In this document: positions 1 to 64,000 of the stretch, one piece after another | Layout: every line of letters starts with the position of its first letter | How positions within the stretch are numbered: the first letter of the stretch is position 1 | Source: Anoxybacter fermentans | GTDB taxonomy: Bacteria > Bacillota > Halanaerobiia > DY22613 | Assembly: GCF_003991135.1 (NCBI RefSeq) | Contig: NZ_CP016379.1 | Location: 1,302,001-1,366,000 of the forward strand | DNA length: 64,000 nucleotides | Reading direction: 5' to 3' | Notes under the pieces: generated by a model | The model's database searches: none | The model's input: only the letters and a program-made list of their open reading frames with translations | Told to the model about the DNA's origin: nothing | Program-made: the position numbers and the translations under genes

Positions 1-1
1 A

Positions 2-682
2 GAAGCTTCGGGAAAATCATTAGCTGATTACTATCAGGTTACTTCCCAGGGATTAGCTTTTCTTTTGAGTGAAGGAAGTAAGCTATTAAATCTACCTGAA
101 AAAACACGCCTCGAACTTAAAAAATTAGGATTTGAATTAGGTAAGGTTATATACATTATGGATAGTTTTGTCGATTATCCTTCTGATACAAAAAATGATC
201 GGTTTAATGCACTGGCTCAGGCCTTTGGTGATCAAATTCAATTAGTGGGCAATCTTTCTCCTGAAATCCGTAATGAAATTTACACTGTACTTCAAAATTC
301 CCTTCAGAACACGATTCAGGTAATCGAAAAAATGGATTTTAAAAAGAACCGGGATTTGCTCAATCTTATCCTGCAAGAATTGCAAATCAAGGTTCAGTTT
401 TTAGTAAAAAATACCCGTGATATGGAAGAAGTCGAAAAGATTGTCAAATCCGCTTCACCAATTTATCTGTTAAAACACCCAACCTATTTCTTTAAAAGCC
501 GGGCAGCTCATCGGAAGTATGATCGCCACTATCATCACCATCATGACTGCTGTTGTGATTGTTGTGATTGTGATGATCTAATCACAACAGCCATCTGCTG
601 TGATGCAGCCGATTGTGACTGTGATGCTTTAGAGTGTCTCAGCACTGGCAATCCCTGCGAACTTCTGGAGTGCTTCTGTTGA
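2..682 (+). CDS. DUF5685-like protein with Cys/His-rich tail (5' end outside window)
   Basis: The reading frame is open to the left edge, so this is the C-terminal part of a longer gene; a TTG at 65 is possible but unlikely as the true start. The middle contains LGFELGKVIYIMDSFVDYPSDTKNDRFN, split here only by description: a helical segment followed by an acidic-aromatic 'D(S/A)FxDY..D' stretch that resembles the DUF5685 family. The last about 50 residues (nt 530-679) hold a His run followed by at least 14 cysteines in CC, CD and DC pairs, ending in FC. The family has no established biochemical role. The gene overlaps the next start by one base (TGATG), so the two are probably translationally coupled. 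The tail could bind metal or be disulfide-rich; this is inference. Confidence 0.6.
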   Translation, partial: EASGKSLADYYQVTSQGLAFLLSEGSKLLNLPEKTRLELKKLGFELGKVIYIMDSFVDYPSDTKNDRFNALAQAFGDQIQLVGNLSPEIRNEIYTVLQNSLQNTIQVIEKMDFKKNRDLLNLILQELQIKVQFLVKNTRDMEEVEKIVKSASPIYLLKHPTYFFKSRAAHRKYDRHYHHHHDCCCDCCDCDDLITTAICCDAADCDCDALECLSTGNPCELLECFC

Positions 683-1119
683 TGATGCCGGATTTAAAAA
701 CTATTCTGCTTGGCTTAGTAATTTTACTTATTGCGGGATTGCTTTATTTGCTGAGACGACAACTAATGCTTTTGGCCATCAACCGCGGAATATTAATTAT
801 TCAGAAACTTATCTTGAAAATACTGACTACATTAGGTGATTATAAAGCACCCAAATGGGTATTAGTAGAATATCCAAGCAAGGGAATATTTACACTGGGC
901 ATCCTCTCTCAAACCGGTAAGACCAGATCAACGATATATATACCTTCCGGCCCAAGGTTAATCCCTGGCCAGACGGTCTTTCTTGACAATAATAATTGGC
1001 ATCATCTAGATTTAGACTTTGAAGAAGGTCTCAGAATAATAATCACCCTTGGCCTTGATCCCGGAACCGGGAAAATCTCACATAAAATCTGGAATAGAAT
1101 GGAGGATTTTCAGAGTTGA
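682..1119 (+). CDS. DUF502-like membrane protein
   Basis: The product is 145 residues if started at the ATG at 682, which overlaps the upstream stop; a GTG at 634 in the same frame lies inside the previous gene and is less likely. Residues about 6-25 form one strong hydrophobic segment. The soluble part contains YPSKGIFTLGILS, STIYIPSGP and a final LDLDFEEGLRIIITLGL stretch. These match the order seen in DUF502 proteins (a YPxKG..GF motif, then P(T/S)xP, then an EEALKLIxSGG-like end). Function is unknown. It is shorter than typical DUF502 proteins, which have two membrane segments, so this is a divergent or reduced member. Confidence 0.55.
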   Translation: MMPDLKTILLGLVILLIAGLLYLLRRQLMLLAINRGILIIQKLILKILTTLGDYKAPKWVLVEYPSKGIFTLGILSQTGKTRSTIYIPSGPRLIPGQTVFLDNNNWHHLDLDFEEGLRIIITLGLDPGTGKISHKIWNRMEDFQS

Positions 1120-2063
1120 TAATCAAAAAAATTTACGAACATAAGTTGAAAAAATATCGCAACAAAATTAATAATCAATTAACACAAATTGTCCAGAATA
1201 AAATTGATGATGACAAGATAATAGAAATGATGCACTATGCTTTAGAAAGTGGCCGTAGATTTCGACCACTACTCTTTTTGTTGACCTACAAAATCTTTCA
1301 GCCTGAACTGGATAATAAAACTTACCAAATGGCTACCGCCATTGAACTTTTACATAAAGCTTCCCTGGTTCATGACGACTATCTTGATGGAGATAAATAC
1401 CGTCGTGGTAAGGCCAGCTTTTACCATAAATATGGTGATAGAATGGCAGTAATTGTAGGGGATATTCTGGTTAGCCTGGCCTTTGAAGAATTTCTTAAAG
1501 CTACAAATGATCCCTATCTGGTCCAGAGCTGGTCACGACTCTACCGCTTGTTAGCGCTGGGAGAAGCCAAAGATTTAATCTGGGAAGGAAATCAGGATAT
1601 TGATACCGAAAAGTTGAAATCCATGATCTACGGCAAAACAGCCAGTTTTCTGGAATTTGTCATGATAGCTGGTTGCTATCTGGCAACCAGGAATCAGAAG
1701 CTGGCTACCAAAATGGGACAGTTTGGCAAAGAGATCGGTTTTGCCTTTCAGATTATGAATGATCTGAATAATTGGTGTGGGTTAGAGAAGAAGTTGGGAC
1801 GCCTCCCCCAGCAAGATATCATATCTGGCAAAGTCAATCTGGTTACAAGGCTTGTTCAGCAGTATCAAACTTCAGTAATAGACCCTGCAAAATTAAAAGA
1901 ACGTGTTACAAATGAAGCCAAAGAGCTGGCTCTTCAACATATAAAAGCAGCTTATTGTATTTTAGAAAATCTGGACATTAATAATAAATACACTAAAGTT
2001 CTTGCTAGTCTTTTAAAGGAGTTCGACCAGGAGTGGTTCTGGGTGGATCGGGATGATCAATGA
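1116..2063 (+). CDS. Polyprenyl synthetase-family protein with degenerate second Asp motif
   Basis: The protein is 315 residues, the usual length for short-chain trans-prenyl diphosphate synthases, which condense isopentenyl diphosphate with allylic diphosphates. The start is TTG at 1116, supported by GGAGG at 1101-1105. The first Asp-rich motif is present (LVHDDYLDGDKYRRGKAS, about residues 88-105), with the RR pair. The second motif, normally DDxxD after FQ, reads FQIMNDLNNW, so two of its three aspartates are lost. The GK of the following DIISGK loop remains. It may be an altered, regulatory or inactive synthase. It overlaps both neighbours and so belongs to the same transcription unit. 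Confidence 0.75.
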   Translation: MIIKKIYEHKLKKYRNKINNQLTQIVQNKIDDDKIIEMMHYALESGRRFRPLLFLLTYKIFQPELDNKTYQMATAIELLHKASLVHDDYLDGDKYRRGKASFYHKYGDRMAVIVGDILVSLAFEEFLKATNDPYLVQSWSRLYRLLALGEAKDLIWEGNQDIDTEKLKSMIYGKTASFLEFVMIAGCYLATRNQKLATKMGQFGKEIGFAFQIMNDLNNWCGLEKKLGRLPQQDIISGKVNLVTRLVQQYQTSVIDPAKLKERVTNEAKELALQHIKAAYCILENLDINNKYTKVLASLLKEFDQEWFWVDRDDQ

Positions 2064-2487
2064 TCTAGGATATCTTTTTTTGCTAGGCTTTTTGGGTATC
2101 AAGGATTTAAAATATAGAAGGATAAAACACTGGCAAATTTTTACCTTTTTGGTTTACATCCTGATACAGATAGTGAGTAGAAAATATCTCACCAGCTTTA
2201 TTTTGATTAATTTCCTTATTGTAACCTTTCTTGGTTTTATTGGCTATCTTATTGGGAGAATAGGGGCGGCTGATGTGAAAGTCATCGCCCTTTCCTCCCT
2301 ATATAACTTCTACCGCTACCATCCATGGTGGGTCTGGAAAGCGGGAATCCTTACTGGAATAATTGATCTTTTACTAGGAGCCCTCTATTATCACCCCAAA
2401 GGAGAAGCTACTCCTCTTCTTTTCTCCTGGATGCTGGCCAATCTCCTTTTTTTTATCTTATGGTTGATTCAATCACCGTTATCTTAA
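2053..2487 (+). CDS. Prepilin peptidase, A24 family (short form)
   Basis: This is a 144-residue, almost entirely hydrophobic protein with about five membrane segments. It carries the two catalytic aspartates expected of type IV prepilin peptidases: GIKDLKYRRI near residue 17 and GAADVKVIALSS near residue 74. The second motif corresponds to GxGDVK with a G-to-A change before the Asp. It lacks the N-terminal methylase domain of full PilD, like TadV/CpaA-type short peptidases. No pilin genes are visible next to it. It overlaps the prenyl-synthase gene by 11 bp and ends 10 bp before the convergent hypE. Confidence 0.75.
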   Translation: MINDLGYLFLLGFLGIKDLKYRRIKHWQIFTFLVYILIQIVSRKYLTSFILINFLIVTFLGFIGYLIGRIGAADVKVIALSSLYNFYRYHPWWVWKAGILTGIIDLLLGALYYHPKGEATPLLFSWMLANLLFFILWLIQSPLS

Positions 2488-2497
2488 GTCTGAATTA

Positions 2498-3508
2498 TTA
2501 ACATATCCTTGGTAATTGGTCTCCTGCCAACATCTCCAGAATCCGGGTTGTTCCAATCTCCGTCTCCACAAATACTTCGGGATACTCAGTTTTTGCCACC
2601 ACTTCACCGATGATCGCCGCATCTTTACCTTCCGGCAGTGCACGCATGGCAGATAGAACTTCCTCCGCTGATTCAGCAGGCACAACTGCTATTAACTTAC
2701 CTTCATTTGCCACATGAAAAGGATCTAATCCCAAAAGATCGCACATCCCCTGCACCTGTGGCAAAATGGGTACTCTGCTCTCTTCTACTTTTATCTCTAC
2801 ACCTGCCTGTTCAGCAATTTCATTCAACACAGATGCTACACCACCACGGGTTGGGTCACGCATTACTCTGATCTTCGGCTCTACATCTAGCATGGCATTA
2901 ACCAATCGATGTAATGGTGCACAGTCGCTTTTTAAATCCGTCTTCATCTCTAAACCTTTCCGACACGCCAGGATGGTGATTCCATGATCTCCCATAGTAC
3001 CGCTCAATATTACCTTATCTCCAACCTGAATCCTCTCAGGAGACATCTCTATACCATCAGGAATTATGCCTATCCCCGTCGTGTTTATATATATTTGATC
3101 CCCTTTACCTTTCTCCACCACTTTGGTATCCCCGGTTACAATCTCTACTCCTACATTTTCCGCTGCCTCTGCTATTGAATCAACTATCCTACGAAATAAC
3201 TCTAATTCAATTCCTTCTTCCAAAATAAAAGCCAGACTGAGATAAAAAGGTTTTGTTCCTACCATAACCAGATCATTTATCGTCCCATAAACTGCCAGTT
3301 TACCAATATCTCCACCAGGAAAAACGGGTGGAGTAACCACAAAAGAGTCAGTTGTCATTGCTAGACGACCTGAGGGTAAATTTAATGTAGCTGCATCGGT
3401 GAGTTTATTTAAAGTTGGATTTCCTAAAGTCTTAACAATCAAATTTTCAATCAATTTTCTAGTCATTGTTCCACCACTTCCGTGGCCGAGTAAAATCTTA
3501 TCGGACAT
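2498..3508 (-). CDS. hypE: Hydrogenase maturation protein HypE
   Basis: HypE dehydrates a carbamoyl group on its C-terminal cysteine to make the cyanide ligand of the [NiFe] active site. The 336-residue product begins MSDKILLGHGSGGTMT, with GAGGACG just upstream of 3508, and ends in PRIC, the expected terminal Cys. The AIR-synthase-like fold is shown by TDSFVVTPPVFPGGDIGKLA and the DPTRGG motif near the middle. Longer in-frame starts run into hypD and lack a ribosome site. It is the last gene of the hydrogenase locus and its start lies 11 bp inside hypD. Confidence 0.93.
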   Translation of the reverse strand: MSDKILLGHGSGGTMTRKLIENLIVKTLGNPTLNKLTDAATLNLPSGRLAMTTDSFVVTPPVFPGGDIGKLAVYGTINDLVMVGTKPFYLSLAFILEEGIELELFRRIVDSIAEAAENVGVEIVTGDTKVVEKGKGDQIYINTTGIGIIPDGIEMSPERIQVGDKVILSGTMGDHGITILACRKGLEMKTDLKSDCAPLHRLVNAMLDVEPKIRVMRDPTRGGVASVLNEIAEQAGVEIKVEESRVPILPQVQGMCDLLGLDPFHVANEGKLIAVVPAESAEEVLSAMRALPEGKDAAIIGEVVAKTEYPEVFVETEIGTTRILEMLAGDQLPRIC

Positions 3509-4646
3509 GAAAACGTCCTCCTCTCCCGCGATAACGATAATAAGCTGCACAGGTTCCTTCAGCTGAAACCATACAGGCTCCCAACGGCGACTCAGGCGTA
3601 CAGACTTTGTCAAAAGACGGACAATCCAGCGGTATCTTTCGTCCGGTTAAAATTAAACCGCAAATACACGGACCATCCATATTTTGTGAACTATACTCTG
3701 ACAATTGCTCCATTTCTTCCTGGACTGCCTTAACCGCATCCAGGTTTTCCTGAGTCAGAAGATCAAAATCTTTCCATTCATCTTTAAGCATTAACCCCGA
3801 ATCGGGAATCATACCCAGACCGCGCCACTCACTCTCCGTTAGTACAAAATATTTATTAATCATCTCTACTGCTCGCCGATTACCTTCTGAACATACAACC
3901 CGTCGATATACATTTTCAATTTCAGCCCTTCCTTCCGACAGTTGTTCTAAAATTTTAAGAATTCCAAGCAAAATCTCAAGAGGTTCAAAACCGGCTACCA
4001 CCCCCGGCATACCAAATTCTTCTGCTAGAAAATGATAAGGTTTAAGACCAATAATTGCACTCACGTGACCGGGTAAAATAAATCCATCCAGCCTTATATC
4101 TTGAGTTGTTAAAGCGCGTAATGCCGGGGGTACTATTTTATGGGCATTTAATATTTTAAAATTCCTGATTCCTTCTACCTCAGCTTGCTGAATAGCAAGA
4201 GCACTCAATGGTATGGTAGTTTCAAATCCCACACCTAAAAATACCACCAACTTCTCGGGATTTTCACGTGCCAGCTTCAAACTATCAAGAGGTGAATACA
4301 AAATCTCCACATCTGCCCCTTCTGCTTTGGCTTGTAATAAAGATCCCCGTTTTCCAGGAACCCGCATTAAATCTCCAAAAGTTGTGATGATAACATCCGG
4401 TTGGCGCGATAATAAAATTGCCTGATCGATAAACTCCATCGGTGTCACACAGACAGGACAACCCGGGCCAGAAATTAGCTCCACTTTTTCAGGCAGTAGA
4501 TCCCTTATCCCAAAATGAAATATACTGTGGGTATGAGTTCCGCAAACTTCCATTAAACGAACAGTTCTATCGAGAGATTCAGTAACTTGATGAATTTTTT
4601 GGGTCACCTTTTGAATCAAAAGAGGATCACGGTATCTATTCTTCAT
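3498..4646 (-). CDS. hypD: Hydrogenase maturation protein HypD
   Basis: HypD is the [4Fe-4S] scaffold that, with HypC, carries the Fe(CN)2CO unit during [NiFe] site assembly. The 382-residue product has the conserved motifs in order: EVCGTHTHSI near residue 35, GPGCPVCVTP near residue 63, GFETT near 123, PGHVSAIIG near 190, and a C-terminal Cys cluster (GPCICG, LDCPSF, GACMVSAEGTCAAYYRY). Length agrees with the family. It overlaps hypC upstream and hypE downstream, so hypC-D-E are translationally coupled. Confidence 0.94.
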   Translation of the reverse strand: MKNRYRDPLLIQKVTQKIHQVTESLDRTVRLMEVCGTHTHSIFHFGIRDLLPEKVELISGPGCPVCVTPMEFIDQAILLSRQPDVIITTFGDLMRVPGKRGSLLQAKAEGADVEILYSPLDSLKLARENPEKLVVFLGVGFETTIPLSALAIQQAEVEGIRNFKILNAHKIVPPALRALTTQDIRLDGFILPGHVSAIIGLKPYHFLAEEFGMPGVVAGFEPLEILLGILKILEQLSEGRAEIENVYRRVVCSEGNRRAVEMINKYFVLTESEWRGLGMIPDSGLMLKDEWKDFDLLTQENLDAVKAVQEEMEQLSEYSSQNMDGPCICGLILTGRKIPLDCPSFDKVCTPESPLGACMVSAEGTCAAYYRYRGRGGRFHVR

Positions 4647-4857
4647 CACCTACCAACTCCTCTAATAATTTCAATGTAGCCTGAGCTTCCTCATTATTAA
4701 TTATTTGAATCGCCGTTCCAGCATGAACCATGACATAATCTCCTACTTTTGCTTCCGGTACCAGTGCTAAATTCACTTTCCGCTGAATACCTTTTGTTTC
4801 TACAATTCCTTCAAACCTTATAATACTTATAATCTGTCCAGGAACTCCAATACACAT
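4636..4857 (-). CDS. hypC: Hydrogenase assembly chaperone HypC
   Basis: HypC is a small chaperone that binds HypD and then delivers iron to the hydrogenase large subunit. The 73-residue product starts MCIGVPGQ, with the essential Cys2 directly after the start, and contains the typical beta-barrel stretch VGDYVMVHAGTAIQ. GGAGGAAC precedes the start. It lies 77 bp downstream of tatC, beyond an intrinsic terminator, so hypC-D-E may be transcribed at a lower level than the genes upstream or from a separate promoter. Confidence 0.93.
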   Translation of the reverse strand: MCIGVPGQIISIIRFEGIVETKGIQRKVNLALVPEAKVGDYVMVHAGTAIQIINNEEAQATLKLLEELVGDEE

Positions 4858-4886
4858 TTAATGTTCCTCCTTACTCCCTGAATAAG

Positions 4887-4914
4887 ACTAAAAATAAAGG
4901 GGCAAAAACCCCTT
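4887..4914 (-). terminator. Intrinsic terminator between tatC and hypC
   Basis: On the minus strand a six-pair stem (AAGGGG / CCCCTT, 4897-4914) with a short U-rich loop is followed by TTATTTTTAG. It separates the hydrogenase-tatAC part of the locus from hypC-D-E. Confidence 0.65.
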
Positions 4915-4934
4915 CCTCTGGAATCTTCCAGAAT

Positions 4935-5681
4935 CTAATTACTTACTGTCTTTTCTTTTTTTCTCTGTTTTTTACTCCAGAAAAGATATGAAAGCCAGAT
5001 ACTGATCTCATATAAGAAAAGCAATGGCCCTGCCATCATCACCTGAGTTATTACATCAGGTGGAGTCAAAATTGCTCCTACTGCAACTGAAAGTACGATA
5101 GCATATTTACGGTGTTTTCGTAAAAATTTTGGAGTCACCACTCCCAGTTTCGTTAAACCGATTACTACAAGTGGCATCTCAAAGACGATTCCTAAAATCA
5201 TCAGAGAAGTAGTAACAAAACCAATATATTTTTGCATCGATAGCATAGGTTGAACATTCAAACTACTAAAATTAAGCAAATACTTTAAAGCAAAAGGAAG
5301 TACTACAAAATACCCAAAAGATATTCCTACCACCATCAGGAGAAATGCTGTAGGAATCAAGGTAAACAAAATTACCCTTTCATGCTGGTAAAGACCGGGT
5401 AAAACAAAGCGAAACAGTTGATAAATAATAACCGGACTTGCCAACATCAAACCGCCATAAATGGCAATTTTCAAATATGTAAGAAAACCCTCAATAGGAG
5501 AAATATATACAAGATTAGTAACTCCTAAAGGTTCTGTCATATAATAATAAACCCGATCTGCATATAAAAAGATTAGCACAATTCCAACAAGCCAACCCAA
5601 TATTGCTTTTATAATACATTTCCGTAAATCGGTCAGATGTTCAACCAATGTCATTTTTTGATCATACCTGCTTTTTGTCAT
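4935..5681 (-). CDS. tatC: Sec-independent translocase subunit TatC
   Basis: TatC is the receptor for twin-arginine signal peptides in the cytoplasmic membrane. The 248-residue protein has six predicted membrane helices and the conserved N-terminal [12 protein letters not shown] stretch (the usual HLxELRxR site that contacts the RR motif). Further signatures are [23 protein letters not shown] and [18 protein letters not shown]. The ATG at 5681 is preferred because GGAGG ends 6 bp before it, while an ATG at 5687 touches the ribosome site. It overlaps tatA by 20 bp. Its likely main substrate is the hydrogenase small subunit encoded in the same locus. Confidence 0.93.
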
Positions 5682-5844
5682 TTTCATCCTCCAAAATTTC
5701 AGCAGTCATTTCTTTTGAAGCATTTTTGAACTCGCGAATAGCTTTTCCCAGAGATTTACCCACTTCTGGTAACTTACCTGGCCCAAAAACAATCAAAGCA
5801 ATAACCAGAATAAGGATTAATTCAGGAATACCAATATTGAACAT
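5662..5844 (-). CDS. tatA: Sec-independent translocase subunit TatA
   Basis: The 60-residue protein has one N-terminal membrane helix ([12 protein letters not shown]), the hinge motif [21 protein letters not shown], and an acidic amphipathic tail, which is the standard TatA architecture. It oligomerises to form the protein-conducting patch used by TatC. No TatB is seen, which is usual for Firmicute TatA-TatC systems. It lies 20 bp downstream of hypB and overlaps tatC, inside the hydrogenase locus. Confidence 0.93.
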
Positions 5845-5864
5845 AACAATTCCTCCTTTTATAT

Positions 5865-6539
5865 TTACGCTGACATGCTCTTTTTAACTTCCAACTGTTT
5901 TATTATCCACTCTACTAATTCATCCAGCCCTTCCCCTTTAATACTGGAAACTTTAAATATTTCAATGTCAGGCTGGATTCCCTTTACTTCATTCAAAAAC
6001 CTTTCCATATCAAACTGATTATACTTAAGTAAATCAATTTTAGTTACCACAAGTACTTTCGACTCCTGAAAGATCCGTGGATATTTTTCAGGCTTATCAT
6101 CACCCTCGGTTATACTCATTACCACCATTTTAAAATCTTCTCCCAGGTTAAATGCAGCAGGACAGACTAGATTGCCAACATTTTCAATTACCAAAAGATC
6201 CAGTTTATTTAAATTCAGATTTTCAAGGGCCTCCTGTACCATTACTGCATCCAGATGACATCCTCCACCGGTGTTAATCTGAACTACATCAACTCCACAG
6301 GCTTCAATCCGTTTGGCATCCCGGATGGTGAAGATATCTCCTTCTATAACAGCAATCTTTAATCTGTCTTTAACCCGCTTAATCAGCCCTTCCAGTAATG
6401 TGGTTTTTCCAGCTCCCGGAGAACCTATCACGTTCATTACCAACAGATTATGTTGATCAAAAATCTGCCGATTCTGTTCACTCACCCGATCATTGGCCTT
6501 TAATACACTTTTGACAATTTTTATTTTCTTCACCATCAT
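5865..6539 (-). CDS. hypB: Hydrogenase nickel incorporation GTPase HypB
   Basis: HypB is the SIMIBI-class GTPase that works with HypA to insert nickel. The 224-residue product has a P-loop [14 protein letters not shown] (near residue 38), EGDIFT, the metal-site motif [18 protein letters not shown] and the guanine-specificity motif TKIDLL. It lacks the His-rich N-terminal nickel store found in some HypB proteins. GGGGGTGG lies just before the start; a second ATG follows immediately, so the start is 6539 or 6536. It overlaps hypA by 50 bp. Confidence 0.94.
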
Positions 6540-6873
6540 CCACCCCCAACGAATCTACATATAACTCCTTACCAGCTATAATCCGACCCCCTCTTCCACA
6601 TTGCGGACAGATTATCCGATATCCCTCCATTAGATACCGAAGATCACATTTAGCACAATAGGCCACACCGGGTACATACTCTATCTCCAGTCGAGCATTT
6701 TCTAATCCCGTCCCCTTCTTCAATACCTCAAATGCAAATTGCATAGACGCTCCCTCAACAGCTGTCAACTCTCCTACTTTAATTTTGACCAGATCTATAT
6801 GGGCCAGACCATGAGCCTTCATCTCAGCCTCTACAATCTCAAAAATACTCTGCATCAGAGATAGTTCATGCAT
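6490..6873 (-). CDS. hypA: Hydrogenase nickel metallochaperone HypA
   Basis: HypA passes nickel to the large subunit. The 127-residue product starts MHELSLMQSIFEIVE with the nickel ligand His2, and carries a zinc site formed by CAKC and CPQC (about residues 74-93). Upstream in-frame ATGs lie inside the maturation protease gene and would push His2 into the interior, so 6873 is chosen; an AGGAGGACAG ribosome site precedes it. It overlaps hypB and the protease gene. Confidence 0.94.
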   Translation of the reverse strand: MHELSLMQSIFEIVEAEMKAHGLAHIDLVKIKVGELTAVEGASMQFAFEVLKKGTGLENARLEIEYVPGVAYCAKCDLRYLMEGYRIICPQCGRGGRIIAGKELYVDSLGVDDGEENKNCQKCIKGQ

Positions 6874-7333
6874 TTTCTGTCCTCCTGATGTTAAAATTAC
6901 TAATTTCTTCTTTAATAATTTCGATGACATATGGAATTTTTTCTTCTAACTCTTCCGATAATCCCATTTGATAACAAATTTCTTTTGGTTCCATTCCTAT
7001 AACTACCACATCCGGATTATGGCCCAGTTTCTGGAGCATCTTCAAAACGTCCAAAAAATGAATCTCATGAAGGGAAGATTTCCCTTCCCTCCATTTGAGT
7101 TCCTTTAAAGTCAACCGATAGATAGTGCCCGGCTCATGACCAGCTTTAAGGCTGTCCACTATGATTAACCGGTTGTATTTCATGAAGGTGGAAATGAGAT
7201 CATAGACGGCAGTCCCGCCATCTATAATCTCTACACCTTCTATCCCTTCTTTCATAAATTCTCTAATAACCCAGATTCCGATACCATCATCCTTTTGTAA
7301 AATGTTTCCTATCCCGATAACAGCAGTTTTCAT
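6866..7333 (-). CDS. [NiFe] hydrogenase maturation protease (HyaD/HycI type)
   Basis: This endopeptidase removes the C-terminal extension of the hydrogenase large subunit after nickel insertion. The 155-residue product has GIGNILQKDDGIG with the metal-binding acidic residue near position 16, IIVDSLKAG with the second Asp near 61, and HEIHFLDVL with the His ligand near 91. It lies 12 bp downstream of the large-subunit gene, consistent with a dedicated protease for that subunit. Confidence 0.9.
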   Translation of the reverse strand: MKTAVIGIGNILQKDDGIGIWVIREFMKEGIEGVEIIDGGTAVYDLISTFMKYNRLIIVDSLKAGHEPGTIYRLTLKELKWREGKSSLHEIHFLDVLKMLQKLGHNPDVVVIGMEPKEICYQMGLSEELEEKIPYVIEIIKEEISNFNIRRTENA

Positions 7334-7345
7334 CTTTATATTAAC

Positions 7346-8767
7346 CTACCTTACAGGATTGACTATAAATTCACTGATCACTTCACGGTCAGCTCTGGAA
7401 ACATGAACAGAACAACCGGTACATGGATCATAAGAGTGAACTATTCTAAGAATCTCAATTGGTTTTTCTACATTAGCCACATTAGTACCAACTAAAGCTC
7501 CTTCAATTGGCCCAGGATTACCATTATCATCACGTGGAGATGCATTCCAACAAGTTGGGGTGATTACCTGATAATGGCTGATCTTAGAATCACTGATAGC
7601 AATCCAATGACCTACTGCACCCCGTGGTGCTTCAGTCAAACCAACACCAACTCTACTATTAGGTACGGTCAATTCATCATAGGAAGTAACTTCTGGCTCA
7701 AGCTGAAGGAGCCAATCTTTCATTGCATAAGCAATCTTTCTAGCTTCCTGAGCCCTGGCCAGGTGACGGTCCATAACAGAAATACCGTTCGTATAATCAC
7801 CATTAATGGTCATCCGGGCCAGAGGGCCTAATTCAAATGGCTCACCATTATATCTCGGAGCCTTCAACCAGCTATATGCACCGGATTTATCCGGAGTAGG
7901 AGTAGTAGAACCATTAGATGGGTGTTTATTAGTATCAGAGTTATCATACCAACTGTACATTACATATTCTTTAATCAAGCTCTCATCCAGCTCGGAAATT
8001 GTACCATTGGTATAAACTCCCCGTCTAAAAAGTTTGTAATTACCAGTATTATCCAGGTCAAATACACCATATGCTAATAAATTGCCATTTCCAACTCCGA
8101 TACTGAAATAATCGCTATAAGCATCAGCTATAGTATTAACATCTGGAATATATTTATTATTAATAAAGTCAATAATCCAATCCAGATACATGTTAAATTT
8201 AGAGATCGATTCAGAAGTTGGTGTTACAGATACACCACCGGGCAGCACTGTAGTAACATGGGGCATTTTACCTGCAAAGATAGCAGCCATCTCATGGGCT
8301 TTCCGTCGCGCTTCCAAAGCCGCTACATAGTTATCTATGATTGCTTGATTTTGGCTGGAAGTTAAACGGCAATCAGTATTATAATGAGGTGTCCAGGGTT
8401 CCATCTCCGGTCCCTGAATATAATCAAGAGCTGCCAGATGATAAAAATGTAAAATATGACTTGCAATAAAATTACTACCCAGAATCAGATTTCGTATGAT
8501 GCGAGCCTGATCAGATGGAGTATAGCCGAAGGCATTTTCTAGAGCATTTACAGATGCCATACAATGGGATACGGGGCAGACACCGCAAATTCGCTGGGTC
8601 AAATGAACAGCATCCCGTGGATCACGACCAATTAAAATCTTTTCAAAACCTCTAAACAGGTTACCCGTACTATGAGCATATATAACGTTATTGTTAGAAT
8701 CTATATCAACTTCAATAGCCAGGTGACCTTCAATACGGGTTACTGGATCTATTTTAATCTTAGCCAC
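7346..8767 (-). CDS. [NiFe] hydrogenase large subunit
   Basis: This subunit holds the Ni-Fe(CN)2CO site that splits or forms H2. The 473-residue product has the L1 motif RICGVCPVSH (Cys61 and Cys64) and the C-terminal motif DPCTGCSVH (Cys449, Cys452, His455). An 18-residue tail follows His455 and is expected to be cut off by the neighbouring protease. The layout fits the exported group 1 family. A short run rich in Ser, Thr, Asn and Pro (around residue 280) is a surface insertion. The partner small subunit ends 25 bp upstream and should carry both subunits through Tat. Confidence 0.93.
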   Translation of the reverse strand: MAKIKIDPVTRIEGHLAIEVDIDSNNNVIYAHSTGNLFRGFEKILIGRDPRDAVHLTQRICGVCPVSHCMASVNALENAFGYTPSDQARIIRNLILGSNFIASHILHFYHLAALDYIQGPEMEPWTPHYNTDCRLTSSQNQAIIDNYVAALEARRKAHEMAAIFAGKMPHVTTVLPGGVSVTPTSESISKFNMYLDWIIDFINNKYIPDVNTIADAYSDYFSIGVGNGNLLAYGVFDLDNTGNYKLFRRGVYTNGTISELDESLIKEYVMYSWYDNSDTNKHPSNGSTTPTPDKSGAYSWLKAPRYNGEPFELGPLARMTINGDYTNGISVMDRHLARAQEARKIAYAMKDWLLQLEPEVTSYDELTVPNSRVGVGLTEAPRGAVGHWIAISDSKISHYQVITPTCWNASPRDDNGNPGPIEGALVGTNVANVEKPIEILRIVHSYDPCTGCSVHVSRADREVISEFIVNPVR

Positions 8768-8792
8768 AATTTCACTTCCTTTCTCTTATAAA

Positions 8793-9683
8793 TTAAAATT
8801 TATAGAATGGGGATACAGCATCTGGAAAACCGGGATATGCACAACCGATACATGGATGGTTGGATCCAATACACCAATTAACCCCATTGTTCCACTTAAC
8901 AAGTGGGCAATCAATGTAAGTATTTGGTCCATTACAACCTAATCCATTCATGCAGCCAAATTCACCAATTTTCTTCGCCCGGGAAGTTCCCCTACGTGGA
9001 CAATTGCTATGTAATTTACGGCTGAAGAATGCTTTTGGTCTTCCTTCGCCATCCAGGGCTGGCATTCCGGTGGAAATAAGTTCTAGTATCACTTTTACCA
9101 GATGGGTTGGATGAACCGGGCATGCTGGCAAATTAACCACTTTATTTTTCTCAACGATCTCATCAAGGTGGACAACACTAGTTGGATTTGGATTGCCACC
9201 GGGAATTCCGCCAAAAGCAGCACAGGTGCCTGCAGCAATCACATATTTAGCCTTAGCAGCCAGATCCTGAACAGCCTGATACATGGTCCAGGGGGTGCCA
9301 TCGGTCTTTTCGCCAACAATACAATACTTGCCATTAGCACTGGTCGGCACAGACCCTTCTACTACCAGAATAAATTGACCCATCTTATCAATCATTTCAT
9401 ACTCTATCTTTTCCATTGCCATATGACCTGCAACAGCAGAGAGGTTTGGGTGATACTTGAGACTAATGTGATTTAATAATACATCATCAACAGTAGTTGG
9501 ATCTGTTACATTTAATAAAGAGATAGCACAACCACTACAGCTTGCTCCTTGAATCCAGATGACAGGTGGAGCAGAAGAATCAGCTAATACTTTCTCCAGC
9601 CGTAATAAATCCAACTGCGAAAGACCTAAAGCAGCAGCGGAAGTAGCTGCCCATTTCAAAAATTCACGGCGAGTAATTCTCAT
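8793..9683 (-). CDS. [NiFe] hydrogenase small subunit with Tat signal peptide
   Basis: The small subunit carries three Fe-S clusters that conduct electrons to or from the Ni-Fe site. Starting at 9683 (GGAGG 9 bp upstream) the product is 296 residues and opens MRITRREFLKWAATSAAALG, a twin-arginine signal. Cluster motifs follow: GASCSGC, GTCAAFGG, ACPVHPTH, LHSNCPRRG, FGCMNGLGC and CIGCAYPGFPD. The C-terminus stops at SPFYKF without the hydrophobic anchor helix seen in HyaA-type subunits, and no cytochrome b gene is present, so the enzyme should be exported but not anchored by this route. The physiological electron partner is unknown. Confidence 0.93.
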   Translation of the reverse strand: MRITRREFLKWAATSAAALGLSQLDLLRLEKVLADSSAPPVIWIQGASCSGCAISLLNVTDPTTVDDVLLNHISLKYHPNLSAVAGHMAMEKIEYEMIDKMGQFILVVEGSVPTSANGKYCIVGEKTDGTPWTMYQAVQDLAAKAKYVIAAGTCAAFGGIPGGNPNPTSVVHLDEIVEKNKVVNLPACPVHPTHLVKVILELISTGMPALDGEGRPKAFFSRKLHSNCPRRGTSRAKKIGEFGCMNGLGCNGPNTYIDCPLVKWNNGVNWCIGSNHPCIGCAYPGFPDAVSPFYKF

Positions 9684-9799
9684 ACTCCCATTCCTCCTTT
9701 TTAAACTCTTTTCTTTAAATTCCACCCCCGGCTTGGCGGAATTTGTGAAAGATATAACTTTCTTATATAAAAAAATAACCAGTTTTTTTCTTATTTCCC

Positions 9800-9828
9800 A
9801 TTATAGCAAATTGTCGTTAATTAGTCAA
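9800..9828 (-). promoter_or_regulatory. Sigma-A-type promoter of the hydrogenase locus
   Basis: On the minus strand TTGACT (9823-9828) and TATAAT (9800-9805) are separated by exactly 17 bp. The predicted transcript starts near 9793, about 110 bp before the small-subunit start. Confidence 0.75.
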
Positions 9829-9832
9829 TTGG

Positions 9833-9846
9833 TTTTAGTACTAAAA
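9833..9846. promoter_or_regulatory. Perfect 14-bp palindrome next to the hydrogenase promoter
   Basis: TTTTAGTACTAAAA is a perfect inverted repeat ending four bases upstream of the -35 box, centred about 46 bp before the predicted start. The place suits an activator or repressor site. The cognate protein is not known. Confidence 0.4.
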
Positions 9847-10079
9847 ATAAGTTTTTTTACTAAAATATTATATGCTCTAGTATGAAAATTTTGGATCTAT
9901 TTTAAGTATATGTTAATAATCTTTATAAAAATATTGATATTAATGTAATATAATTAAAATTTTTTTGATTTTCTTTAATTCTACTTTTGAGGACTTTTAT
10001 CCTTTTACCAGATATATAAAGATACTTTTTTCACATAAAAAACTGAAGGAAATTTTTTTGAATCTTTCAGCACAAAAAA
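9847..10079. other. A/T-rich intergenic sequence, no gene seen
   Basis: The stretch is very A/T-rich with stops in all frames. Apart from possible upstream elements of the hydrogenase promoter near 9850, nothing is recognised. Confidence 0.5.
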
Positions 10080-10104
10080 ATCCAGTTTTTGTTAAGAACT
10101 GGAT
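10080..10104 (-). terminator. Terminator of the methyltransferase gene (distal copy of a duplicated hairpin)
   Basis: The arms ATCCAGTT and AACTGGAT enclose a 9-base loop and, on the minus strand, are followed by TTTTTTTGTGC. An imperfect copy of the same 25 bp lies at 10565-10589 and overlaps the methyltransferase stop codon. The 460 bp between the copies are repeat family R2 with a nested MITE. Confidence 0.7.
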
Positions 10105-10564
10105 CAAGCTGTTGAAAAAAGGGTAGGTGCACATAATTTGATCCCACAGAGGAACAAAAACTAAATATAATTTCTTCCGCTACCGGACGCTCCGCTTTCC
10201 TGGCTGCGCGTCCTTAAAAGTCAAGGCTTCCGCCCTCCTGGCTTTAAATCTTAACTTATACGCTAGAAATTATATTTGGTTAAACTGCAAAAAGCTAATT
10301 TTGAGCGACATAGAAATTTTTCGCTAAACCATCTTAGCAAGATTTCCAACGAAATAAGGCCTCATCACAGGAGGTGATGAGCTAGTTCTAAGGGCCAGGA
10401 GGGCCCATTGATTAGGAAGCCTTATTTCGGCGGAAATCGAGCTTTAGATGGTTCGAAAAATTTCTCAAAAAGCGAAAAATTAGCTTTTTGCAGTTTAATC
10501 ATATTTAGTTTTTCTAGCAGTGCACGGGCAAGTCTCTAAAAAAGAAAGGTTTGTCAACTAGCTC
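10105..10564. repeat. Repeat family R2, copy 1, with nested MITE copy A
   Basis: The outer parts (10105-10277 and 10501-10564) match R2 copies at 32.67-33.07 kb and 44.96-45.18 kb. Inner marks are the pair AACTAAATATAATTTCT near 10163 and its reverse complement around 10265 and 10501, and two hairpins at about 10190-10245. The element lies between 25-bp direct repeats at 10080-10104 and 10565-10589. MITE copy A is inserted at ATATTT. Without the MITE the element is about 231 bp, close to the 224 bp of the empty copy at 45 kb. Confidence 0.75.
10278..10500 (+). mobile_element. MITE copy A (223 bp, nested in R2)
   Basis: The ends are GGTTAAACTGCAAAAAGC and the inverse GCTTTTTGCAGTTTAATC. Arms of about 85 bp pair imperfectly and enclose two hairpins, both with AGGAG loops (10369-10373 and 10397-10401). 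Exact 6-bp duplication ATATTT flanks it (10272-10277 and 10501-10506). Confidence 0.85.
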
Positions 10565-10576
10565 ATCCAATCCTTG

Positions 10577-11365
10577 TTAAGAACTGGATTTACGACATAA
10601 AAATATGATATTTTGACTTTTTTCTGTTAACGGATCCTTATTAAGAGAACCATATTCCTCAAAAATTTCAAATCCGCAATGCTGGAGTATTATTTTCAAT
10701 TCGCGGGGGAAGAAATAAGTCAGTATAACATTGCTAATTGCCTGGCGTATCATTTCCCCTTTTTCATATTCTTCAAGAATAATTTCATCTTTTTCAATCT
10801 GATTCAAGAAATCATAGGTTGGTTTAAAACGATCTATGATTTTCCTTCCAGTCTCAGGATGGGTATATTCAAAAACAAACTCTTTTCCATTGGATTCTAC
10901 CATATATGGGATATCAGGAGCACTGATATCGATAATAAATACCCCATCCTCTGTCAGATGTGTAGCTATACACTTAAAAGCTTTCTCAAGATCCTTTATT
11001 GTAGATAGATGCATAAGTGTGTTACAGGCAGTAAATATAAATTTAAACTTTTTTTCTAAATTAAAGTCTCGCATATCGGCTTTAACTAAAGTAACTCTAT
11101 CCTTAACTTCATCTTCTTCCTGCTCCAATTTATTACGGCAAATCTCCAACATTGCTTCAGATAAATCCATACCAGTTATTTCAAAACCTTTTCTTGCGAG
11201 AGGAATAAGAAGCCTCCCCGTTCCGCAACCCAGTTCCAGTATAGGACTTCCAAATTCCTTAGCAAAACTGATAAATGCTAGAGCATCATCTTCATTAGAA
11301 TGTAAAACATCATAAAATTCAGCAAAAAAACCTTCATATTCCGTGTTATAAAACTCCTTTTTCAT
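10577..11365 (-). CDS. Class I SAM-dependent methyltransferase
   Basis: The 262-residue protein has the Rossmann-type SAM site: ILELGCGTGRLL (motif I, near residue 42), ITGMDLSEAML (motif II) and FIFTACNTLMHL (motif IV region). The substrate cannot be read from sequence; the closest pattern is the broad Methyltransf_25/UbiE-like group. The gene stands alone, with its stop codon inside the proximal copy of the duplicated terminator hairpin (10565-10589). AAAGGA precedes the start. Confidence 0.8.
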   Translation of the reverse strand: MKKEFYNTEYEGFFAEFYDVLHSNEDDALAFISFAKEFGSPILELGCGTGRLLIPLARKGFEITGMDLSEAMLEICRNKLEQEEDEVKDRVTLVKADMRDFNLEKKFKFIFTACNTLMHLSTIKDLEKAFKCIATHLTEDGVFIIDISAPDIPYMVESNGKEFVFEYTHPETGRKIIDRFKPTYDFLNQIEKDEIILEEYEKGEMIRQAISNVILTYFFPRELKIILQHCGFEIFEEYGSLNKDPLTEKSQNIIFLCRKSSS

Positions 11366-11459
11366 AATATTTCAATCCTTTCTTTGATAAAGTTTTAATC
11401 TTTATTTCGTCAACTTTTTCCAAACTCCTCTTAATTATCATCTAATTTCTAAATAACTC

Positions 11460-11473
11460 AGTCAGGCCTGACT
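11460..11473. promoter_or_regulatory. Perfect 14-bp palindrome, possible operator
   Basis: AGTCAGGCCTGACT lies between the methyltransferase start and the terminator of the next gene. It is G+C-richer than its surroundings and could be a regulator site for the methyltransferase gene. No factor is known. Confidence 0.25.
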
Positions 11474-11493
11474 TGACTCTGACCCTTATCTAC

Positions 11494-11528
11494 AAAATAA
11501 AAATTGTAGGATCTTTTAAGACCCTACA
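11494..11528 (-). terminator. Intrinsic terminator of the 68-residue protein gene
   Basis: On the minus strand TGTAGGGTCTT and AAGATCCTACA form a stem followed by ATTTTTATTTTG. The stop codon of the gene lies within the stem. Confidence 0.75.
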
Positions 11529-11730
11529 GCCTATTATCCTTTCCTTTAATTACCCGAAAGGGTCGTTCAACAGTGGAAGATGATATTTTTACTAAACACT
11601 CCAACGGTAAAAATGTAATAAGTGGCAAATCCATAACTTTTAAAATTGCTCTATTTCCATCAAAATGGGTAATTTGATAAATTAAACTCTCAGGATCATT
11701 CCGGTCGATCACAAGATCACCTAAACGCAT
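11524..11730 (-). CDS. Small hypothetical protein (68 residues)
   Basis: The product begins MRLGDLVIDRNDPESLIYQITHFDGNRAILK and has no recognised domain; the pattern (alternating beta strands with a G-x-A-I-L-K turn) suggests a small beta-barrel or SH3-like fold, which is inference only. The ATG at 11730 is chosen because GGGG lies about 9 bp upstream; an ATG at 11739 would touch the ribosome site. Terminators stand on both sides, so it is a single-gene unit. Confidence 0.5.
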   Translation of the reverse strand: MRLGDLVIDRNDPESLIYQITHFDGNRAILKVMDLPLITFLPLECLVKISSSTVERPFRVIKGKDNRL

Positions 11731-11826
11731 AAAAAACATCCCCTTTATACATCAATTATTAAATAAATATGCTGAAAGTCATTTTCTTATTCTTTGTTAA
11801 TATTTTCTACTAATTGTTTAAATAAA

Positions 11827-11864
11827 AGTCCTGAGCAATTACAAAAATTTGCTCAGGACTTTCT
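11827..11864 (-). terminator. Intrinsic terminator of thiN
   Basis: A 12-pair perfect stem (11827-11838 with 11849-11860) encloses a 10-base A/T loop; U-rich sequence follows on the minus strand (TTTTATTTAAAC), and the plus side also ends in TTTCTT. Confidence 0.75.
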
Positions 11865-11936
11865 TAAATCCTTTTAAATTTAACTATTTTTGCAGTACAA
11901 TCATACTATTGAAAAATACCTTGACAAGTTTAATCC

Positions 11937-12590
11937 CTATACCTCAGATCGACTTATTATAAACAAAAAAGCCCGTCCCTCTTTAATCTTAACCCTTGCC
12001 TGATCCGATACAATAATATTACTAATTGCCAGCGTACTCTCTCGAAAAATTTCTGCATCAGTTAAAGAATATTTAAAACCTTTCAGCGTAACCCCACGTA
12101 CTACGTGATCAACCGGAATTAAAGAAAAGGTATCCCCCTTGTGCCCTTCAATCACCAACTCACCTTCTAATATCTGAATCTCTACTGTTGGCGATACTAA
12201 CTTTACTTTTACACCATATTGATGGCCATAATTCAACAACACCAGATTTCCCATAAAATGATCCGGCCGTCCACCGAAAGCCCCACCAACAAAAACCTCC
12301 TTATAACCTTCTGCAATTAAATAATCCAATATCAGATGGGTATCAGTTTTATCCTTTTCCGCTGGAAAGAGTACAAACTCTATCCCCATCTTTTCGTATC
12401 TTTCTTTCACATCGGGATTTATCGAATCTAGATCACCAAAAATTCGGTCAGGTTTTAATCCTAACTGTAAGGCAAACTTTGCACCGCCATCAGCACAGAT
12501 CAGAGTATCCACTCTCTTTCTTAAATTATGAAAATAATTCCGATCTACCTGACGTTCACCATTTGCTAATACTAGAGCACGTTTAACCAT
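11937..12590 (-). CDS. thiN: Thiamine diphosphokinase
   Basis: ThiN transfers diphosphate from ATP to thiamine to make thiamine diphosphate. The 217-residue product has ICADGGAKFALQLGLKPDRIFGDLDSI, with the DGG and GDLDS motifs of the family, then KDKTDTHLILDY and GAFGGRPDHFMGNL. Start 12590 follows GGGGAG by 7 bp; a longer ATG start at 12611 lacks a ribosome site. The gene lies downstream of thiT with a MITE between them, so import and activation of thiamine are encoded together. In related Firmicutes thiN normally follows rpe; here the rib operon and thiT lie between. Confidence 0.92.
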   Translation of the reverse strand: MVKRALVLANGERQVDRNYFHNLRKRVDTLICADGGAKFALQLGLKPDRIFGDLDSINPDVKERYEKMGIEFVLFPAEKDKTDTHLILDYLIAEGYKEVFVGGAFGGRPDHFMGNLVLLNYGHQYGVKVKLVSPTVEIQILEGELVIEGHKGDTFSLIPVDHVVRGVTLKGFKYSLTDAEIFRESTLAISNIIVSDQARVKIKEGRAFLFIISRSEV

Positions 12591-12624
12591 ATCTCCACTC
12601 CCCATTTTCAATATCTTATTACAT

Positions 12625-12844
12625 GATTTTACTGCAAAAAGCTAATTTTTCGCTCTTTGAAAAATTTTTCGAATCATCTAAAGTTCGATTTCAGTCGAAA
12701 TAAGGCCTCATCTGAGGATTGATGAGCTAATCAAGGGCCAGGAGGGCCCATTGATTAGTGTGCCTTATTTCGACTGAAATCGAACTAAGATGGTTTAACA
12801 AAAAATTTCTATGTCGCTCAAAATTAGCTTTTTGCAGTTTAATC
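12625..12844 (-). mobile_element. MITE copy B (220 bp) between thiT and thiN
   Basis: The ends are GATTTTACTGCAAAAAGC and GCTTTTTGCAGTTTAATC. Flanks ATTACAT (12618-12624) and ATTATAT (12845-12851) agree at six of seven bases. The arms are in reverse orientation relative to copy A, but the central hairpins read in forward orientation, so the centre has been flipped relative to the arms. Confidence 0.85.
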
Positions 12845-12879
12845 ATTATATATTTTATTTTTATAGCAAAATTTCTTCA

Positions 12880-12920
12880 TATAAAATGAAAACTCCTCTA
12901 TAAACCCAGAGGAGTTTTCA
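12880..12920 (-). terminator. Intrinsic terminator of thiT
   Basis: A perfect 13-pair stem (12887-12899 with 12908-12920) is followed on the minus strand by TTTTATATGAAG. Confidence 0.75.
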
Positions 12921-12928
12921 TCACTATT

Positions 12929-13477
12929 TTATTCTGAAACTTCAACTGGATTAATCTTCGCCAGTTGCTTTCTAGCAAGAAGTAAAATTACAAGAGAGAT
13001 CAAAAGGGATGGTATTATATAAGAAGCATTATAGATAGCTGAATAAACCCAGACATTCTGACCTTCAGGAGCATATTCACCAAAAAAGACCACTCCTGAG
13101 ATAAGATGACTTAAAAAACGTCCAAATACACCTATAACTGTACCCAGAATGATATTAATAGCTCCTTTATCACCATCCAGTTGGGTTTTAAAAAGACCTG
13201 CCAGTCCCAACAAAGCAAAAGGTAAAGGATAATCTAAAATTAGTTGAACCGGATGTACAATATATGCACCAAAGATCATCTGAAGTAACCCATGAGCAGC
13301 ACCTGTCAAAAAACCTGCACCTACTCCCCAGCGAAGAGCTATAAAAATAATGGGAAGCATCTCCAGGTTAACAGAACCGCCTTGAGGCATGTGGAAAAGT
13401 ACTAATTTGTTAAGAATCAGTGCTATAGCAACCGCTACAGCCATTTCAATCATCATTCTAATTTTTTGATTCCGCAT
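12929..13477 (-). CDS. thiT: Energy-coupled thiamine transporter ThiT
   Basis: ThiT is the thiamine-binding S component of an ECF transporter; it sits in the membrane and uses the shared EcfAAT module, which is not in this window. The 182-residue protein has six membrane segments and the ThiT binding signatures GGSVNLEMLPI, RWGVGAGFLTGAAHG, ILDYPLPFALLGLAGLF and GVVFFGEYAP...NVWVYSAIYNASYI. AAGGAGGAG lies before the start at 13477. The TPP riboswitch upstream confirms the ligand. Confidence 0.92.
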   Translation of the reverse strand: MRNQKIRMMIEMAVAVAIALILNKLVLFHMPQGGSVNLEMLPIIFIALRWGVGAGFLTGAAHGLLQMIFGAYIVHPVQLILDYPLPFALLGLAGLFKTQLDGDKGAINIILGTVIGVFGRFLSHLISGVVFFGEYAPEGQNVWVYSAIYNASYIIPSLLISLVILLLARKQLAKINPVEVSE

Positions 13478-13511
13478 GAAAAACTCCTCCTTATAAATTT
13501 GATTTGGCATT

Positions 13512-13544
13512 TTAAAAAAAAACCGTACCCTGGTGAGGTACGGT
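13512..13544 (-). terminator. Riboswitch-controlled terminator before thiT
   Basis: Stem ACCGTACC / GGTACGGT (13522-13544) with a run of at least eight U residues follows the TPP aptamer on the minus strand and precedes thiT. Confidence 0.85.
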
Positions 13545-13575
13545 ACATCCGTAAATTGGTCATACTTTTACTACG

Positions 13576-13669
13576 GACTGCTTCCCTCCGCCAGTATTAC
13601 CTGGTTCAGGTTGTTAGGGTCGATGTTTTACACATCCTCTCAGCCATGTAATGGCTCCCCTAGCAGCCT
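13576..13669 (-). ncRNA. TPP riboswitch (THI element)
   Basis: Minus-strand sequence has the conserved blocks GGGGAGCC, GGCTGAGAGG, ACCC, CCTGAACCAGGTAATACTGG and CGGAGGGAAGCAG in the right order and spacing. It should shut off thiT when thiamine diphosphate is plentiful, through the terminator at 13512-13544. Confidence 0.95.
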
Positions 13670-13778
13670 TAAACTACTTCATATATTCAATTATCGTTTA
13701 TTATATTTATTCTACACAGTAATAAAATATTCCTGCCTACAAAATAAAATTAATTAGAAACCGATAAAAATCCAGCTT

Positions 13779-14249
13779 TTAGCTAAATTCTCTCATCAAA
13801 TTGGCCATTTCTAAAGCAGCTAGAGCAGCTTCTGAGCCTTTGTTACCAGCCTTTGTCCCTGCTCTTTCAATGGCCTGTTCAATATTATTGGTGGTTATGA
13901 CACCAAACATTACCGGAATTTCAGAATCTAAGCTGACTTTGGCAATTCCTTTGGAAACTTCAGCACAAACATAATCAAAGTGGGGAGTCGCACCACGGAT
14001 TACTGCACCAAGACAGATTATTGCATCATATTTTCCACTGAGTGTCATCTTCTTTGCCACCAACGGAATTTCAAAAGCACCCGGAACCCAGGCTATCTCT
14101 ACATCTTCATCAAGAACTTCATGACGCTTCAAAGTATCTAAAGCTCCTGTCAGTAATTTTGAGGAAATAAACTCATTAAAACGACTTACCACAATTCCAA
14201 ATTTTAATCCCTTTCCTGTCAGTTTTCCTTCATATGTCTTATACATCAT
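13779..14249 (-). CDS. ribH: 6,7-dimethyl-8-ribityllumazine synthase
   Basis: RibH condenses 5-amino-6-ribitylaminouracil with dihydroxybutanone phosphate, the penultimate step to riboflavin. The 156-residue product has the family motifs [36 protein letters not shown] with the catalytic His, [10 protein letters not shown] and [16 protein letters not shown] precedes the start. It is the last gene of the riboflavin operon, separated from ribBA by MITE copy C. Confidence 0.95.
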
Positions 14250-14283
14250 TTCACCCTCCTATTTAAACATTATTTTAATTTAT

Positions 14284-14503
14284 GATTATACTGCAAAAAG
14301 CTAATTTTGAGCGACATAGAAATTTTTCGCCAAATCTTTGCGAGATTTCCGACGAAATAAGGCCTCATCACAGGAGGTGATGAGCTAGTTCTAAGGGCCA
14401 GGAGGGCCCTTTGATTAGGTAGCCTTATTTCAGCGGAAATTGAGCTTTAGATGATTCGAAAAATTTCTCAAAAAGCGAAAAATTAACTTTTTGCAATTTA
14501 ACC
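14284..14503 (+). mobile_element. MITE copy C (220 bp) inside the riboflavin operon
   Basis: Exact 6-bp duplication ATTTAT flanks the element (14278-14283 and 14504-14509). Both central hairpins have AGGAG loops on the plus strand. Transcription of ribH from the upstream FMN-controlled promoter would have to pass through the long hairpin. Confidence 0.85.
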
Positions 14504-14545
14504 ATTTATTAATAGTTCGATTTCAAGCTTTTTTTAGTTTAATCA

Positions 14546-15757
14546 TTATTGAAATAATTCCTGAGCCAAAAGGTGTCCCATCCGTTCTTTTTTAGTTTTT
14601 AGATAATTTAAATTTGCACAGGTTGGTGGAATTTCAAGGGGTTCTCTAGAAATCACCTCAATCCCATATTTGGTTAGATCACTGATTTTAAGAGGATTGT
14701 TTGTCATTAATCTGATCCGATGAACATTCAGATCCCGCAAGATAGCTGCACCTACACTAAAATCTCTTAGTTCAGCTTCAAAGCCCAATTTTAAGTTAGC
14801 TTCTACCGTATCATAACCTTGCTCTTGAAGTTCATAAGCTTTTAATTTGTTCAATAAACCAATCCCCCGACCTTCCTGACGTAAATAGAGTAAAACTCCT
14901 CTACCAGCCTCTTCTATTTTTTGCATTGAACGTACCAGCTGACTTCCACAGTCACACCGCTCTGAGCCAAAAACATCTCCTGTCAAACATTCGGAGTGAA
15001 CCCGAACTAAAACAGGCTCGGATGTATTTGCTACATCACCTTTCACCAACGCTAGATGCGGTTCTTGAGAATCAGGTGCTGTATATGCATACATGATAAA
15101 CTTACCATATTTTGTTGGCATATTGACTTTAGCTACCCTTTTTACCCAGATCTCAACCTCTTTCCGATATTTGATTAGATCAGCTATAGAAATTAGCTTC
15201 ATATTCCATTCTTTTGCCATCTTTTCAAGCTGCGGTAGTCGTGCCATCCGTCCATTTTGTAGAATAATCTCACAAATTACTCCCGCTGGATAAAGACCAG
15301 CCAGCCTTGCCAGATCAACAGCAGCTTCCGTATGGCCCGGGCGGACAAAAACGCCGCCATCTCTGGCCCGTAAAGGAAAGATATGGCCTGGACGTTTAAA
15401 ATCCTCAGGTTTACTTTCAGGATTAATCAACTCTTTAATGGTCAATGCCCGTTCATAAGCGGAGATCCCTGTAGTAGTATCTTTATGATCTACAGAAACT
15501 GTAAATCCTGTCTCATGGGGATCAGTATTGTTGATCACCATCGGTGGCAAGTTTAATCTGTCCAGATCTTTTCCCATCATCGGCACACAGACCAACCCTT
15601 TGCCATTGGTAATCATAAAATTGATAGCTTCAGGTGTAACCTTTTCTGCTGCCATGACAAAATCCCCTTCATTTTCCCGGTCCTCATCATCAACAACAAT
15701 AATCATTTTTCCTTTTTTCAAGTCCTCTAATGCTTCCTGAATTGTATTAAATCTCAT
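14546..15757 (-). CDS. ribBA: Bifunctional DHBP synthase / GTP cyclohydrolase II
   Basis: This two-domain enzyme makes dihydroxybutanone phosphate from ribulose 5-phosphate (N-terminal RibB, about 1-200) and opens GTP to the pyrimidine precursor (C-terminal RibA, about 205-400). RibB signatures are [20 protein letters not shown] and [12 protein letters not shown]. RibA signatures are [20 protein letters not shown] with the zinc Cys residues, [14 protein letters not shown] and NNPLKI. The 403-residue length is normal. Start at 15757 follows GGGAGAGG. Confidence 0.96.
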
Positions 15758-15775
15758 CCTCTTCCTCTCCCTTTC

Positions 15776-16438
15776 TTAAAAAAATCCATTGGCAGCAAGA
15801 AATTCTTTAGTAATCCTGGAACTCTTTTCTAAAGCTTTTTCATCGTTATTTAACTGCTGCCAGAAATGATATAAATATTTGCCAATTATATCTCCCTCCA
15901 GATTCACCCTATCTCCAACTTTCCGATTTGCCAATGTGGTCTTTTTAGCAGTATGGGGAATTATTGAAACACAGAAGCCCTTAGGTGTAAGCTCAGCTAC
16001 AGTTAAGCTAATACCATCAACTGCAATGGAACCTTCACGTATAACAAAGGGTTTCAGCTTTTCAGGTGCTTCAATTTCAATCAAAATGGCATTATCATCC
16101 TGATTGATACTGAGAATTGTTCCAACTCCGTCCACATGTCCGCTGACTAAATGACCTCCCAATCTGGATTTTAGCTGTAAGGCCCTTTCTAAATTAACCT
16201 TTTTACCGGGAGAGAGTTCACCCAAATTGGTCTTATCCAGGGTTACAGGCATTACATCAGCAGTAAACTGACCTTTCGTAAATGAGGTGACAGTGAGACA
16301 AACACCATTAACAGCAATACTATCGCCTATTTCCACATCTTCTAAAACTTTTTTTGCAGCAATGGTCAGACTACCTGAATTGGTTCCCCGTGTAATATTT
16401 AAAATAATGCCCACCTCTTCAATAATACCGGTAAACAT
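15776..16438 (-). CDS. ribE: Riboflavin synthase alpha subunit
   Basis: The enzyme dismutates two lumazine molecules into riboflavin and the pyrimidine. The 220-residue product consists of two homologous lumazine-binding halves: MFTGIIEEVG with DSIAVNGVCLTVT in the first and GGHLVSGHVDGVG with GSIAVDGISLTV in the second. GAGGAGGT precedes the start. Second gene of the FMN-riboswitch operon. Confidence 0.95.
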   Translation of the reverse strand: MFTGIIEEVGIILNITRGTNSGSLTIAAKKVLEDVEIGDSIAVNGVCLTVTSFTKGQFTADVMPVTLDKTNLGELSPGKKVNLERALQLKSRLGGHLVSGHVDGVGTILSINQDDNAILIEIEAPEKLKPFVIREGSIAVDGISLTVAELTPKGFCVSIIPHTAKKTTLANRKVGDRVNLEGDIIGKYLYHFWQQLNNDEKALEKSSRITKEFLAANGFF

Positions 16439-16461
16439 TCCGCTACCTCCTCTCCATTAAC

Positions 16462-17559
16462 TTAAAAATAACCAATGGTCAGTATATTGTCTGCTATGGG
16501 CTCATACTCTACATCTTTTAATCTAAGCCCCTGATCTATCTTTTCAAAACCCATCTTTTGAACCCAACTTAAGCCTTCATCACCAATAATTATAGGAGCC
16601 TGGAAAATATAAGCTTTGTCAACCAATCCGGCTTTTAAGAATCGGGTATATACACCACTACCTCCTTCTAAAAGTAAACTTGTAATCTCCCGTTCTCCTA
16701 AAGCAATCAGTAACTGCTCTAAATCCACACCGTCTTCTTCATAGGAAAGCAAAATTACATCAATTCCCATCTTCTCAAGCTCTTCAACCCGCTTTTGAGA
16801 GACTAGATTTTTAGCACCAACCATAATCAAAGGTTTTTCTGTAGAAAGCTGATAAGCAGCCATCTCTTTAAGTTGAGCAGGTTCAATATCTAAAGAACTG
16901 GTTAAAACAATCTTTTGAGGATTCCTGATTTCACCTCTTTCTAATCTCACATTAAGTCTTGGATTATCACTTAGTAGTGTGCCTTTACCAACCAAAACTG
17001 CATCCACCTGATTGCGGAGTTGATGTACTTTGATTCTGGACAACTCATTGGTTATCCATTTTGAATCCCCAGAAACCGAAGCAATCTTTCCATCAAGGGT
17101 AATTGCTGCCTTTAAGATCACAAAAGGCTTGCGGGTAGTTATATATTTTATAAAAACTTCATTTAATTTTCTTGCTTCCTTTTCACAAAGACCAACCTCT
17201 ACTTCAATCCCAGCCTCCTTCAACCTTGTCAATCCTCTCCCTGCAACAAGCGGGTTAGGATCTTCCATAGCCGCTACAACCTTTTTTATACCACTGGCAA
17301 TGATCTTCTCCGTACAGGGCGGTGTTTTTCCGTAATGTGAACAGGGTTCTAAAGTTACATATAGTGTACCTCCTCTGGCCAGTTCACCTGCCTCATCCAA
17401 AGCATAAACCTCAGCATGAGGTCCACCGGCTTTTTTATGTGCTCCCTTCCCCACTATCTTTCCATCTTTAACCACCATGGCTCCAACCATAGGGTTAGGG
17501 CTGGTAAAACCTCTCCACTCTGCAGCTAGCCTTAAAGCTAATTCCATATATTTTTTCAT
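16462..17559 (-). CDS. ribD: Bifunctional pyrimidine deaminase / reductase RibD
   Basis: RibD carries out deamination and then side-chain reduction in riboflavin synthesis. The N-terminal deaminase domain (about 1-145) has GPHAEVYALDEAG and TLEPCSHYGKTPPCTEKI, which supply the zinc His and Cys ligands. The C-terminal reductase domain (about 146-365) has TLDGKIA, VDAVLVGKGTLLSDNPRLNVR and LLLEGGSGVYTRFL. No good Shine-Dalgarno site precedes the ATG at 17559, and a hairpin lies 10 bp upstream, so translation may be controlled there. First gene of the operon. Confidence 0.95.
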   Translation of the reverse strand: MKKYMELALRLAAEWRGFTSPNPMVGAMVVKDGKIVGKGAHKKAGGPHAEVYALDEAGELARGGTLYVTLEPCSHYGKTPPCTEKIIASGIKKVVAAMEDPNPLVAGRGLTRLKEAGIEVEVGLCEKEARKLNEVFIKYITTRKPFVILKAAITLDGKIASVSGDSKWITNELSRIKVHQLRNQVDAVLVGKGTLLSDNPRLNVRLERGEIRNPQKIVLTSSLDIEPAQLKEMAAYQLSTEKPLIMVGAKNLVSQKRVEELEKMGIDVILLSYEEDGVDLEQLLIALGEREITSLLLEGGSGVYTRFLKAGLVDKAYIFQAPIIIGDEGLSWVQKMGFEKIDQGLRLKDVEYEPIADNILTIGYF

Positions 17560-17568
17560 AAGACTGAT

Positions 17569-17605
17569 CGCCAGAAAAACCGCTCAATCAAGCGGTAAAA
17601 TGGCG
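17569..17605 (-). promoter_or_regulatory. Second hairpin before ribD
   Basis: Nested stems CGCCA/TGGCG and ACCGCT/AGCGGT form on the minus strand, the inner stem followed by TTTTTC. It could be a second terminator or a fold that hides the ribD start region. Confidence 0.4.
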
Positions 17606-17628
17606 ATATTTCACCTACCTTTCATTAC

Positions 17629-17667
17629 TTAATAAAAATTAAAACCCCGGGATATATCTCCGGGGTT
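17629..17667 (-). terminator. Riboswitch-controlled terminator of the rib operon
   Basis: Stem AACCCCGG / CCGGGGTT (17643-17667) is followed on the minus strand by TTTTAATTTTTATT. It lies between the FMN aptamer and ribD. Confidence 0.88.
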
Positions 17668-17738
17668 AGTATTCCACAAACCAAAACTATGGAATCCACT
17701 GTAATTTTAAGACAGATAATCCTATCTCAAAATCCAGT

Positions 17739-17863
17739 ATCTATCTTCTCCCATCCAGACTTTAACTGTCGGCTCTGGAATTTCACCAGATCAACCACCT
17801 ATTTTAAGGCGGCTCGCGGGCTTTACCGCCGGTCGGGAATTTCACCCTGCCCCGAAGATAGAT
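17739..17863 (-). ncRNA. FMN riboswitch (RFN element)
   Basis: The closing stem pairs GAAGATAGAT with ATCTATCTTC. Minus-strand blocks GGGGCAGGGTGAAATTCCC, GACCGGCGGTAAAGCCCGCG, GGTGAAATTCCAGAGCCGAC and AGTCTGGATGGGAGAAG match the RFN consensus in order. It should repress ribD-ribE-ribBA-ribH when FMN is high. Confidence 0.96.
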
Positions 17864-17888
17864 ATTAATATTTCAATATTTAATTTTT

Positions 17889-18278
17889 GGTTCTACTGCA
17901 AAAAGCTAATTTTTCGCTTCATAAAGAAATTTTTCGAACCATCTAAAGTTCGATTTCAGTCGAAATAAGGCACACTAAATTAGGAGAAATACTACACATC
18001 CTTGTTGCACCTCTTTCAGGTGCCTTCTTTCACAGATTGTATCCCCTCCCCTGACAGGTACTTTTAACTCGCAATTTGTTTTTTGAATTCTAATTCTGGC
18101 GAGGTTGTTAAACTTGTCAGGGATGCTGGGACCCCTAATTCAACAAAATACTTTCATAGGTGGTGATTACATTGTCTAACAAACTATGTGATAAAGCCTT
18201 ATTTCGACTGAAAACTCACTAAGATGGTTTAACGAAAAATTTCTATATCGCTCAAAATTAGCTTTTTGCAGTTTAATC
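17889..18278 (-). mobile_element. MITE copy D, interrupted by about 215 bp of foreign sequence
   Basis: The ends GGTTCTACTGC and GCAGTTTAATC are intact and flanked by exact ATTTTT duplications (17883-17888 and 18279-18284). The normal centre is replaced from about 17978 to 18195. The insert contains a GCACCT/AGGTGC hairpin near 18025 and a larger fold closed by CTGACA/TGTCAG (about 18050-18122). A TTG-initiated reading frame (SNKLCDKA) begins near 18173 but ends within the MITE arm. The insert may be the left end of an IS200/IS605-type element; this is a weak inference. Confidence 0.7.
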
Positions 18279-18334
18279 ATTTTTATTCTAAATATATTCT
18301 ACAACAAAACCAAAAATCCTGCAAGTTTTTTAAA

Positions 18335-19000
18335 CTAGACCAGATTGCCACCGCAATATCTTAATTGAGCAATGGCCTTAGCACGGTCAGAAGCACCAAT
18401 CACTGCAGAACCTGCAACCAAAATAGTAGCTCCTGCCTTAATTATACCAGGAGCAGTTTTAAGATTCACTCCTCCATCTACCTGAATCTCTAAATCGGTC
18501 AACCCTAACTCTAAAGCACGCTCCCGTACCCATCTAATCTTCTTAAGACTGGCAGGAATAAATGACTGACCTCCAAAACCGGGATTTACACTCATAATCA
18601 AAACTAGATCCAGATCTGGTAAGATATGTTCTAAAGCCATTACCGGTGTAGCCGGATTTAAAGCAACTCCAGCTTTCAACCCTAAATTTTTGATCATATA
18701 AACAGTACGATGCAGATGAACAGATGCTTCCTGATGAACGGTAATATAGTCTGCACCAGCTTTTGCGAATTCAGGTATAAATTGATCTGGATTTTCAATC
18801 ATTAAATGAACATCCAGAACCTGGTCGGTCCATTTACGTATATCGGCTACCATCTTAGGGCCAAAAGTTATATTTGGAACAAAATGTCCATCCATTACAT
18901 CTATATGAAGCCATTCAGCATCCTGAATAGAGTTAATTTCTTCTTTTATCCTAGTAAAATCTGCTGTCAGGATAGATGGAGCTACTTTAACTCCGGTCAT
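18335..19000 (-). CDS. rpe: Ribulose-phosphate 3-epimerase
   Basis: Rpe interconverts ribulose 5-phosphate and xylulose 5-phosphate. The 221-residue product starts MTGVKVAPSILTADF and has DVMDGHFVPNITFGP, HLMIENP, LVLIMSVNPGFGGQSFI and QVDGGVNLKTA, giving the metal and phosphate sites of the TIM barrel. Start 19000 has GGAAAGGGG upstream; a longer frame would overlap rsgA. It follows rsgA by one base. Confidence 0.95.
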   Translation of the reverse strand: MTGVKVAPSILTADFTRIKEEINSIQDAEWLHIDVMDGHFVPNITFGPKMVADIRKWTDQVLDVHLMIENPDQFIPEFAKAGADYITVHQEASVHLHRTVYMIKNLGLKAGVALNPATPVMALEHILPDLDLVLIMSVNPGFGGQSFIPASLKKIRWVRERALELGLTDLEIQVDGGVNLKTAPGIIKAGATILVAGSAVIGASDRAKAIAQLRYCGGNLV

Positions 19001-19001
19001 T

Positions 19002-19892
19002 TTAATATCCCCTTTCCTGTTTTTCTTTTTCCTGAATTTCATGTAAAAACGTCACATAATTCTCATAACGACTTTTAGCAATTTTACCATTCTCAACCAT
19101 CTCTTTGATAACACAACCGGGTTCATGGTCGTGTATACAGTCCTGAAAACGGCATTGACCAATATAGTCAACCATCTCCGGAAATAGATATGGTAGTTCT
19201 TCCGAAGACAAAAATTCTAGATCAAAAAAGCTAAATCCGGGAGTATCTGCCACCATTCCGCCATCTTTTAATTGTAATAATTCAACATGCCGGGTGGTAT
19301 GAGTACCCCGTCTAATCTTTTCACTGATCTCTCCTGTAGCTAATTTTAATCCAGGCTGAACTGCATTTAATAATGCAGACTTTCCTACACCAGAAGCGCC
19401 AGCAAAAACTGAAATTTTATCCTTTAAAGTCTCTCTTAAATCTTCAATACCAACTTTGGTCTTCGCACTACAATAGAGAGTCTTATAACCAATCTCTTCA
19501 TATAATTTAAGCATTTTTCTAGCTACTTCTTCATCTACAAGATCAATCTTATTCAGACAGATAACAATTTGTAATTTAGCGGCTTCCGCCATGATCAAAA
19601 ATTGATCCAAAAGTTTGTAATGAAGGTCAGGATCTTTAGCAGCAAAAGTGATAATTACCTGTTCTACATTGGCTACCGTCGGTCGAGTTAAAAGGGTCTT
19701 TCTTTCAAAAATTTCTTCAATCACCCCTAAACCGCTACCAAGATCCTGAAAACCTACTCTATCTCCTGGTATTGCTCTCTTTTTTTTCTTTTTAAAACGT
19801 CCACGAAGTCTACATTCATAAATACCTCCCTGCTCGTCATCCTTTACATAATAAAAACCACTATAAGCTTTGATCACAATACCAGTTTTCAT
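19002..19892 (-). CDS. rsgA: Ribosome small-subunit GTPase RsgA
   Basis: RsgA is a circularly permuted GTPase that checks late 30S subunit assembly. The 296-residue protein has an N-terminal OB fold, then the permuted G motifs CLNKIDLV (G4), CSAKTKVGI (G5), GASGVGKSALLNA (G1) and DTPGF (G3), and a C-terminal zinc site CRFQDCIHDHEPGC. It lies between prkC and rpe in the usual Firmicute order. Confidence 0.95.
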   Translation of the reverse strand: MKTGIVIKAYSGFYYVKDDEQGGIYECRLRGRFKKKKKRAIPGDRVGFQDLGSGLGVIEEIFERKTLLTRPTVANVEQVIITFAAKDPDLHYKLLDQFLIMAEAAKLQIVICLNKIDLVDEEVARKMLKLYEEIGYKTLYCSAKTKVGIEDLRETLKDKISVFAGASGVGKSALLNAVQPGLKLATGEISEKIRRGTHTTRHVELLQLKDGGMVADTPGFSFFDLEFLSSEELPYLFPEMVDYIGQCRFQDCIHDHEPGCVIKEMVENGKIAKSRYENYVTFLHEIQEKEKQERGY

Positions 19893-19903
19893 TGCCTACC
19901 TCC

Positions 19904-21811
19904 CTAAAAACCATATCTTTCTTCTCTGACCAACTCTCCATTAATAAAGACCTGAAGAATTGTAGGTCCAACAGTATGGATATCCCTAATAACAATATGA
20001 TCTCCTGGATGATGAACTTTATCATAAATTATATCCCGACCATTATCATCAATTACCACAACTTGAATCTTCTGGTTATAAGAACCTTCTGAAACATTAA
20101 TTGTAGCAGTAAAAGAATAGGTAGATGAACCCTTGGGATTTCTCAATCCTTTACTGATAGTTAGATTGATGGGTGTTCCTTCAGGTGCCACGGTACCAGC
20201 TACAGGATTTTGATTTGCTACCTGACCAGCTAAAAACCTGGTAGTCTCTTCTTCTATAATCTCACCAACTACAAAGTTGGCTTCTTCAATTCTACGTTCA
20301 GCTTCCTTTCGACTGAGTCCAATAACATTGGGAATCGTTCCCATAATCGGTTCAGATCCTTTACTAAAGATTAAATTTACCTTTGTCCCACTCTTCACCT
20401 GTTCATTGGCTGGAGGATCCTGGGTCATTACCTGGCCCTTGGGAATCTTATCTGTAAATTGATATTCCACTTCCCCTAACACCAGATCAGCCTCATGCAA
20501 GGCTACTTTTACTTCACGCATCTCCAGACCAATCAAATTCGGAACTGTTGTCATGGTAGCGCCTTTACTTAAGGTCAACATAATCACACGATTTTTCTTT
20601 ACTTCTTTACCTGCTTCAATATCCTGGGAAACAACATGATCAGCAGGAATTTCCGGACTTGATACTTTAAATTCATTGAAAATTACCCTTAATCCAATCT
20701 CTCTGGCCTTCTGTTGGGCCTCTTCTTTACTTAAACCTATAAAATCAGGAACTTTAACTACAGGTACTTTTGTATATTGCTCTAAAGCCCAAAAACCGAC
20801 TGCTCCCAGGATAATAAATGTAAAAAGTAGAATGAGCATGATTTTGACAAACCGGACAAACCCAGAACCTTTTCTTTCTTTAACTTCATGACCCGCCGCT
20901 GTTTTATTATAGTGCTGATCCGAAATCCGTGGTAAAACCTGAGTTTCGTCACTATCCAGATAGGTCTTAATCTCATCCCCATCTTTTCTCTCAAAGGTCT
21001 TAACCATTCCCCGTAAAGCATTGAGCATCTCAGAAGCATTGGCAAACCGTTTATCGGGATCTTTATGAAGGGCCTTCATCACCAATTTGTCAATACGTTT
21101 TGGTAATTTTTCATTTAGCTGACTTGGCGGCAATGGCTCTTCATTGATATGCTTTAAAGCTACTGTAATGGGGCTATCACCACGGAAGGGAACCTGTCCG
21201 GTAAGCATTTCATATAAGACAACCCCTAAAGAATAAAGATCCGATCTGGCATTGATAGTTCCACCTCTGGCCTGTTCTGGGGAGAAATAGTGGGCTGTAC
21301 CAATCACCGTCTCTGTCTGGGCCAGGGTAGCTGAATTTACTGCCCGTGCAATCCCAAAATCTGTAACCTTCACACCACCCTCTGGTGTAATCAAAATATT
21401 GTGGGGCTTAATATCACAGTGAATAATATTATTGCGATGGGCAACAACTAAAGCTTCACAGATCTGAATAGCAATATCTAAAGCTTCAGCCGGATCTAAA
21501 ATCCCTTCTCTTTGAATCTTTTCTTTTAAATTTTCTCCCTGGATATTTTCCATAACCAGATAATGAATATCCCCGTCCTGACCAATATCATAAATATTTA
21601 CCACATTGGGATGGGAAAGTCGGGCAACAGCTTTGGCTTCTCTATGAAACCGTTTAACAAAATCCTTGTCTGAAACCAACTGGGGACGTAAAATTTTTAA
21701 AGCAACCCAACGGTCCAGGATTAAATCCCTGGCTTTATAGACCAGGGCCATTCCCCCTTCTCCCAAAATTTCTGTCAATTCATATCTGCCGTTTAACACT
21801 TTCCCAATCAT
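19904..21811 (-). CDS. prkC: Membrane Ser/Thr protein kinase with three PASTA domains (PrkC/Stk1)
   Basis: The kinase domain (about 10-265) has GEGGMALVYKA, Lys39, the catalytic loop HCDIKPHNI (Asp133; Cys in place of the usual Arg, so a non-RD form) and DFG. A membrane helix lies near residues 328-350. Three PASTA repeats follow (about 353-560), each starting with a 'VPxxIGLxxxEA' pattern and expected to bind peptidoglycan fragments. A final beta-rich tail of about 65 residues comes after the repeats. The adjacent PP2C phosphatase and FHA protein complete the signalling unit. Confidence 0.95.
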   Translation of the reverse strand: MIGKVLNGRYELTEILGEGGMALVYKARDLILDRWVALKILRPQLVSDKDFVKRFHREAKAVARLSHPNVVNIYDIGQDGDIHYLVMENIQGENLKEKIQREGILDPAEALDIAIQICEALVVAHRNNIIHCDIKPHNILITPEGGVKVTDFGIARAVNSATLAQTETVIGTAHYFSPEQARGGTINARSDLYSLGVVLYEMLTGQVPFRGDSPITVALKHINEEPLPPSQLNEKLPKRIDKLVMKALHKDPDKRFANASEMLNALRGMVKTFERKDGDEIKTYLDSDETQVLPRISDQHYNKTAAGHEVKERKGSGFVRFVKIMLILLFTFIILGAVGFWALEQYTKVPVVKVPDFIGLSKEEAQQKAREIGLRVIFNEFKVSSPEIPADHVVSQDIEAGKEVKKNRVIMLTLSKGATMTTVPNLIGLEMREVKVALHEADLVLGEVEYQFTDKIPKGQVMTQDPPANEQVKSGTKVNLIFSKGSEPIMGTIPNVIGLSRKEAERRIEEANFVVGEIIEEETTRFLAGQVANQNPVAGTVAPEGTPINLTISKGLRNPKGSSTYSFTATINVSEGSYNQKIQVVVIDDNGRDIIYDKVHHPGDHIVIRDIHTVGPTILQVFINGELVREERYGF

Positions 21812-21838
21812 TTTCTATATCACCACCTATTCAACAAC

Positions 21839-22543
21839 TTAAGCCTTAAAAAGAATTACCGTAATATTATCCAAACCACCTTTATTGTTAGCTGCTTCAA
21901 CTAAAAGTTCTGATTTCTCCTGAAGAGAACCCTCTCCTTTAAGAATCTGAATAATCTCTTCTTTTGTTAACATATTGTTTAATCCATCAGTACATAAAAG
22001 TATTATATCAGACCTTTCCAATGAAAAGCAATTGATTTCAACATTTAATTCATTGCCTGATCCGAGAGCTTGAAGTAAAATATGTTTATGGGGATGATTT
22101 TTAGCTTCTTCCTCTGAAATTTGATCATTTTTTAAAAGTTCATTAACCAGAGAATGATCAGTAGTAATCTGTAATAAGTCCTGATCACGATATAAATAAA
22201 CACGGCTATCTCCAACATGACCAATATAAAGTAAATTTTCTTTAATCACAGCAATAGTCAAAGTTGTACCCATTCCCTGACATGCAGGATCATTAAGCTG
22301 CCTCTCATAAATTCTTTTATGGGCATCCATAATTATATCTTTTAACATCTGACGAATATCTTCTCTCTGCCCCTGATATTGGCGGATAGTCTCAATAGCC
22401 ATAGCACTTGCAACTTCCCCAGCCTTATGTCCTCCCATTCCATCTGCAACTGCAAAGATTTTTATATCTCCATCCAGGGCAAGATAACTATCCTGATTTA
22501 TGGTTCTAACCTTTCCCACATCGCTTCTTACCCCGTAATCCAT
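21839..22543 (-). CDS. prpC: PP2C-family Ser/Thr phosphatase
   Basis: The 234-residue enzyme dephosphorylates PrkC and its targets using two metal ions. It has the metal-binding motifs VRTINQDSY, VADGMGGHKAGEVAS, HVGDSRVYL, LLCTDGLNNML and GGLDNITVILF. AGGTGG precedes the start. It is directly upstream of prkC, with a 27-bp gap. Confidence 0.94.
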   Translation of the reverse strand: MDYGVRSDVGKVRTINQDSYLALDGDIKIFAVADGMGGHKAGEVASAMAIETIRQYQGQREDIRQMLKDIIMDAHKRIYERQLNDPACQGMGTTLTIAVIKENLLYIGHVGDSRVYLYRDQDLLQITTDHSLVNELLKNDQISEEEAKNHPHKHILLQALGSGNELNVEINCFSLERSDIILLCTDGLNNMLTKEEIIQILKGEGSLQEKSELLVEAANNKGGLDNITVILFKA

Positions 22544-22555
22544 TTAAAAACCACC

Positions 22556-23263
22556 TCATTTTAATCGAAATTTCAACAGTGTGGAACCTATGCAAATTTT
22601 ATCTCCTGATTTCAGTGGACTAATCGTTATTCTTTTACCATTGATAAATACCCCATTGGTGCTATTTAAATCCTCAATCTGCCAATTGTTATTATTATAA
22701 ACAATCCGGGCATGATAGCGGGAAACATTGGGATCATTGATCATTATCTGATTATCTTCTCTTCTGCCTATTGTTATAATTGATCCAATCAGATTAAACT
22801 TTTTTCCTTCATCATTTCCCTCAAGAACCTCGAGGATTGGACTACCACCAGACTTTTTTTTAAAAACCCTTGTCACATCCTGATTTTCCGATATAGCAAA
22901 TATTTCTCCTTTATCAAAAATCATTGTCTGTTTGCCATTATCTTCATAGATAGGTTCTACTTTAAAGTTCCCCTGGCCAAGTTTTTTATCTACCTTTATA
23001 AATATTTCAGGTTCACCCAAAAGATGGTAACCCTGTTTATCGGCATATCGGTGAATATAATCAATAAGCTCTTTAATTAAAAAAGGACGAAAAGGCTCTA
23101 ATCTTTTCATATCTTCATCTGAAATAAATACCCGATAACGATAAGGCACATATATTTTAAAGACACTTTCTGTCTTAGAAGAATCCATCAACCGCTTGAT
23201 TTTTAAAGCTATATCTCTGGGTTTTAAAACCTTCTTGCCCAATATTCTTCGTAAAAAATTCAT
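22556..23263 (-). CDS. DUF3662 and FHA domain protein (FhaA-like)
   Basis: FHA domains bind phosphothreonine, here most likely on proteins marked by PrkC. The 235-residue product has an N-terminal DUF3662 domain (about 1-115, with YVPYRYRVFISDEDMKRL) and a C-terminal FHA domain (about 145-235, with TIGRREDNQI, NVSRYHARI and STNGVFINGKRI). GGCGAGGAG precedes the ATG at 23263, which overlaps the rlmN stop codon. Confidence 0.9.
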   Translation of the reverse strand: MNFLRRILGKKVLKPRDIALKIKRLMDSSKTESVFKIYVPYRYRVFISDEDMKRLEPFRPFLIKELIDYIHRYADKQGYHLLGEPEIFIKVDKKLGQGNFKVEPIYEDNGKQTMIFDKGEIFAISENQDVTRVFKKKSGGSPILEVLEGNDEGKKFNLIGSIITIGRREDNQIMINDPNVSRYHARIVYNNNNWQIEDLNSTNGVFINGKRITISPLKSGDKICIGSTLLKFRLK

Positions 23264-24306
23264 CAACTCCTCGCCTCCCAGTTACGGGACCTAAGTTGAC
23301 CACAGGCTGCGTCAATATCCGTTCCCCGCTCTTTACGTATGGTTGTCTCAATTCCTGCTTTTTTAAGAATTCCCTGAAATCTATAAATCTGCTCTTCATT
23401 AGGCCTTATAAAACCTGTCTTTGGAACAGGATTGATAGGAATTAAATTAACATGACAGAGCAGTCCCTTAAGAAGTTGAACTAACTGACGGGCATGTTCT
23501 GTTTGATCATTTATTCCCGCCATCAAAGCATATTCAAAGGTCACACGTCTATTAGTAATCTCTGTGTAATCTTTACAGGCCGCTATTAATTCTTTTAAAG
23601 GATATTTCTTATTTATAGGCATTAACCGATTTCTAAGTTCATCATTGGGGGCATGGAGAGAAATAGCTAATACCAACTGCAATTTCTCCTCCGCTAAACG
23701 CCTGATCTTAGGTACAAGACCACATGTAGAAAGGGTAATTCGCCTAATGCCAATATTTGCACCTTTAGGATGATTTAAAAGACGAATAGCTTTTAAAGAA
23801 GCATCATAATTTTGTAAAGGTTCCCCCATTCCCATTAAAACAACATTTGAAATTTTTACATTCAAATCCCTTTGTACAGCATAAATCTGGTCCACCAATT
23901 CACTGGGTAAGAGATTCCGGACAAATCCACCCAATCCGGTAGCACAGAATATACAACCCATCCCACAACCAACCTGGGTAGATATGCAAATACTGTGCCG
24001 ACCATCATCATAAGGTAAATATACACTTTCTATGGTTTCATTATCATTTAAACGAAAAAGATATTTAATAGTTCCATCTTTCGCTTCCTTTTTTGCTATC
24101 GGGGTTAGAACCTGAATAAATGCCTTTTCATCAAGTTTTTTCCGTAAATCCTTAGGAATATTATTCATTTCATTAAAAGAAGTAACATTCTTTCGATGGA
24201 GCCATTGAAAGATTTGCCCGGCTCGAAAGCTCTTTTCGCCTATCTCCTCTTCTATAAAGTTTTTCAGTTCATCTAAACTCATGGATTTTAGATCAATTTT
24301 CTCCAT
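23263..24306 (-). CDS. rlmN: 23S rRNA/tRNA adenine-C2 methyltransferase RlmN
   Basis: RlmN is a radical-SAM enzyme that methylates C2 of A2503 in 23S rRNA. The 347-residue product has the cluster motif [11 protein letters not shown], the conserved [10 protein letters not shown], the SLHAPND motif and the C-terminal catalytic Cys in [13 protein letters not shown] at 24306 is preferred to a TTG nine bases earlier. It overlaps the FHA gene by one base. Confidence 0.95.
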
Positions 24307-24330
24307 AGAATCCAAAATCCTTTCTATATT

Positions 24331-25671
24331 TTAATTTAATTTGCGAATTGCTGCAATAAAGAATCCCTCAGTTTCAGTGACATGGGGTAAAAACTCAAGA
24401 TAAGGTGTTGAAAATAACTCCTTTTCTTCTTCAGGTAAAAGATACCGTAAATCTATAAGCTCAACACTATCCATCTTAAGTGCTTCTTCAAGTACTTTTT
24501 GATTCTCTTCTTCTGTAATGGTACAGGTACTATAAACCATAATTCCACCTGGCTTAAGCCAACTCAAACCCTTTTTTAAGAGAATCTTTTGTAATCGAGC
24601 CAGTTCTTTAATCTCCTTTTCAGTTTTCATCCAGCGAATCTCCGGTTTCTGGGCTAACAACCCTAACCCGGAACAGGGAGCATCTAATAAAATCCGATCA
24701 AACTGCTCTTCTTTAAGCTCAAGGGTAGTTGTATCAGCGCAAAGGGTCTTAACATTAGTAACACCAAGCCGCTTACAGTTTGCCTCAATCAAATCGATCT
24801 TGTGCGAATAAATGTCTATAGCCAGAATCTCTCCTTCATTTCTCATCAAAGCTGCCATATGAGTAGTCTTACCTCCAGGAGCAGCACAAAGATCCGCTAC
24901 TTTCATCCCCGGCTTTAATTGCAAAGCATGAGCAACCAACATAGAAGCCTGGCCCTGAACAGTAAATTCTCCCTCATAAAATTCCTTTAATTGGGTAAAA
25001 CCAGTCGCATTCTCCAATAATATCCCCTCAGCGGGATATGGAAGTAAAGAAACTTCATAACCATATTTTTCAGCTAGATTATTTGCTAAAGTTGCGGGAT
25101 CTATCTTTAATGTATTAGCGCGAATGGTCAATTCAGGTACCCGGTTATTAGCTTTACAGAGTTCTATCGTCTCTTTTACACCATACCGTTTTACCCATTT
25201 TTTTACAAGCCATTCGGGATGTGAATAAAAGGTACTGATATAACCAACCGGATCTTTTATCTGATCCGGAAATGAAACCTGATCAATTTTTCGATCAATA
25301 TTCCGTAAAACCCCATTTATAAATTTGGCAATTCCCATATGGAAATCTCTCTTTGCCAGTTCCACAGTAGTATGGACCGCAGCCCTTACAGGAATTTTAT
25401 CAAGAAATTTGATCTGATAGACCCCTAGTCTAAGCAGGTTTCTAACTCCAGGGTCTAAATTCTTAACCGGGTGTTTGGAAAATTGATTAATAATATAATC
25501 CAGATGCCCGCGCATCCTCAAAACCCCGTAAACCAGTTCAGTAGCTAGCCTACGGTCTCTAAATTCAAGATTGGCCCGGTTAATTTCCCGATTTAAACTC
25601 AAATTAGAATAAACTTCTTCGCTGTCAATCTGGGTAAGAACCTTATATGCAATAACCCTTGCTTTATCCAT
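24331..25671 (-). CDS. rsmB: 16S rRNA cytosine-967 methyltransferase RsmB
   Basis: The 446-residue protein has an N-terminal NusB-like RNA-binding domain (about 1-135, with ARVIAYKVL, NPVKNL-like helices and FINGVLRN) and a C-terminal Rossmann methyltransferase domain with VADLCAAPGGKTTHMA, LLDAPCSGLG (catalytic Cys) and VYSTCTITEEEN (second Cys). GGGAGG precedes the start. Confidence 0.95.
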   Translation of the reverse strand: MDKARVIAYKVLTQIDSEEVYSNLSLNREINRANLEFRDRRLATELVYGVLRMRGHLDYIINQFSKHPVKNLDPGVRNLLRLGVYQIKFLDKIPVRAAVHTTVELAKRDFHMGIAKFINGVLRNIDRKIDQVSFPDQIKDPVGYISTFYSHPEWLVKKWVKRYGVKETIELCKANNRVPELTIRANTLKIDPATLANNLAEKYGYEVSLLPYPAEGILLENATGFTQLKEFYEGEFTVQGQASMLVAHALQLKPGMKVADLCAAPGGKTTHMAALMRNEGEILAIDIYSHKIDLIEANCKRLGVTNVKTLCADTTTLELKEEQFDRILLDAPCSGLGLLAQKPEIRWMKTEKEIKELARLQKILLKKGLSWLKPGGIMVYSTCTITEEENQKVLEEALKMDSVELIDLRYLLPEEEKELFSTPYLEFLPHVTETEGFFIAAIRKLN

Positions 25672-26352
25672 CTAAAACCTCCCAATCTCAATTTCTCCAG
25701 TCCGGACAAAAACTTTATCTGATGCTTTAGGTATCTTAAATCCGAACCAATAGAGATTTTCAATATCATATTCTACACCTAAAATTATCATTCCTTCCAC
25801 TTCTGACGAAGTTGTTGCCACTTTCTGAACCCAAACACTCAAAAAAGGCGAAATCACATTGGCAATACTAATAGCAATCAGAACGTAAAAAATGTTAAAC
25901 ATGCCTGTCTTAAAAAGTAAAAATAAAAAGATAATAGCTGAAGTTAAATTTGCCACTACCATACTGGTTCCGCAGCGGCGGTGAATCACTAAATCCTTTT
26001 CCCCCCTCTTTAACCGCTCCAGGCCAACTCTGGCTGCCTTTTCTACCAGGTGGGGGTCGGGAGAATTCAGGATATAAAAGCCATCATTAGTGGCATAACC
26101 CGCCAGATTCTGTAAACCCAGATACTCTTCCAGAACATTAACGGTAGCATGTTCTAATCCGTGATTTTTGCGTAAACGCGGATTGAAAGCGATTTTGATA
26201 AGCTGGCCCGGGGTGATTAGCAAGGTGATAATTGACTCAAGGGTAAATTTATAAGGTATAAAGATAATCATAAACCCAAGAATTAAAAGAAAAGGCACCA
26301 GAAGATACGGAAACAACAAAATGATTATGAAAAAGAGTAATATGAAAAACAT
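25672..26352 (-). CDS. DUF6391-like membrane protein
   Basis: The product of 226 residues opens with a long hydrophobic N-terminus (MFFILLFFIIILLFPYLLV and onward) and has another membrane pair near residues 150-190. Between them are NPRLRKNHGLEHATVNVLEE and IHRRCGTSM, conserved His/Cys-containing features of a family of unknown role found beside rsmB in Firmicutes. GGAGGGA precedes ATG 26352, which overlaps the end of the protease gene. Function is not known. Confidence 0.65.
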   Translation of the reverse strand: MFFILLFFIIILLFPYLLVPFLLILGFMIIFIPYKFTLESIITLLITPGQLIKIAFNPRLRKNHGLEHATVNVLEEYLGLQNLAGYATNDGFYILNSPDPHLVEKAARVGLERLKRGEKDLVIHRRCGTSMVVANLTSAIIFLFLLFKTGMFNIFYVLIAISIANVISPFLSVWVQKVATTSSEVEGMIILGVEYDIENLYWFGFKIPKASDKVFVRTGEIEIGRF

Positions 26353-26353
26353 A

Positions 26354-27052
26354 TTACTCTTCCCTCCGTGACATTCCAAAGAGAGCCAGAAGTCGTATCA
26401 GCTGGGCAATAGCAGCTAAAGCTGCTGCAACATAAGTCAAAGCTGCCGCATTCAAAACCTTACGGGTTGGTTTAAGCTCATCCTGACTTAAATAACCTCC
26501 ACTTTCTAAAATCGCCATAGCTCTCGAACTTGCATTAAATTCTACAGGTAAAGTAGCAATCTGAAAGAGAACAGCACCAGCATAGAGTAAAACACCAAGT
26601 AAAATAATATCTGGACTACGGAAAAAGATAAATCCAAATAGTGCTAAAGGAAGTCCCCATCTAGAACCTATATTGGCAATAGGAAAAATAGCATTTCTAA
26701 ATCCTAAAGGTACATAATTCTCAGCATGCTGAAGTGCATGACCTGTTTCGTGAGCAGCCACCCCTAAAGATGCCAGAGAACATCCATCATAAACCTGAGG
26801 TGACAAACGCACAACTTCACTTCTGGGATCATAATGGTCAGTTAACTCCCCAGAAATCCGTTCAACCCTGACATGATGAAGCCCTGCCCGATCCAGAATA
26901 TCCCGTGCAACCTGGGCCCCTGTGTAACCACGCCTGTTTGGAACCTGCAAATATTGATAAAAAGTTGATTTTACTTTATACTGAGCCCACATCACCAGAA
27001 TTATAGCTGGAAGAACAATAATCCATGTTGAGTCATAAATAGGATAATACAT
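26354..27052 (-). CDS. Membrane zinc metallopeptidase (YugP-like)
   Basis: The 232-residue protein has an N-terminal membrane helix, the zinc motif AAHETGHALQHAE (near residues 115-127) and four hydrophobic segments after it. YDPRSEVVRLSPQVYDG is the family signature. It is expected to be an integral-membrane zinc protease; substrates are unknown. It lies between a DUF116 gene and a DUF6391 gene, a known gene order in this part of Firmicute genomes. Confidence 0.85.
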   Translation of the reverse strand: MYYPIYDSTWIIVLPAIILVMWAQYKVKSTFYQYLQVPNRRGYTGAQVARDILDRAGLHHVRVERISGELTDHYDPRSEVVRLSPQVYDGCSLASLGVAAHETGHALQHAENYVPLGFRNAIFPIANIGSRWGLPLALFGFIFFRSPDIILLGVLLYAGAVLFQIATLPVEFNASSRAMAILESGGYLSQDELKPTRKVLNAAALTYVAAALAAIAQLIRLLALFGMSRREE

Positions 27053-27811
27053 CTAATCACTCCTTTCAAGAAATTTTAAAATTGCTTTCTCCATATCATC
27101 CACATCCACCGAAGTATTGATACACGGACCTTCCGGCCTGATATTTATCACACCCGTTACCGGAAGCGGATAGGTATCCTGAATTCCACTTGCCAGATCC
27201 CTTTCACAGGCTACTGCAACAATTGCTTTTGGTTTTATCTCTTTCACCCATTTTCGGGCCAGCGTTCCTCCGGTGGCTACCGCCATATGAAAGCCATATT
27301 TCTCTTTTAAATCCAAAAGTTTATCGATAGCACACTGACCACAACGGCGGCAATTTTCTACATCACTTGTAACCTTATATTTACAGTCAAATTTTTGAAT
27401 ACAGTGGGGTAATAAAACCAATAAGTCTTCTCCTTTGATTCTGATTCCCCTGATTCCAACCAGGCGATTAGAGATTTGAATAAAAGATCGCAGTAAATCC
27501 TCCTTTGAATAACCAAACAACCGGGCAGCGAAAATTGCCAGCGGAAAAAGGTATTCTACTGCAAGATGTGTTGGTAATATCAACCAGGAAATCGGTCTTT
27601 CTAAAATCAGTATTAATACTATACTGCCAAATCCTAAAGCAAAAATTACGAGAATAACAGAAAGAATTACTGACAGACTGGTTAAAATAAACCTGGTAAT
27701 GGATGTGATACCTACAACCTGTAAATACCAGATGGCCCCTGCAATAATGGCAATTGCTATTAGGGTAAGAAAGAGGAGAATCAAAAAAAACCATTCTTCT
27801 CTATTTCGCAT
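27053..27811 (-). CDS. DUF116 domain membrane protein
   Basis: Three hydrophobic segments fill the first 110 residues. The C-terminal DUF116 region has LLPHCIQKFDCKYK, ENCRRCGQCAIDKLLDL, ATGGTLARKWV and AVACERDLASGI, with seven or more cysteines that look like a metal or Fe-S site. The role is not established. The ATG at 27811 lies just inside the end of fmt and follows AGGTGA by 13 bp; an ATG at 27838 is an alternative. Confidence 0.8.
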   Translation of the reverse strand: MRNREEWFFLILLFLTLIAIAIIAGAIWYLQVVGITSITRFILTSLSVILSVILVIFALGFGSIVLILILERPISWLILPTHLAVEYLFPLAIFAARLFGYSKEDLLRSFIQISNRLVGIRGIRIKGEDLLVLLPHCIQKFDCKYKVTSDVENCRRCGQCAIDKLLDLKEKYGFHMAVATGGTLARKWVKEIKPKAIVAVACERDLASGIQDTYPLPVTGVINIRPEGPCINTSVDVDDMEKAILKFLERSD

Positions 27812-28745
27812 TTCCAAACACTTCACCTTTTTTAACATTATGTCCATTCAAAAAAGCACCAACATCCATCCGCCGACTGTTGGCAGACTGGACTTCAGTT
27901 AACCACAGGCCGCCTTCTTTTGTCTGGACTAAAATTCCCTTTTTTAAATCCACATCCATAACCTGGCCTGGAATTCCTCCGGTAAGATTCTCCTCAATTC
28001 GGGTCTTCCAGATTTTAAAAATCTCCCCTTTATACCAGGTATATGCACCGGGCCAGGGGTCCATCCCACGCACCAGGTTATAAATTTTTCTGGCAGGCTG
28101 ATTCCAATCTATTTCCCCATCTTCTTTTTTGATCTTTGGTGCATAAGTAGCCTTTTCATGTTGTTGAGGAATCCGGGGAGCTGTCCCGTTTTTAATTTGA
28201 CGCAAAGTCTCCACAAGCACCTCACTCCCCAGTTCTGCCAGTATATCATGAAGTTCCCCAACTGTCATTTCTGACCCAATCTCAACTTCTTTTTGCAAAA
28301 TCATATCACCCGTATCCCAGCCTTTATCCATATACATAGTAGTAATACCAGTTTTAGTTTCACCATTTATAATTACCCTATGTATTGGACCTGCACCGCG
28401 ATATTTGGGTAACAGTGAAGCATGAACATTGATACAGCCGTAAGGTGTTAAATTAAGTAATCTTTCTTTCAAAAGTTGTCCATATGCAACCACAACTATA
28501 GCATCTAAATTCATCCCTTCCAATTTATCGACAAACTCCGAATCATTTACATTTTCAGGTTGATAAACAGGCAAATTAGCTTCTAAAGCCACTTTTTTAA
28601 CAGGCGAATAGGTTACCTTATAACCTCTCCCTCGTGCTCTATCAGGCTGGGTCACAACTCCTATTACATCTATAAAGTCAGCATTAAGTAATCCTTTAAG
28701 ACATATAGCAGCAAAATCCGGTGTACCCATAAATACTACCCGCAT
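27801..28745 (-). CDS. fmt: Methionyl-tRNA formyltransferase
   Basis: Fmt formylates initiator Met-tRNA using 10-formyl-THF. The 314-residue product has MGTPDFAAICLKGL, QPDRARGRGYKV, NVHASLLPKYRGAGPIHRVI with catalytic Asn/His, and MYMDKGWDTGDMI with catalytic Asp. The C-terminal OB-like domain is complete. AAGGTGAT precedes the start. It forms an operon with def and priA. Confidence 0.96.
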   Translation of the reverse strand: MRVVFMGTPDFAAICLKGLLNADFIDVIGVVTQPDRARGRGYKVTYSPVKKVALEANLPVYQPENVNDSEFVDKLEGMNLDAIVVVAYGQLLKERLLNLTPYGCINVHASLLPKYRGAGPIHRVIINGETKTGITTMYMDKGWDTGDMILQKEVEIGSEMTVGELHDILAELGSEVLVETLRQIKNGTAPRIPQQHEKATYAPKIKKEDGEIDWNQPARKIYNLVRGMDPWPGAYTWYKGEIFKIWKTRIEENLTGGIPGQVMDVDLKKGILVQTKEGGLWLTEVQSANSRRMDVGAFLNGHNVKKGEVFGNAK

Positions 28746-28775
28746 ACTATCACCTTCTTTATTGTTCTTTAAAAA

Positions 28776-29219
28776 TTACTCTTTATAAATTTTATCGATA
28801 AATAATATTCCATCTAGATGGTCGATTTCATGCTGTAGCGCCCGGGCTAAAAGATCTTCTGATTCTATTTCAATTTCTCTACCATTGATATCCAGACCCC
28901 GAACTTTTACAAACTGATATCGTTCTACTAAAGCTCTCTCACCGGGAATACTTAAACATCCTTCTTCTCCTACCTGCGAACCCTGCTTTTCAACGATTAC
29001 CGGATTGATCAGTGCAATGGGATTATCATCCAAATCAATAACGATAATCCGCTTAGAAATTCCTATCTGAGGAGCAGCAAGCCCAATTCCCGGTGCATCA
29101 TACATAGTTTCAAACATACTATCAATTAATTTCCGGGTTTTATTGGTAATTTCTTTAACTTCTTTTGCTTTTGTCCGTAATACAGGATCTCCGATTTTTC
29201 TAATAGGATATATAGCCAT
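28776..29219 (-). CDS. def: Peptide deformylase
   Basis: The enzyme removes the N-formyl group from new proteins. The 147-residue product has all three motifs: GIGLAAPQIG, EEGCLSIPG and LARALQHEIDHLDGILF, providing the Cys and two His metal ligands. GGAGGTG precedes ATG 29219. Next to fmt, as usual. Confidence 0.96.
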   Translation of the reverse strand: MAIYPIRKIGDPVLRTKAKEVKEITNKTRKLIDSMFETMYDAPGIGLAAPQIGISKRIIVIDLDDNPIALINPVIVEKQGSQVGEEGCLSIPGERALVERYQFVKVRGLDINGREIEIESEDLLARALQHEIDHLDGILFIDKIYKE

Positions 29220-29245
29220 CAAAAAACACCTCCACAATAATTATA

Positions 29246-31486
29246 TTATAATATTCCAATGGGGTCTACATCAACTGACACAACAACAGAAGATTTTTGT
29301 TCATTATAATAAATTTTCATCACTTCCTGACAGATTCTTCTCAATAATTCACCTTCTCTGCTCCTTAAGATAATTTGCCAGCGATATTTACCTCTAACTC
29401 TTGCCAGAGGAGCTGGAGCAGGACCCGAAACTTCTATGGGAACATCTGGGCCAATCCTTTTTGTAAATAAATTAGCCAACCGATGGGCCTCTTCAATTAC
29501 CAGCTTTTCTACTTCATCCTGAATTATAATATTAATTAACTGACTAAAGGGAGGATGTAAAATCTCCTTTCTAAAACCAATCTCCTCATGGAAAAAAAGA
29601 TCATAATCATGGTTTTTGGCTGCTTTGATACTGTAGTGTTCAGGTGAGTAAGTTTGAATGATTACCTCTCCCTGCTCTTCCCCCCGGCCTGTCCTACCTG
29701 CTACCTGGGTTAATAATTGAAAAGTTCGTTCTCCACTCCTGAAATCAGGAAAGTATAATGCAGTATCAGCAATCACAACTCCTACTAAAGTCACATCTGG
29801 AAAATCATGTCCTTTAGTAATCATCTGAGTACCAATGAGAATGTCTATTTTTTTCTCCCGAAAGGCTTTTAAAATCCTATCATGTGCTCCTTTTTGTCGG
29901 GTTGTATCCACATCCATTCTCGCAACCCTGGCATATGGAAACTGTTTACGAGTAAATTCCTCTACCTGTTGAGTTCCGATTCCAAAATACTTAATATATT
30001 TACTTCCACAATTAGGACATAAATGAGGGGGGCTTTCATGATAATCACAATAATGGCACTGGAGTAGATTAATGTCAGCATGATATGTTAAAGAAACATC
30101 ACAGTACTGACATCTAATCACATATCCACACTCCCTACAAAGAACAAAATTAGAAAACCCCCGCCGGTTCAAAAATAAAATTACCTGTTTTTTTTCGGAT
30201 AAACGTTTCTCTATAGCTTCATTTAACCTTTTACTGAAAATGGTTCGATTTCCGTTTTTAAGTTCACGCCGCATGTCAATAATTTCTACCGGTGGTAATG
30301 GACTTAAATTCACCCGTTCAGGAAGTGTAATCAACTCATATTCTCCGATTACCGCCCGGTAAAAACTTTCAACAGCAGGTGTTGCTGATCCCAGGACAGT
30401 TACTGCTCCAGATAGTTTTGCCCGTTTAATAGCTACATCCCGGGCATGATATTTCACCTGATCTGTCTGTTTATAGGAAGTCTCATGTTCTTCATCAATA
30501 ATGATTAATCCCAAATTTTGAAATGGGGCAAAGATGGCTGATCTAGCTCCCACCACAATCTTTACTTCACCCTGATAAATCCTCCGCCACTCATCAAATC
30601 TTTCACCTAAAGATAACTGACTGTGTAATACCGCTACATTAGCACCAAATCTGGATTTAAATCTTTCCACTGTCTGGGGGGTTAAAGCAATCTCAGGAAC
30701 CAGAACTATAGTGTCTTTACCCTTTTCCAAAGCTTTTGCAATCACCTGAAGATAAACTTCTGTTTTACCGCTTCCAGTAACTCCTTTAAGTAAAATGGTC
30801 TTTCCCGGTCTCTTTTCCATAGCCTCAATAATTCTGGTTATAGCCTTATATTGATGAAAAGTAGGCCTTAAAGGTTTGCCTGGTTTGTACTCCTGGGCAT
30901 CATAAGGATTACGCTGAATTGCTATTTCCTCATAGGTTATAAGTCCTTTTTCCTCTAAACTTTTTACCGTTCCATGATTTGTCTTAAATTTCCGTGCCAG
31001 GTCTGCCGCTGTCAGCTTCAAATTTGGATGTTTTAACAAAAAGGATAACATCTCTGCCTGTTTAGGAGCCCGTTTCTTATATTTTTCTATCCACAGTAAT
31101 CCTTCTTTTTGGGTAATATTAGGACGTACTAACCGTCTGGTTTTAACCCGGACTTTATTTCCAATAATACCTGTAGGAATGGCAGTTTTAATCACATTGA
31201 TCAACACAGCTTGATAATAATCACTGATCCATTTCATTAATTGAAGCATCTTTTCATCAAATAATGGATAGTCATGAAGGAGTCGGTAAATCTCTCTAGT
31301 CTGTTTGACTTCCGGTTCTTCTTTCAATTCTACTACAAACCCTTCAATCTTTCGATGTCCAAAAGGTACCAATACATGGCTACCTATCTGAATCTTTCCT
31401 AAAAGTCTTTCAGGTATTTTATAATCAAATGGACGATCGATTTTTTTTAAAGGTAAGTCAACCACAACTCCTGCATAACTTTCCAT
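29246..31486 (-). CDS. priA: Primosomal replication helicase PriA
   Basis: PriA restarts stalled forks. The 746-residue protein has an N-terminal DNA-binding domain (about 1-190), helicase motifs KGVTGSGKTEVYL (Walker A), IIIDEEHETSYKQTD (Walker B), GSATPA and TQMITKGHDFPDV, and a zinc region with four Cys pairs (CRECG, CQYCD, CHYCD, CPNCG) near residues 450-490. Length and order are normal. AAGGTGGG precedes the start. Confidence 0.96.
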   Translation of the reverse strand: MESYAGVVVDLPLKKIDRPFDYKIPERLLGKIQIGSHVLVPFGHRKIEGFVVELKEEPEVKQTREIYRLLHDYPLFDEKMLQLMKWISDYYQAVLINVIKTAIPTGIIGNKVRVKTRRLVRPNITQKEGLLWIEKYKKRAPKQAEMLSFLLKHPNLKLTAADLARKFKTNHGTVKSLEEKGLITYEEIAIQRNPYDAQEYKPGKPLRPTFHQYKAITRIIEAMEKRPGKTILLKGVTGSGKTEVYLQVIAKALEKGKDTIVLVPEIALTPQTVERFKSRFGANVAVLHSQLSLGERFDEWRRIYQGEVKIVVGARSAIFAPFQNLGLIIIDEEHETSYKQTDQVKYHARDVAIKRAKLSGAVTVLGSATPAVESFYRAVIGEYELITLPERVNLSPLPPVEIIDMRRELKNGNRTIFSKRLNEAIEKRLSEKKQVILFLNRRGFSNFVLCRECGYVIRCQYCDVSLTYHADINLLQCHYCDYHESPPHLCPNCGSKYIKYFGIGTQQVEEFTRKQFPYARVARMDVDTTRQKGAHDRILKAFREKKIDILIGTQMITKGHDFPDVTLVGVVIADTALYFPDFRSGERTFQLLTQVAGRTGRGEEQGEVIIQTYSPEHYSIKAAKNHDYDLFFHEEIGFRKEILHPPFSQLINIIIQDEVEKLVIEEAHRLANLFTKRIGPDVPIEVSGPAPAPLARVRGKYRWQIILRSREGELLRRICQEVMKIYYNEQKSSVVVSVDVDPIGIL

Positions 31487-31511
31487 CTAACATCCCACCT
31501 TGTATAAAAAC

Positions 31512-32552
31512 TTAAGAATTTACCCGACAGTTTAACATTCGCAATGTTATTAAACCACCTGCCAAAATCACTATATAAAATGTTAAAAATCTCCATGAAA
31601 TCATCAAAATCCCCAAAAGATGTAAAGGTACAAAAGGAGCAAAAAAGACTGCAAACCCAAGCTCAGCAGCTCCACTTGCCCCTGGAGTTGGAATATAGGG
31701 TAAAATTAAATACATAAAAGTCTGCATAATAAAAGCCCGAATAAAATAAGGCTTTCCACCAAGTCCCATAATAATTACAGGTGCAATCATAAAAAAGAAA
31801 ACCCAGAAAAGTCCCGTAAAAATTATAGCTAAAAAAAGCTCCATCTTCTTTCGGGAAGCTAAAGTCCATAGACATTCATGAAAAATTTCAATCTCATGAT
31901 ATGCCTGATCGATTATTTCTTCAAATCTACGCCTGTAACTCTCCTTTTTAAATAATTCTTTTATTAAGGGAAAGCGTACCACTAATTTGGCAATTAGAGG
32001 AATTACTTGAGGCTTCCAGACAAAAAAAAGAAGAAAAACAGTAATTAAGATACTGCTTCCCACCGCTACCTCAAAAACTTTTTCAGAAAGTTTACCCGGA
32101 TCGATAAGATACCGATAAAAAAAGAAAAAGATAGAGCCCAAAATTCCAAAAAATAAGTGACGTAACAGCCACTGCACAATAATTATCGATGATGCCTTAC
32201 CCAAAGATATTCCTAACTGATGTAAAAAAATTATCTGAACAGGACCACCACCAGATGCAAAAGGAGTTACATTAGCAACAAAGGCTCCTACCAGGGAATT
32301 TTTGATTCCCTCTTTTAAAGAGAGTTTTTCATCTAGAGCTATTGCCAAAATCTGCATCCTGAATCCCTGTACAACCCACATCAAAAGCATGAGTATAATT
32401 GAATAAAATAAATATCGAGGCTTAATTTGTGACATTTGTTTCAATTGTTCTAAGTCCACTGTTCGGACCAACAAAATAACCGAAACAATAATACTTATAG
32501 TTAGAGTTAATTTTAATCCTTTTATGATATTTTTTCGTTTAATTTCTTTCAT
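31512..32552 (-). CDS. Lysylphosphatidylglycerol synthase-type flippase membrane protein (UPF0104)
   Basis: The 346-residue protein has about eight membrane helices. Signatures include GAFVANVTPFASGGGPVQIIFLHQLG and PTPGASGAAELGFAVFFAPF, typical of the LPG_synthase_TM/UPF0104 family, some members of which flip lipids. No aminoacyl-transfer domain follows, so a lipid transporter is more likely than a synthase. AAAGGTGG precedes ATG 32552. It lies at the edge of the accessory block. Confidence 0.8.
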   Translation of the reverse strand: MKEIKRKNIIKGLKLTLTISIIVSVILLVRTVDLEQLKQMSQIKPRYLFYSIILMLLMWVVQGFRMQILAIALDEKLSLKEGIKNSLVGAFVANVTPFASGGGPVQIIFLHQLGISLGKASSIIIVQWLLRHLFFGILGSIFFFFYRYLIDPGKLSEKVFEVAVGSSILITVFLLFFVWKPQVIPLIAKLVVRFPLIKELFKKESYRRRFEEIIDQAYHEIEIFHECLWTLASRKKMELFLAIIFTGLFWVFFFMIAPVIIMGLGGKPYFIRAFIMQTFMYLILPYIPTPGASGAAELGFAVFFAPFVPLHLLGILMISWRFLTFYIVILAGGLITLRMLNCRVNS

Positions 32553-32639
32553 AAGTGCCACCTTTAATTGGTTTATATCGTAATTACCATTGTCTTTATT
32601 TAGTATTATTCAACATTAAGCGCAATATTCCTTTAAAAG

Positions 32640-32666
32640 ATATAGGGTGCTTTAGAAAAGCACCCT
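32640..32666 (-). terminator. Terminator-like hairpin downstream of metG
   Basis: Stem AGGGTGC / GCACCCT (32644-32666) is followed on the minus strand by ATATCTTTT. R2 copy 2 lies between it and metG. Confidence 0.5.
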
Positions 32667-33080
32667 GAACTTGTTGACAAACCTTTCTTTTTTAGAAATT
32701 TGCCCGTGCACTGCCAGAAAAACTAAATATGATTATACTGCAAAAAGCTAATTTTTCACTCTTTGAGAAATTTTTCGAACCATCTAATGCTCGATTTCCG
32801 CCGAAATAAGGTTTCCTAATCAAAGGGCCCTCCTGGTCTTTGATTAGCTCATCACCTCCTGTGATGAGGCCTTATTTCGTCGGAAATCTTGCTAAGATGA
32901 TTTAGCGAAAAATTTCTATGTCGCTCAAAATTAGCTTTTTGCAGTTTAACCAAATATAATTTCTAGCGTATAAGTCAAGGCTTAAAGCCAGGAGGGCTGA
33001 AGCCTTGACTTTTAAGGACGCGCAACCAGGATGGCGGAGCGCCCGGTAGTGGAAGAAATTATATTTAGTTTTTCTTTATT
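32667..33080. repeat. Repeat family R2, copy 2, with nested MITE copy E
   Basis: The left end (32670-32730) matches the reverse complement of 10501-10560 and also 44965-45015. The main part (32952-33075) has two hairpins with loops AGGAG (33.00 kb) and AGGAT (33.03 kb). The right terminal 40 bp found in the other copies are missing, so this copy is truncated. No direct repeat of the flanking hairpin was found. Confidence 0.7.
32731..32951 (-). mobile_element. MITE copy E (221 bp, nested in R2)
   Basis: Exact duplication AAATAT flanks the element (32725-32730 and 32952-32957). It lies at the same R2 position as copy A. On the minus strand both central hairpins have AGGAG loops. Confidence 0.85.
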
Positions 33081-33268
33081 CCATCTAGTTTAATTAGTAG
33101 TTACCATCGAGCTTATGAAAAAAGCGTAACTTCAAGCCATCACTCACATACTAAAATTAATTCGTTGCCCAAAATAAAAATTGAGAAAAAGCTACCACAT
33201 TTGGTCGGTTACACTTTTCCTCCCTAGGTTTTAAAAATTCTTTTGGTATCTTGATCTAAACCATAATC
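33081..33268. other. Intergenic sequence, nothing recognised
   Basis: A/T-rich sequence between R2 copy 2 and the end of metG. No open frame or clear structure was found. Confidence 0.4.
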
Positions 33269-34936
33269 CTACTCTTTTCCAAGTCTTGCAACTTCCTCTT
33301 CAATAATCTTTTTATCCAGCTTTTTAACGAGAATGTAAGGCTCATTGATTGGCGAACCAGCAGTCAACTCACTATATTCCCAACTCGGAGAACAATTCAA
33401 AAATGCTAAAGCTTTTGTAGCAATACCCGGGACAAATGGATAGCACAAATTAGATAGGTTAAGTATGAGATCCAAACAAACTTTTAAGGTGGTTGCAGCT
33501 TTCTCTTTGTCTGACTTCACTGTCAACCACGGAGTTTGGACATCAAAATATTTATTACTTGCACGAATAACTTCAAAAATTTCTTTCAGTGCCTCTTTTA
33601 ATTCTCCCTTTTCAATTAACTCTCCAACCTTTGTATATAAACCTTTACATAAATTTAAAATGGCATAATCCTCACTGGTGTACTCGGCTGGAGTTGGAAC
33701 GACTTTACCAAAACCTTTAATTACTAAAGCAAGAGTCCTATTTATTAAGTTACCATATGCTCCTAATAATTCACCATTATTTCTTTCGAGAAATTCACTC
33801 CAGGAAAAATCACTATCTCTCTTTTCAGGCCCATTTATAATTAAGAAGTATCTTAATGGATCAGCATCATATCTACTCAAAAAATCTTCTGCCCATATAG
33901 CCCAATTTCTACTAGTTGACAGCCTTTTGCCTTCTATTGTTAAATATTCACTGGATATGATGTGTGAAGGTAATGATTGAATTCCCAGTCCCATCAAAAG
34001 GGCTGGAAAAATAATTGTATGAAATGGTATATTGTCCTTACCGTGAATATAATATGAGATGACAGAATCATTCCAAAAATCTTTCCAGAGGTCTTCATTA
34101 CCTCTTTCTTTTGCCCATTTCATACTTGCAGTTAAATAACCCAATACTGCTTCAAACCAAACGTAGATTTTTTTATCTTCATATCCCTTGATTGGAACAC
34201 TAATACCCCAGTCAAGGTCTCTGGATATTGCCCGATCTTTTATACCTTCTCTTAAATATCTCCTTGTTAAGTTAATCGCGTTAGCTCTCCACTTATCTTC
34301 ATTTTTGTCAACAAGTTCTGCAATTTTATCCTGGAATTTAGAGAGCTTTATAAATAAATGTTCTACATCTTTTACAACAGGTTCAGTGTGACAGACTGTA
34401 CATTTTTTATCTGTTAAATATTCAACTTCAATTAATGAACCACATACATCACATTGGTCACCTCTTGCTCCTGCCGCTCCACAATTATAACAGGTACCAG
34501 TTATATATCGATCAGGTAAAAATCTGTTACACTTAGGGCAGAAAGCTTGTTTGACCTCTTTTGAATAGAGCAAATCATTACGATATAATTGCTTTATAAA
34601 TTCTTGAACTTTTTCCTTATGAAAATCTTCCATTGTATTTGTGTATATATCATAGTCAAAGCCCAATTTTTCAAATGTATTCTTAAATTCATTGTGATAT
34701 GTACCAGCTATGTTCTGTGGTTCCACTCCTTCATTGGCTGCTTTAACAGATATAGGAGTTCCATGGCAGTCAGAGCCTGATACATATAAAACATTTGCAC
34801 CAGTTAGCCTATAATATTTAGCAATTACATCTCCCGGCAACAATGCAGCAATATGACCTAAATGCAATGACCCATTTGCATAAGGCCAGGCTCCTCCAAT
34901 AAAAACATTCTTGTTACGATTTCTTAACTTAGTCAT
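33269..34936 (-). CDS. metG: Methionyl-tRNA synthetase (no C-terminal tRNA-binding domain)
   Basis: MetRS charges tRNA-Met. The 555-residue protein has LHLGHIAALLPGD (HIGH motif), a double zinc knuckle near residues 135-185 (CPKC, CYNC, CDVC, CTVC) and GKRLSTSRNWAIW in place of the usual KMSKS signature. It ends after the anticodon-binding helical domain and lacks the EMAP-like tRNA-binding tail common in Firmicute MetRS. The double-knuckle form and altered KMSKS suggest a different lineage from the usual clostridial enzyme. It may be a second or acquired copy. A good promoter lies upstream and mobile-element relics are next to it. Confidence 0.93.
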   Translation of the reverse strand: MTKLRNRNKNVFIGGAWPYANGSLHLGHIAALLPGDVIAKYYRLTGANVLYVSGSDCHGTPISVKAANEGVEPQNIAGTYHNEFKNTFEKLGFDYDIYTNTMEDFHKEKVQEFIKQLYRNDLLYSKEVKQAFCPKCNRFLPDRYITGTCYNCGAAGARGDQCDVCGSLIEVEYLTDKKCTVCHTEPVVKDVEHLFIKLSKFQDKIAELVDKNEDKWRANAINLTRRYLREGIKDRAISRDLDWGISVPIKGYEDKKIYVWFEAVLGYLTASMKWAKERGNEDLWKDFWNDSVISYYIHGKDNIPFHTIIFPALLMGLGIQSLPSHIISSEYLTIEGKRLSTSRNWAIWAEDFLSRYDADPLRYFLIINGPEKRDSDFSWSEFLERNNGELLGAYGNLINRTLALVIKGFGKVVPTPAEYTSEDYAILNLCKGLYTKVGELIEKGELKEALKEIFEVIRASNKYFDVQTPWLTVKSDKEKAATTLKVCLDLILNLSNLCYPFVPGIATKALAFLNCSPSWEYSELTAGSPINEPYILVKKLDKKIIEEEVARLGKE

Positions 34937-34987
34937 TCTCTCAAAACCTCCTTATTTTACTAAGATGTTTTTATCTGTATTTATTGT

Positions 34988-35016
34988 ATTATATATTATT
35001 TTTCTAAAAACTTCAA
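34988..35016 (-). promoter_or_regulatory. Promoter of metG
   Basis: TTGAAG (35011-35016) and TATAAT (34988-34993) are 17 bp apart on the minus strand, about 50 bp before the start. No T-box leader is visible. Confidence 0.65.
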
Positions 35017-35159
35017 TATCTTATGACGGTTTTGAACAAGAATTTATGACTAAATGAATTAAAAATCCTTTCATCTTTTCCCTGGTTTGATGCAAAACAC
35101 CTGCATTACTATTATTAGTACCCAAACCTGCTGCAATACCTACTTATTCCCAATCCTTA

Positions 35160-35260
35160 ACTAATCGAGTAGGGAACGGGGTCTCCCCGCCGCCCTCTCA
35201 CATCACCACTAGTACCGTTCGATAAGTGGCGGTTCGCCAAACTATTTAACGGTGCTTAGA
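35160..35260 (-). other. Possible group II intron RNA remnant
   Basis: This short G+C-rich block reads on the minus strand as CGAACCGCC..., GTGGTGATGTGAGAGGGCGG, CGGGGAGACCCCG and CTACTCGATT. This is reminiscent, from memory, of a conserved segment next to group II intron reverse-transcriptase genes. No reverse transcriptase or complete domain V/VI is seen. Confidence 0.3.
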
Positions 35261-35289
35261 ATATGTTGCTATCAGATAAATTAAGCCCT

Positions 35290-36025
35290 GTTTAACCCAG
35301 TATTGGTTGGTCAGAGCTATGTATATTTGCTGAGTTTTGGATATTCGCCAATATCCTTTGTCTGGGGAAAAGCAACAAAGAAGTACAAAGCAAGGCTCAA
35401 AGCAAAAATTAATGACCTCCTAAAAGAGATTGAGAAAACTAATGAAGGATTAAACTGCAAAAAGCTAATTTTGAGCGACATAGAAATTTTTCGTTAAACC
35501 ATCTTAGTGAGATTCCAGTCGAAATAAGGCCTCATCACAGGATGTGATGAGGCCTTATTTCGACTGAAATCGAACTTTAGATGGTTCAAAAAATTTCTCT
35601 TGAAGCGAAAAATTAGCTTTTTGCAGTAAAATCATGCCGTATGATAAAGAAAACGACGAGTTTATTTGTCCTGCTCAAAGAAGGCTCATTTACTGCAAGA
35701 TAAAGGAAATTAATACTAAAAACGGATATACTAAACAAATTAGATATTACAAATACGAAAATTGTGATGGATGTGAGTTAAAGGAAAATTGTACCAGGAC
35801 CAAAGGTGATCGAATATAAGCAAAAAGTAAAGGAAAACCTTTGTTCCGATAAAGACAAAGCTATGTTCCCAAAGAGCAATTGAAGCAGAATCTGTCTTTG
35901 GAAGGATCAAAAGCAATTGGTCATTTTAGAGATTTATGCTACGTGGTCTTGAGAAAGTGAAAATTGAATGGGGTTTACTGTGTATAACCTGGCTAAACTG
36001 GCAACAGTATAGAAGGTCAGGTATA
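35290..36025 (+). pseudogene. IS1182-type transposase relic split by a MITE
   Basis: The first piece (35297-35447) encodes KATKKYKARLKAKINDLLKEIEKTNE, a coiled segment of IS1182-like transposases. MITE copy F follows. The second piece starts at 35634 with PYDKENDEFICPAQRRLIY and CDGCELKENCTRTKGDR, matching the DDE-core cysteine region. A frameshift follows, then a third piece near 35870-36000 encodes IEAESVFGRIKSNW and later RDL.. and KVKIEWGL-like residues. The N-terminus is gone and several stops are present, so it is dead. Confidence 0.75.
35448..35633 (+). mobile_element. MITE copy F (186 bp) within the transposase relic
   Basis: The ends are GATTAAACTGC and GCAGTAAAATC. Flanks ATGAAG and ATGCCG agree at four of six. 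The centre is a single hairpin CTCATCAC-AGGAT-GTGATGAG; the second hairpin is absent. Confidence 0.8.
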
Positions 36026-36065
36026 ACCGTTTATTTTCTTAACAGAAAAATCTTAAATGAACCAT

Positions 36066-36119
36066 GAAAAAAGGGGCTATGCCCCAAAAGTAATTAATTA
36101 CCTTTGGGACAGCCCCTTC
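36066..36119 (-). terminator. Intrinsic terminator of metK
   Basis: The outer stem GGGGCT/AGCCCC encloses an inner stem CCCAAAGGTAATT-like with its complement; U-rich sequence (CCTTTTTTCATGG) follows on the minus strand. Confidence 0.75.
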
Positions 36120-36121
36120 GA

Positions 36122-37306
36122 CTATTTCAAAGCTTTTTTCAAAACTTCAACCTTGTCCAATCTTTCCCAGGGAAGATCAAGATCATTACGACCAAAGTGA
36201 CCATAAGCCGCAACCTGGCGATAAATAGGACGTCTTAAATCCAGATCCCGAATAATGCAGGCAGGTCTTAAGTCAAAGTTTTCTTTGATCAGCTCAACGA
36301 TCTTCTTCTCATCAATCCTGTTAGTTCCAAAGGTGTCAACCATGATAGAAACAGGTTCTGCTACACCAATAGCATAAGCCAGCTGCACTTCACATTTATC
36401 AGCCAGACCTGCTGCTACTACATTTTTTGCTACATAACGGGCAGCATAAGCTGCAGAACGGTCAACCTTTGTTGGGTCTTTCCCAGAGAAAGCACCACCG
36501 CCGTGACGGGCATAACCACCGTAGGTGTCCACAATAATCTTTCGACCGGTAAGTCCGGCATCGCCCTGTGGACCGCCGATAACAAAACGACCAGTTGGAT
36601 TAATTAAATAACGGGTCTTATTATCCAGCAGGTTTTCTGGAACAATTGGCTTAATTACATGTTCAATAAGATCTTTTTCAATCTGCTCTAAAGTAACTTC
36701 TGGATTATGTTGAGCGGAAACAACGATAGTATCAACTCGAATAGGCTTGTCATCTTCATATTCAATAGTAACCTGGGTTTTACCATCAGGACGAAGATAA
36801 GGTAAAGTTTTGTTTTTACGAACTTCTGCCAAACGACGAGCCAGTTTGTGAGCAAGCATAATAGGTGTTGGCATGTATTCTTCGGTTTCATTGGTAGCAA
36901 AACCAAACATCAAGCCCTGGTCGCCGGCTCCAATAGCTTCTTCTGCTTCCATTTCACCTTTTTTAGCTTCCAGTGCTTTGTCTACACCCATTGCGATATC
37001 CGGTGATTGTTCATCAATGGAAGTAATTACAGCACAGGTATCGGCATCGAAACCATACTTGGCCCGGGTATAACCAATATCCCTAATAGTATCACGAACC
37101 AGTTTGGGAATATCAACATAACATTTGGTGGTAATTTCACCTCCGACCAGGACCAGACCAGTAGTCAAAAAACACTCACATGCAACTCTTGCATTCGGAT
37201 CATTCGCAAAAATTGCATCCAACACAGCATCCGAAATCTGATCTGCCATCTTATCTGGGTGGCCTTCAGTTACAGACTCGGAAGTAAAAAGATATCTCTT
37301 TGTCAT
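36122..37306 (-). CDS. metK: S-adenosylmethionine synthetase
   Basis: MetK makes SAM from methionine and ATP. The 394-residue product has [50 protein letters not shown] and [22 protein letters not shown] 37306 gives the normal N-terminus [10 protein letters not shown]; an ATG four codons earlier has no better ribosome site. It is a single-gene unit under a SAM-I riboswitch. Confidence 0.96.
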
Positions 37307-37385
37307 CCTTTTAATCACCCTTTCTTAAAAGATTAAAACCAGAGTTGCTAATTACTACCTGGTTCATAATTAACTTTTTACATAC

Positions 37386-37416
37386 AAAAAAGAAACTCCC
37401 CGCGCAAGGGAGAGTT
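37386..37416 (-). terminator. Riboswitch-controlled terminator before metK
   Basis: Stem AACTCTCCC / GGGAGTT (37394-37416) with loop TTGCGCG is followed on the minus strand by TCTTTTTT. Confidence 0.85.
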
Positions 37417-37423
37417 GCTTACT

Positions 37424-37549
37424 TAGTAAACATCTCTCAAGATACCTTGCAGGATATCGAGATACCTTGCAGGATTTGGCACCATACACATATGTGCTGG
37501 TTGCCGGGTTTCATAGGGCCAGTCCCTCCACCTCTCTTGATGTTTACCC
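37424..37549 (-). ncRNA. SAM-I riboswitch with a 20-bp internal tandem duplication
   Basis: P1 pairs GTAAACAT with ATGTTTAC. Minus-strand blocks ATCAAGAGAGGTGGAGGGAC, TGGCCCTATGAAACCCGGCA, GGTGCCAAATCCTGC and TTGAGAGATG match the S-box consensus. The sequence at 37441-37455 recurs exactly at 37461-37475, so 20 extra bases lie in the P4 region before GAGAGAT. Confidence 0.95.
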
Positions 37550-37580
37550 CTAGTTTGGCTTATTTACTTTTGCTAAATAC

Positions 37581-37609
37581 AGTATAACAACCAATTCGAA
37601 AATTGTCAA
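37581..37609 (-). promoter_or_regulatory. Promoter of the metK riboswitch transcript
   Basis: TTGACA (37604-37609) and TATACT (37581-37586) are 17 bp apart on the minus strand, just upstream of the SAM aptamer. Confidence 0.8.
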
Positions 37610-37653
37610 TATATCTAAAGAAATTTTTTCTAATTTTGTTTAGAAAATTAATT

Positions 37654-38343
37654 TTAGATTTCAACTGGAATCTCTCTAATCACTTCTACCCCCCGCTCTG
37701 AAACCCGGCAAGTATAGGCTTTGACCTGTACACCAGATGCCATTGCCTCTCGTAAAGCGGTTCCAAACTCCGGGTCGGTTTCATCATTAGGTTTAAAAGC
37801 GACAGCATCATCTCTTTGTACCAAAAAGACAATAAATGCCTGAAAACCTTCTTTTTGGGCACGTATCAATTCCCTTAAATGTCGAGCACCTCTGGATGTG
37901 GGTGCATCAGGAAACATAGCTATACCATCCTTTACCAAGGTAACCGATTTAATTTCACAATATCCTTCTTTTTCCCCGGTAAGTTTCAGATCTAATCGAC
38001 TGTCACCATAACTCACTTCCCGCCGTTCTACCTTTAATCCACCAAAACCCGGTAGTTGGCCTTTATTAATAGCTTCTTCCACCAGATAATTAGGTAGACG
38101 GGAATCAATCGAAACAAGATAACCATCATATTCAGCCATAATCAAATCATAGGAAGTTTTACGTCCCTCCCCGGACTTTTCTTCTAAAACCACCCGATTT
38201 CCAGAAAAGAGAAGTTCTTTCATCCTTCCAGAATTAGGCACATGGGCTTTAACAACCTGACCATCTACTTCTACCTTTGCCACAAACCGATTGAGACGTT
38301 TAATAAATCTGCCTGTTTTTGTTGGATTCTTAATTAAATACAT
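37654..38343 (-). CDS. sfsA: SfsA family DNA-binding protein / nuclease-like
   Basis: The 229-residue product has an N-terminal OB-like part (RFIKRLNRFVAKVEVDGQVVKAHVPNSGRMKELL) and a C-terminal nuclease-fold part with DSRLDLKL and CEIKSVTLV, matching a PD-(D/E)xK-like site, then DAPTSRGARHLREL. SfsA was named for sugar-fermentation stimulation in E. coli; its molecular role remains uncertain. GGAGAAGG precedes the start. It follows lgt by 14 bp. Confidence 0.9.
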   Translation of the reverse strand: MYLIKNPTKTGRFIKRLNRFVAKVEVDGQVVKAHVPNSGRMKELLFSGNRVVLEEKSGEGRKTSYDLIMAEYDGYLVSIDSRLPNYLVEEAINKGQLPGFGGLKVERREVSYGDSRLDLKLTGEKEGYCEIKSVTLVKDGIAMFPDAPTSRGARHLRELIRAQKEGFQAFIVFLVQRDDAVAFKPNDETDPEFGTALREAMASGVQVKAYTCRVSERGVEVIREIPVEI

Positions 38344-38357
38344 CTAAAGCCTTCTCC

Positions 38358-39095
38358 TTATTTAACTTGCGCTTTTCTACGATAAATAATCAGAGTAATG
38401 GATCCTATAATCGTTAGCACACTAACCAGTTGTGCTACTCTGATTGGACCTAACATTAAACTATCGGTTCTTAACCCTTCAATAAAGAACCGGCCAAAAG
38501 AGTATAAAGACAAATATGCTAAGAAAACCTCACCAGTTTTTATAAACTTCTTTCGTCTAAGCCAGAGCAAAAATGCAAAAACTAACAAATTCCAGATAGA
38601 TTCATATAAAAATGTCGGATGGCGATATGCACCGTCAATATACATGGCCCAGGGCAGATCAGTTTCATATCCATAAGCTTCCTGATTGACATAATTACCC
38701 CACCGTCCGATAGCCTGGGCTAAAATAATACCTGGAGCTGCTATATCTGCAATATCCCAGAAGTTAACTTTATAATATCTAGTGACAAATATTCCCACAA
38801 TAACAGCAGCAATTAAAGCACCATGGATAGCAAGTCCACCTTCCCAGATATATAAAGCCCGGATGGGATTATCACTATAAACTTCCCAGCGAAAGATTAC
38901 ATAATAAAGTCGGGCACCAATAATACCAGCCGGTACACCATAAATAATCAGATCATAGAAGAGTTCCAGGTTATAACCCCGTCTTTTTCCTTCCCGTAAA
39001 CCCAAAAAAAATGCTGCAAGCACACCTAAACCAATAAGAATTCCATACCAATGAACAGCAAAAGGGCCTATTTTAAATGCTATAGGATCAATCAA
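38358..39095 (-). CDS. lgt: Prolipoprotein diacylglyceryl transferase
   Basis: Lgt attaches diacylglycerol to the lipobox Cys of prolipoproteins. The 245-residue protein has seven membrane helices, AIHGALIAAVIVG, and the signature GRWGNYVNQEAYG (about residues 135-147), then HPTFLYESIWNL and GRFFIEGLRTDSL. TTG 39095 is preferred as start because GGGGTG lies 6 bp upstream and it gives the family-like MIDPIAF; a GTG at 39104 touches the ribosome site. Confidence 0.94.
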   Translation of the reverse strand: MIDPIAFKIGPFAVHWYGILIGLGVLAAFFLGLREGKRRGYNLELFYDLIIYGVPAGIIGARLYYVIFRWEVYSDNPIRALYIWEGGLAIHGALIAAVIVGIFVTRYYKVNFWDIADIAAPGIILAQAIGRWGNYVNQEAYGYETDLPWAMYIDGAYRHPTFLYESIWNLLVFAFLLWLRRKKFIKTGEVFLAYLSLYSFGRFFIEGLRTDSLMLGPIRVAQLVSVLTIIGSITLIIYRRKAQVK

Positions 39096-39215
39096 TGATT
39101 TCACCCCTTTTCTTTCAATCTTTTAAAATTATATTGGATAAGTCTGTACAAGTCAAGTAGTAAGGGTAAAGATTATATATATAGTTTTAGAGTTTTTTTA
39201 ACTAAAAGAAAATAT

Positions 39216-39352
39216 GATTAAATTGCAAAAAGTTAATTTTGAGCATCATAGAAATTTTTCGTTAAACTATCTTAGTAAGATTTCAGTCAAACTTTAGATG
39301 GTTCGAAAAATTCCTTTATGAAACAAAAAATTAGCTTTTTCGTGGTAAAATC
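39216..39352 (+). mobile_element. MITE copy G (137 bp, internally deleted)
   Basis: The left end is GATTAAATTGCAAAAAG and the right end GGTAAAATC with a damaged TIR. Flanks AAATAT (39210-39215) and AGATAT (39353-39358) agree at five of six. The whole centre with both hairpins is missing. The surrounding 39105-39506 has no gene. Confidence 0.75.
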
Positions 39353-39385
39353 AGATATAATTGACAATATTATCAGATTGATGAT

Positions 39386-39433
39386 AAAAAGAGCGTCTGA
39401 AAACCCATATATATACTGAGGTTTTCAGACGCT
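39386..39433 (-). terminator. Intrinsic terminator of the glucosidase gene
   Basis: A perfect 14-pair stem (39392-39405 with 39420-39433) with a 14-base loop is followed on the minus strand by CTTTTTATC. Confidence 0.8.
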
Positions 39434-39506
39434 TCCTTTGACCAAATAAAATTCGTCAATAGCCTCAGTAATACTCTGGAGTCTTGTCCCTAAATTTATC
39501 TAATGT

Positions 39507-41168
39507 TTATCTTAATCTGTAAATCCGTGCTTCATAGGGGCGAAGTTTAATCTGTTCTAACTTTTCATCTTGAACTGGATAATTTGCAATGAGTAATTGA
39601 TAATCCTTATATGGGATCTCATCTAAGGTAAAATTAAGTTTTTCTTTTGAGAAATTTAAAATAATAAGAAAGCGATCATTATCTAACTGACGAATGTAAC
39701 TATAGATCTTTTCATGGTCTTCAAATAAAGGAATATAATTTCCATAAATAAGAGCCAGATTTTCTTCCCGTTTTCTTAATCGAATAAGTTTTTTATAATA
39801 ATTTAAAACAGAGTCAGGATCTTTTTGAGCTTCCTCGACATTAATCTGTTTATAGTTGGGATTAACCTTAAGCCAGGGAGTCCCTGTTGTAAATCCTGCA
39901 TTTTTACCAGCAGTCCACTGCACAGGAGTCCTGGCATTATCTCGACTTTTAGGCATAAGCTCCTTAAGAACTTCCTCAGGATCTCGCCCTTTTGCAACTT
40001 CTTCGTGATAGTAGTTTACTGTATCAATATCATTGTACTCTTCAATGGAAGAAAACTTAACATTAGTCATTCCAATTTCTTCACCCTGGTAGATATATGG
40101 TGTACCGGGCAGGGTTAGAAGCATAGTAGCTAAAAGTTTTGCAGATTCTTTCCGATAATTTTGATCATCACCAAAACGGGAAACCTGTCTTGGTTGATCG
40201 TGATTATTTAAATATTGGCTATTCCAACCCTTTTCTTTCAAAGCTTCATACCATTTTTTCTGTATTTTTTTGAATTTTAATAGATTTGAATCTTTAAAAT
40301 CCGGCAGATCCATATGTTCAAATTGAAAAATCATATTCAGCTCCTCTCGATCTTCATTGACATAAAGAGCACCAATTTCTGGGGTAACAAAAGGAGTCTC
40401 TCCTACAGTCATAATGTCATATTTACTTAAAATTTGCCGGTTCATTTCGTGTAAGACCTCGTGAACAAGGGGCTGATTTGCCCAATGTTCAGGAGCCATT
40501 ACATAATCATCAAAGTTATCTTTATTCTTACCATCAGGAAGCCCTTCTGCTTTACCAATTAAATTGATTACATCCATCCGAAAACCGTCTATACCCTTAT
40601 CTAACCACCATTTAATCATCTTAAAAATCTCTTTTTTAACCTCTGGATTCTTCCAATTCAAATCAGGCTGTTTTTTGGCAAAAAGATGGAGATAATATTC
40701 ACCTGTTTTTTCATCCCATTCCCATGCTGAACCGTGAAAAAACGAGCGCCAGTTGTTCGGTTCTTTGCCATCTCTTGGCGGACGCCAGATATAATAATCA
40801 CGTTTTGGATTATCTTTAGAAGAACGTGATTCAATAAACCACGGATGTTCGTCAGAAGTATGATTGATGACTAAGTCCATAATTAGCTTCATACCACGTT
40901 TATGTACTTCACTTAAAAGCTCATCAAAATCTTCCATAGTACCAAATTCGTCCATAATATCATAGTAGTCTGATATATCATACCCATTATCAGCATTAGG
41001 AGATTTGTATATAGGACAAAGCCAGATTACATCTACACCCAGATCTTTTATGTAATCTAATTTTTGAATAATTCCCCTTAAATCCCCAATACCATCTCCA
41101 TTAGAATCATAAAAACTGCGAGGATAAATTTGATAGACAACTGCCTCTTTCCACCATTTTCTTTCCAT
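39507..41168 (-). CDS. GH13 alpha-glucosidase (oligo-1,6-glucosidase type)
   Basis: The cytoplasmic enzyme should hydrolyse short alpha-glucosides at the non-reducing end. The 553-residue product has WWKEAVVYQIYPRSF, DVIWLCPIYKSPNADNGYDISDY, MDLVINHTSDEHPWF, GFRMDVINLI (nucleophile Asp), MTVGETPFV (acid/base Glu) and LNNHDQPR (stabilising Asp). No signal peptide is present. The QPDLNWKNPEV and DGFRMDVIN stretches fit the alpha-1,6/alpha-1,4 exo group including trehalose-6-phosphate hydrolases; exact substrate is undecided. No sugar transporter is adjacent. Confidence 0.9.
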   Translation of the reverse strand: MERKWWKEAVVYQIYPRSFYDSNGDGIGDLRGIIQKLDYIKDLGVDVIWLCPIYKSPNADNGYDISDYYDIMDEFGTMEDFDELLSEVHKRGMKLIMDLVINHTSDEHPWFIESRSSKDNPKRDYYIWRPPRDGKEPNNWRSFFHGSAWEWDEKTGEYYLHLFAKKQPDLNWKNPEVKKEIFKMIKWWLDKGIDGFRMDVINLIGKAEGLPDGKNKDNFDDYVMAPEHWANQPLVHEVLHEMNRQILSKYDIMTVGETPFVTPEIGALYVNEDREELNMIFQFEHMDLPDFKDSNLLKFKKIQKKWYEALKEKGWNSQYLNNHDQPRQVSRFGDDQNYRKESAKLLATMLLTLPGTPYIYQGEEIGMTNVKFSSIEEYNDIDTVNYYHEEVAKGRDPEEVLKELMPKSRDNARTPVQWTAGKNAGFTTGTPWLKVNPNYKQINVEEAQKDPDSVLNYYKKLIRLRKREENLALIYGNYIPLFEDHEKIYSYIRQLDNDRFLIILNFSKEKLNFTLDEIPYKDYQLLIANYPVQDEKLEQIKLRPYEARIYRLR

Positions 41169-41259
41169 ATATTTATCTCTCCTTTTCTTACCTGGTTTAA
41201 TTTCTTTTCAGTAAAATAGCATAAAAACTAAACTTACGGGATAATTTTTTTTAATCCAT

Positions 41260-41480
41260 GATTAAACTGCAAAAAAGCTAATTTTGAGCGACATAGAAAT
41301 TTTTCGTTAAACCATCTTGGTGAGATTTCAGTCGAAATAAGGCCTCTATGAAGGTTGATGAGCTAATCAAAGATCGGGATGACCCATTGATTAGTGTGCC
41401 TTATTTCGACTAAAATCGAACTTTAGATGGTTCGAAAAATTTCTTTTGAAGCGAAAAAATTAGCTTTTTGCAGTAAAGTC
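41260..41480 (+). mobile_element. MITE copy H (221 bp) overlapping the 3' end of coaBC
   Basis: Flanks ATCCAT (41254-41259) and ATTCAT (41481-41486) agree at five of six. The right 21 bp of the element encode the last codons and the stop of coaBC. The central hairpins are decayed (loops AGGTT and GGGAT). Confidence 0.85.
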
Positions 41481-42668
41481 ATTCATAAAATTAAGTACCC
41501 GATCCAGAATTCGATGGGCCAGCTCTTTTTTTGACATCATGGGTAATATCTCTTTACCATTCCGACTCAAAATGGTTACTTTATTGGTATCTACACCAAA
41601 GCCTGATCCCTTTATCGAAACATCATTGGCAATAATCAAATCAGCATTTTTTCGTTCAAGTTTGCTTTTAGCATTTTCCAACAGGTTTTGGGTTTCAGCA
41701 GCAAAGCCAACCAGAATCTGGCCAACTTTTTTTCGCTTACCCAGTTCCGCCAGAATATCCGGCGTCCTGGTCAATTCAATTGTCAAATTCCCTTCACCTT
41801 TTTTAATTTTATGTTCAGCTACTTTAACTGGAGTATAATCTGCTACAGCAGCAGCTTTGATCACCACATCGGCATCCTCTACTTCAGAGAGGACAGCTTC
41901 ATACATTTGTTGAGCACTTATAACCGGAATAACTCTAATCCCCTGTGATGCTTTCAGATGAGTTGGTGCACTAACTAACACTACTTCTGCTCCCCTGAGA
42001 TACGCTGCTTCAGCAATAGCATAACCCATCTTACCCGAAGAAGGATTAGAAAGAAAACGTACGGGATCAATAGCTTCCCTGGTTCCGCCTGCTGTAACCA
42101 CCACTTTTTTCCCCCGAAAATCTTTCGGAGCCAGTTCATAAACTACCCGGGCCACGATCTCATCCGGCTCCGGGAGACGCCCTTTACCTACATCGCCACA
42201 GGCTTGCAAACCTTCATTAGGTTCCATAAATAAATAACCGTATTCTTTAAGTTTGGCAATATTCTGTTGAACAATAGGATTATTATACATCTTTACATTC
42301 ATCGAGGGAACAATAAGTACCGGTGCCTGTACTGCCATTACTGTTGTAGATAAAAGATCATCTGCAATTCCATTGGCAATTTTCCCAATAATATTGGCAG
42401 TTGCAGGGGCTATCAAAAAAAGATCAGCTGAATCAGCTAAAGAAATATGCTCCACATTCCAGACCTTTGGTTCTTCAAATTGTTCCACATGAACAGGATT
42501 GTTGGAAATAACCCGAAAAGTCAATGGTTGAATGAATTCAGTGGCTGATCTGGTCATAATCACACGAACATTGGCCCCCATTTTTTTCAACGAACTAACA
42601 ACACTAACCACTTTAAATGCAGCAATTCCCCCTGTAACACCTACAACTATAGTTTTATCTTTCAACAT
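41460..42668 (-). CDS. coaBC: Bifunctional phosphopantothenoylcysteine decarboxylase / phosphopantothenate-cysteine ligase
   Basis: CoaBC performs two steps of coenzyme A synthesis. The N-terminal flavoprotein domain (about 1-185) has GVTGGIAAFK, ISLADSADLFLIAPATANIIGK and the CoaC motif PSMNVKMYNNP; the C-terminal ligase domain (about 186-400) has VTAGGTREAIDPVRFLSNPSSGKMG and ADYTPV...KIKK. The last residues DFTAKS and the stop codon are encoded by the end of MITE copy H, so the natural C-terminus has been replaced or shortened. Confidence 0.95.
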   Translation of the reverse strand: MLKDKTIVVGVTGGIAAFKVVSVVSSLKKMGANVRVIMTRSATEFIQPLTFRVISNNPVHVEQFEEPKVWNVEHISLADSADLFLIAPATANIIGKIANGIADDLLSTTVMAVQAPVLIVPSMNVKMYNNPIVQQNIAKLKEYGYLFMEPNEGLQACGDVGKGRLPEPDEIVARVVYELAPKDFRGKKVVVTAGGTREAIDPVRFLSNPSSGKMGYAIAEAAYLRGAEVVLVSAPTHLKASQGIRVIPVISAQQMYEAVLSEVEDADVVIKAAAVADYTPVKVAEHKIKKGEGNLTIELTRTPDILAELGKRKKVGQILVGFAAETQNLLENAKSKLERKNADLIIANDVSIKGSGFGVDTNKVTILSRNGKEILPMMSKKELAHRILDRVLNFMNDFTAKS

Positions 42669-42684
42669 AAATTATCACCCCTAA

Positions 42685-42719
42685 TGAAAAAAGGGGCTAA
42701 AAAAAGTAAACGAGCCCCT
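42685..42719 (-). terminator. Terminator-like hairpin between rpoZ and coaBC
   Basis: Stem AGGGGCT / AGCCCCT (42692-42719) is followed on the minus strand by TTTTTTCATTAG. It begins right after the rpoZ stop, so coaBC may depend on read-through. Confidence 0.7.
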
Positions 42720-42721
42720 AA

Positions 42722-42934
42722 TTATTTAATTCCTTCCCTATTTGAACGTTTAATGGTAATTTTGCCTGCATAGATTTCTTCTAAAGCATGGGATACTGGC
42801 TTTTTACCCTCATACTCTAATAACGGCTCTGCTCCTTCATTTAACATTCTGGCCCGCCGTGCAGCAGCAATTGCCAGAGTATAAGGACTATCTACTTTCT
42901 TAAGGAGATCATCTAAAGACGGTTTAACCATCAT
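42722..42934 (-). CDS. rpoZ: RNA polymerase omega subunit
   Basis: Omega helps assemble the beta-prime subunit. The 70-residue product has [27 protein letters not shown] and the [15 protein letters not shown] stretch, which match the family. GGAGGG precedes the start. It overlaps the end of gmk by 11 bp. Confidence 0.93.
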
Positions 42935-43529
42935 TAAAATCTCCCTCCTTTAAACCTATATAATTTTCAATTCTACATCTTTCCGCAATAATAATTGATT
43001 TAAGCTTCTCAACAGCATTCTCAACTACATCATTTATAATCACATAATCATAATTATACATCTTTTCCATCTCAATCTTAGCAGTTTCTAAACGTTCACT
43101 GATTTTAGTCTCATCCTCTGTTCCACGTTTTTGAATCCTTAAACGAAGTTCATTTAAAGATGGAGGAGCTAAAAAGATAAACACACCATCAGGGAATTTT
43201 TTTCTTATCTGCTCTGCTCCTTGAATTTCAATTTCTAAAATTATATCTTCTCCTGCTTTTAATTTTTCTTCTACATATTTACGGGGAGTTCCATAATAGT
43301 TTCCACAGTATTTTGCCCATTCAAGAAGCTCATCATTCTTAATCATCTCCTGAAACTCTTCAACACTTACAAAAAAATACTCTCGACCATGGACCTCCCC
43401 TTCTCTTTTAGCACGAGTTGTGGCAGATACAGAATAGTTAATATCTGAATATTCCTTTAAAAGTGCTGCACGTACTGTACCCTTTCCAACCCCAGATGGG
43501 CCGGATAAAACAAAGAGTTTCCCCTTCAT
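42924..43529 (-). CDS. gmk: Guanylate kinase
   Basis: The enzyme phosphorylates GMP to GDP. The 201-residue product has [12 protein letters not shown] (P-loop), [22 protein letters not shown] (GMP site), [15 protein letters not shown] and [21 protein letters not shown] (lid). GGGGGAGGAAGG precedes the start. It overlaps remA by 4 bp. Confidence 0.96.
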
Positions 43530-43798
43530 CCTTCCTCCCCCTCTATTTTATTCCTCTCTGTTCCACTTAAGCGGTGTGATACAGTTTCAGGTTGTACTGC
43601 TGATAAAATTACATGATCACTATCCGTAATTACTACAGCCCTCGTCCTTCTTCCATAAGTAGCATCAATTAGCATACCACGATCTCTTGCATCCTGAATG
43701 ATCCTTTTAATCGGCGCAGATTCAGGACTAACAATGGCAATAATCCGGTTGGCAGCAACAATATTTCCAAATCCAATATTAATTAATTTAATATCCAT
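43526..43798 (-). CDS. remA: RemA/DUF370 regulatory protein
   Basis: RemA is a DNA-binding regulator of biofilm matrix genes in Bacillus. The 90-residue product starts [32 protein letters not shown] and includes [13 protein letters not shown], both diagnostic. Length is normal. It lies between yicC and gmk, the usual Firmicute order. Confidence 0.94.
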
Positions 43799-43823
43799 AA
43801 TTTTAATTCCCCTTTCTTTGACA

Positions 43824-44705
43824 CTATTCTATATTTTGAATTTGTTCACGAATTTTATCAATCTCACTTTTAATATTGACAACGTGATTGGAAATTACCG
43901 CATCAGGAGATTTAGAGCCAATTGTATTGGCTTCCCGATACATTTCCTGTGCAATAAAATCCAGCTTTCTCCCTACAGCACCACCTTTCTCGAGATTTAA
44001 ACGAAACTGTCCGATATGACTTTTTAAACGAACCAGTTCTTCATTAATACAGCTCCGTTCTGTAAGGATTGCAATTTCCATTGCTAATCGTTCTTCATCA
44101 ACAATTTTATCCTCTAAAAATTCATTTACCCGGTTCCTCATCCGTTCTTTATACTCTTCTAAAACCTTTGGTTCCCTTTCTTTAATCGCATCCATCTCTT
44201 TTTCAATACTATCTAAACGTAAAACCAGATCACGGTAGAGTTCCTCTCCTTCATGAATCCGCATTTGCAAAAGAGAATCCAGACTCTTTTCTATAGTTTC
44301 TATTATTATCCCATGCAAGATCTCTTCATCATGTTCCACTTCTTTAAGTTTTAAAACTTCAGGTAAAGAAATTAATGTATCCATAGATAAATTCTGATCA
44401 AAATCCAGAGTCTTTTGTAACTTCTTCAATTCAGTATAATAACTCTTTGCCAGTTCAAAATTAAGTTGTGGGGTATAACGTCCCTCGGTAACATCTTCTT
44501 CTATCTTTAAATATAAATCAACCCGCCCCCGATCAATTTTATCTTTGATCATTTTTATTAATGTTGACTCTAAAGCCAACAAATAGTTTGGTATATGTAA
44601 ATAAATATTGGAATAACGGTGGTTAACAGTCTTAATTTCGGCGATAACATGATAACCATCCCGTTTCGTTTCCCCTTTTCCGTATCCTGTCATACTTTTA
44701 ATCAT
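43824..44705 (-). CDS. yicC: YicC-family endoribonuclease
   Basis: The 293-residue protein opens [12 protein letters not shown] and has [18 protein letters not shown], then a DUF1732 C-terminus with [18 protein letters not shown], the conserved end of the family. Homologues are reported to be RNA-cutting enzymes. A predicted coiled coil lies in the middle (about 155-215). AGGAGGTGA precedes the start. Confidence 0.92.
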
Positions 44706-44908
44706 TCCTGTTTCACCTCCTATTCCGGCTTATTCGCTAATTATAACAGAAAATCTCAAAATCTCACCTTCTGGCTTTTAAATCTATTACTTATCATACC
44801 ATAGGGATTAAAACAAATGCAAGACTAATTCATACGAAAAAAAGAAAAAAAGTATAAAATCTTTCTATATTTCATTTTAACCTCTACTGAGATTCTTTAA
44901 ACTGACTT
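44706..44908. other. Intergenic sequence upstream of yicC
   Basis: A/T-rich; it should hold the yicC promoter, but no box pair stands out. No gene is seen. Confidence 0.35.
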
Positions 44909-44956
44909 TAAAAATAAAACCTCTACCCGGACCTGAGCAGAGGTTTTACTAAACCT
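44909..44956 (-). terminator. Terminator of the P-type ATPase gene, distal copy of a duplicated palindrome
   Basis: Stem AAAACCTCT / AGAGGTTTT (44916-44947) is followed on the minus strand by ATTTTTAAAG. The palindrome AGGTTTTACTAAACCT (44941-44956) recurs at 45181-45196 with one change, on the other side of R2 copy 3. Confidence 0.75.
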
Positions 44957-45180
44957 ATAAATTATTGACAAACACTTGTTCTTTAAAAACTTGCTCATAC
45001 ACTGGTATAGGAAAAACTAAATATAATTTCTGAAGCGTATAAGTCAAGGCTTAAAGCCAGGAGGGCGGAAGCCTTGACTTTTAAGGACGCGCAGCCAGGA
45101 CGGCAGAACGTCCGGTAGCGGAAGAAATTATATTTACTGTGGAAGTAAGTTATGTGCACTTCTTCTTTTTCAACAGCCTG
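44957..45180. repeat. Repeat family R2, copy 3 (empty, 224 bp)
   Basis: The outer arms carry TTGACAAAC at the left and the inverse of CTGTTGAAAAA at the right. Inside are AACTAAATATAATTTCT (45014) and its inverse (45121), and two hairpins with loops AGGAG (45059-45063) and AGGAC (45097-45101). No MITE is inserted here. Direct repeats of 16 bp flank it. Confidence 0.8.
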
Positions 45181-45188
45181 AGGTTTTA

Positions 45189-47889
<2,701 letters not shown>

Positions 47890-47964
47890 ATTCTTTTCTC
47901 ACCTCCAGTTTCTCTTTACTCTAATAATTCTATTCGATGGTTTGAAGAAAAATAACTTTATAGT

Positions 47965-47993
47965 TTGACTGTTTCTTATAAATCATTTATACT
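47965..47993 (+). promoter_or_regulatory. Promoter of the RqcH-like gene
   Basis: TTGACT (47965-47970) and TATACT (47988-47993) are 17 bp apart on the plus strand, about 40 bp before the start. Confidence 0.75.
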
Positions 47994-48033
47994 TAAAAGG
48001 AAGTATGTTCTATAATTTAAGGAGGAATAAAAA

Positions 48034-49800
48034 ATGGCCTTTGATGGACTGGTTTTATATACATTCGTAGAAGAAATGAAAGAAAAACTAATTACGGCCC
48101 GGGTTGATAAAATCTACCAACCTGATCCATATCTAATAACCATAACTCTGCGCGGACGTGGAAAAAATTTGAATTTGCTGCTTTCAGCAGATCCCCAATA
48201 TGCCATGGCCCATTTTACAAATGAAAAATTTATCAATCCTCCTCATCCTCCCGCTTTCTGTATGCTTTTACGTAAATATTTAATCGGTGGGCGAATTATA
48301 GAAATAGATCAACCCGGCTTTGAACGGATTCTCACTATTACAATTCAAAATCGCAATGAAGATGGTAAGATAGTTAAATATCGCCTGATTGCTGAATTGA
48401 TGGGAAGACACAGCAATATTATCCTCCTTTCGGAAGATAATACGATCCTTGATGGAATAAAACGGATTCCATCCAGTATAAGCCGTCATCGTGAGGTTTT
48501 ACCTGGGCGCCCCTATATTGCTCCACCTGCCCAGGATAAAGCCAATCCTTTAATGGCTGAAGAGTCTTCCTTTAAAGCCTTGATTCAGTTAGAACCAGAT
48601 GTTAAACTATTTAAGGCAATTATGAATAACTATCGCGGCATAAGTCCACTAATTGCAAAGGAGATGGTTATAAGAGCTGATTTTGAACTCAATGTTAGAG
48701 TGAAAGATTTAAATCCTGCTGATCTGGATCAAATATGGCATTCCTTTAACCGGTTTTTTACCGATCTTAAGGAAGGGAATACCTCTCCAACCTTGATTGA
48801 AGATAAATCCGGTAATATTGTTGCTTATTCATGTTTTCCTTTAAAACAATATCAAAAAATGGTAGAAAAATCTTTTCCAACCATGAGCCAACTTCTAGAT
48901 TATTATTTTGAAAATAAGATCAAAAAACAACGATTAAATCAACTCTCCTCTGATCTGAAAAGAACCATTGATAATCTACTAAAAAAAGACTTAAAGAAAT
49001 ATGATAAGCTTATTGATCAGTTAAATAAAGCTCAAAATGCTGATGACTATCGTATTAAAGGAGAATTAATCACTGCCAATATGCATCAGATAAAAAAAGG
49101 AATGAAAGAATTTACCTCTATCAATTACTATGACCCGGAATTGAAAGAGATTACTATTGAACTTGATCCAGCTCTTTCCCCTCAGAGCAATGCCCAAAAA
49201 TACTTTAAACGCTATAATAAACTTAAAAACAGTATTAAATATATCAAAAAAGAATTGGCCAGTTTAAAAGATGAAATTGAATACCTGAAAAATGTAGAAT
49301 TAAGTTTAGAGCAGATAGAATCAAAGCTAGATCTAGAAGAAATTCGTGAAGAATTGATTGAGGAAGGTTATATAAAAAAACCCCCTAAGAAAGCTACCCC
49401 TAACCAACATCAGCTGAAGAATAAACCGATGAAATTTAAAAGTTCCGACGGTTTTGATATCTTGGTGGGACGCAATAACCGCCAAAATGATAGATTGACA
49501 AAAAAAATTGCCTCCCGGGAAGATCTCTGGTTCCATGTCAAAGAAATTCCCGGTTCTCATGTAGTCATCCGGAATCATGATCGGCGGGATATTCCTGAAA
49601 GAACTCTTCTAGAAGCTGCTACCCTTGCTGCCTATTTCAGCAAGGCCCGGGAATCAACCAATGTCCCGGTTGATTATACTCAGATTAAATATGTAAATAA
49701 ACCTAAAGGAGCTAAGCCTGGGATGGTCTTTTATGAAAATTATAAGACAATTATCGTAAATCCTGACGAGAAGTTAGTGGAAAAATTGCGAATAACATAA
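48034..49800 (+). CDS. rqcH: Rqc2/RqcH-like NFACT protein
   Basis: RqcH binds stalled 50S subunits and adds alanine tails to mark the nascent chain for degradation. The 588-residue protein has an NFACT-N domain (about 1-210, MAFDGLVLYTFVEEMKEKL), helix-hairpin region, a long coiled coil (about 290-440) and the NFACT-R domain (about 455-560, with FDILVGRNNRQND and REDLWFHVKEIPGSHVVIR). Older annotation calls such proteins fibronectin-binding. AAGGAGGA precedes the start. It is the only complete plus-strand gene between 2.5 and 64 kb. Confidence 0.93.
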   Translation: MAFDGLVLYTFVEEMKEKLITARVDKIYQPDPYLITITLRGRGKNLNLLLSADPQYAMAHFTNEKFINPPHPPAFCMLLRKYLIGGRIIEIDQPGFERILTITIQNRNEDGKIVKYRLIAELMGRHSNIILLSEDNTILDGIKRIPSSISRHREVLPGRPYIAPPAQDKANPLMAEESSFKALIQLEPDVKLFKAIMNNYRGISPLIAKEMVIRADFELNVRVKDLNPADLDQIWHSFNRFFTDLKEGNTSPTLIEDKSGNIVAYSCFPLKQYQKMVEKSFPTMSQLLDYYFENKIKKQRLNQLSSDLKRTIDNLLKKDLKKYDKLIDQLNKAQNADDYRIKGELITANMHQIKKGMKEFTSINYYDPELKEITIELDPALSPQSNAQKYFKRYNKLKNSIKYIKKELASLKDEIEYLKNVELSLEQIESKLDLEEIREELIEEGYIKKPPKKATPNQHQLKNKPMKFKSSDGFDILVGRNNRQNDRLTKKIASREDLWFHVKEIPGSHVVIRNHDRRDIPERTLLEAATLAAYFSKARESTNVPVDYTQIKYVNKPKGAKPGMVFYENYKTIIVNPDEKLVEKLRIT

Positions 49801-49851
49801 ATTCATCTCTGGCCCATAAGAACAAAATGTCCTTACAAATACTGAATCCCA

Positions 49852-49923
49852 TTAACTGCAAAGAACTAATTTTTCACTTCAGAAAATTTTTTATTTCGCT
49901 CAAAATTAGTTCTTTACAGTTTA
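49852..49923. repeat. Mini MITE-like hairpin (about 72 bp)
   Basis: AACTGCAAAGAACTAATTTT and its near-perfect inverse enclose a short A/T centre. The ends resemble the MITE ends with GAA in place of AAG. No clear target duplication is present. It may act as a terminator for the convergent genes on both sides. Confidence 0.6.
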
Positions 49924-49971
49924 TGCTAAATATTATCTATAAACTGTGAAAATTATAATTTTCCGAATATC

Positions 49972-50007
49972 AAAAAACTCTCCTGAATAGAAAAATTCAG
50001 GAGAGTT
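49972..50007 (-). terminator. Intrinsic terminator of the ABC transporter operon
   Basis: A perfect 13-pair stem (49976-49988 with 49995-50007) is followed on the minus strand by TTTTTTGATATTC. Confidence 0.8.
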
Positions 50008-50047
50008 ATAAATTTGTTTGTCAAATCACTGAAATCAATCTCTAGAT

Positions 50048-50082
50048 TTTTGAAATGAAAAATTAACTTTTTTCAGTAATCA
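50048..50082. repeat. Solo MITE end overlapping the ABC ATPase stop
   Basis: On the minus strand GATTACTGAAAAAAGTTAAT resembles the MITE end GATTTTACTGCAAAAAGCTAAT. It encodes the last residues ITEKS and the stop codon of the ATPase gene. The other end of this copy is not found. Confidence 0.45.
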
Positions 50083-50743
50083 AACCATCATGAATTTTAA
50101 CCACCCATTCACACCATCTTGCTACTCGCTCATCATGGGTTACAATAATCACAGTACAACCTCTCTCTCGCAACCCTGCTAAAACTTCTAGTACTTCCTC
50201 TTCAGTCTCTGAATCAAGGGAACCAGTTGGTTCATCTGCTAAAATTAATTCTGGCGAATTAGCTACAGCCCTTGCTATTGCTACTCTTTGTTTTTGACCT
50301 CCTGATAACTGGGCAACCTTACGATATGCCAGATCAACCAATCCAAAAGAATCCAGAACATCTATTGCTTTATCTTTAATCTCCTTTAAACTTAAATCCC
50401 AGTTATATAATAAAGGAATAGCTACATTTTCCCAAACAGAATAATTTAACATCAACCCAAACTCTTGAAATACAAAACCAATCTTTTGGTTACGGATTTG
50501 CGCTAAATTTTTCTCATCTTTCCAGTCTATCTCCTGTCCATCAAGTATATAACTTCCAGCAGTTGGATAATCTAAACATCCAAGTATATGTAATAACGTG
50601 GATTTACCAGAACCTGATCGCCCAATAATTGCTAAACTTTGTCCTTTTTCTATTTTAAGGTTTATTCCTTTTAATGCTTTCACCTCTGAAGATAATCCCT
50701 GATTATAGATTTTTTCAATTCCATTCAATTCTATAAAACTCAT
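50063..50743 (-). CDS. ABC transporter ATP-binding protein (LolD/MacB type)
   Basis: The 226-residue protein has GRSGSGKSTLLHILGCLD (Walker A), LSGGQKQRVAIARAVANSPELILADEPTGSLD (signature and Walker B) and the switch His in VTHDERVA. ATG 50743 has GAGGTG 6 bp upstream. With the two permease genes it forms a MacB/FtsX-type mechanotransmission transporter. In Firmicutes such modules often export or give resistance to peptides. The last residues appear to come from a MITE end. Confidence 0.9.
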   Translation of the reverse strand: MSFIELNGIEKIYNQGLSSEVKALKGINLKIEKGQSLAIIGRSGSGKSTLLHILGCLDYPTAGSYILDGQEIDWKDEKNLAQIRNQKIGFVFQEFGLMLNYSVWENVAIPLLYNWDLSLKEIKDKAIDVLDSFGLVDLAYRKVAQLSGGQKQRVAIARAVANSPELILADEPTGSLDSETEEEVLEVLAGLRERGCTVIIVTHDERVARWCEWVVKIHDGLITEKS

Positions 50744-50757
50744 TCTTTTCACCTCGT

Positions 50758-52029
50758 CTAATTTTTTGTTCCTCTAATCAAATTGACAGGACTTTCCCTT
50801 TTTAATTGCAATATAGGAGCTATTGTAGTTACCATAAGTATTCCCAGAATAATAAGTAGGGCCATTCCTATAACATATTTATCAACAATAAAATATGGTA
50901 AATACTTTTCTAAAACCGGAATACTATCTACTACCTTCAATAAAATAATAGCAATTGTTCCTGGTAAAAAGACCAGAAAAAGACTCTCGATAAATACAAT
51001 AATCAACAACTCTCTTTTTCTAGCTCCACAGGCAAAATGAATTCCAAATTCACGTTTCCTTAACAGAATAGATAATGCATTTACCCCACTAAATCCAAAT
51101 ATAGCTAAAATCATAATAAGCCCACCAATAATGAAAATTCTTCTAATTGGTTCCTGTCTATTACGATAAAAATCTTTTAGCATTTTAGAAAAAGGCTGGA
51201 CTTCTACTCCATACCGGGACAAAGCCTCTTTCCATTGAGGAACAAGTTGGTTGAATTCTTCTTTAGTCTTTACAGAAGTCCAGATTCCTCCAATATACAT
51301 AGTACTTTTAATATAATCAGGAAGATAATCATTTTTGGCCATTATAACAGCAAAATCTATATTTGGTAATACTCTATACAAATCACCCTCCCAATTACTT
51401 AAATAATAAGTTCCTTTTTCAATAACCCCTGTTACTTCATAACAGTACCCAGCTGATTTGCCACCCATAAGTTCATCATAAAAAACAGTTCCTGGAATTA
51501 ATTTTTCGCCCAATTTACTTCCTACCAATACAGGAATTCGTTTTAAACATATAGACCTTCCTCTTAATAAGGCGGAAGCATAAGAAGAAACTGAATCAAA
51601 ATCAACTGTAATAATAGAGTTAAAATCATAATTAATACCCTTTACTACCTTCAAAGGTAACAACTTTTTCATGTTTTCATCAATTGCATAATAAGGAACA
51701 CGTCCAATTCCATCAATCTCGAGAACACCTCTAGCAACAAGACCAATATATTCAATTCCTCTAAGATTTAATATAGCCTCATATACTTTTTGACCCAATT
51801 TTATTTGCTCATCAACTTTCCCATAATTGAATAAAGAAGATAAAGAAGAAAAATTAATAAATTGATTTAATTTCATCTCCTCAGAAAGAGTTTGATAAAA
51901 TGTAATTCCCCTAAATAGTGCTAAAGCAAAAATGATAGCCACAAACCCTGCAAGAAGCTGCATCATAGCAACTCTATTCTGCCAACTTCGATTGTAAAGA
52001 TTTTTCCAGGCAATATAGACTAGCCGCAT
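50758..52029 (-). CDS. ABC transporter permease (FtsX/MacB type), protein 2
   Basis: The 423-residue product has one membrane helix near residues 20-42, a large extracellular domain to about 290, and three C-terminal helices, the FtsX layout. The C-terminal part FGIHFACGARKRELLIIVFIESLFLVFLP is the typical FtsX coupling helix. It starts right after the upstream permease stop (1 bp gap) and ends 14 bp before the ATPase gene. Confidence 0.85.
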   Translation of the reverse strand: MRLVYIAWKNLYNRSWQNRVAMMQLLAGFVAIIFALALFRGITFYQTLSEEMKLNQFINFSSLSSLFNYGKVDEQIKLGQKVYEAILNLRGIEYIGLVARGVLEIDGIGRVPYYAIDENMKKLLPLKVVKGINYDFNSIITVDFDSVSSYASALLRGRSICLKRIPVLVGSKLGEKLIPGTVFYDELMGGKSAGYCYEVTGVIEKGTYYLSNWEGDLYRVLPNIDFAVIMAKNDYLPDYIKSTMYIGGIWTSVKTKEEFNQLVPQWKEALSRYGVEVQPFSKMLKDFYRNRQEPIRRIFIIGGLIMILAIFGFSGVNALSILLRKREFGIHFACGARKRELLIIVFIESLFLVFLPGTIAIILLKVVDSIPVLEKYLPYFIVDKYVIGMALLIILGILMVTTIAPILQLKRESPVNLIRGTKN

Positions 52030-53178
52030 TTATAACCACTCCTCATTCCTGATTTGCTCAACAGGAGCCATTTTAACTGCATAAAAAGCTGGTTTCAAAC
52101 CACCTAAAATACCTCCAAAAAATGCTATTCCAAAAGAAATTAGTATTTGAACAAAAGATAATGTAATATGAAATTCATATCGATTTAACAAATCAAAAGT
52201 TACCCAATATAAAAACAGAGCCAACACAAAGCCTCCTATAACCAGAAAAAGATTCTCAATAATAATAAGTTTTATAATATCCGATTTTCTGGCTCCAAAA
52301 GCCATCCTTATCCCTATTTCTTTGCGTCTTCTCATAATTCCAAAATAAGATATAGTTGCCATATTTATTGTAGCCAATATAAAAATACCACAGACAACCA
52401 ATAACGCAAAAGAACCTACAAGCCACATTTCCATAAGACTATCTTTATACTTATCATAACTACTGACTATTTCAAATTCAGAGTTCCCAGCATACTGAGC
52501 TACAGTCTCCTGTAAATTTTTGTATTGATTTGCTTTAAGACCTTTTTTAAACCAGATATTGAGTTGAATATTATCTAGCATTTGGGATAAATCAATTATC
52601 TCAAAAAAAGCCTTTAAAGGAATATAAATTACTGGTTTTTCATTATCGATAACCCCAATTATTTCTCCATATGTTCCATAATACTGAATTTGTTGACCTA
52701 TTATTTGCTCTGTTAAAAAAGGTAATTGATTTAAAAGTCTTTTACTTAAAACTATAACCAATTCTTTGTGATTCATTTCTTCAAAAGTAAAAAATCTTCC
52801 TTTTTCTACCTGATAAATTTCCGATACATTAGGAGACATCCAGAGACCTCCCACTATTTCACCATAATCTAATGGAATTTCATAAAAACATTCTATTTTC
52901 TCTATATTAGACCATTTTTTTAATTGATCAGTAAGACCCTGTAAATCAGCCGGTAATCCATTATTATTTAAAAATTCAACAACATAACGTCCCAATAAAT
53001 TCCCAAAATAATTTTTTCGCATCTCTGCCCTTTCAGCTTCAAACATTCCTATAACTGTTATAACGGAATATAAGGCAACTGCAAAACCTAAAATAATGAT
53101 AATACTATACCAGGGCTCATACTTAAACTGCTTTTGTACATTTCTCCATCCAACAATTACTATACGTTTTATACTCAT
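52030..53178 (-). CDS. ABC transporter permease (FtsX/MacB type), protein 1
   Basis: The 382-residue product has the same layout as its neighbour: a membrane helix near 28-48, an extracellular domain, and three C-terminal helices, with IMRRRKEIGIRMAFGARKSDIIKLIIIENLFLVIGG. ATG 53178 is chosen because AGGGGG lies 6-7 bp upstream. The two permeases are different enough to form a heterodimer. Confidence 0.85.
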   Translation of the reverse strand: MSIKRIVIVGWRNVQKQFKYEPWYSIIIILGFAVALYSVITVIGMFEAERAEMRKNYFGNLLGRYVVEFLNNNGLPADLQGLTDQLKKWSNIEKIECFYEIPLDYGEIVGGLWMSPNVSEIYQVEKGRFFTFEEMNHKELVIVLSKRLLNQLPFLTEQIIGQQIQYYGTYGEIIGVIDNEKPVIYIPLKAFFEIIDLSQMLDNIQLNIWFKKGLKANQYKNLQETVAQYAGNSEFEIVSSYDKYKDSLMEMWLVGSFALLVVCGIFILATINMATISYFGIMRRRKEIGIRMAFGARKSDIIKLIIIENLFLVIGGFVLALFLYWVTFDLLNRYEFHITLSFVQILISFGIAFFGGILGGLKPAFYAVKMAPVEQIRNEEWL

Positions 53179-53188
53179 AAAAAACCCC

Positions 53189-53720
53189 CTACTTTTTCTC
53201 AACTATTAGACTAATTTTATCTGAAGTAATAATAAAAGGAAATTTTTTGCTATTAAAAACATTTGAAAAAACTATAGCAAAAAATTCATAGATACCAGCT
53301 TCTTTGGGTGCAATAAAATCAAAAGAAAAATCAAAAATTCCAGAATTCTCTGCATCCCAAAAAACAACTTCATTCTCATCTAATTTGATACTTTTATAAT
53401 CTAGAAAAACCGAGACTGCATAGTTTCCTTTGGGAACTGCTGCCTTTAAAACCATAGATAACTTTTCTCCAGGTTGTGTACATATTACTTGGGGTTGGTA
53501 ATTTAAAGTTGTTACTCCTGAGGGACCTACTACTACAAATGTAGACTCAATATCAGCTTTCATAAACCTGGCATTCTTTTTTTGAAAATTAAAATCCATA
53601 TTTTTATCTTCAACATCTGAAATTTGTAATATTATTTTATACTTATTGGTAAAAAAGGAATATATTCATCTGATTTATATCCATGTTCACCCACACGTCG
53701 TGCAACAATAAACCATAAAT
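53189..53720 (-). pseudogene. Uncharacterised beta-rich protein, probably frameshifted at its 5' end
   Basis: A frame of 136 codons starts at 53599 (MDFNFQKKNARFMKAD). It looks like an Ig- or jelly-roll-like domain, with TFVVVGPSGVTTLNYQ and GIFDFSFDFIAPKEAGIYEFFAIV. No ribosome site precedes 53599. Further upstream another frame reads DLWFIVARRVGEHGYKSDEYIPF and changes at a run of six bases (53651-53656); one added base joins it to FTNKYKIILQISDVEDKN and on to 53599. So the gene was probably longer. It lies 10 bp before the permease genes and is probably the extracytoplasmic or cargo-related partner; this is inference. Confidence 0.5.
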
Positions 53721-53922
53721 CATTTTACCTTCTTAAATATACTTTAAAAAACATCTAAGAATCCCAATACTCGTGAGATTTCTTAGACACTTTCTTTCTA
53801 AACAAAATTTTATTATTATTTGTCAGAATCATTTAATTTTTAATAATTTTAAGACTAACTTAAGAAATAGTCTATAATTGAATGCTAAAATCATAAATTA
53901 ATATAATCACTATTAATAATAT
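53721..53922. other. A/T-rich intergenic sequence
   Basis: No gene seen; a promoter for the ABC module is expected here but no clear box pair was picked out. Confidence 0.3.
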
Positions 53923-54143
53923 AATTTTACTACAAAAAGCTAATTTTTCACTTCAAAAGAAATTTTTAGAACCATCTAAAGTTCGATTTCAGTCGAAATA
54001 AGGCACACTAATCAATGGGCCCTCCTAACCCTTGATTAGCTCATCACATCCTGTGATGAGACCTTATTTCGGCTGAAATCTCACTAAGATGGTTAAACGA
54101 AAAATTTCTATATCGCTCAAAATTAGCTTTTTGCAGTTTAATC
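53923..54143 (-). mobile_element. MITE copy J (221 bp)
   Basis: Exact 7-bp duplication ATAATAT flanks it (53916-53922 and 54144-54150). On the minus strand the first hairpin has an AGGAT loop and the second pairs GGGTT with GGCCC through two G-U pairs around an AGGAG loop. Confidence 0.85.
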
Positions 54144-54228
54144 ATAATATTACTAAGATACAATGCAAAAAAACATTATCTAAAATAGTTATTTTTTTAT
54201 GCTCTGTCTATAACTAATTTTTAAAATT

Positions 54229-54290
54229 AAAAAATAAACTGACCCGATCAAACCTGTTGTATAGGTTACAACAAATTTAACCGCGTCAGT
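54229..54290 (-). terminator. Terminator of the siroheme/ferredoxin-like gene
   Basis: Outer stem ACTGAC / GTCAGT with an inner AACCT/AGGTT hairpin is followed on the minus strand by TTATTTTTTAA. Confidence 0.65.
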
Positions 54291-54298
54291 CTGTCCCG

Positions 54299-54973
54299 TT
54301 AGCGGCCTGAAGCACTAAAGAGATTTTGTTCTAGATAATGCAAAGTTTCTTCTAAATTTCGACCAGAATGGTATTCCCGAATAACCATCTCAAAGAAATG
54401 GCGAATCTTTTTAAGAGCCTCTTTTGTGGTTAAAAATTTAGCTACCGGCTGCCCAAGATGGGGGTGTCGGCCTAATCTTCCTCCTATTAACAATCTGATT
54501 CCTGTCTTCTCAATACTTAAAGCACCGCTAGAACAAACCCGGGCACAATCTCCGCAGGAAAGACAGCGCTCATGATTTAAACTAAATCCTTCTTCTGTCA
54601 ACAAAATAGCATCCTCCTGACATACCTTAATACAGGACCCACAATGTGTACACTTTTCTGGAACGGCACGCAAAGAAACTACCCCTTCAAGACCGATATC
54701 TTTAATCTGCGGCCTTGAACAACCATTCACACAGCCAGATATAGAAATCCGTAAAAAAGGATGAGAAACATTTTCACATGATAAACAATCTTTTAACTCA
54801 TTTATTAAATCTAATTGATCCATTAGATCCAGAATTTCCATTTCCAGGTCTTTAGGATCAACTACACCTTTAGGACAACCTAAAAGACTACCTCGACAAA
54901 CTTCAATTTTAACCGGCTCAGTAAGGTTAGCAATTAACTTTTTGGCCAATTTCCCCATTATAGATTTTCCCAT
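54299..54973 (-). CDS. Small siroheme/[4Fe-4S] sulfite-reductase-like protein
   Basis: The 224-residue protein has an N-terminal Cys pair (VCRGSLLGCPKG), then CLSC and SGCVNGCSRP (C-x3-C) near residues 62-85. These resemble the siroheme-[4Fe-4S] ligands of sulfite and nitrite reductases, with CLSC in place of the usual C-x5-C. Two ferredoxin motifs follow: CTHCGSCIKVC and CLSCGDCARVC. GRLGRHPHLGQPVAKFL near residue 165 is a family feature. It could be an AsrC-like reductase or an electron carrier; no AsrA/AsrB genes are adjacent. Confidence 0.7.
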   Translation of the reverse strand: MGKSIMGKLAKKLIANLTEPVKIEVCRGSLLGCPKGVVDPKDLEMEILDLMDQLDLINELKDCLSCENVSHPFLRISISGCVNGCSRPQIKDIGLEGVVSLRAVPEKCTHCGSCIKVCQEDAILLTEEGFSLNHERCLSCGDCARVCSSGALSIEKTGIRLLIGGRLGRHPHLGQPVAKFLTTKEALKKIRHFFEMVIREYHSGRNLEETLHYLEQNLFSASGR

Positions 54974-55061
54974 AACTTACCTCACCTCCCTATACATTCT
55001 ATAACTTTTAAGAGTATTTGTACAGGGTTTTAACATAATTTTTCGAAAATTTTTTTAGAAA

Positions 55062-55748
55062 TTACCCTATATTAATCCAACTTTCCAATTCAGAAGGCTT
55101 AAGAATGGTAATCCGATCACCTTCCAATTCAATAATCCCCTGCCTACGGAATTTAGATAAAATACGGGTGATGGTCTCTCTGGTTGTACCGATCATATTT
55201 GCCAGATCTTGACGGTTCAATTTCAATTGAAAGCTAATTTTATCTCCATCTTCCTTCCCATAGGTTTGAGCAAGACGTAAAAGCAAACTTGCAGTTCGTG
55301 AATGGGCATCAAAAAGTCCCAGTTCCTTAATCTTCATCTGGGCTTCCCTTAAACGTTTATTAAGAAGCTTTAAGAGTCTTATAGCTAATTCTGGCTGTTC
55401 CATAATCAATGCTTCAAAATCCTTCTTTTTGATCATCCCCACACAGGCATCTTCCAAAACCCGGGCAGTGGCAGGATATGCTTCATCAGAAAAGATAACA
55501 GCTTCTGCAAAGACAGCACCGGGTTCAATTAATTTCAAAATCTGCTCTCCTCCTTCGGGAGTAATCTTAGAAATTTTAACTCTACCGGACTTTAAAAAGA
55601 AAAAAGCCTCCCCTGGTTCTCCTTCAAAGAAAATAATACTTTCTTTTGGGTAATAACGTTCACTGGCCAGATTAGCAATTCTGGCCAGGTCATCTTCATC
55701 TAGAGATGCAAAGAGATGAATATTATGTAGATATTTTGCATTTTCCAT
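55062..55748 (-). CDS. Crp/Fnr family transcriptional regulator
   Basis: The 228-residue protein has a cyclic-nucleotide-like sensor domain (about 12-125, with GEPGEAFFFLKSGRVKI) and a C-terminal winged helix with NRQDLANMIGTTRETITRILSKFRRQGII. It lacks the N-terminal Cys cluster of oxygen-sensing Fnr, so it should not be an Fe-S sensor. It lies 20 bp after the B12 protein gene and 88 bp before the siroheme-like gene, so it probably controls one or both. Confidence 0.9.
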   Translation of the reverse strand: MENAKYLHNIHLFASLDEDDLARIANLASERYYPKESIIFFEGEPGEAFFFLKSGRVKISKITPEGGEQILKLIEPGAVFAEAVIFSDEAYPATARVLEDACVGMIKKKDFEALIMEQPELAIRLLKLLNKRLREAQMKIKELGLFDAHSRTASLLLRLAQTYGKEDGDKISFQLKLNRQDLANMIGTTRETITRILSKFRRQGIIELEGDRITILKPSELESWINIG

Positions 55749-55768
55749 AGAGATCGTCTCCCTTAAAA

Positions 55769-57406
55769 TTAAAAGATAATTTTTTTGATTCGCTCTTCCT
55801 CAGTAATAATATGATCTCTGGTAAAATCGTATGCATAACATGCTCCATTAACCATTTTAGTCATTAAAGCACCTTTAGCATTGGGGTTACCCTTTAGATG
55901 AGGAGCATCTAATAGTCCAATCTTAATAGCATGAGCAAGATTTTCCGGGTCAGTAAACGGATCATCTTTGCTTCCGCTAGCTTGTCCTAATTTTTTGATG
56001 GCATTAAGGAGAACCTGTGCTTCATTTAATAGTTCTTTTTTCCGTTCCTGAACACGCGGATCACAGGTCATATCAGGCAAGCCAAAGAGACAATTCTGGA
56101 TTACCTGGCGCACCATCTTACAACTTTCGATGATATCATCGGGTGTGGCTGCATGATCTGCTTCACAATAAGCAACAACATGGACAATATCAGGCTTAAG
56201 AGCCATTGCCAGGTAAGTAGACGAATTAAGTTGTCCTTTTGCCATATCCATGTCAACAGGAAAACTGGAAAGACCTGCTCTAACTTGAGTATAAACTTTA
56301 AAATTTTCATCTTCTAAAGAAGTTATCAGCTCTTTTTTCGCCAACATCTTGGCTAAATCCATTACTCCAGAAGTTCCCGGAGGAGTATTAAACATATATT
56401 GGGCAACATAATCTTTAACACCCATCTTTTTAGCATTATAAGCAGCCAGATAAGCCATCACCACAGCAATGGTATCATGGGCATCCCTGAGACTCCAATG
56501 GTGGGCTTCATTTACTTCCACAGGAATATTCCTTTCACCATGCCATTTCATTACCTGCTGGTTTTCTGCAATAGCAGCAGCAACTGGTCTTGGCCCGCGC
56601 CCATCAAGTTGATTATACCAGCTTAAAGGTACAGCACACCAGGCATTATTGATTGTCTCTTTTAGCATCTCTGCCATCTTTAAAAGATCCCTTGTACCGC
56701 TATAGCATCTTAAAAGAGGATAATTACCGCGGCGGGAAGCTTTATAGATTGCTCTTAAATCATCTTCAGTACGAATAGGTACACCCCCGGCCCCTGATTG
56801 TTTAGGATCCATCTCTTCCGGACGGAAGAAAGATTCTTGAGCATTTTGATCTGGGCCAAGTGAGATGACATCCAATACTTTTGCTTCAGCAATCTTTTCA
56901 ATCCCAGCTATGGTTTCCTCCAAAGAAGGTAATCCAAAATGATGCCTGATTACAGGAAAAGGAGCTTTTGCTTTAATTCGGTCTACAAGATTGTCTGGAT
57001 ATGATTCAGCTCCTTCTTTTCTATCCTCACCTTTTAAAAAGGCAATAATTTCATCTAAACCTTCTTCACCGGTAAAAATACGTTCAAAAAGCCCCACTTT
57101 GGCGGCCTCTTTAGCAACAGGGATTGTTCCTCCAAAAATATAGCGTGGTTTAGTTAAACCCGCTTCTAAAACAGCATTTTTTAACTCATTGAAAAGTTTA
57201 AAACCGGTCTCCGGTGTTAAGCGATAACCAACTGCCACCATTTCAGGTTCACTCTCGATAATAGCACCAATCAAATCCTTGATTGATACAGCAGGTCCTA
57301 AAAACTTAGTCCGATATCCAACATCTTCTGCTAAACGTAAAAAATTGAGAACGCCACCCACATGAACACAATTACCCAGGGCGGCGCCCAGAATTAGTGG
57401 TCTCAA
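55769..57406 (-). CDS. B12-binding mutase-like protein, substrate unknown
   Basis: The 545-residue product has an N-terminal cobalamin-binding fold (about 1-135): GNCVHVGGVLNFL corresponds to the DxHxxG motif with Asn for Asp, AVGYRLTPETG to the SxL region, and FGGTIP to the GG loop. The rest (about 150-530) looks like a TIM-barrel mutase domain, with SWYNQLDGRGP, QVMKWHGERNIPVEVNEAHHWSLRDAHDT and MFNTPPGTSG, reminiscent of glutamate mutase epsilon. The start is TTG at 57406 with AAGGAGGGG upstream. It overlaps the opine-dehydrogenase gene by 4 bp. It may be a single-chain AdoCbl isomerase; reaction unknown. Confidence 0.75.
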   Translation of the reverse strand: MRPLILGAALGNCVHVGGVLNFLRLAEDVGYRTKFLGPAVSIKDLIGAIIESEPEMVAVGYRLTPETGFKLFNELKNAVLEAGLTKPRYIFGGTIPVAKEAAKVGLFERIFTGEEGLDEIIAFLKGEDRKEGAESYPDNLVDRIKAKAPFPVIRHHFGLPSLEETIAGIEKIAEAKVLDVISLGPDQNAQESFFRPEEMDPKQSGAGGVPIRTEDDLRAIYKASRRGNYPLLRCYSGTRDLLKMAEMLKETINNAWCAVPLSWYNQLDGRGPRPVAAAIAENQQVMKWHGERNIPVEVNEAHHWSLRDAHDTIAVVMAYLAAYNAKKMGVKDYVAQYMFNTPPGTSGVMDLAKMLAKKELITSLEDENFKVYTQVRAGLSSFPVDMDMAKGQLNSSTYLAMALKPDIVHVVAYCEADHAATPDDIIESCKMVRQVIQNCLFGLPDMTCDPRVQERKKELLNEAQVLLNAIKKLGQASGSKDDPFTDPENLAHAIKIGLLDAPHLKGNPNAKGALMTKMVNGACYAYDFTRDHIITEEERIKKIIF

Positions 57407-58611
57407 TTATCAACCCCTCCTTCACGTTCACGAATAATATGACCTAAATCTACCACTCTTTCCACTTCGGATCCAACAGTAAATCTGCTTACCTTAGATG
57501 GACGACGTACTTTTACTTTACCTGTTTCAACATAACTCTGAATCTCTTTTACTGTCATTCCTGCAAGACCTAATTTCTCTACTGTACGTCCTATAGCCCA
57601 ATAATCCCTTTCATGTAAGAGGCACGCCATATCAATTATAGTATTAATAGCTGGGGTTGGAACTCCTAACATCCTACCTAATGAAGAAATAGGTACAAGA
57701 CTCATGGGCACATCTTCATAAATATATCTATGATCAATAGTAGCCGGTGCTTTAATACCATCATACTGACGATTATTTTGAAAGACTTCATATAAAGTAT
57801 TACCCTGAACGCCGTACACTTTACGCATCCAATCACGTGCAGTTAATACATCTACACCCAAACGCAATGCTACTGCCATCCGTTCATCATCAACCATCTG
57901 GGCAAAACGTGCAACTGACGGACTTATACCCTCATGATAATAAGTAAAATCTCCACGTGTCGATTCAATCCGTCCTACATTAAGGATAGTAGGTACTGGA
58001 TGAAAAACAGCTCCAATATTTTCTAGACTGGTCTTGAGAATATTTTTCGCAGGGGTAAACTGAGGAAATACACGGTGAAGCTTGTTATAAACTACTGGGG
58101 TATCTACAGCAGGAAAAGCGGCAATGGGGACTATATTCTTTAAACCAAAAATTCTGGCTTGTGCAGGCCCAATTACCCTGCTAGCATAAAGGAAGGTCTG
58201 AGTTTCTGCAATATAGCATTTCTTTTTAAAACCTTCCTCTTTCAAAATTTGAGCAAATTCTAGTGCCCCACCCGTTCTTCCTGGATTGAGCACCACAATT
58301 TGCCCATCCTCAAGAACCGGTACCAATGCTCTGGCAAAAAACTCGTGAGCTGTCGCTGGTGTTACAATCATAATAATGTCAACACCAGCAATTGCCTGCC
58401 GCAAATCCGTGGTCACTTTTTTCAACTTACCAAAACCATTGAAAACACCGCTTAAGTGAATTCCGCCTATTTTACGAACTGCTTCAATTCTCGTTGCAGT
58501 TTTGTTAAAAAGATTCACCTCATAACCCATAAGGGCAAGATGAGCAGCCATTGCCTGTCCTCCATGTCCCGCACCCAAAACAGCAAACTTTGGCTTACGT
58601 TCAAAAAACAT
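57403..58611 (-). CDS. NAD(P)-dependent opine/octopine dehydrogenase-family protein
   Basis: The family forms or cleaves N-(carboxyalkyl) amino acids with NAD(P)H. The 402-residue product has the Rossmann motif VLGAGHGGQAMAAHLA, then TPATAHEFFARALVP and GRTGGALEFAQIL, and the catalytic domain with HPVPTILNVGRIESTRGDFTYYHEGISPS, in which the HxxN-RIE stretch and YxEG match opine dehydrogenases. AAGGAGGG precedes the start. Coupling with a B12 mutase-like gene suggests a shared amino-acid pathway that cannot be named from this window. Confidence 0.85.
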   Translation of the reverse strand: MFFERKPKFAVLGAGHGGQAMAAHLALMGYEVNLFNKTATRIEAVRKIGGIHLSGVFNGFGKLKKVTTDLRQAIAGVDIIMIVTPATAHEFFARALVPVLEDGQIVVLNPGRTGGALEFAQILKEEGFKKKCYIAETQTFLYASRVIGPAQARIFGLKNIVPIAAFPAVDTPVVYNKLHRVFPQFTPAKNILKTSLENIGAVFHPVPTILNVGRIESTRGDFTYYHEGISPSVARFAQMVDDERMAVALRLGVDVLTARDWMRKVYGVQGNTLYEVFQNNRQYDGIKAPATIDHRYIYEDVPMSLVPISSLGRMLGVPTPAINTIIDMACLLHERDYWAIGRTVEKLGLAGMTVKEIQSYVETGKVKVRRPSKVSRFTVGSEVERVVDLGHIIREREGGVDN

Positions 58612-58734
58612 TTAAATCCCTCCTTTTTATTCGATATACCGACCTCCTTAATAGCTAGAAAAAATTATTTGACATAATATTATTATACTACACTTCGCAA
58701 AATGTATCAAATACTTCTTAGATAATACCCATAT

Positions 58735-58891
58735 GATTAAACTGCAAAAAGCTAATTTTAATCGCTATTAAAATTTTTCGTTAAACCACCTTAATGAGAT
58801 TAAAAAGAATGGCCTCATATGAGGATGTGATGAGTTAATGTTCGAAAAATTTCTTTATAAAGCGAAAAAATTAGCTTTTTGCAATAAAATC
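58735..58891 (+). mobile_element. MITE copy K (157 bp, decayed)
   Basis: The ends are GATTAAACTGC and GCAATAAAATC; flanks CCATAT and CTATAT agree at five of six. One hairpin with GAGGATG at the loop remains. Confidence 0.75.
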
Positions 58892-58983
58892 CTATATAAA
58901 AATAGATAATTCCCCTAAAAAATTATATGTACAGATTAAGAAAAATAGAATATCTTTTCTTTAAAAATTATATAAAAATTATT

Positions 58984-60378
58984 GGCTCTCCGTCAAATGT
59001 TGTGAAAGATAAGTTGGCTCCGTTGAATTGATTGGTAAATTGATTTTGAAATAAACATTTAAATTTAATAACTTAACATTGCATTAAATACTCTTCTCCT
59101 TAGATTCATAACATTTGGAACACCATATCCAATCCTTTTGATCAATTTAATCTTGTTATTGATACCCTCAGCAAAGCCATTGGTTATCTTAGTCTTAAAA
59201 TAATTTAGTATTTTTTCTTCCCATCTTTGTATTATCTTTTTTACCTGGTAAAAAGGCATCAGCTTGCTTTTTATTACTTCTTTATACCACCTTTTTAGAG
59301 CTCTGGTGGCTTCTTTCACATCATCTAGCTGCAATAGGTCTCTGAATTCCTCTTTTAATTCCCAGGCCTTTTCTAGAGCTGGACTGAGTTCAAATAATTT
59401 GATGAGCTTTTCATGTTCTTCATCTGTCAATTCTTCAGCTCGTTTTTGGAGTAATAAACGACTTTGAAAAAACTTTCTTCTCTGATGATTATTTACTGTT
59501 TGTTGAACTTGTTTTCTAACTTCATCAAGGGCTCTGTTCATTAAAGTTACAAGATGAAATTTATCTATAACAATTTTTGCATGAGTAAATGCTGCATCTG
59601 CTACTGCTTTGAACGGCCGCCACATATCCATAGAGATCGATTGAATCTGTCGTCTTTGTTCATCTTCCCAACAATTAAAGTAGTCAATTAAATCATCCTT
59701 TTTGCGAGTAGGTAAAATGTCAATTAACTCCCGATTAATTGGATCTGTAATGCTAACTCCATATTTATGGCGTTTTAAAACTGCAAATTCATCGATACTG
59801 ATGGCTTTTAATTGACTAAGTTTTGAAACTTGTTGTTTAATGAGAGGGTCAACTACTTTTTTAACTGCATTATTAACAGCTGTATAACTTAACCCGTTTT
59901 CTCTAGCAACTTTAGAATAATCCTTGCTGACAGTTTCTTTAGCAAGATATTTATCAAAGCGTTTGGTTTTACGGGCATATTTATCAATACTTTCATATTT
60001 TTCAGGGATACCCCTCTTATGACAATAAGGACAACGATATCTTTTCTTTAGAAGTCTAATGATTACTAGTTTACCTCTTATGGGGATGTCTCTAATATTT
60101 TGCCATTTTGTATCATGGATTTTATTAGTGATATTACCACACTGAGGACACACAATGTGATTTTTCTTTGCTTCAGCGATAAAAATATATCTGTCCTCCG
60201 TTGAAATAATTTCAGTTGCAATAATGTCTGGCAAATCAAGAAATTTTATGATATTATTATATTGCATTTGCTGGACTCCTTTCTTTGGTTTTTAGTTCGC
60301 AACTAATTAATTCAACGGAGCCAGCAAATGCCTTTTTATTTTTTATAATTTTTTCTTCACAACATTAATTATAGACCC
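58984..60378 (-). mobile_element. Complete ISL3-type insertion sequence (1395 bp)
   Basis: The outer inverted repeats share ATGTTGTGAA and GG-TCT positions (58984-59006 against 60356-60378). Inner inverted repeats of 20 bp (59015-59034 and 60303-60322) differ at two bases. The exact 8-bp duplication AAATTATT lies at 58976-58983 and 60379-60386. The transposase frame is intact. Confidence 0.92.
59065..60267 (-). CDS. ISL3-family transposase
   Basis: The 400-residue protein has an N-terminal zinc-binding region (CPQCG, CPYCH), a helix-turn-helix part and the DDE-type core with ISIDEFAVLKRHKYG (first Asp), SMDMWRPF (second Asp) and a C-terminal KTKITNGFAEGINNKIKLIKRIGYG (catalytic Glu). AAAGGAG precedes the start. 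All parts of the family are present, so the element may be active. Confidence 0.94.
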   Translation of the reverse strand: MQYNNIIKFLDLPDIIATEIISTEDRYIFIAEAKKNHIVCPQCGNITNKIHDTKWQNIRDIPIRGKLVIIRLLKKRYRCPYCHKRGIPEKYESIDKYARKTKRFDKYLAKETVSKDYSKVARENGLSYTAVNNAVKKVVDPLIKQQVSKLSQLKAISIDEFAVLKRHKYGVSITDPINRELIDILPTRKKDDLIDYFNCWEDEQRRQIQSISMDMWRPFKAVADAAFTHAKIVIDKFHLVTLMNRALDEVRKQVQQTVNNHQRRKFFQSRLLLQKRAEELTDEEHEKLIKLFELSPALEKAWELKEEFRDLLQLDDVKEATRALKRWYKEVIKSKLMPFYQVKKIIQRWEEKILNYFKTKITNGFAEGINNKIKLIKRIGYGVPNVMNLRRRVFNAMLSY

Positions 60379-60391
60379 AAATTATTTTAAC

Positions 60392-60421
60392 AAATAAGAG
60401 AGAGTCCATGAGGACCCTCTC
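60392..60421 (-). terminator. Intrinsic terminator of the EF-G-like gene
   Basis: Stem GAGAGGGTCC / GGACTCTCTC with a TCAT loop is followed on the minus strand by TTATTTG. Confidence 0.75.
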
Positions 60422-60430
60422 CTTTTAAGA

Positions 60431-62515
60431 TTATTCTTCTTTTTCAGCTGCCCGAGCAGCAATAATTTCTTCAGCCTGCTTTTCAGGTACTTTTTCATAA
60501 TGACTGTACTTCATGGTAAAGGTACCCTGTCCACCAGTCATAGACTTCAATTCAATAGCATAATTCCAAATTTCAGCTAAAGGAGCCTGCGCACGGATTA
60601 ACTGACCATCTTCACATGGTTCCATACCCAAAATTTTACCTCTCTTACTGGTCATATGGCCCATAATGTCACCCATCATCTCTTCCGGAACGATTATTTC
60701 AAGTTCCATAATTGGCTCAAGGAGAATCGGCTTAGCCTGTTCCATACCTTTCTTGAAAGCTTTAGAAGCGGCAATTTTGAATGCCATCTCAGAAGAGTCT
60801 ACTGGGTGATAGGACCCATCATAAACCACGGTCTTAACATCTACAACTGGATAACCGGCCAGTACCCCTGCCTCCATAGCTTCTTTAACACCTTTCTCAA
60901 CAGCAGGGATATATTGACTTGGAATAGCACCACCAAATATTTCTTCATCAAATGCAAAACCTTCACCTCTTGGCAGAGGTTCCATTCTCATTAGAACGTG
61001 TCCGTATTGACCTTTACCACCGGTTTGTTTCTTATATTTTTCTTCAACCTGAGTTTTTACAGTTATGGTTTCCCGATAAGGAATCTTAGGAGCACGAATT
61101 TCAAACTCAACATTGAATTTCCGCTTGATAATATCGCGAACTACTTCGATATGCTGTGAACCCATACTCTTTACGATTAACTCTTTAGTTTCAGTGTTAT
61201 GCTCTACCTCAAAGGTTGGATCCTCTTCAGCATATTTGTTAAGAGCAGTACCTACCTTCTCTTCATCTCCCTCTTTCTTCGCATAAACAGCTACAGAATA
61301 CATTGGTTCAGGGAACTTAATAGCCGGATATTGTATTGGAGCATTAATATCACAGAGAGTATCACCAGTTTCTGTTACACTTAATTTAGCTACAGCAGCA
61401 ATGTCTCCGGCAATTACTTCAGTCGTTTGCTCCTGTTCTTTACCCTTCATAAAGTATACTTTACCAACTTTTTCTTTTTGGTCTTTGTTTACATTAAAAT
61501 ATTCAGTATCAGAACTAAGTTTACCAGAGAGAACTTTAAAAATACTCAACCGGCCAACAAATGGATCTACAATAGTCTTAACAACAAATGCACTCATTGG
61601 AGCATTTACACTAATCTCGCGAACCTCTTCTTCTTCGGTACCTGGTTTAAAACCTTTTACTATACCTTTAGCATTTGGAGCAGGCATAGTTTCAATGATA
61701 TAATCCATTAAAATTTCAACACCAGTACAGGTAGTAGCTGCACCTGCGAGAACAGGAACAACCTGACTGTTTTTTACAGCTTTGCCCAATACTGGAATTA
61801 ACTCTTCGTCGGAGAGAGGCTCTTCTTCTAAATATTTCATTAATAATTCATCATCAGTCTCTACTAATGCTTCAACTAACATCATCCGATATTCTTCCAT
61901 ATCGTCCTGAACTTCGGCAGGAATATCGGTAGTTTCTTTAATAAGTTTACCTTCTTCATCATAATAATAAGCTTTTTTCTTCAAAATATCAACCACACCT
62001 TTGAATTCGGTGGCAGCACCAATTGGAATCACAACAGGTACTACATTTTGTCCGAAGTTTTCTTGTAATTCATCAATTGCCTTTCGAAAGTCAGCACTTT
62101 CGCGATTCATCTTGTTGACAAATACAATCTTAGGCAATTCATATTCGTCAGCCATCCGCCAATATCTCTTTGTATCAATTTCAACACCAGAAGCTGCACA
62201 GACTAAAATGATTACACCATCAGCAACACGTAAACTACCACGAACGTCACCGATAAAATCACTGTAACCAGGTGCATCAATAATGTTTATCTTATGATCT
62301 TTATAAAGAACAGGCAAATAAGAAGCATTAATTGAAACCTTACGATTTTTCTCTTCAGGAGTCCAATCAGAAGCAGTTGTTCCATCATCTACTTTACCTA
62401 AACGACTAACTACTCCACATCTGTAGAGCATAGCTTCTGTTAAGGAAGTTTTACCAGCTCCGCTATGAGAAACGAGAGCTATATTTCTAATTTGTTCAGT
62501 TTTCTGTACTTTCAT
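60431..62515 (-). CDS. Elongation factor G-like GTPase
   Basis: The 694-residue protein has all EF-G domains. G1 reads SHSGAGKTSLTEA rather than the usual AHIDAGKTT, G3 is DAPGYSDF and G4 is NKMNRE. Domain II follows near residue 290, and domain IV (GGKGQYGHVLMRMEP, GAIPSQYIPAVEKGVKEA) is complete. These features match the EF-G paralogue group common in Clostridia and Thermotogae rather than the main fusA of the str operon, which is not here. ATG 62515 has GGTGG 8 bp upstream. Whether it works in elongation, recycling or back-translocation is undecided. Confidence 0.88.
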   Translation of the reverse strand: MKVQKTEQIRNIALVSHSGAGKTSLTEAMLYRCGVVSRLGKVDDGTTASDWTPEEKNRKVSINASYLPVLYKDHKINIIDAPGYSDFIGDVRGSLRVADGVIILVCAASGVEIDTKRYWRMADEYELPKIVFVNKMNRESADFRKAIDELQENFGQNVVPVVIPIGAATEFKGVVDILKKKAYYYDEEGKLIKETTDIPAEVQDDMEEYRMMLVEALVETDDELLMKYLEEEPLSDEELIPVLGKAVKNSQVVPVLAGAATTCTGVEILMDYIIETMPAPNAKGIVKGFKPGTEEEEVREISVNAPMSAFVVKTIVDPFVGRLSIFKVLSGKLSSDTEYFNVNKDQKEKVGKVYFMKGKEQEQTTEVIAGDIAAVAKLSVTETGDTLCDINAPIQYPAIKFPEPMYSVAVYAKKEGDEEKVGTALNKYAEEDPTFEVEHNTETKELIVKSMGSQHIEVVRDIIKRKFNVEFEIRAPKIPYRETITVKTQVEEKYKKQTGGKGQYGHVLMRMEPLPRGEGFAFDEEIFGGAIPSQYIPAVEKGVKEAMEAGVLAGYPVVDVKTVVYDGSYHPVDSSEMAFKIAASKAFKKGMEQAKPILLEPIMELEIIVPEEMMGDIMGHMTSKRGKILGMEPCEDGQLIRAQAPLAEIWNYAIELKSMTGGQGTFTMKYSHYEKVPEKQAEEIIAARAAEKEE

Positions 62516-62781
62516 AAACTTTACCACCGTCCTTTTTTAATTTGAAAGTTCAAAATATTATAATTGTTAAACTTGTACAGTGATCAAAGAGAACCAAATA
62601 AAAGATAAAATCTTTCCCCCTTCCCTTCATTATCATAAGCTAAATTTTTTAAAACATTGACCTCCGGTCCAAAGTAAATATAGCTGAAATTTTTCGATAA
62701 TTTAATATTCGGGGGAGTATGCTATTTTTCCTGCTTATATTTACAGAATTCTTTTAATTCTCCGTCATAAAATATGTCAAT
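62516..62781. other. Intergenic sequence upstream of the EF-G-like gene
   Basis: A weak promoter candidate lies on the minus strand near 62555-62590 (TTGATC and TATAAT, about 19 bp apart). Otherwise nothing is recognised. Confidence 0.35.
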
Positions 62782-63099
62782 TTACTTCTTACGTGTCCAG
62801 CGTTCCGCATCCCGTGTTCGGTACTTATCCATCATCTTTTTAAATGCATCTTCTAAGTCAATATCCATCGAGTTAGCCATACAACAAAGGATAAAGAGGA
62901 TATCAGCCAGTTCCAATGCTAGATTACCTTCTTTTTCTGTGGGCTTTTTAGGTTTTTCACCAAAAAGATGATTTATTTCCCGGGCCAGCTCTCCCACTTC
63001 TTCAGTTAACCGGGCCAGCATAGAAAGCGGATGCCAGTAACCCTCTTCAAATTGACTTATCCAACGGTCAACCTCAGCCTGAGCCTCTTTTATCTCCAT
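62782..63099 (-). CDS. MazG-like nucleotide pyrophosphohydrolase
   Basis: The 105-residue protein has LTEEVGELAREINHLFG and LALELADILFILCCMANSMDI, the ExxE and ExxD metal-binding motifs of all-alpha NTP pyrophosphatases, similar to short YpjD-type MazG proteins. It should hydrolyse a non-canonical or damaged NTP; the substrate is unknown. GAGGAGGGG precedes the start. Confidence 0.88.
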   Translation of the reverse strand: MEIKEAQAEVDRWISQFEEGYWHPLSMLARLTEEVGELAREINHLFGEKPKKPTEKEGNLALELADILFILCCMANSMDIDLEDAFKKMMDKYRTRDAERWTRKK

Positions 63100-63233
63100 A
63101 CTTTAAAATGACCCCTCCTCTCCCACTTTAAATTATCCCAAATTTTATCAATAAATTTATAGTGGTATTTAAATTTCAGATGATATTTTATAAATTCAGT
63201 CCTTATGAAGCTATTAGTTATCAACTAAAATAT

Positions 63234-63419
63234 AATTAAACTGCAAAAAGCTAATTTTGAGCGACATAGAAATTTTTCGTTAAACCATCTTAGTGAGATT
63301 TCAATCGAAATAAGGTCTCATCACAGGATGTAATGAGCCAATCAAGGGTCAGGATGACCCATTTCGATGGTTCGAAAAATTTCTCTTAAAGCGAAAAATT
63401 AGCTTTTTGTAGTAAAATC
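63234..63419 (+). mobile_element. MITE copy L (186 bp)
   Basis: Exact duplication AAATAT flanks it (63228-63233 and 63420-63425). Both hairpins have AGGAT loops, and the second stem is GGGTC/GACCC where other copies have GGGCC/GGCCC. It lies between divergent genes. Confidence 0.85.
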
Positions 63420-63528
63420 AAATATTATTATTCTGTAAATCTATCCATTTTCCCTTTTTTTATTTGGAAAAATATATTATCATAATTAATGAACATGGGA
63501 AGAACCACTCCAGAAAGGAGAATTTTAG

Positions 63529-64000
63529 ATGATTATCGGAATTGATGTTGGTGGCACCCACACAGATGGAGTGCTGATTAAAAATGGACAGGTAACAAAA
63601 ACTGGAAAAGTGGTAACCAGACGTGATGATTTAAAGGAGAGTATCCTGGAAGTTTTAGATGAACTATTGGTTGGGCAGGATGAAAAAAAAATTGAACGGA
63701 TTGTATTCAGTACCACACTGACCACTAATTTAATAGCTCAGAGAAAATATCCACCAACCGGCCTTGTTCTCATTCCTGGACCCGGAATGAAACCTGATTG
63801 GTTAAAGCTTGGAACGATTAACTGGTTATTGAAAGGTTCTATTGACCATCGGGGCCGGAAGGTGATGGACTTAGAACAAAATGAGCTAAAAAGTTTTTTA
63901 GAAGAATTGGCTACTTCCGGTATTGTTGATCTGGCTATTGTGGGAAAGTTTTCAACCCGCAACCCTTCCTTGGAAGAGAAATTAGAATCCTTTATCCGTG
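63529..64000 (+). CDS. Hydantoinase/oxoprolinase family protein, N-terminal part
   Basis: The frame starts at ATG 63529 (AAAGGAG 8 bp upstream) and runs off the window. It reads MIIGIDVGGTHTDGVLIKNG and later IVFSTTLTTNLIAQRKYPPTGL, the ATP-binding start of HyuA-type N-methylhydantoinase or oxoprolinase A subunits. Such enzymes open cyclic amides with ATP. The substrate cannot be told from this part. It is the first plus-strand gene after a long minus-strand run and probably starts a new unit. Confidence 0.88.
   Translation, partial: MIIGIDVGGTHTDGVLIKNGQVTKTGKVVTRRDDLKESILEVLDELLVGQDEKKIERIVFSTTLTTNLIAQRKYPPTGLVLIPGPGMKPDWLKLGTINWLLKGSIDHRGRKVMDLEQNELKSFLEELATSGIVDLAIVGKFSTRNPSLEEKLESFIR

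Follow-up and report, generated by a model that had tools for sequence, protein, structure and literature searches.

Gene organisation at the locus

The window (the whole 64,000 nucleotide stretch of Anoxybacter fermentans DNA that was analysed) contains four open reading frames on its minus strand at the positions given in the original prediction. A 402 amino acid opine-type (CENDH-like) NAD(P)-dependent dehydrogenase, here termed ODH (57403..58611; Octopine_DH, E 4.2e-52), is followed by a 545 amino acid single-chain AdoCbl mutase-like protein, here termed MUT (55769..57406), which was recognised by a B12-binding Pfam match and an AlphaFold (AF2) model. Next, 20 bp after MUT, comes a Crp/Fnr-type regulator gene (55062..55748; cNMP_binding 6.7e-25, HTH_Crp_2 5.2e-22), and then a gene for a NIR_SIR/4Fe-4S protein (54299..54973; NIR_SIR 9.6e-10, Fer4_9 3.4e-11). 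By their ORF coordinates ODH and MUT overlap by the 4 bp TTGA (57403..57406), which hold the stop of the former and the start of the latter, an arrangement predicted to couple their translation. MUT begins with TTG; this start is accompanied by a Shine-Dalgarno-like stretch, GGAGGGG, and aligns with the starts of most homologues.

Conservation and distribution of the gene pair

A total of 97 loci were examined, yielding 93 MUT ORFs and, after removal of identical copies, 86 distinct ones; four loci were left out for want of a MUT ORF, two of them (L035 and L036) included at first on matches that were weak or partial and the other two (L062 and L093) being named loci for which the ORF caller gave none. 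Setting aside 7 loci with less than 1200 bp upstream of MUT, ODH was the gene immediately upstream at 71 of the remaining 79 (window included), so that the pairing holds far beyond this genome, and the gap between the two had a median of -4 and was 0 or less in 60 of the 71 adjacent pairs. ODH still adjoins MUT in relatives of approximately 30-41% identity (L176, L177, L178 and L179), and it was not found in the available DNA of 4 of the 79 loci (L044, L082, L097 and L107). In L104, one of the loci with a short upstream region, ODH lies 1 bp downstream of MUT. Thermoanaerobacterium saccharolyticum, a species tractable in the laboratory, also has both genes (L113, strain NTOU1).

The suggestion that all four genes form one cluster held for the ODH-MUT pair and failed for the other two. 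At 9/86 loci, namely the window and eight class relatives, a Crp gene of this kind is encoded on the MUT strand no more than five genes away, and we regard it as a local addition and not a core part of the unit. For the Fe-S protein, BLAST at E 0.001 against the ORFs of the remaining 96 loci gave no hit; it was rejected as a pathway component and is a neighbour which probably lies outside the unit. An apparent MUT-Crp fusion of 751 amino acids in L023 and L038 has an undefined residue (X) near the joint and so was counted as an assembly gap.

Of 299 genomes sampled from the host's phylum, 61 carry MUT (65 before removal of G002, G006, G096 and G145, which scored 18-21 bits); in the sample of relatives, G002 and G006 were likewise dropped from the 18 of 61 with MUT. 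It occurs at 277 places of the species collection, of which the named loci are the 80 best, and hence distant members are under-sampled. The named hosts are mostly Firmicutes, many of which we take to be anaerobic amino-acid fermenters. A tblastn search of 72,556 plasmid records gave no match to MUT.

The dehydrogenase and the fold of MUT

The assignment of ODH as an opine-type dehydrogenase is upheld by its Octopine_DH domain (PF02317) and by its match to N-(1-D-carboxylethyl)-L-norvaline dehydrogenase (1bg6; E 1.7e-80, residues 8-362), with the catalytic residues retained across the family (H204 in 78/78 sequences, R295 and D300 each in 77/78, the remainder being gaps).

MUT matches the Pfam B12-binding family over residues 5-119 at 32.9 bits (cut-off 32.1) and the MutE family at 24.6 bits, below its cut-off of 26.6; some relatives match part of the MutE profile at 27-36 bits, and full-length GlmE scores 450-786 on it. 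An AF2 model built from 37 sequences (pLDDT 91.4, pTM 0.84) places a B12 (Rossmann) domain at residues ~2-125 (57032..57403, minus strand) ahead of a glutamate-mutase-like TIM barrel and C-terminal part at residues ~134-542 (55781..57007, minus strand), bearing out the prediction that both are joined in one chain. The best structural match is the glutamate mutase subunit GlmE (1cb7_B; Z 32.7, 372 residues aligned, rmsd 3.0, 16% identity), followed by 6h9e_B (Z 32.5), lysine 5,6-aminomutase (30.3) and OraE (27.6), with methylmalonyl-CoA mutases at 21.7 at best; the first model of MUT gave the same order, and a viral structure library returned nothing informative. The B12 domain matches 4jgi_B (Z 16.3, 121 aligned).

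The Asp of the DxHxxG cobalamin motif had been predicted to be replaced by Asn. This Asp is indeed altered, but alignment with 4jgi and OraE places Cys13 at its position, with Asn12 preceding it in the motif N-C-V-H-V-G-G. Position 13 is Cys in 79/86 distinct proteins and Asp in 7/86, and His15 and Gly18 are present in 86/86. The window protein thus carries CxHxxG and not the DxHxxG of AdoCbl mutases with base-off/His-on cobalamin, a change which, judged from sequence, could mean an altered mode of cobalamin binding.

PLP-dependent AdoCbl aminomutases carry a PLP-binding lysine in the B12 domain. That MUT might be such an enzyme, like ornithine 4,5- or lysine 5,6-aminomutase, is suggested by their being the next structural matches (Z 27-30), by weak matches of 15/37 MUT proteins to the OraE model and by the Orr-like racemase that occurs at some loci (see below). 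However, no position from 1 to 125 is Lys in as many as 60 of the 86 proteins, and so a PLP lysine is not evident in the B12 domain of MUT; in addition, GlmE scores higher in the structure comparison and both linked GlmL copies that were scanned belong to the glutamate-mutase type, not the ornithine type, leaving an aminomutase rather improbable.

We think it similarly improbable, if slightly less so, that MUT serves as a second glutamate mutase, with ODH then N-alkylating the 3-methylaspartate it forms. The fold and the accessory protein would be the same, but against MutE the proteins score close to the cut-off or under it. In a weak MUT-GlmE alignment (hhalign probability 11 and 19%), which makes the comparison uncertain, GlmE Glu330 aligns with MUT Glu415 (86/86), whereas in the arginine claw of GlmE, given as Arg66, Arg100 and Arg149 in PMC9545868, Arg66 falls on His156 (85/86) and Arg149 on Tyr235 (86/86); Arg100 falls on the variable Arg195, itself an arginine, if a gap is allowed, and on Gln190 if not. 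GlmE is also present in 12/61 MUT genomes, and since an ordinary glutamate-mutase operon is also present in the host (near 1.857 Mb), a substrate other than glutamate is likely for MUT.

Association of MUT with GlmL

In two genomes MUT is fused to GlmL (PF13941: 276 bits, residues 695-1210 of 1233, in G137; 273 bits, residues 694-1209 of 1214, in G167), and GlmL lies within five genes of MUT at 5/86 loci. Two linked copies that were scanned passed the glutamate-mutase type cut-off (595 and 607 bits against 475) and fell under that of the ornithine type (389 and 400 bits against 600). Genomes were scored for GlmE as more than 100 bits on MutE, which takes in partial matches of 192-308 bits; this removed G066, G112, G150, G171, G236, G286 and G324, whose over-cut-off matches were all 36 bits or less, from the 79/299 genomes with MutE. 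Among the 227 phylum genomes without GlmE, 49 have MUT, 18 have GlmL and 16, spread over 7 families, have both (p 2.7e-10 in a hypergeometric test without correction for kinship), and in the relatives sample all five genomes with GlmL and without GlmE (5/5) have MUT. GlmL is not obligatory for MUT, as no glutamate-mutase type GlmL over the cut-off was found in 33 of the 49 MUT genomes without GlmE; of these 33, at least 19 have GlmL of the ornithine type, and up to 14 carry neither type. The fusions in two genomes, together with the presence of MUT in 16/18 genomes with GlmL and without GlmE, suggest that MUT is probably a true AdoCbl mutase.

These observations also bear on whether MUT could instead be a corrinoid methyltransferase or a B12 sensor, with no radical mutase activity. 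Its B12 domain is closest to the corrinoid proteins of methyltransferases (4jgi, and MtgC in 28/37 members) and a Crp gene follows it in the window, but the mutase barrel, the GlmL fusions, the orphan GlmL genes and the conserved Glu415 all argue against this, as does the restriction of Crp to so few loci, and we consider it highly improbable.

Neighbouring genes and the likely role of the pair

A non-canonical D-Ala-D-Ala-ligase-like (ATP-grasp) gene lies near MUT at 11/86 loci, and none was found within five genes on the same strand at the other 75, many of which are short. Four of the 11 operon copies were scanned and scored 138, 175, 161 and 215 bits, below the canonical Ddl NCBIfam cut-off of 243, and in a tree the operon ligases fall outside the two canonical Ddl groups, with weak support for the ligase group as a whole (82/59). 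A copy elsewhere in the window genome groups with that of the L071 operon at 99/95; in most MUT-bearing relatives the ligase matches are only of canonical Ddl level. Ddl genes adjoining the pair in L050, L054, L060 and L076 were rejected as partners, being canonical and on the other strand. An ornithine-racemase-like (Orr-like) gene was found at 3/86 loci (one copy scanned). The operon ligase and racemase point to a D-configured amino acid ending in an amide. AsnB is near MUT at 8/86 loci and was not accepted as a specific partner; the L061 protein passes the cut-off for ordinary asparagine synthase B.

Several other recurring neighbours were rejected as partners and are read as kept gene order: Lnt, confined to the class relatives of the window and the twins of these among the named loci; Lgt, seen in the L048-L077 group; V-ATPase, seen in a different group; RqcH/NFACT, which also turns up outside these groups, in named loci L044, L045, L062 and L087, and is usually encoded on the other strand; and a P-type ATPase, which likewise extends to named loci L045 and L101. 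The names Lnt and NFACT were checked with Pfam on one copy each, while P-type ATPase, Lgt, V-ATPase, EF-G and OppDF were named by eye.

On balance we favour, as somewhat better than an even chance, a reading that starts from the folds, conserved catalytic residues, conserved pairing and GlmL linkage established above by computation, in which MUT would be an AdoCbl radical mutase acting on an amino acid other than glutamate and ODH would act on the same metabolite, sequentially. MUT would be a carbon-skeleton mutase of the glutamate-mutase class with B12 domain and barrel in one chain, kept active in many hosts by the accessory protein GlmL. ODH, made from the same message, would reductively couple the amino acid rearranged by MUT with a 2-oxo acid to give an opine, or carry out the reverse, and in some lineages the non-canonical Ddl-type ligase (with, at three loci, the Orr-like racemase) would act from the same operon. 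We infer the AdoCbl radical chemistry as well as the order and direction of the steps. The original suggestion of an amino-acid rearrangement followed by N-linked condensation or cleavage is still a fair guess and becomes our leading one.

A catabolic role is possible but we judge it unlikely; here an opine or peptide would be taken up and hydrolysed, the opine cleaved oxidatively by ODH, and the amino acid so released rearranged by MUT to feed fermentation. A C26 peptidase lies near the pair in L039 (whose MUT is 67% identical), L176 and L177 with transporter-like or solute-binding-like ORFs named by eye, an amidohydrolase (Amidohydro_3; D-aminoacylase-like by eye) lies upstream in L094, and the preponderance of Firmicutes among named hosts would also suit breakdown. 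However, ATP-consuming ligases (the Ddl-like ligase, AsnB and an ATP-grasp protein in L185) are commoner than C26, and L185 adjoins a DegT aminotransferase and genes that by eye are surface-glycan-like. The C26 peptidase suits breakdown as well as synthesis, and the transporter-like ORFs beside it resemble those for peptides.

To our knowledge, few AdoCbl carbon-skeleton mutases have known reactions, and the open-access literature searched gives no reaction for the MUT family. The ODH-MUT pair, kept together in many anaerobes, seems to mark an unexplained piece of amino-acid chemistry. The pairing with ODH and the link to GlmL name likely partner proteins for an active enzyme and so make MUT assayable, and an identified substrate would add both a B12 reaction and a pathway.

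Comparison with known systems

A B12-dependent family with the features of MUT was predicted in 2009, by authors whom we take to be Zhang et al. The pair is hence not unreported: the section of that paper on the family (PMC2667541) describes a protein from 11 bacteria with no function given, having an N-terminal B12 domain, "always adjacent" to an octopine/nopaline dehydrogenase (pfam02317) and, in several of the organisms, close to Ddl and asparagine synthase. Judged from that description, the MUT family is almost certainly the same, as MUT has the N-terminal B12 domain by both Pfam match and fold and adjoins a pfam02317 dehydrogenase in the window and at most other loci. New relative to the same description are the GlmE-type fold, the GlmL link, the Cys motif, the non-canonical ligase group, the Orr-like racemase, and an archaeal-titled member together with distant members. 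It was the only paper on the family found in the open-access literature searched, and follow-up in subscription journals may exist; in agreement with the original prediction, no pathway uniting an AdoCbl isomerase with an opine dehydrogenase was found in that literature.

MUT resembles glutamate mutase GlmE/GlmS with GlmL (1cb7, 6h9e) in its barrel fold, its GlmL accessory protein and its Glu330-equivalent. It differs in being a single chain with the B12 domain first, at 16-17% identity, in the Cys that mostly replaces the DxHxxG Asp and, by the weak alignment, in having no Arg at two of the three claw positions; moreover its neighbour is ODH, whereas that of glutamate mutase is methylaspartate ammonia-lyase. 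The genes of the ornithine 4,5-aminomutase pathway are Orr, OraE/S and a GlmL-like gene, and here too an AdoCbl mutase, a racemase and a GlmL-like gene recur together, but MUT has its B12 domain at the opposite end from ornithine 4,5-aminomutase and no conserved lysine in it, and ODH, which is akin to N-(1-D-carboxyethyl)-L-norvaline dehydrogenase, is of a different family from the dehydrogenase of that pathway.

Lastly, MUT, the ligase and ODH may be likened, purely by analogy, to pylB, pylC and pylD (PMC8225853), which also comprise a radical enzyme acting on an amino-acid skeleton, an ATP-dependent ligase and a third enzyme; PylB is a radical SAM enzyme and MUT of the B12 type. By this analogy it is conceivable, though we think it doubtful, that the genes form a B12-based counterpart of pylBCD, in which MUT would make a methyl-branched D-amino acid, the ligase would couple it through an amide, and ODH would carry out the closure to an imine or opine; the product would be a dipeptide-like metabolite, so far undescribed, in many anaerobic bacteria and perhaps some archaea.

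Layout of the gene cluster and its flanking elements

The window covers bases 1302001-1366000 of a genome that consists of one contig of 3,557,532 bases. The four open reading frames of the original prediction were found as described, all on the minus strand: an opine-type dehydrogenase (ODH, 57403-58611), a single-chain B12 mutase-like protein (MUT, 55769-57406), a regulator of the Crp/Fnr type (55062-55748) and a small NIR_SIR/4Fe-4S protein (54299-54973). The first two genes share 4 bp (TTGA), with MUT starting at a TTG codon preceded by a GGAGGGG stretch; the regulator begins 20 bp past MUT and is followed, after 88 bp, by the Fe-S gene. The Fe-S product (224 amino acids, a partial NIR_SIR domain joined to 4Fe-4S motifs) had a next match in its own genome of only 43 bits over 51 residues and no match beside the other MUT loci examined, and its inclusion in the cluster did not hold up. 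Two MITE-like elements whose terminal inverted repeats are related (GCAAAAAGCTAATTT...) bracket the cluster in opposite orientation (53911-54155 and 58731-58895), and the MITE-like sequence at 58725-58890 has at least 40 longer matches within the same genome (40 of 692 candidates scored). An ISL3-family transposase (59065-60267, DDE_Tnp_ISL3 E 6.7e-74) lies just upstream of ODH.

ODH carries an Octopine_DH domain (E 4.2e-52); among solved structures it is closest, over residues 8-362 (E 1.7e-80), to 1bg6, an N-(1-D-carboxylethyl)-L-norvaline dehydrogenase. His204 (78/78 distinct homologues), Arg295 (77/78) and Asp300 (77/78, the remainder being gaps in both cases) are the catalytic residues according to the opine dehydrogenase literature.

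Conservation of the ODH-MUT pair

In the named species collection, 277 MUT relatives were confirmed by a profile scan, and the best 80 of them were retained. Hosts among these 80 were mainly Firmicutes, accompanied by titles of Thorarchaeota (a 3.16-Mb chromosome record), Neomarinimicrobiota, Aminicenantes, Cloacimonadota, Armatimonadetes, Thermotoga, Sumerlaeota and others at 1-3 contigs each, where metagenome bins may err; the Thorarchaeota-titled chromosome carries the pair itself (L108 9995-11650). In a sample of 299 genomes from the host's phylum, MUT was matched at E 0.001 in 65, or 61 once four weak rows were removed. The original prediction had asked whether the pair recurs elsewhere, and it does: among the 79 of 86 distinct MUT loci with at least 1200 bp upstream, ODH was the next same-strand gene upstream of MUT in 71, window included, with a median gap of -4 and the genes touching or overlapping in 60 of the 71. 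In L047 the two genes are separated by GlmL, the MutL-type accessory protein, and in L071 by a ligase, an ORF resembling thioesterases and GlmL; ODH is downstream of MUT in L096 and L111, and no ODH was found in the DNA examined around MUT in L044, L082, L097 and L107. ODH still adjoins MUT in relatives of about 30-41% identity (L176, L177, L178 and L179). An RqcH/NFACT gene, mainly on the opposite strand, was repeatedly seen near the pair in class relatives and distant Firmicutes (L044, L045, L062 and L087), as if gene order had been retained.

MUT as a predicted adenosylcobalamin mutase

Pfam placed a B12-binding domain slightly above its cut-off and the MutE (glutamate mutase barrel subunit, GlmE) match slightly below it, no NCBIfam model matched the window MUT, and 37 family members gave weak NCBIfam matches (corrinoid protein MtgC 28, OraE 15, MutE 5). 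A single-sequence search with MUT found no solved relative, and a 12-sequence profile against solved structures found B12 domains only, beyond chance-level rows. Two AlphaFold models, built from 12 sequences (pLDDT 82.9) and 37 sequences (pLDDT 91.4, pTM 0.84), both ranked GlmE first, upholding the predicted union of a B12 domain with a glutamate-mutase-like barrel. The 37-sequence model matched 1cb7_B with Z 32.7 over 372 residues (rmsd 3.0, 16% identity) and Foldseek with the 12-sequence model gave 6h9e_B (E 3.9e-15); lysine 5,6-aminomutase (Z 30.3) and then ornithine aminomutase (27.6) came next, methylmalonyl-CoA mutases reached Z 21.7 at most, and the B12 domain matched corrinoid proteins (4jgi_B, Z 16.3).

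An Asn had been proposed in place of the Asp of the DxHxxG motif, which is off by one residue, because alignment to 4jgi and OraE puts Cys13 at the Asp position and Asn12 before it. Of the 86 distinct proteins, 79 carry Cys and 7 carry Asp at position 13; His15 and Gly18 are invariant, and distant relatives read DAHTLG (L178), DAHTMG (L179) and DCVHSLG (L176 and L177); judged from these sequences, loss of the Asp is thus a trait of most, not all, family members. The highly divergent MUT genes of L178 (4521-6362) and L179 (4466-6369, ORF split into two frames) combine the canonical motif with pairing to ODH.

GlmL is the ATPase-like, reactivating accessory protein of glutamate mutase. In two genomes the MUT ORF runs on into a MutL/GlmL domain (G137, 276 bits, residues 695-1210 of 1233; G167, 273 bits, residues 694-1209 of 1214), and these natural fusions (L176 4306-8007 and L177 1739-5383) have ODH directly upstream and a C26 peptidase near. 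In 5/86 loci a same-strand GlmL gene stands no more than five genes from MUT, and two such copies scored 607 and 595 bits (cut-off 475). Among the 227 GlmE-less genomes of the phylum sample, MUT was present in 49, GlmL over cut-off in 18 and both in 16, from 7 families (P = 2.7e-10, kinship ignored); among 61 relatives, all five genomes with GlmL and without GlmE had MUT (P = 8.8e-5). In G055 an orphan GlmL is followed by the same Rph-like gene (by eye) as the GlmL-GlmE set of G028, a pattern that would fit loss of GlmE and retention of GlmL. Counting against this link, GlmL over cut-off is absent from 33 of the 49, and the relatives G017 and G059 have MUT and neither GlmE nor GlmL. Glu415 of MUT (86/86) aligns with GlmE Glu330, an adenosine ligand in that enzyme. 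We consider it very likely that MUT is a radical adenosylcobalamin mutase of the glutamate-mutase type.

Substrate, neighbouring genes and relation to known systems

The window genome has its own glutamate-mutase operon apart from MUT (L145 6251-11696, about 1.856-1.862 Mb), encoding a B12-binding subunit, GlmL (677 bits), GlmE (786 bits) and methylaspartate ammonia-lyase, together with an ORF of the Asp/Glu racemase family (L145 10887-11696). PMC9545868 gives the glutamate mutase substrate claw as Arg66, Arg100 and Arg149, with Glu171 and Tyr177 as additional contacts. In a colinear but weak profile alignment, Arg66 falls on MUT His156 and Arg149 on Tyr235, with invariant Arg154 and Arg233 two residues before each; Arg100 is paired across a gap with the variable Arg195, or, without the gap, with Gln190 (86/86), the pairing that we favour. 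This residue comparison is no more than suggestive; the substrate of MUT is probably not glutamate.

Within five same-strand genes of MUT, the 86 loci included a non-canonical Ddl (D-Ala-D-Ala ligase)-like ligase in 11, Lnt in 11, Crp in 9, AsnB in 8 and an Orr (ornithine racemase)-like racemase in 3 (one copy scanned, 422 bits, cut-off 480). Four Ddl-like proteins scanned were all below the Ddl cut-off, and in a tree the Ddl-like proteins fell outside two canonical Ddl groups, with weak whole-group support (82/59). The window genome's own Ddl-like copy (1,197,106-1,198,062), distant from MUT, groups with the L071 operon copy at 99/95, and two further genes of the genome encode, at 1,434,696, a canonical Ddl and, at 104,851, an Orr above cut-off. 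ODH, MUT and Ddl-like genes are consecutive in L184, and in L185 (5282-12358) ODH, MUT and an ATP-grasp gene (PylC-like_N matched weakly, at 23.2 bits against a cut-off of 27) adjoin a DegT aminotransferase; a C26 peptidase lies near the pair in L039, L176 and L177, adjoined by transporter-like ORFs (by eye). The neighbouring ligases, racemase, ATP-grasp and peptidase suggest amide chemistry, made or cleaved, around a possibly D-configured amino acid. MUT would act first, on a non-glutamate amino acid, and ODH would perform an opine step second, a combined statement towards which we lean slightly.

The accessible part of PMC7435645 makes no mention of octopine. To judge by its description, the predicted B12 family of PMC2667541 (2009, section 8) is almost certainly the MUT family: it has an N-terminal B12 domain, was reported from 11 bacteria as always adjacent to an octopine/nopaline dehydrogenase, and has Ddl and asparagine synthase close by in several of them. 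The ODH-MUT pair had thus already been noted in print, and the enzyme class of MUT can now be stated with good confidence.
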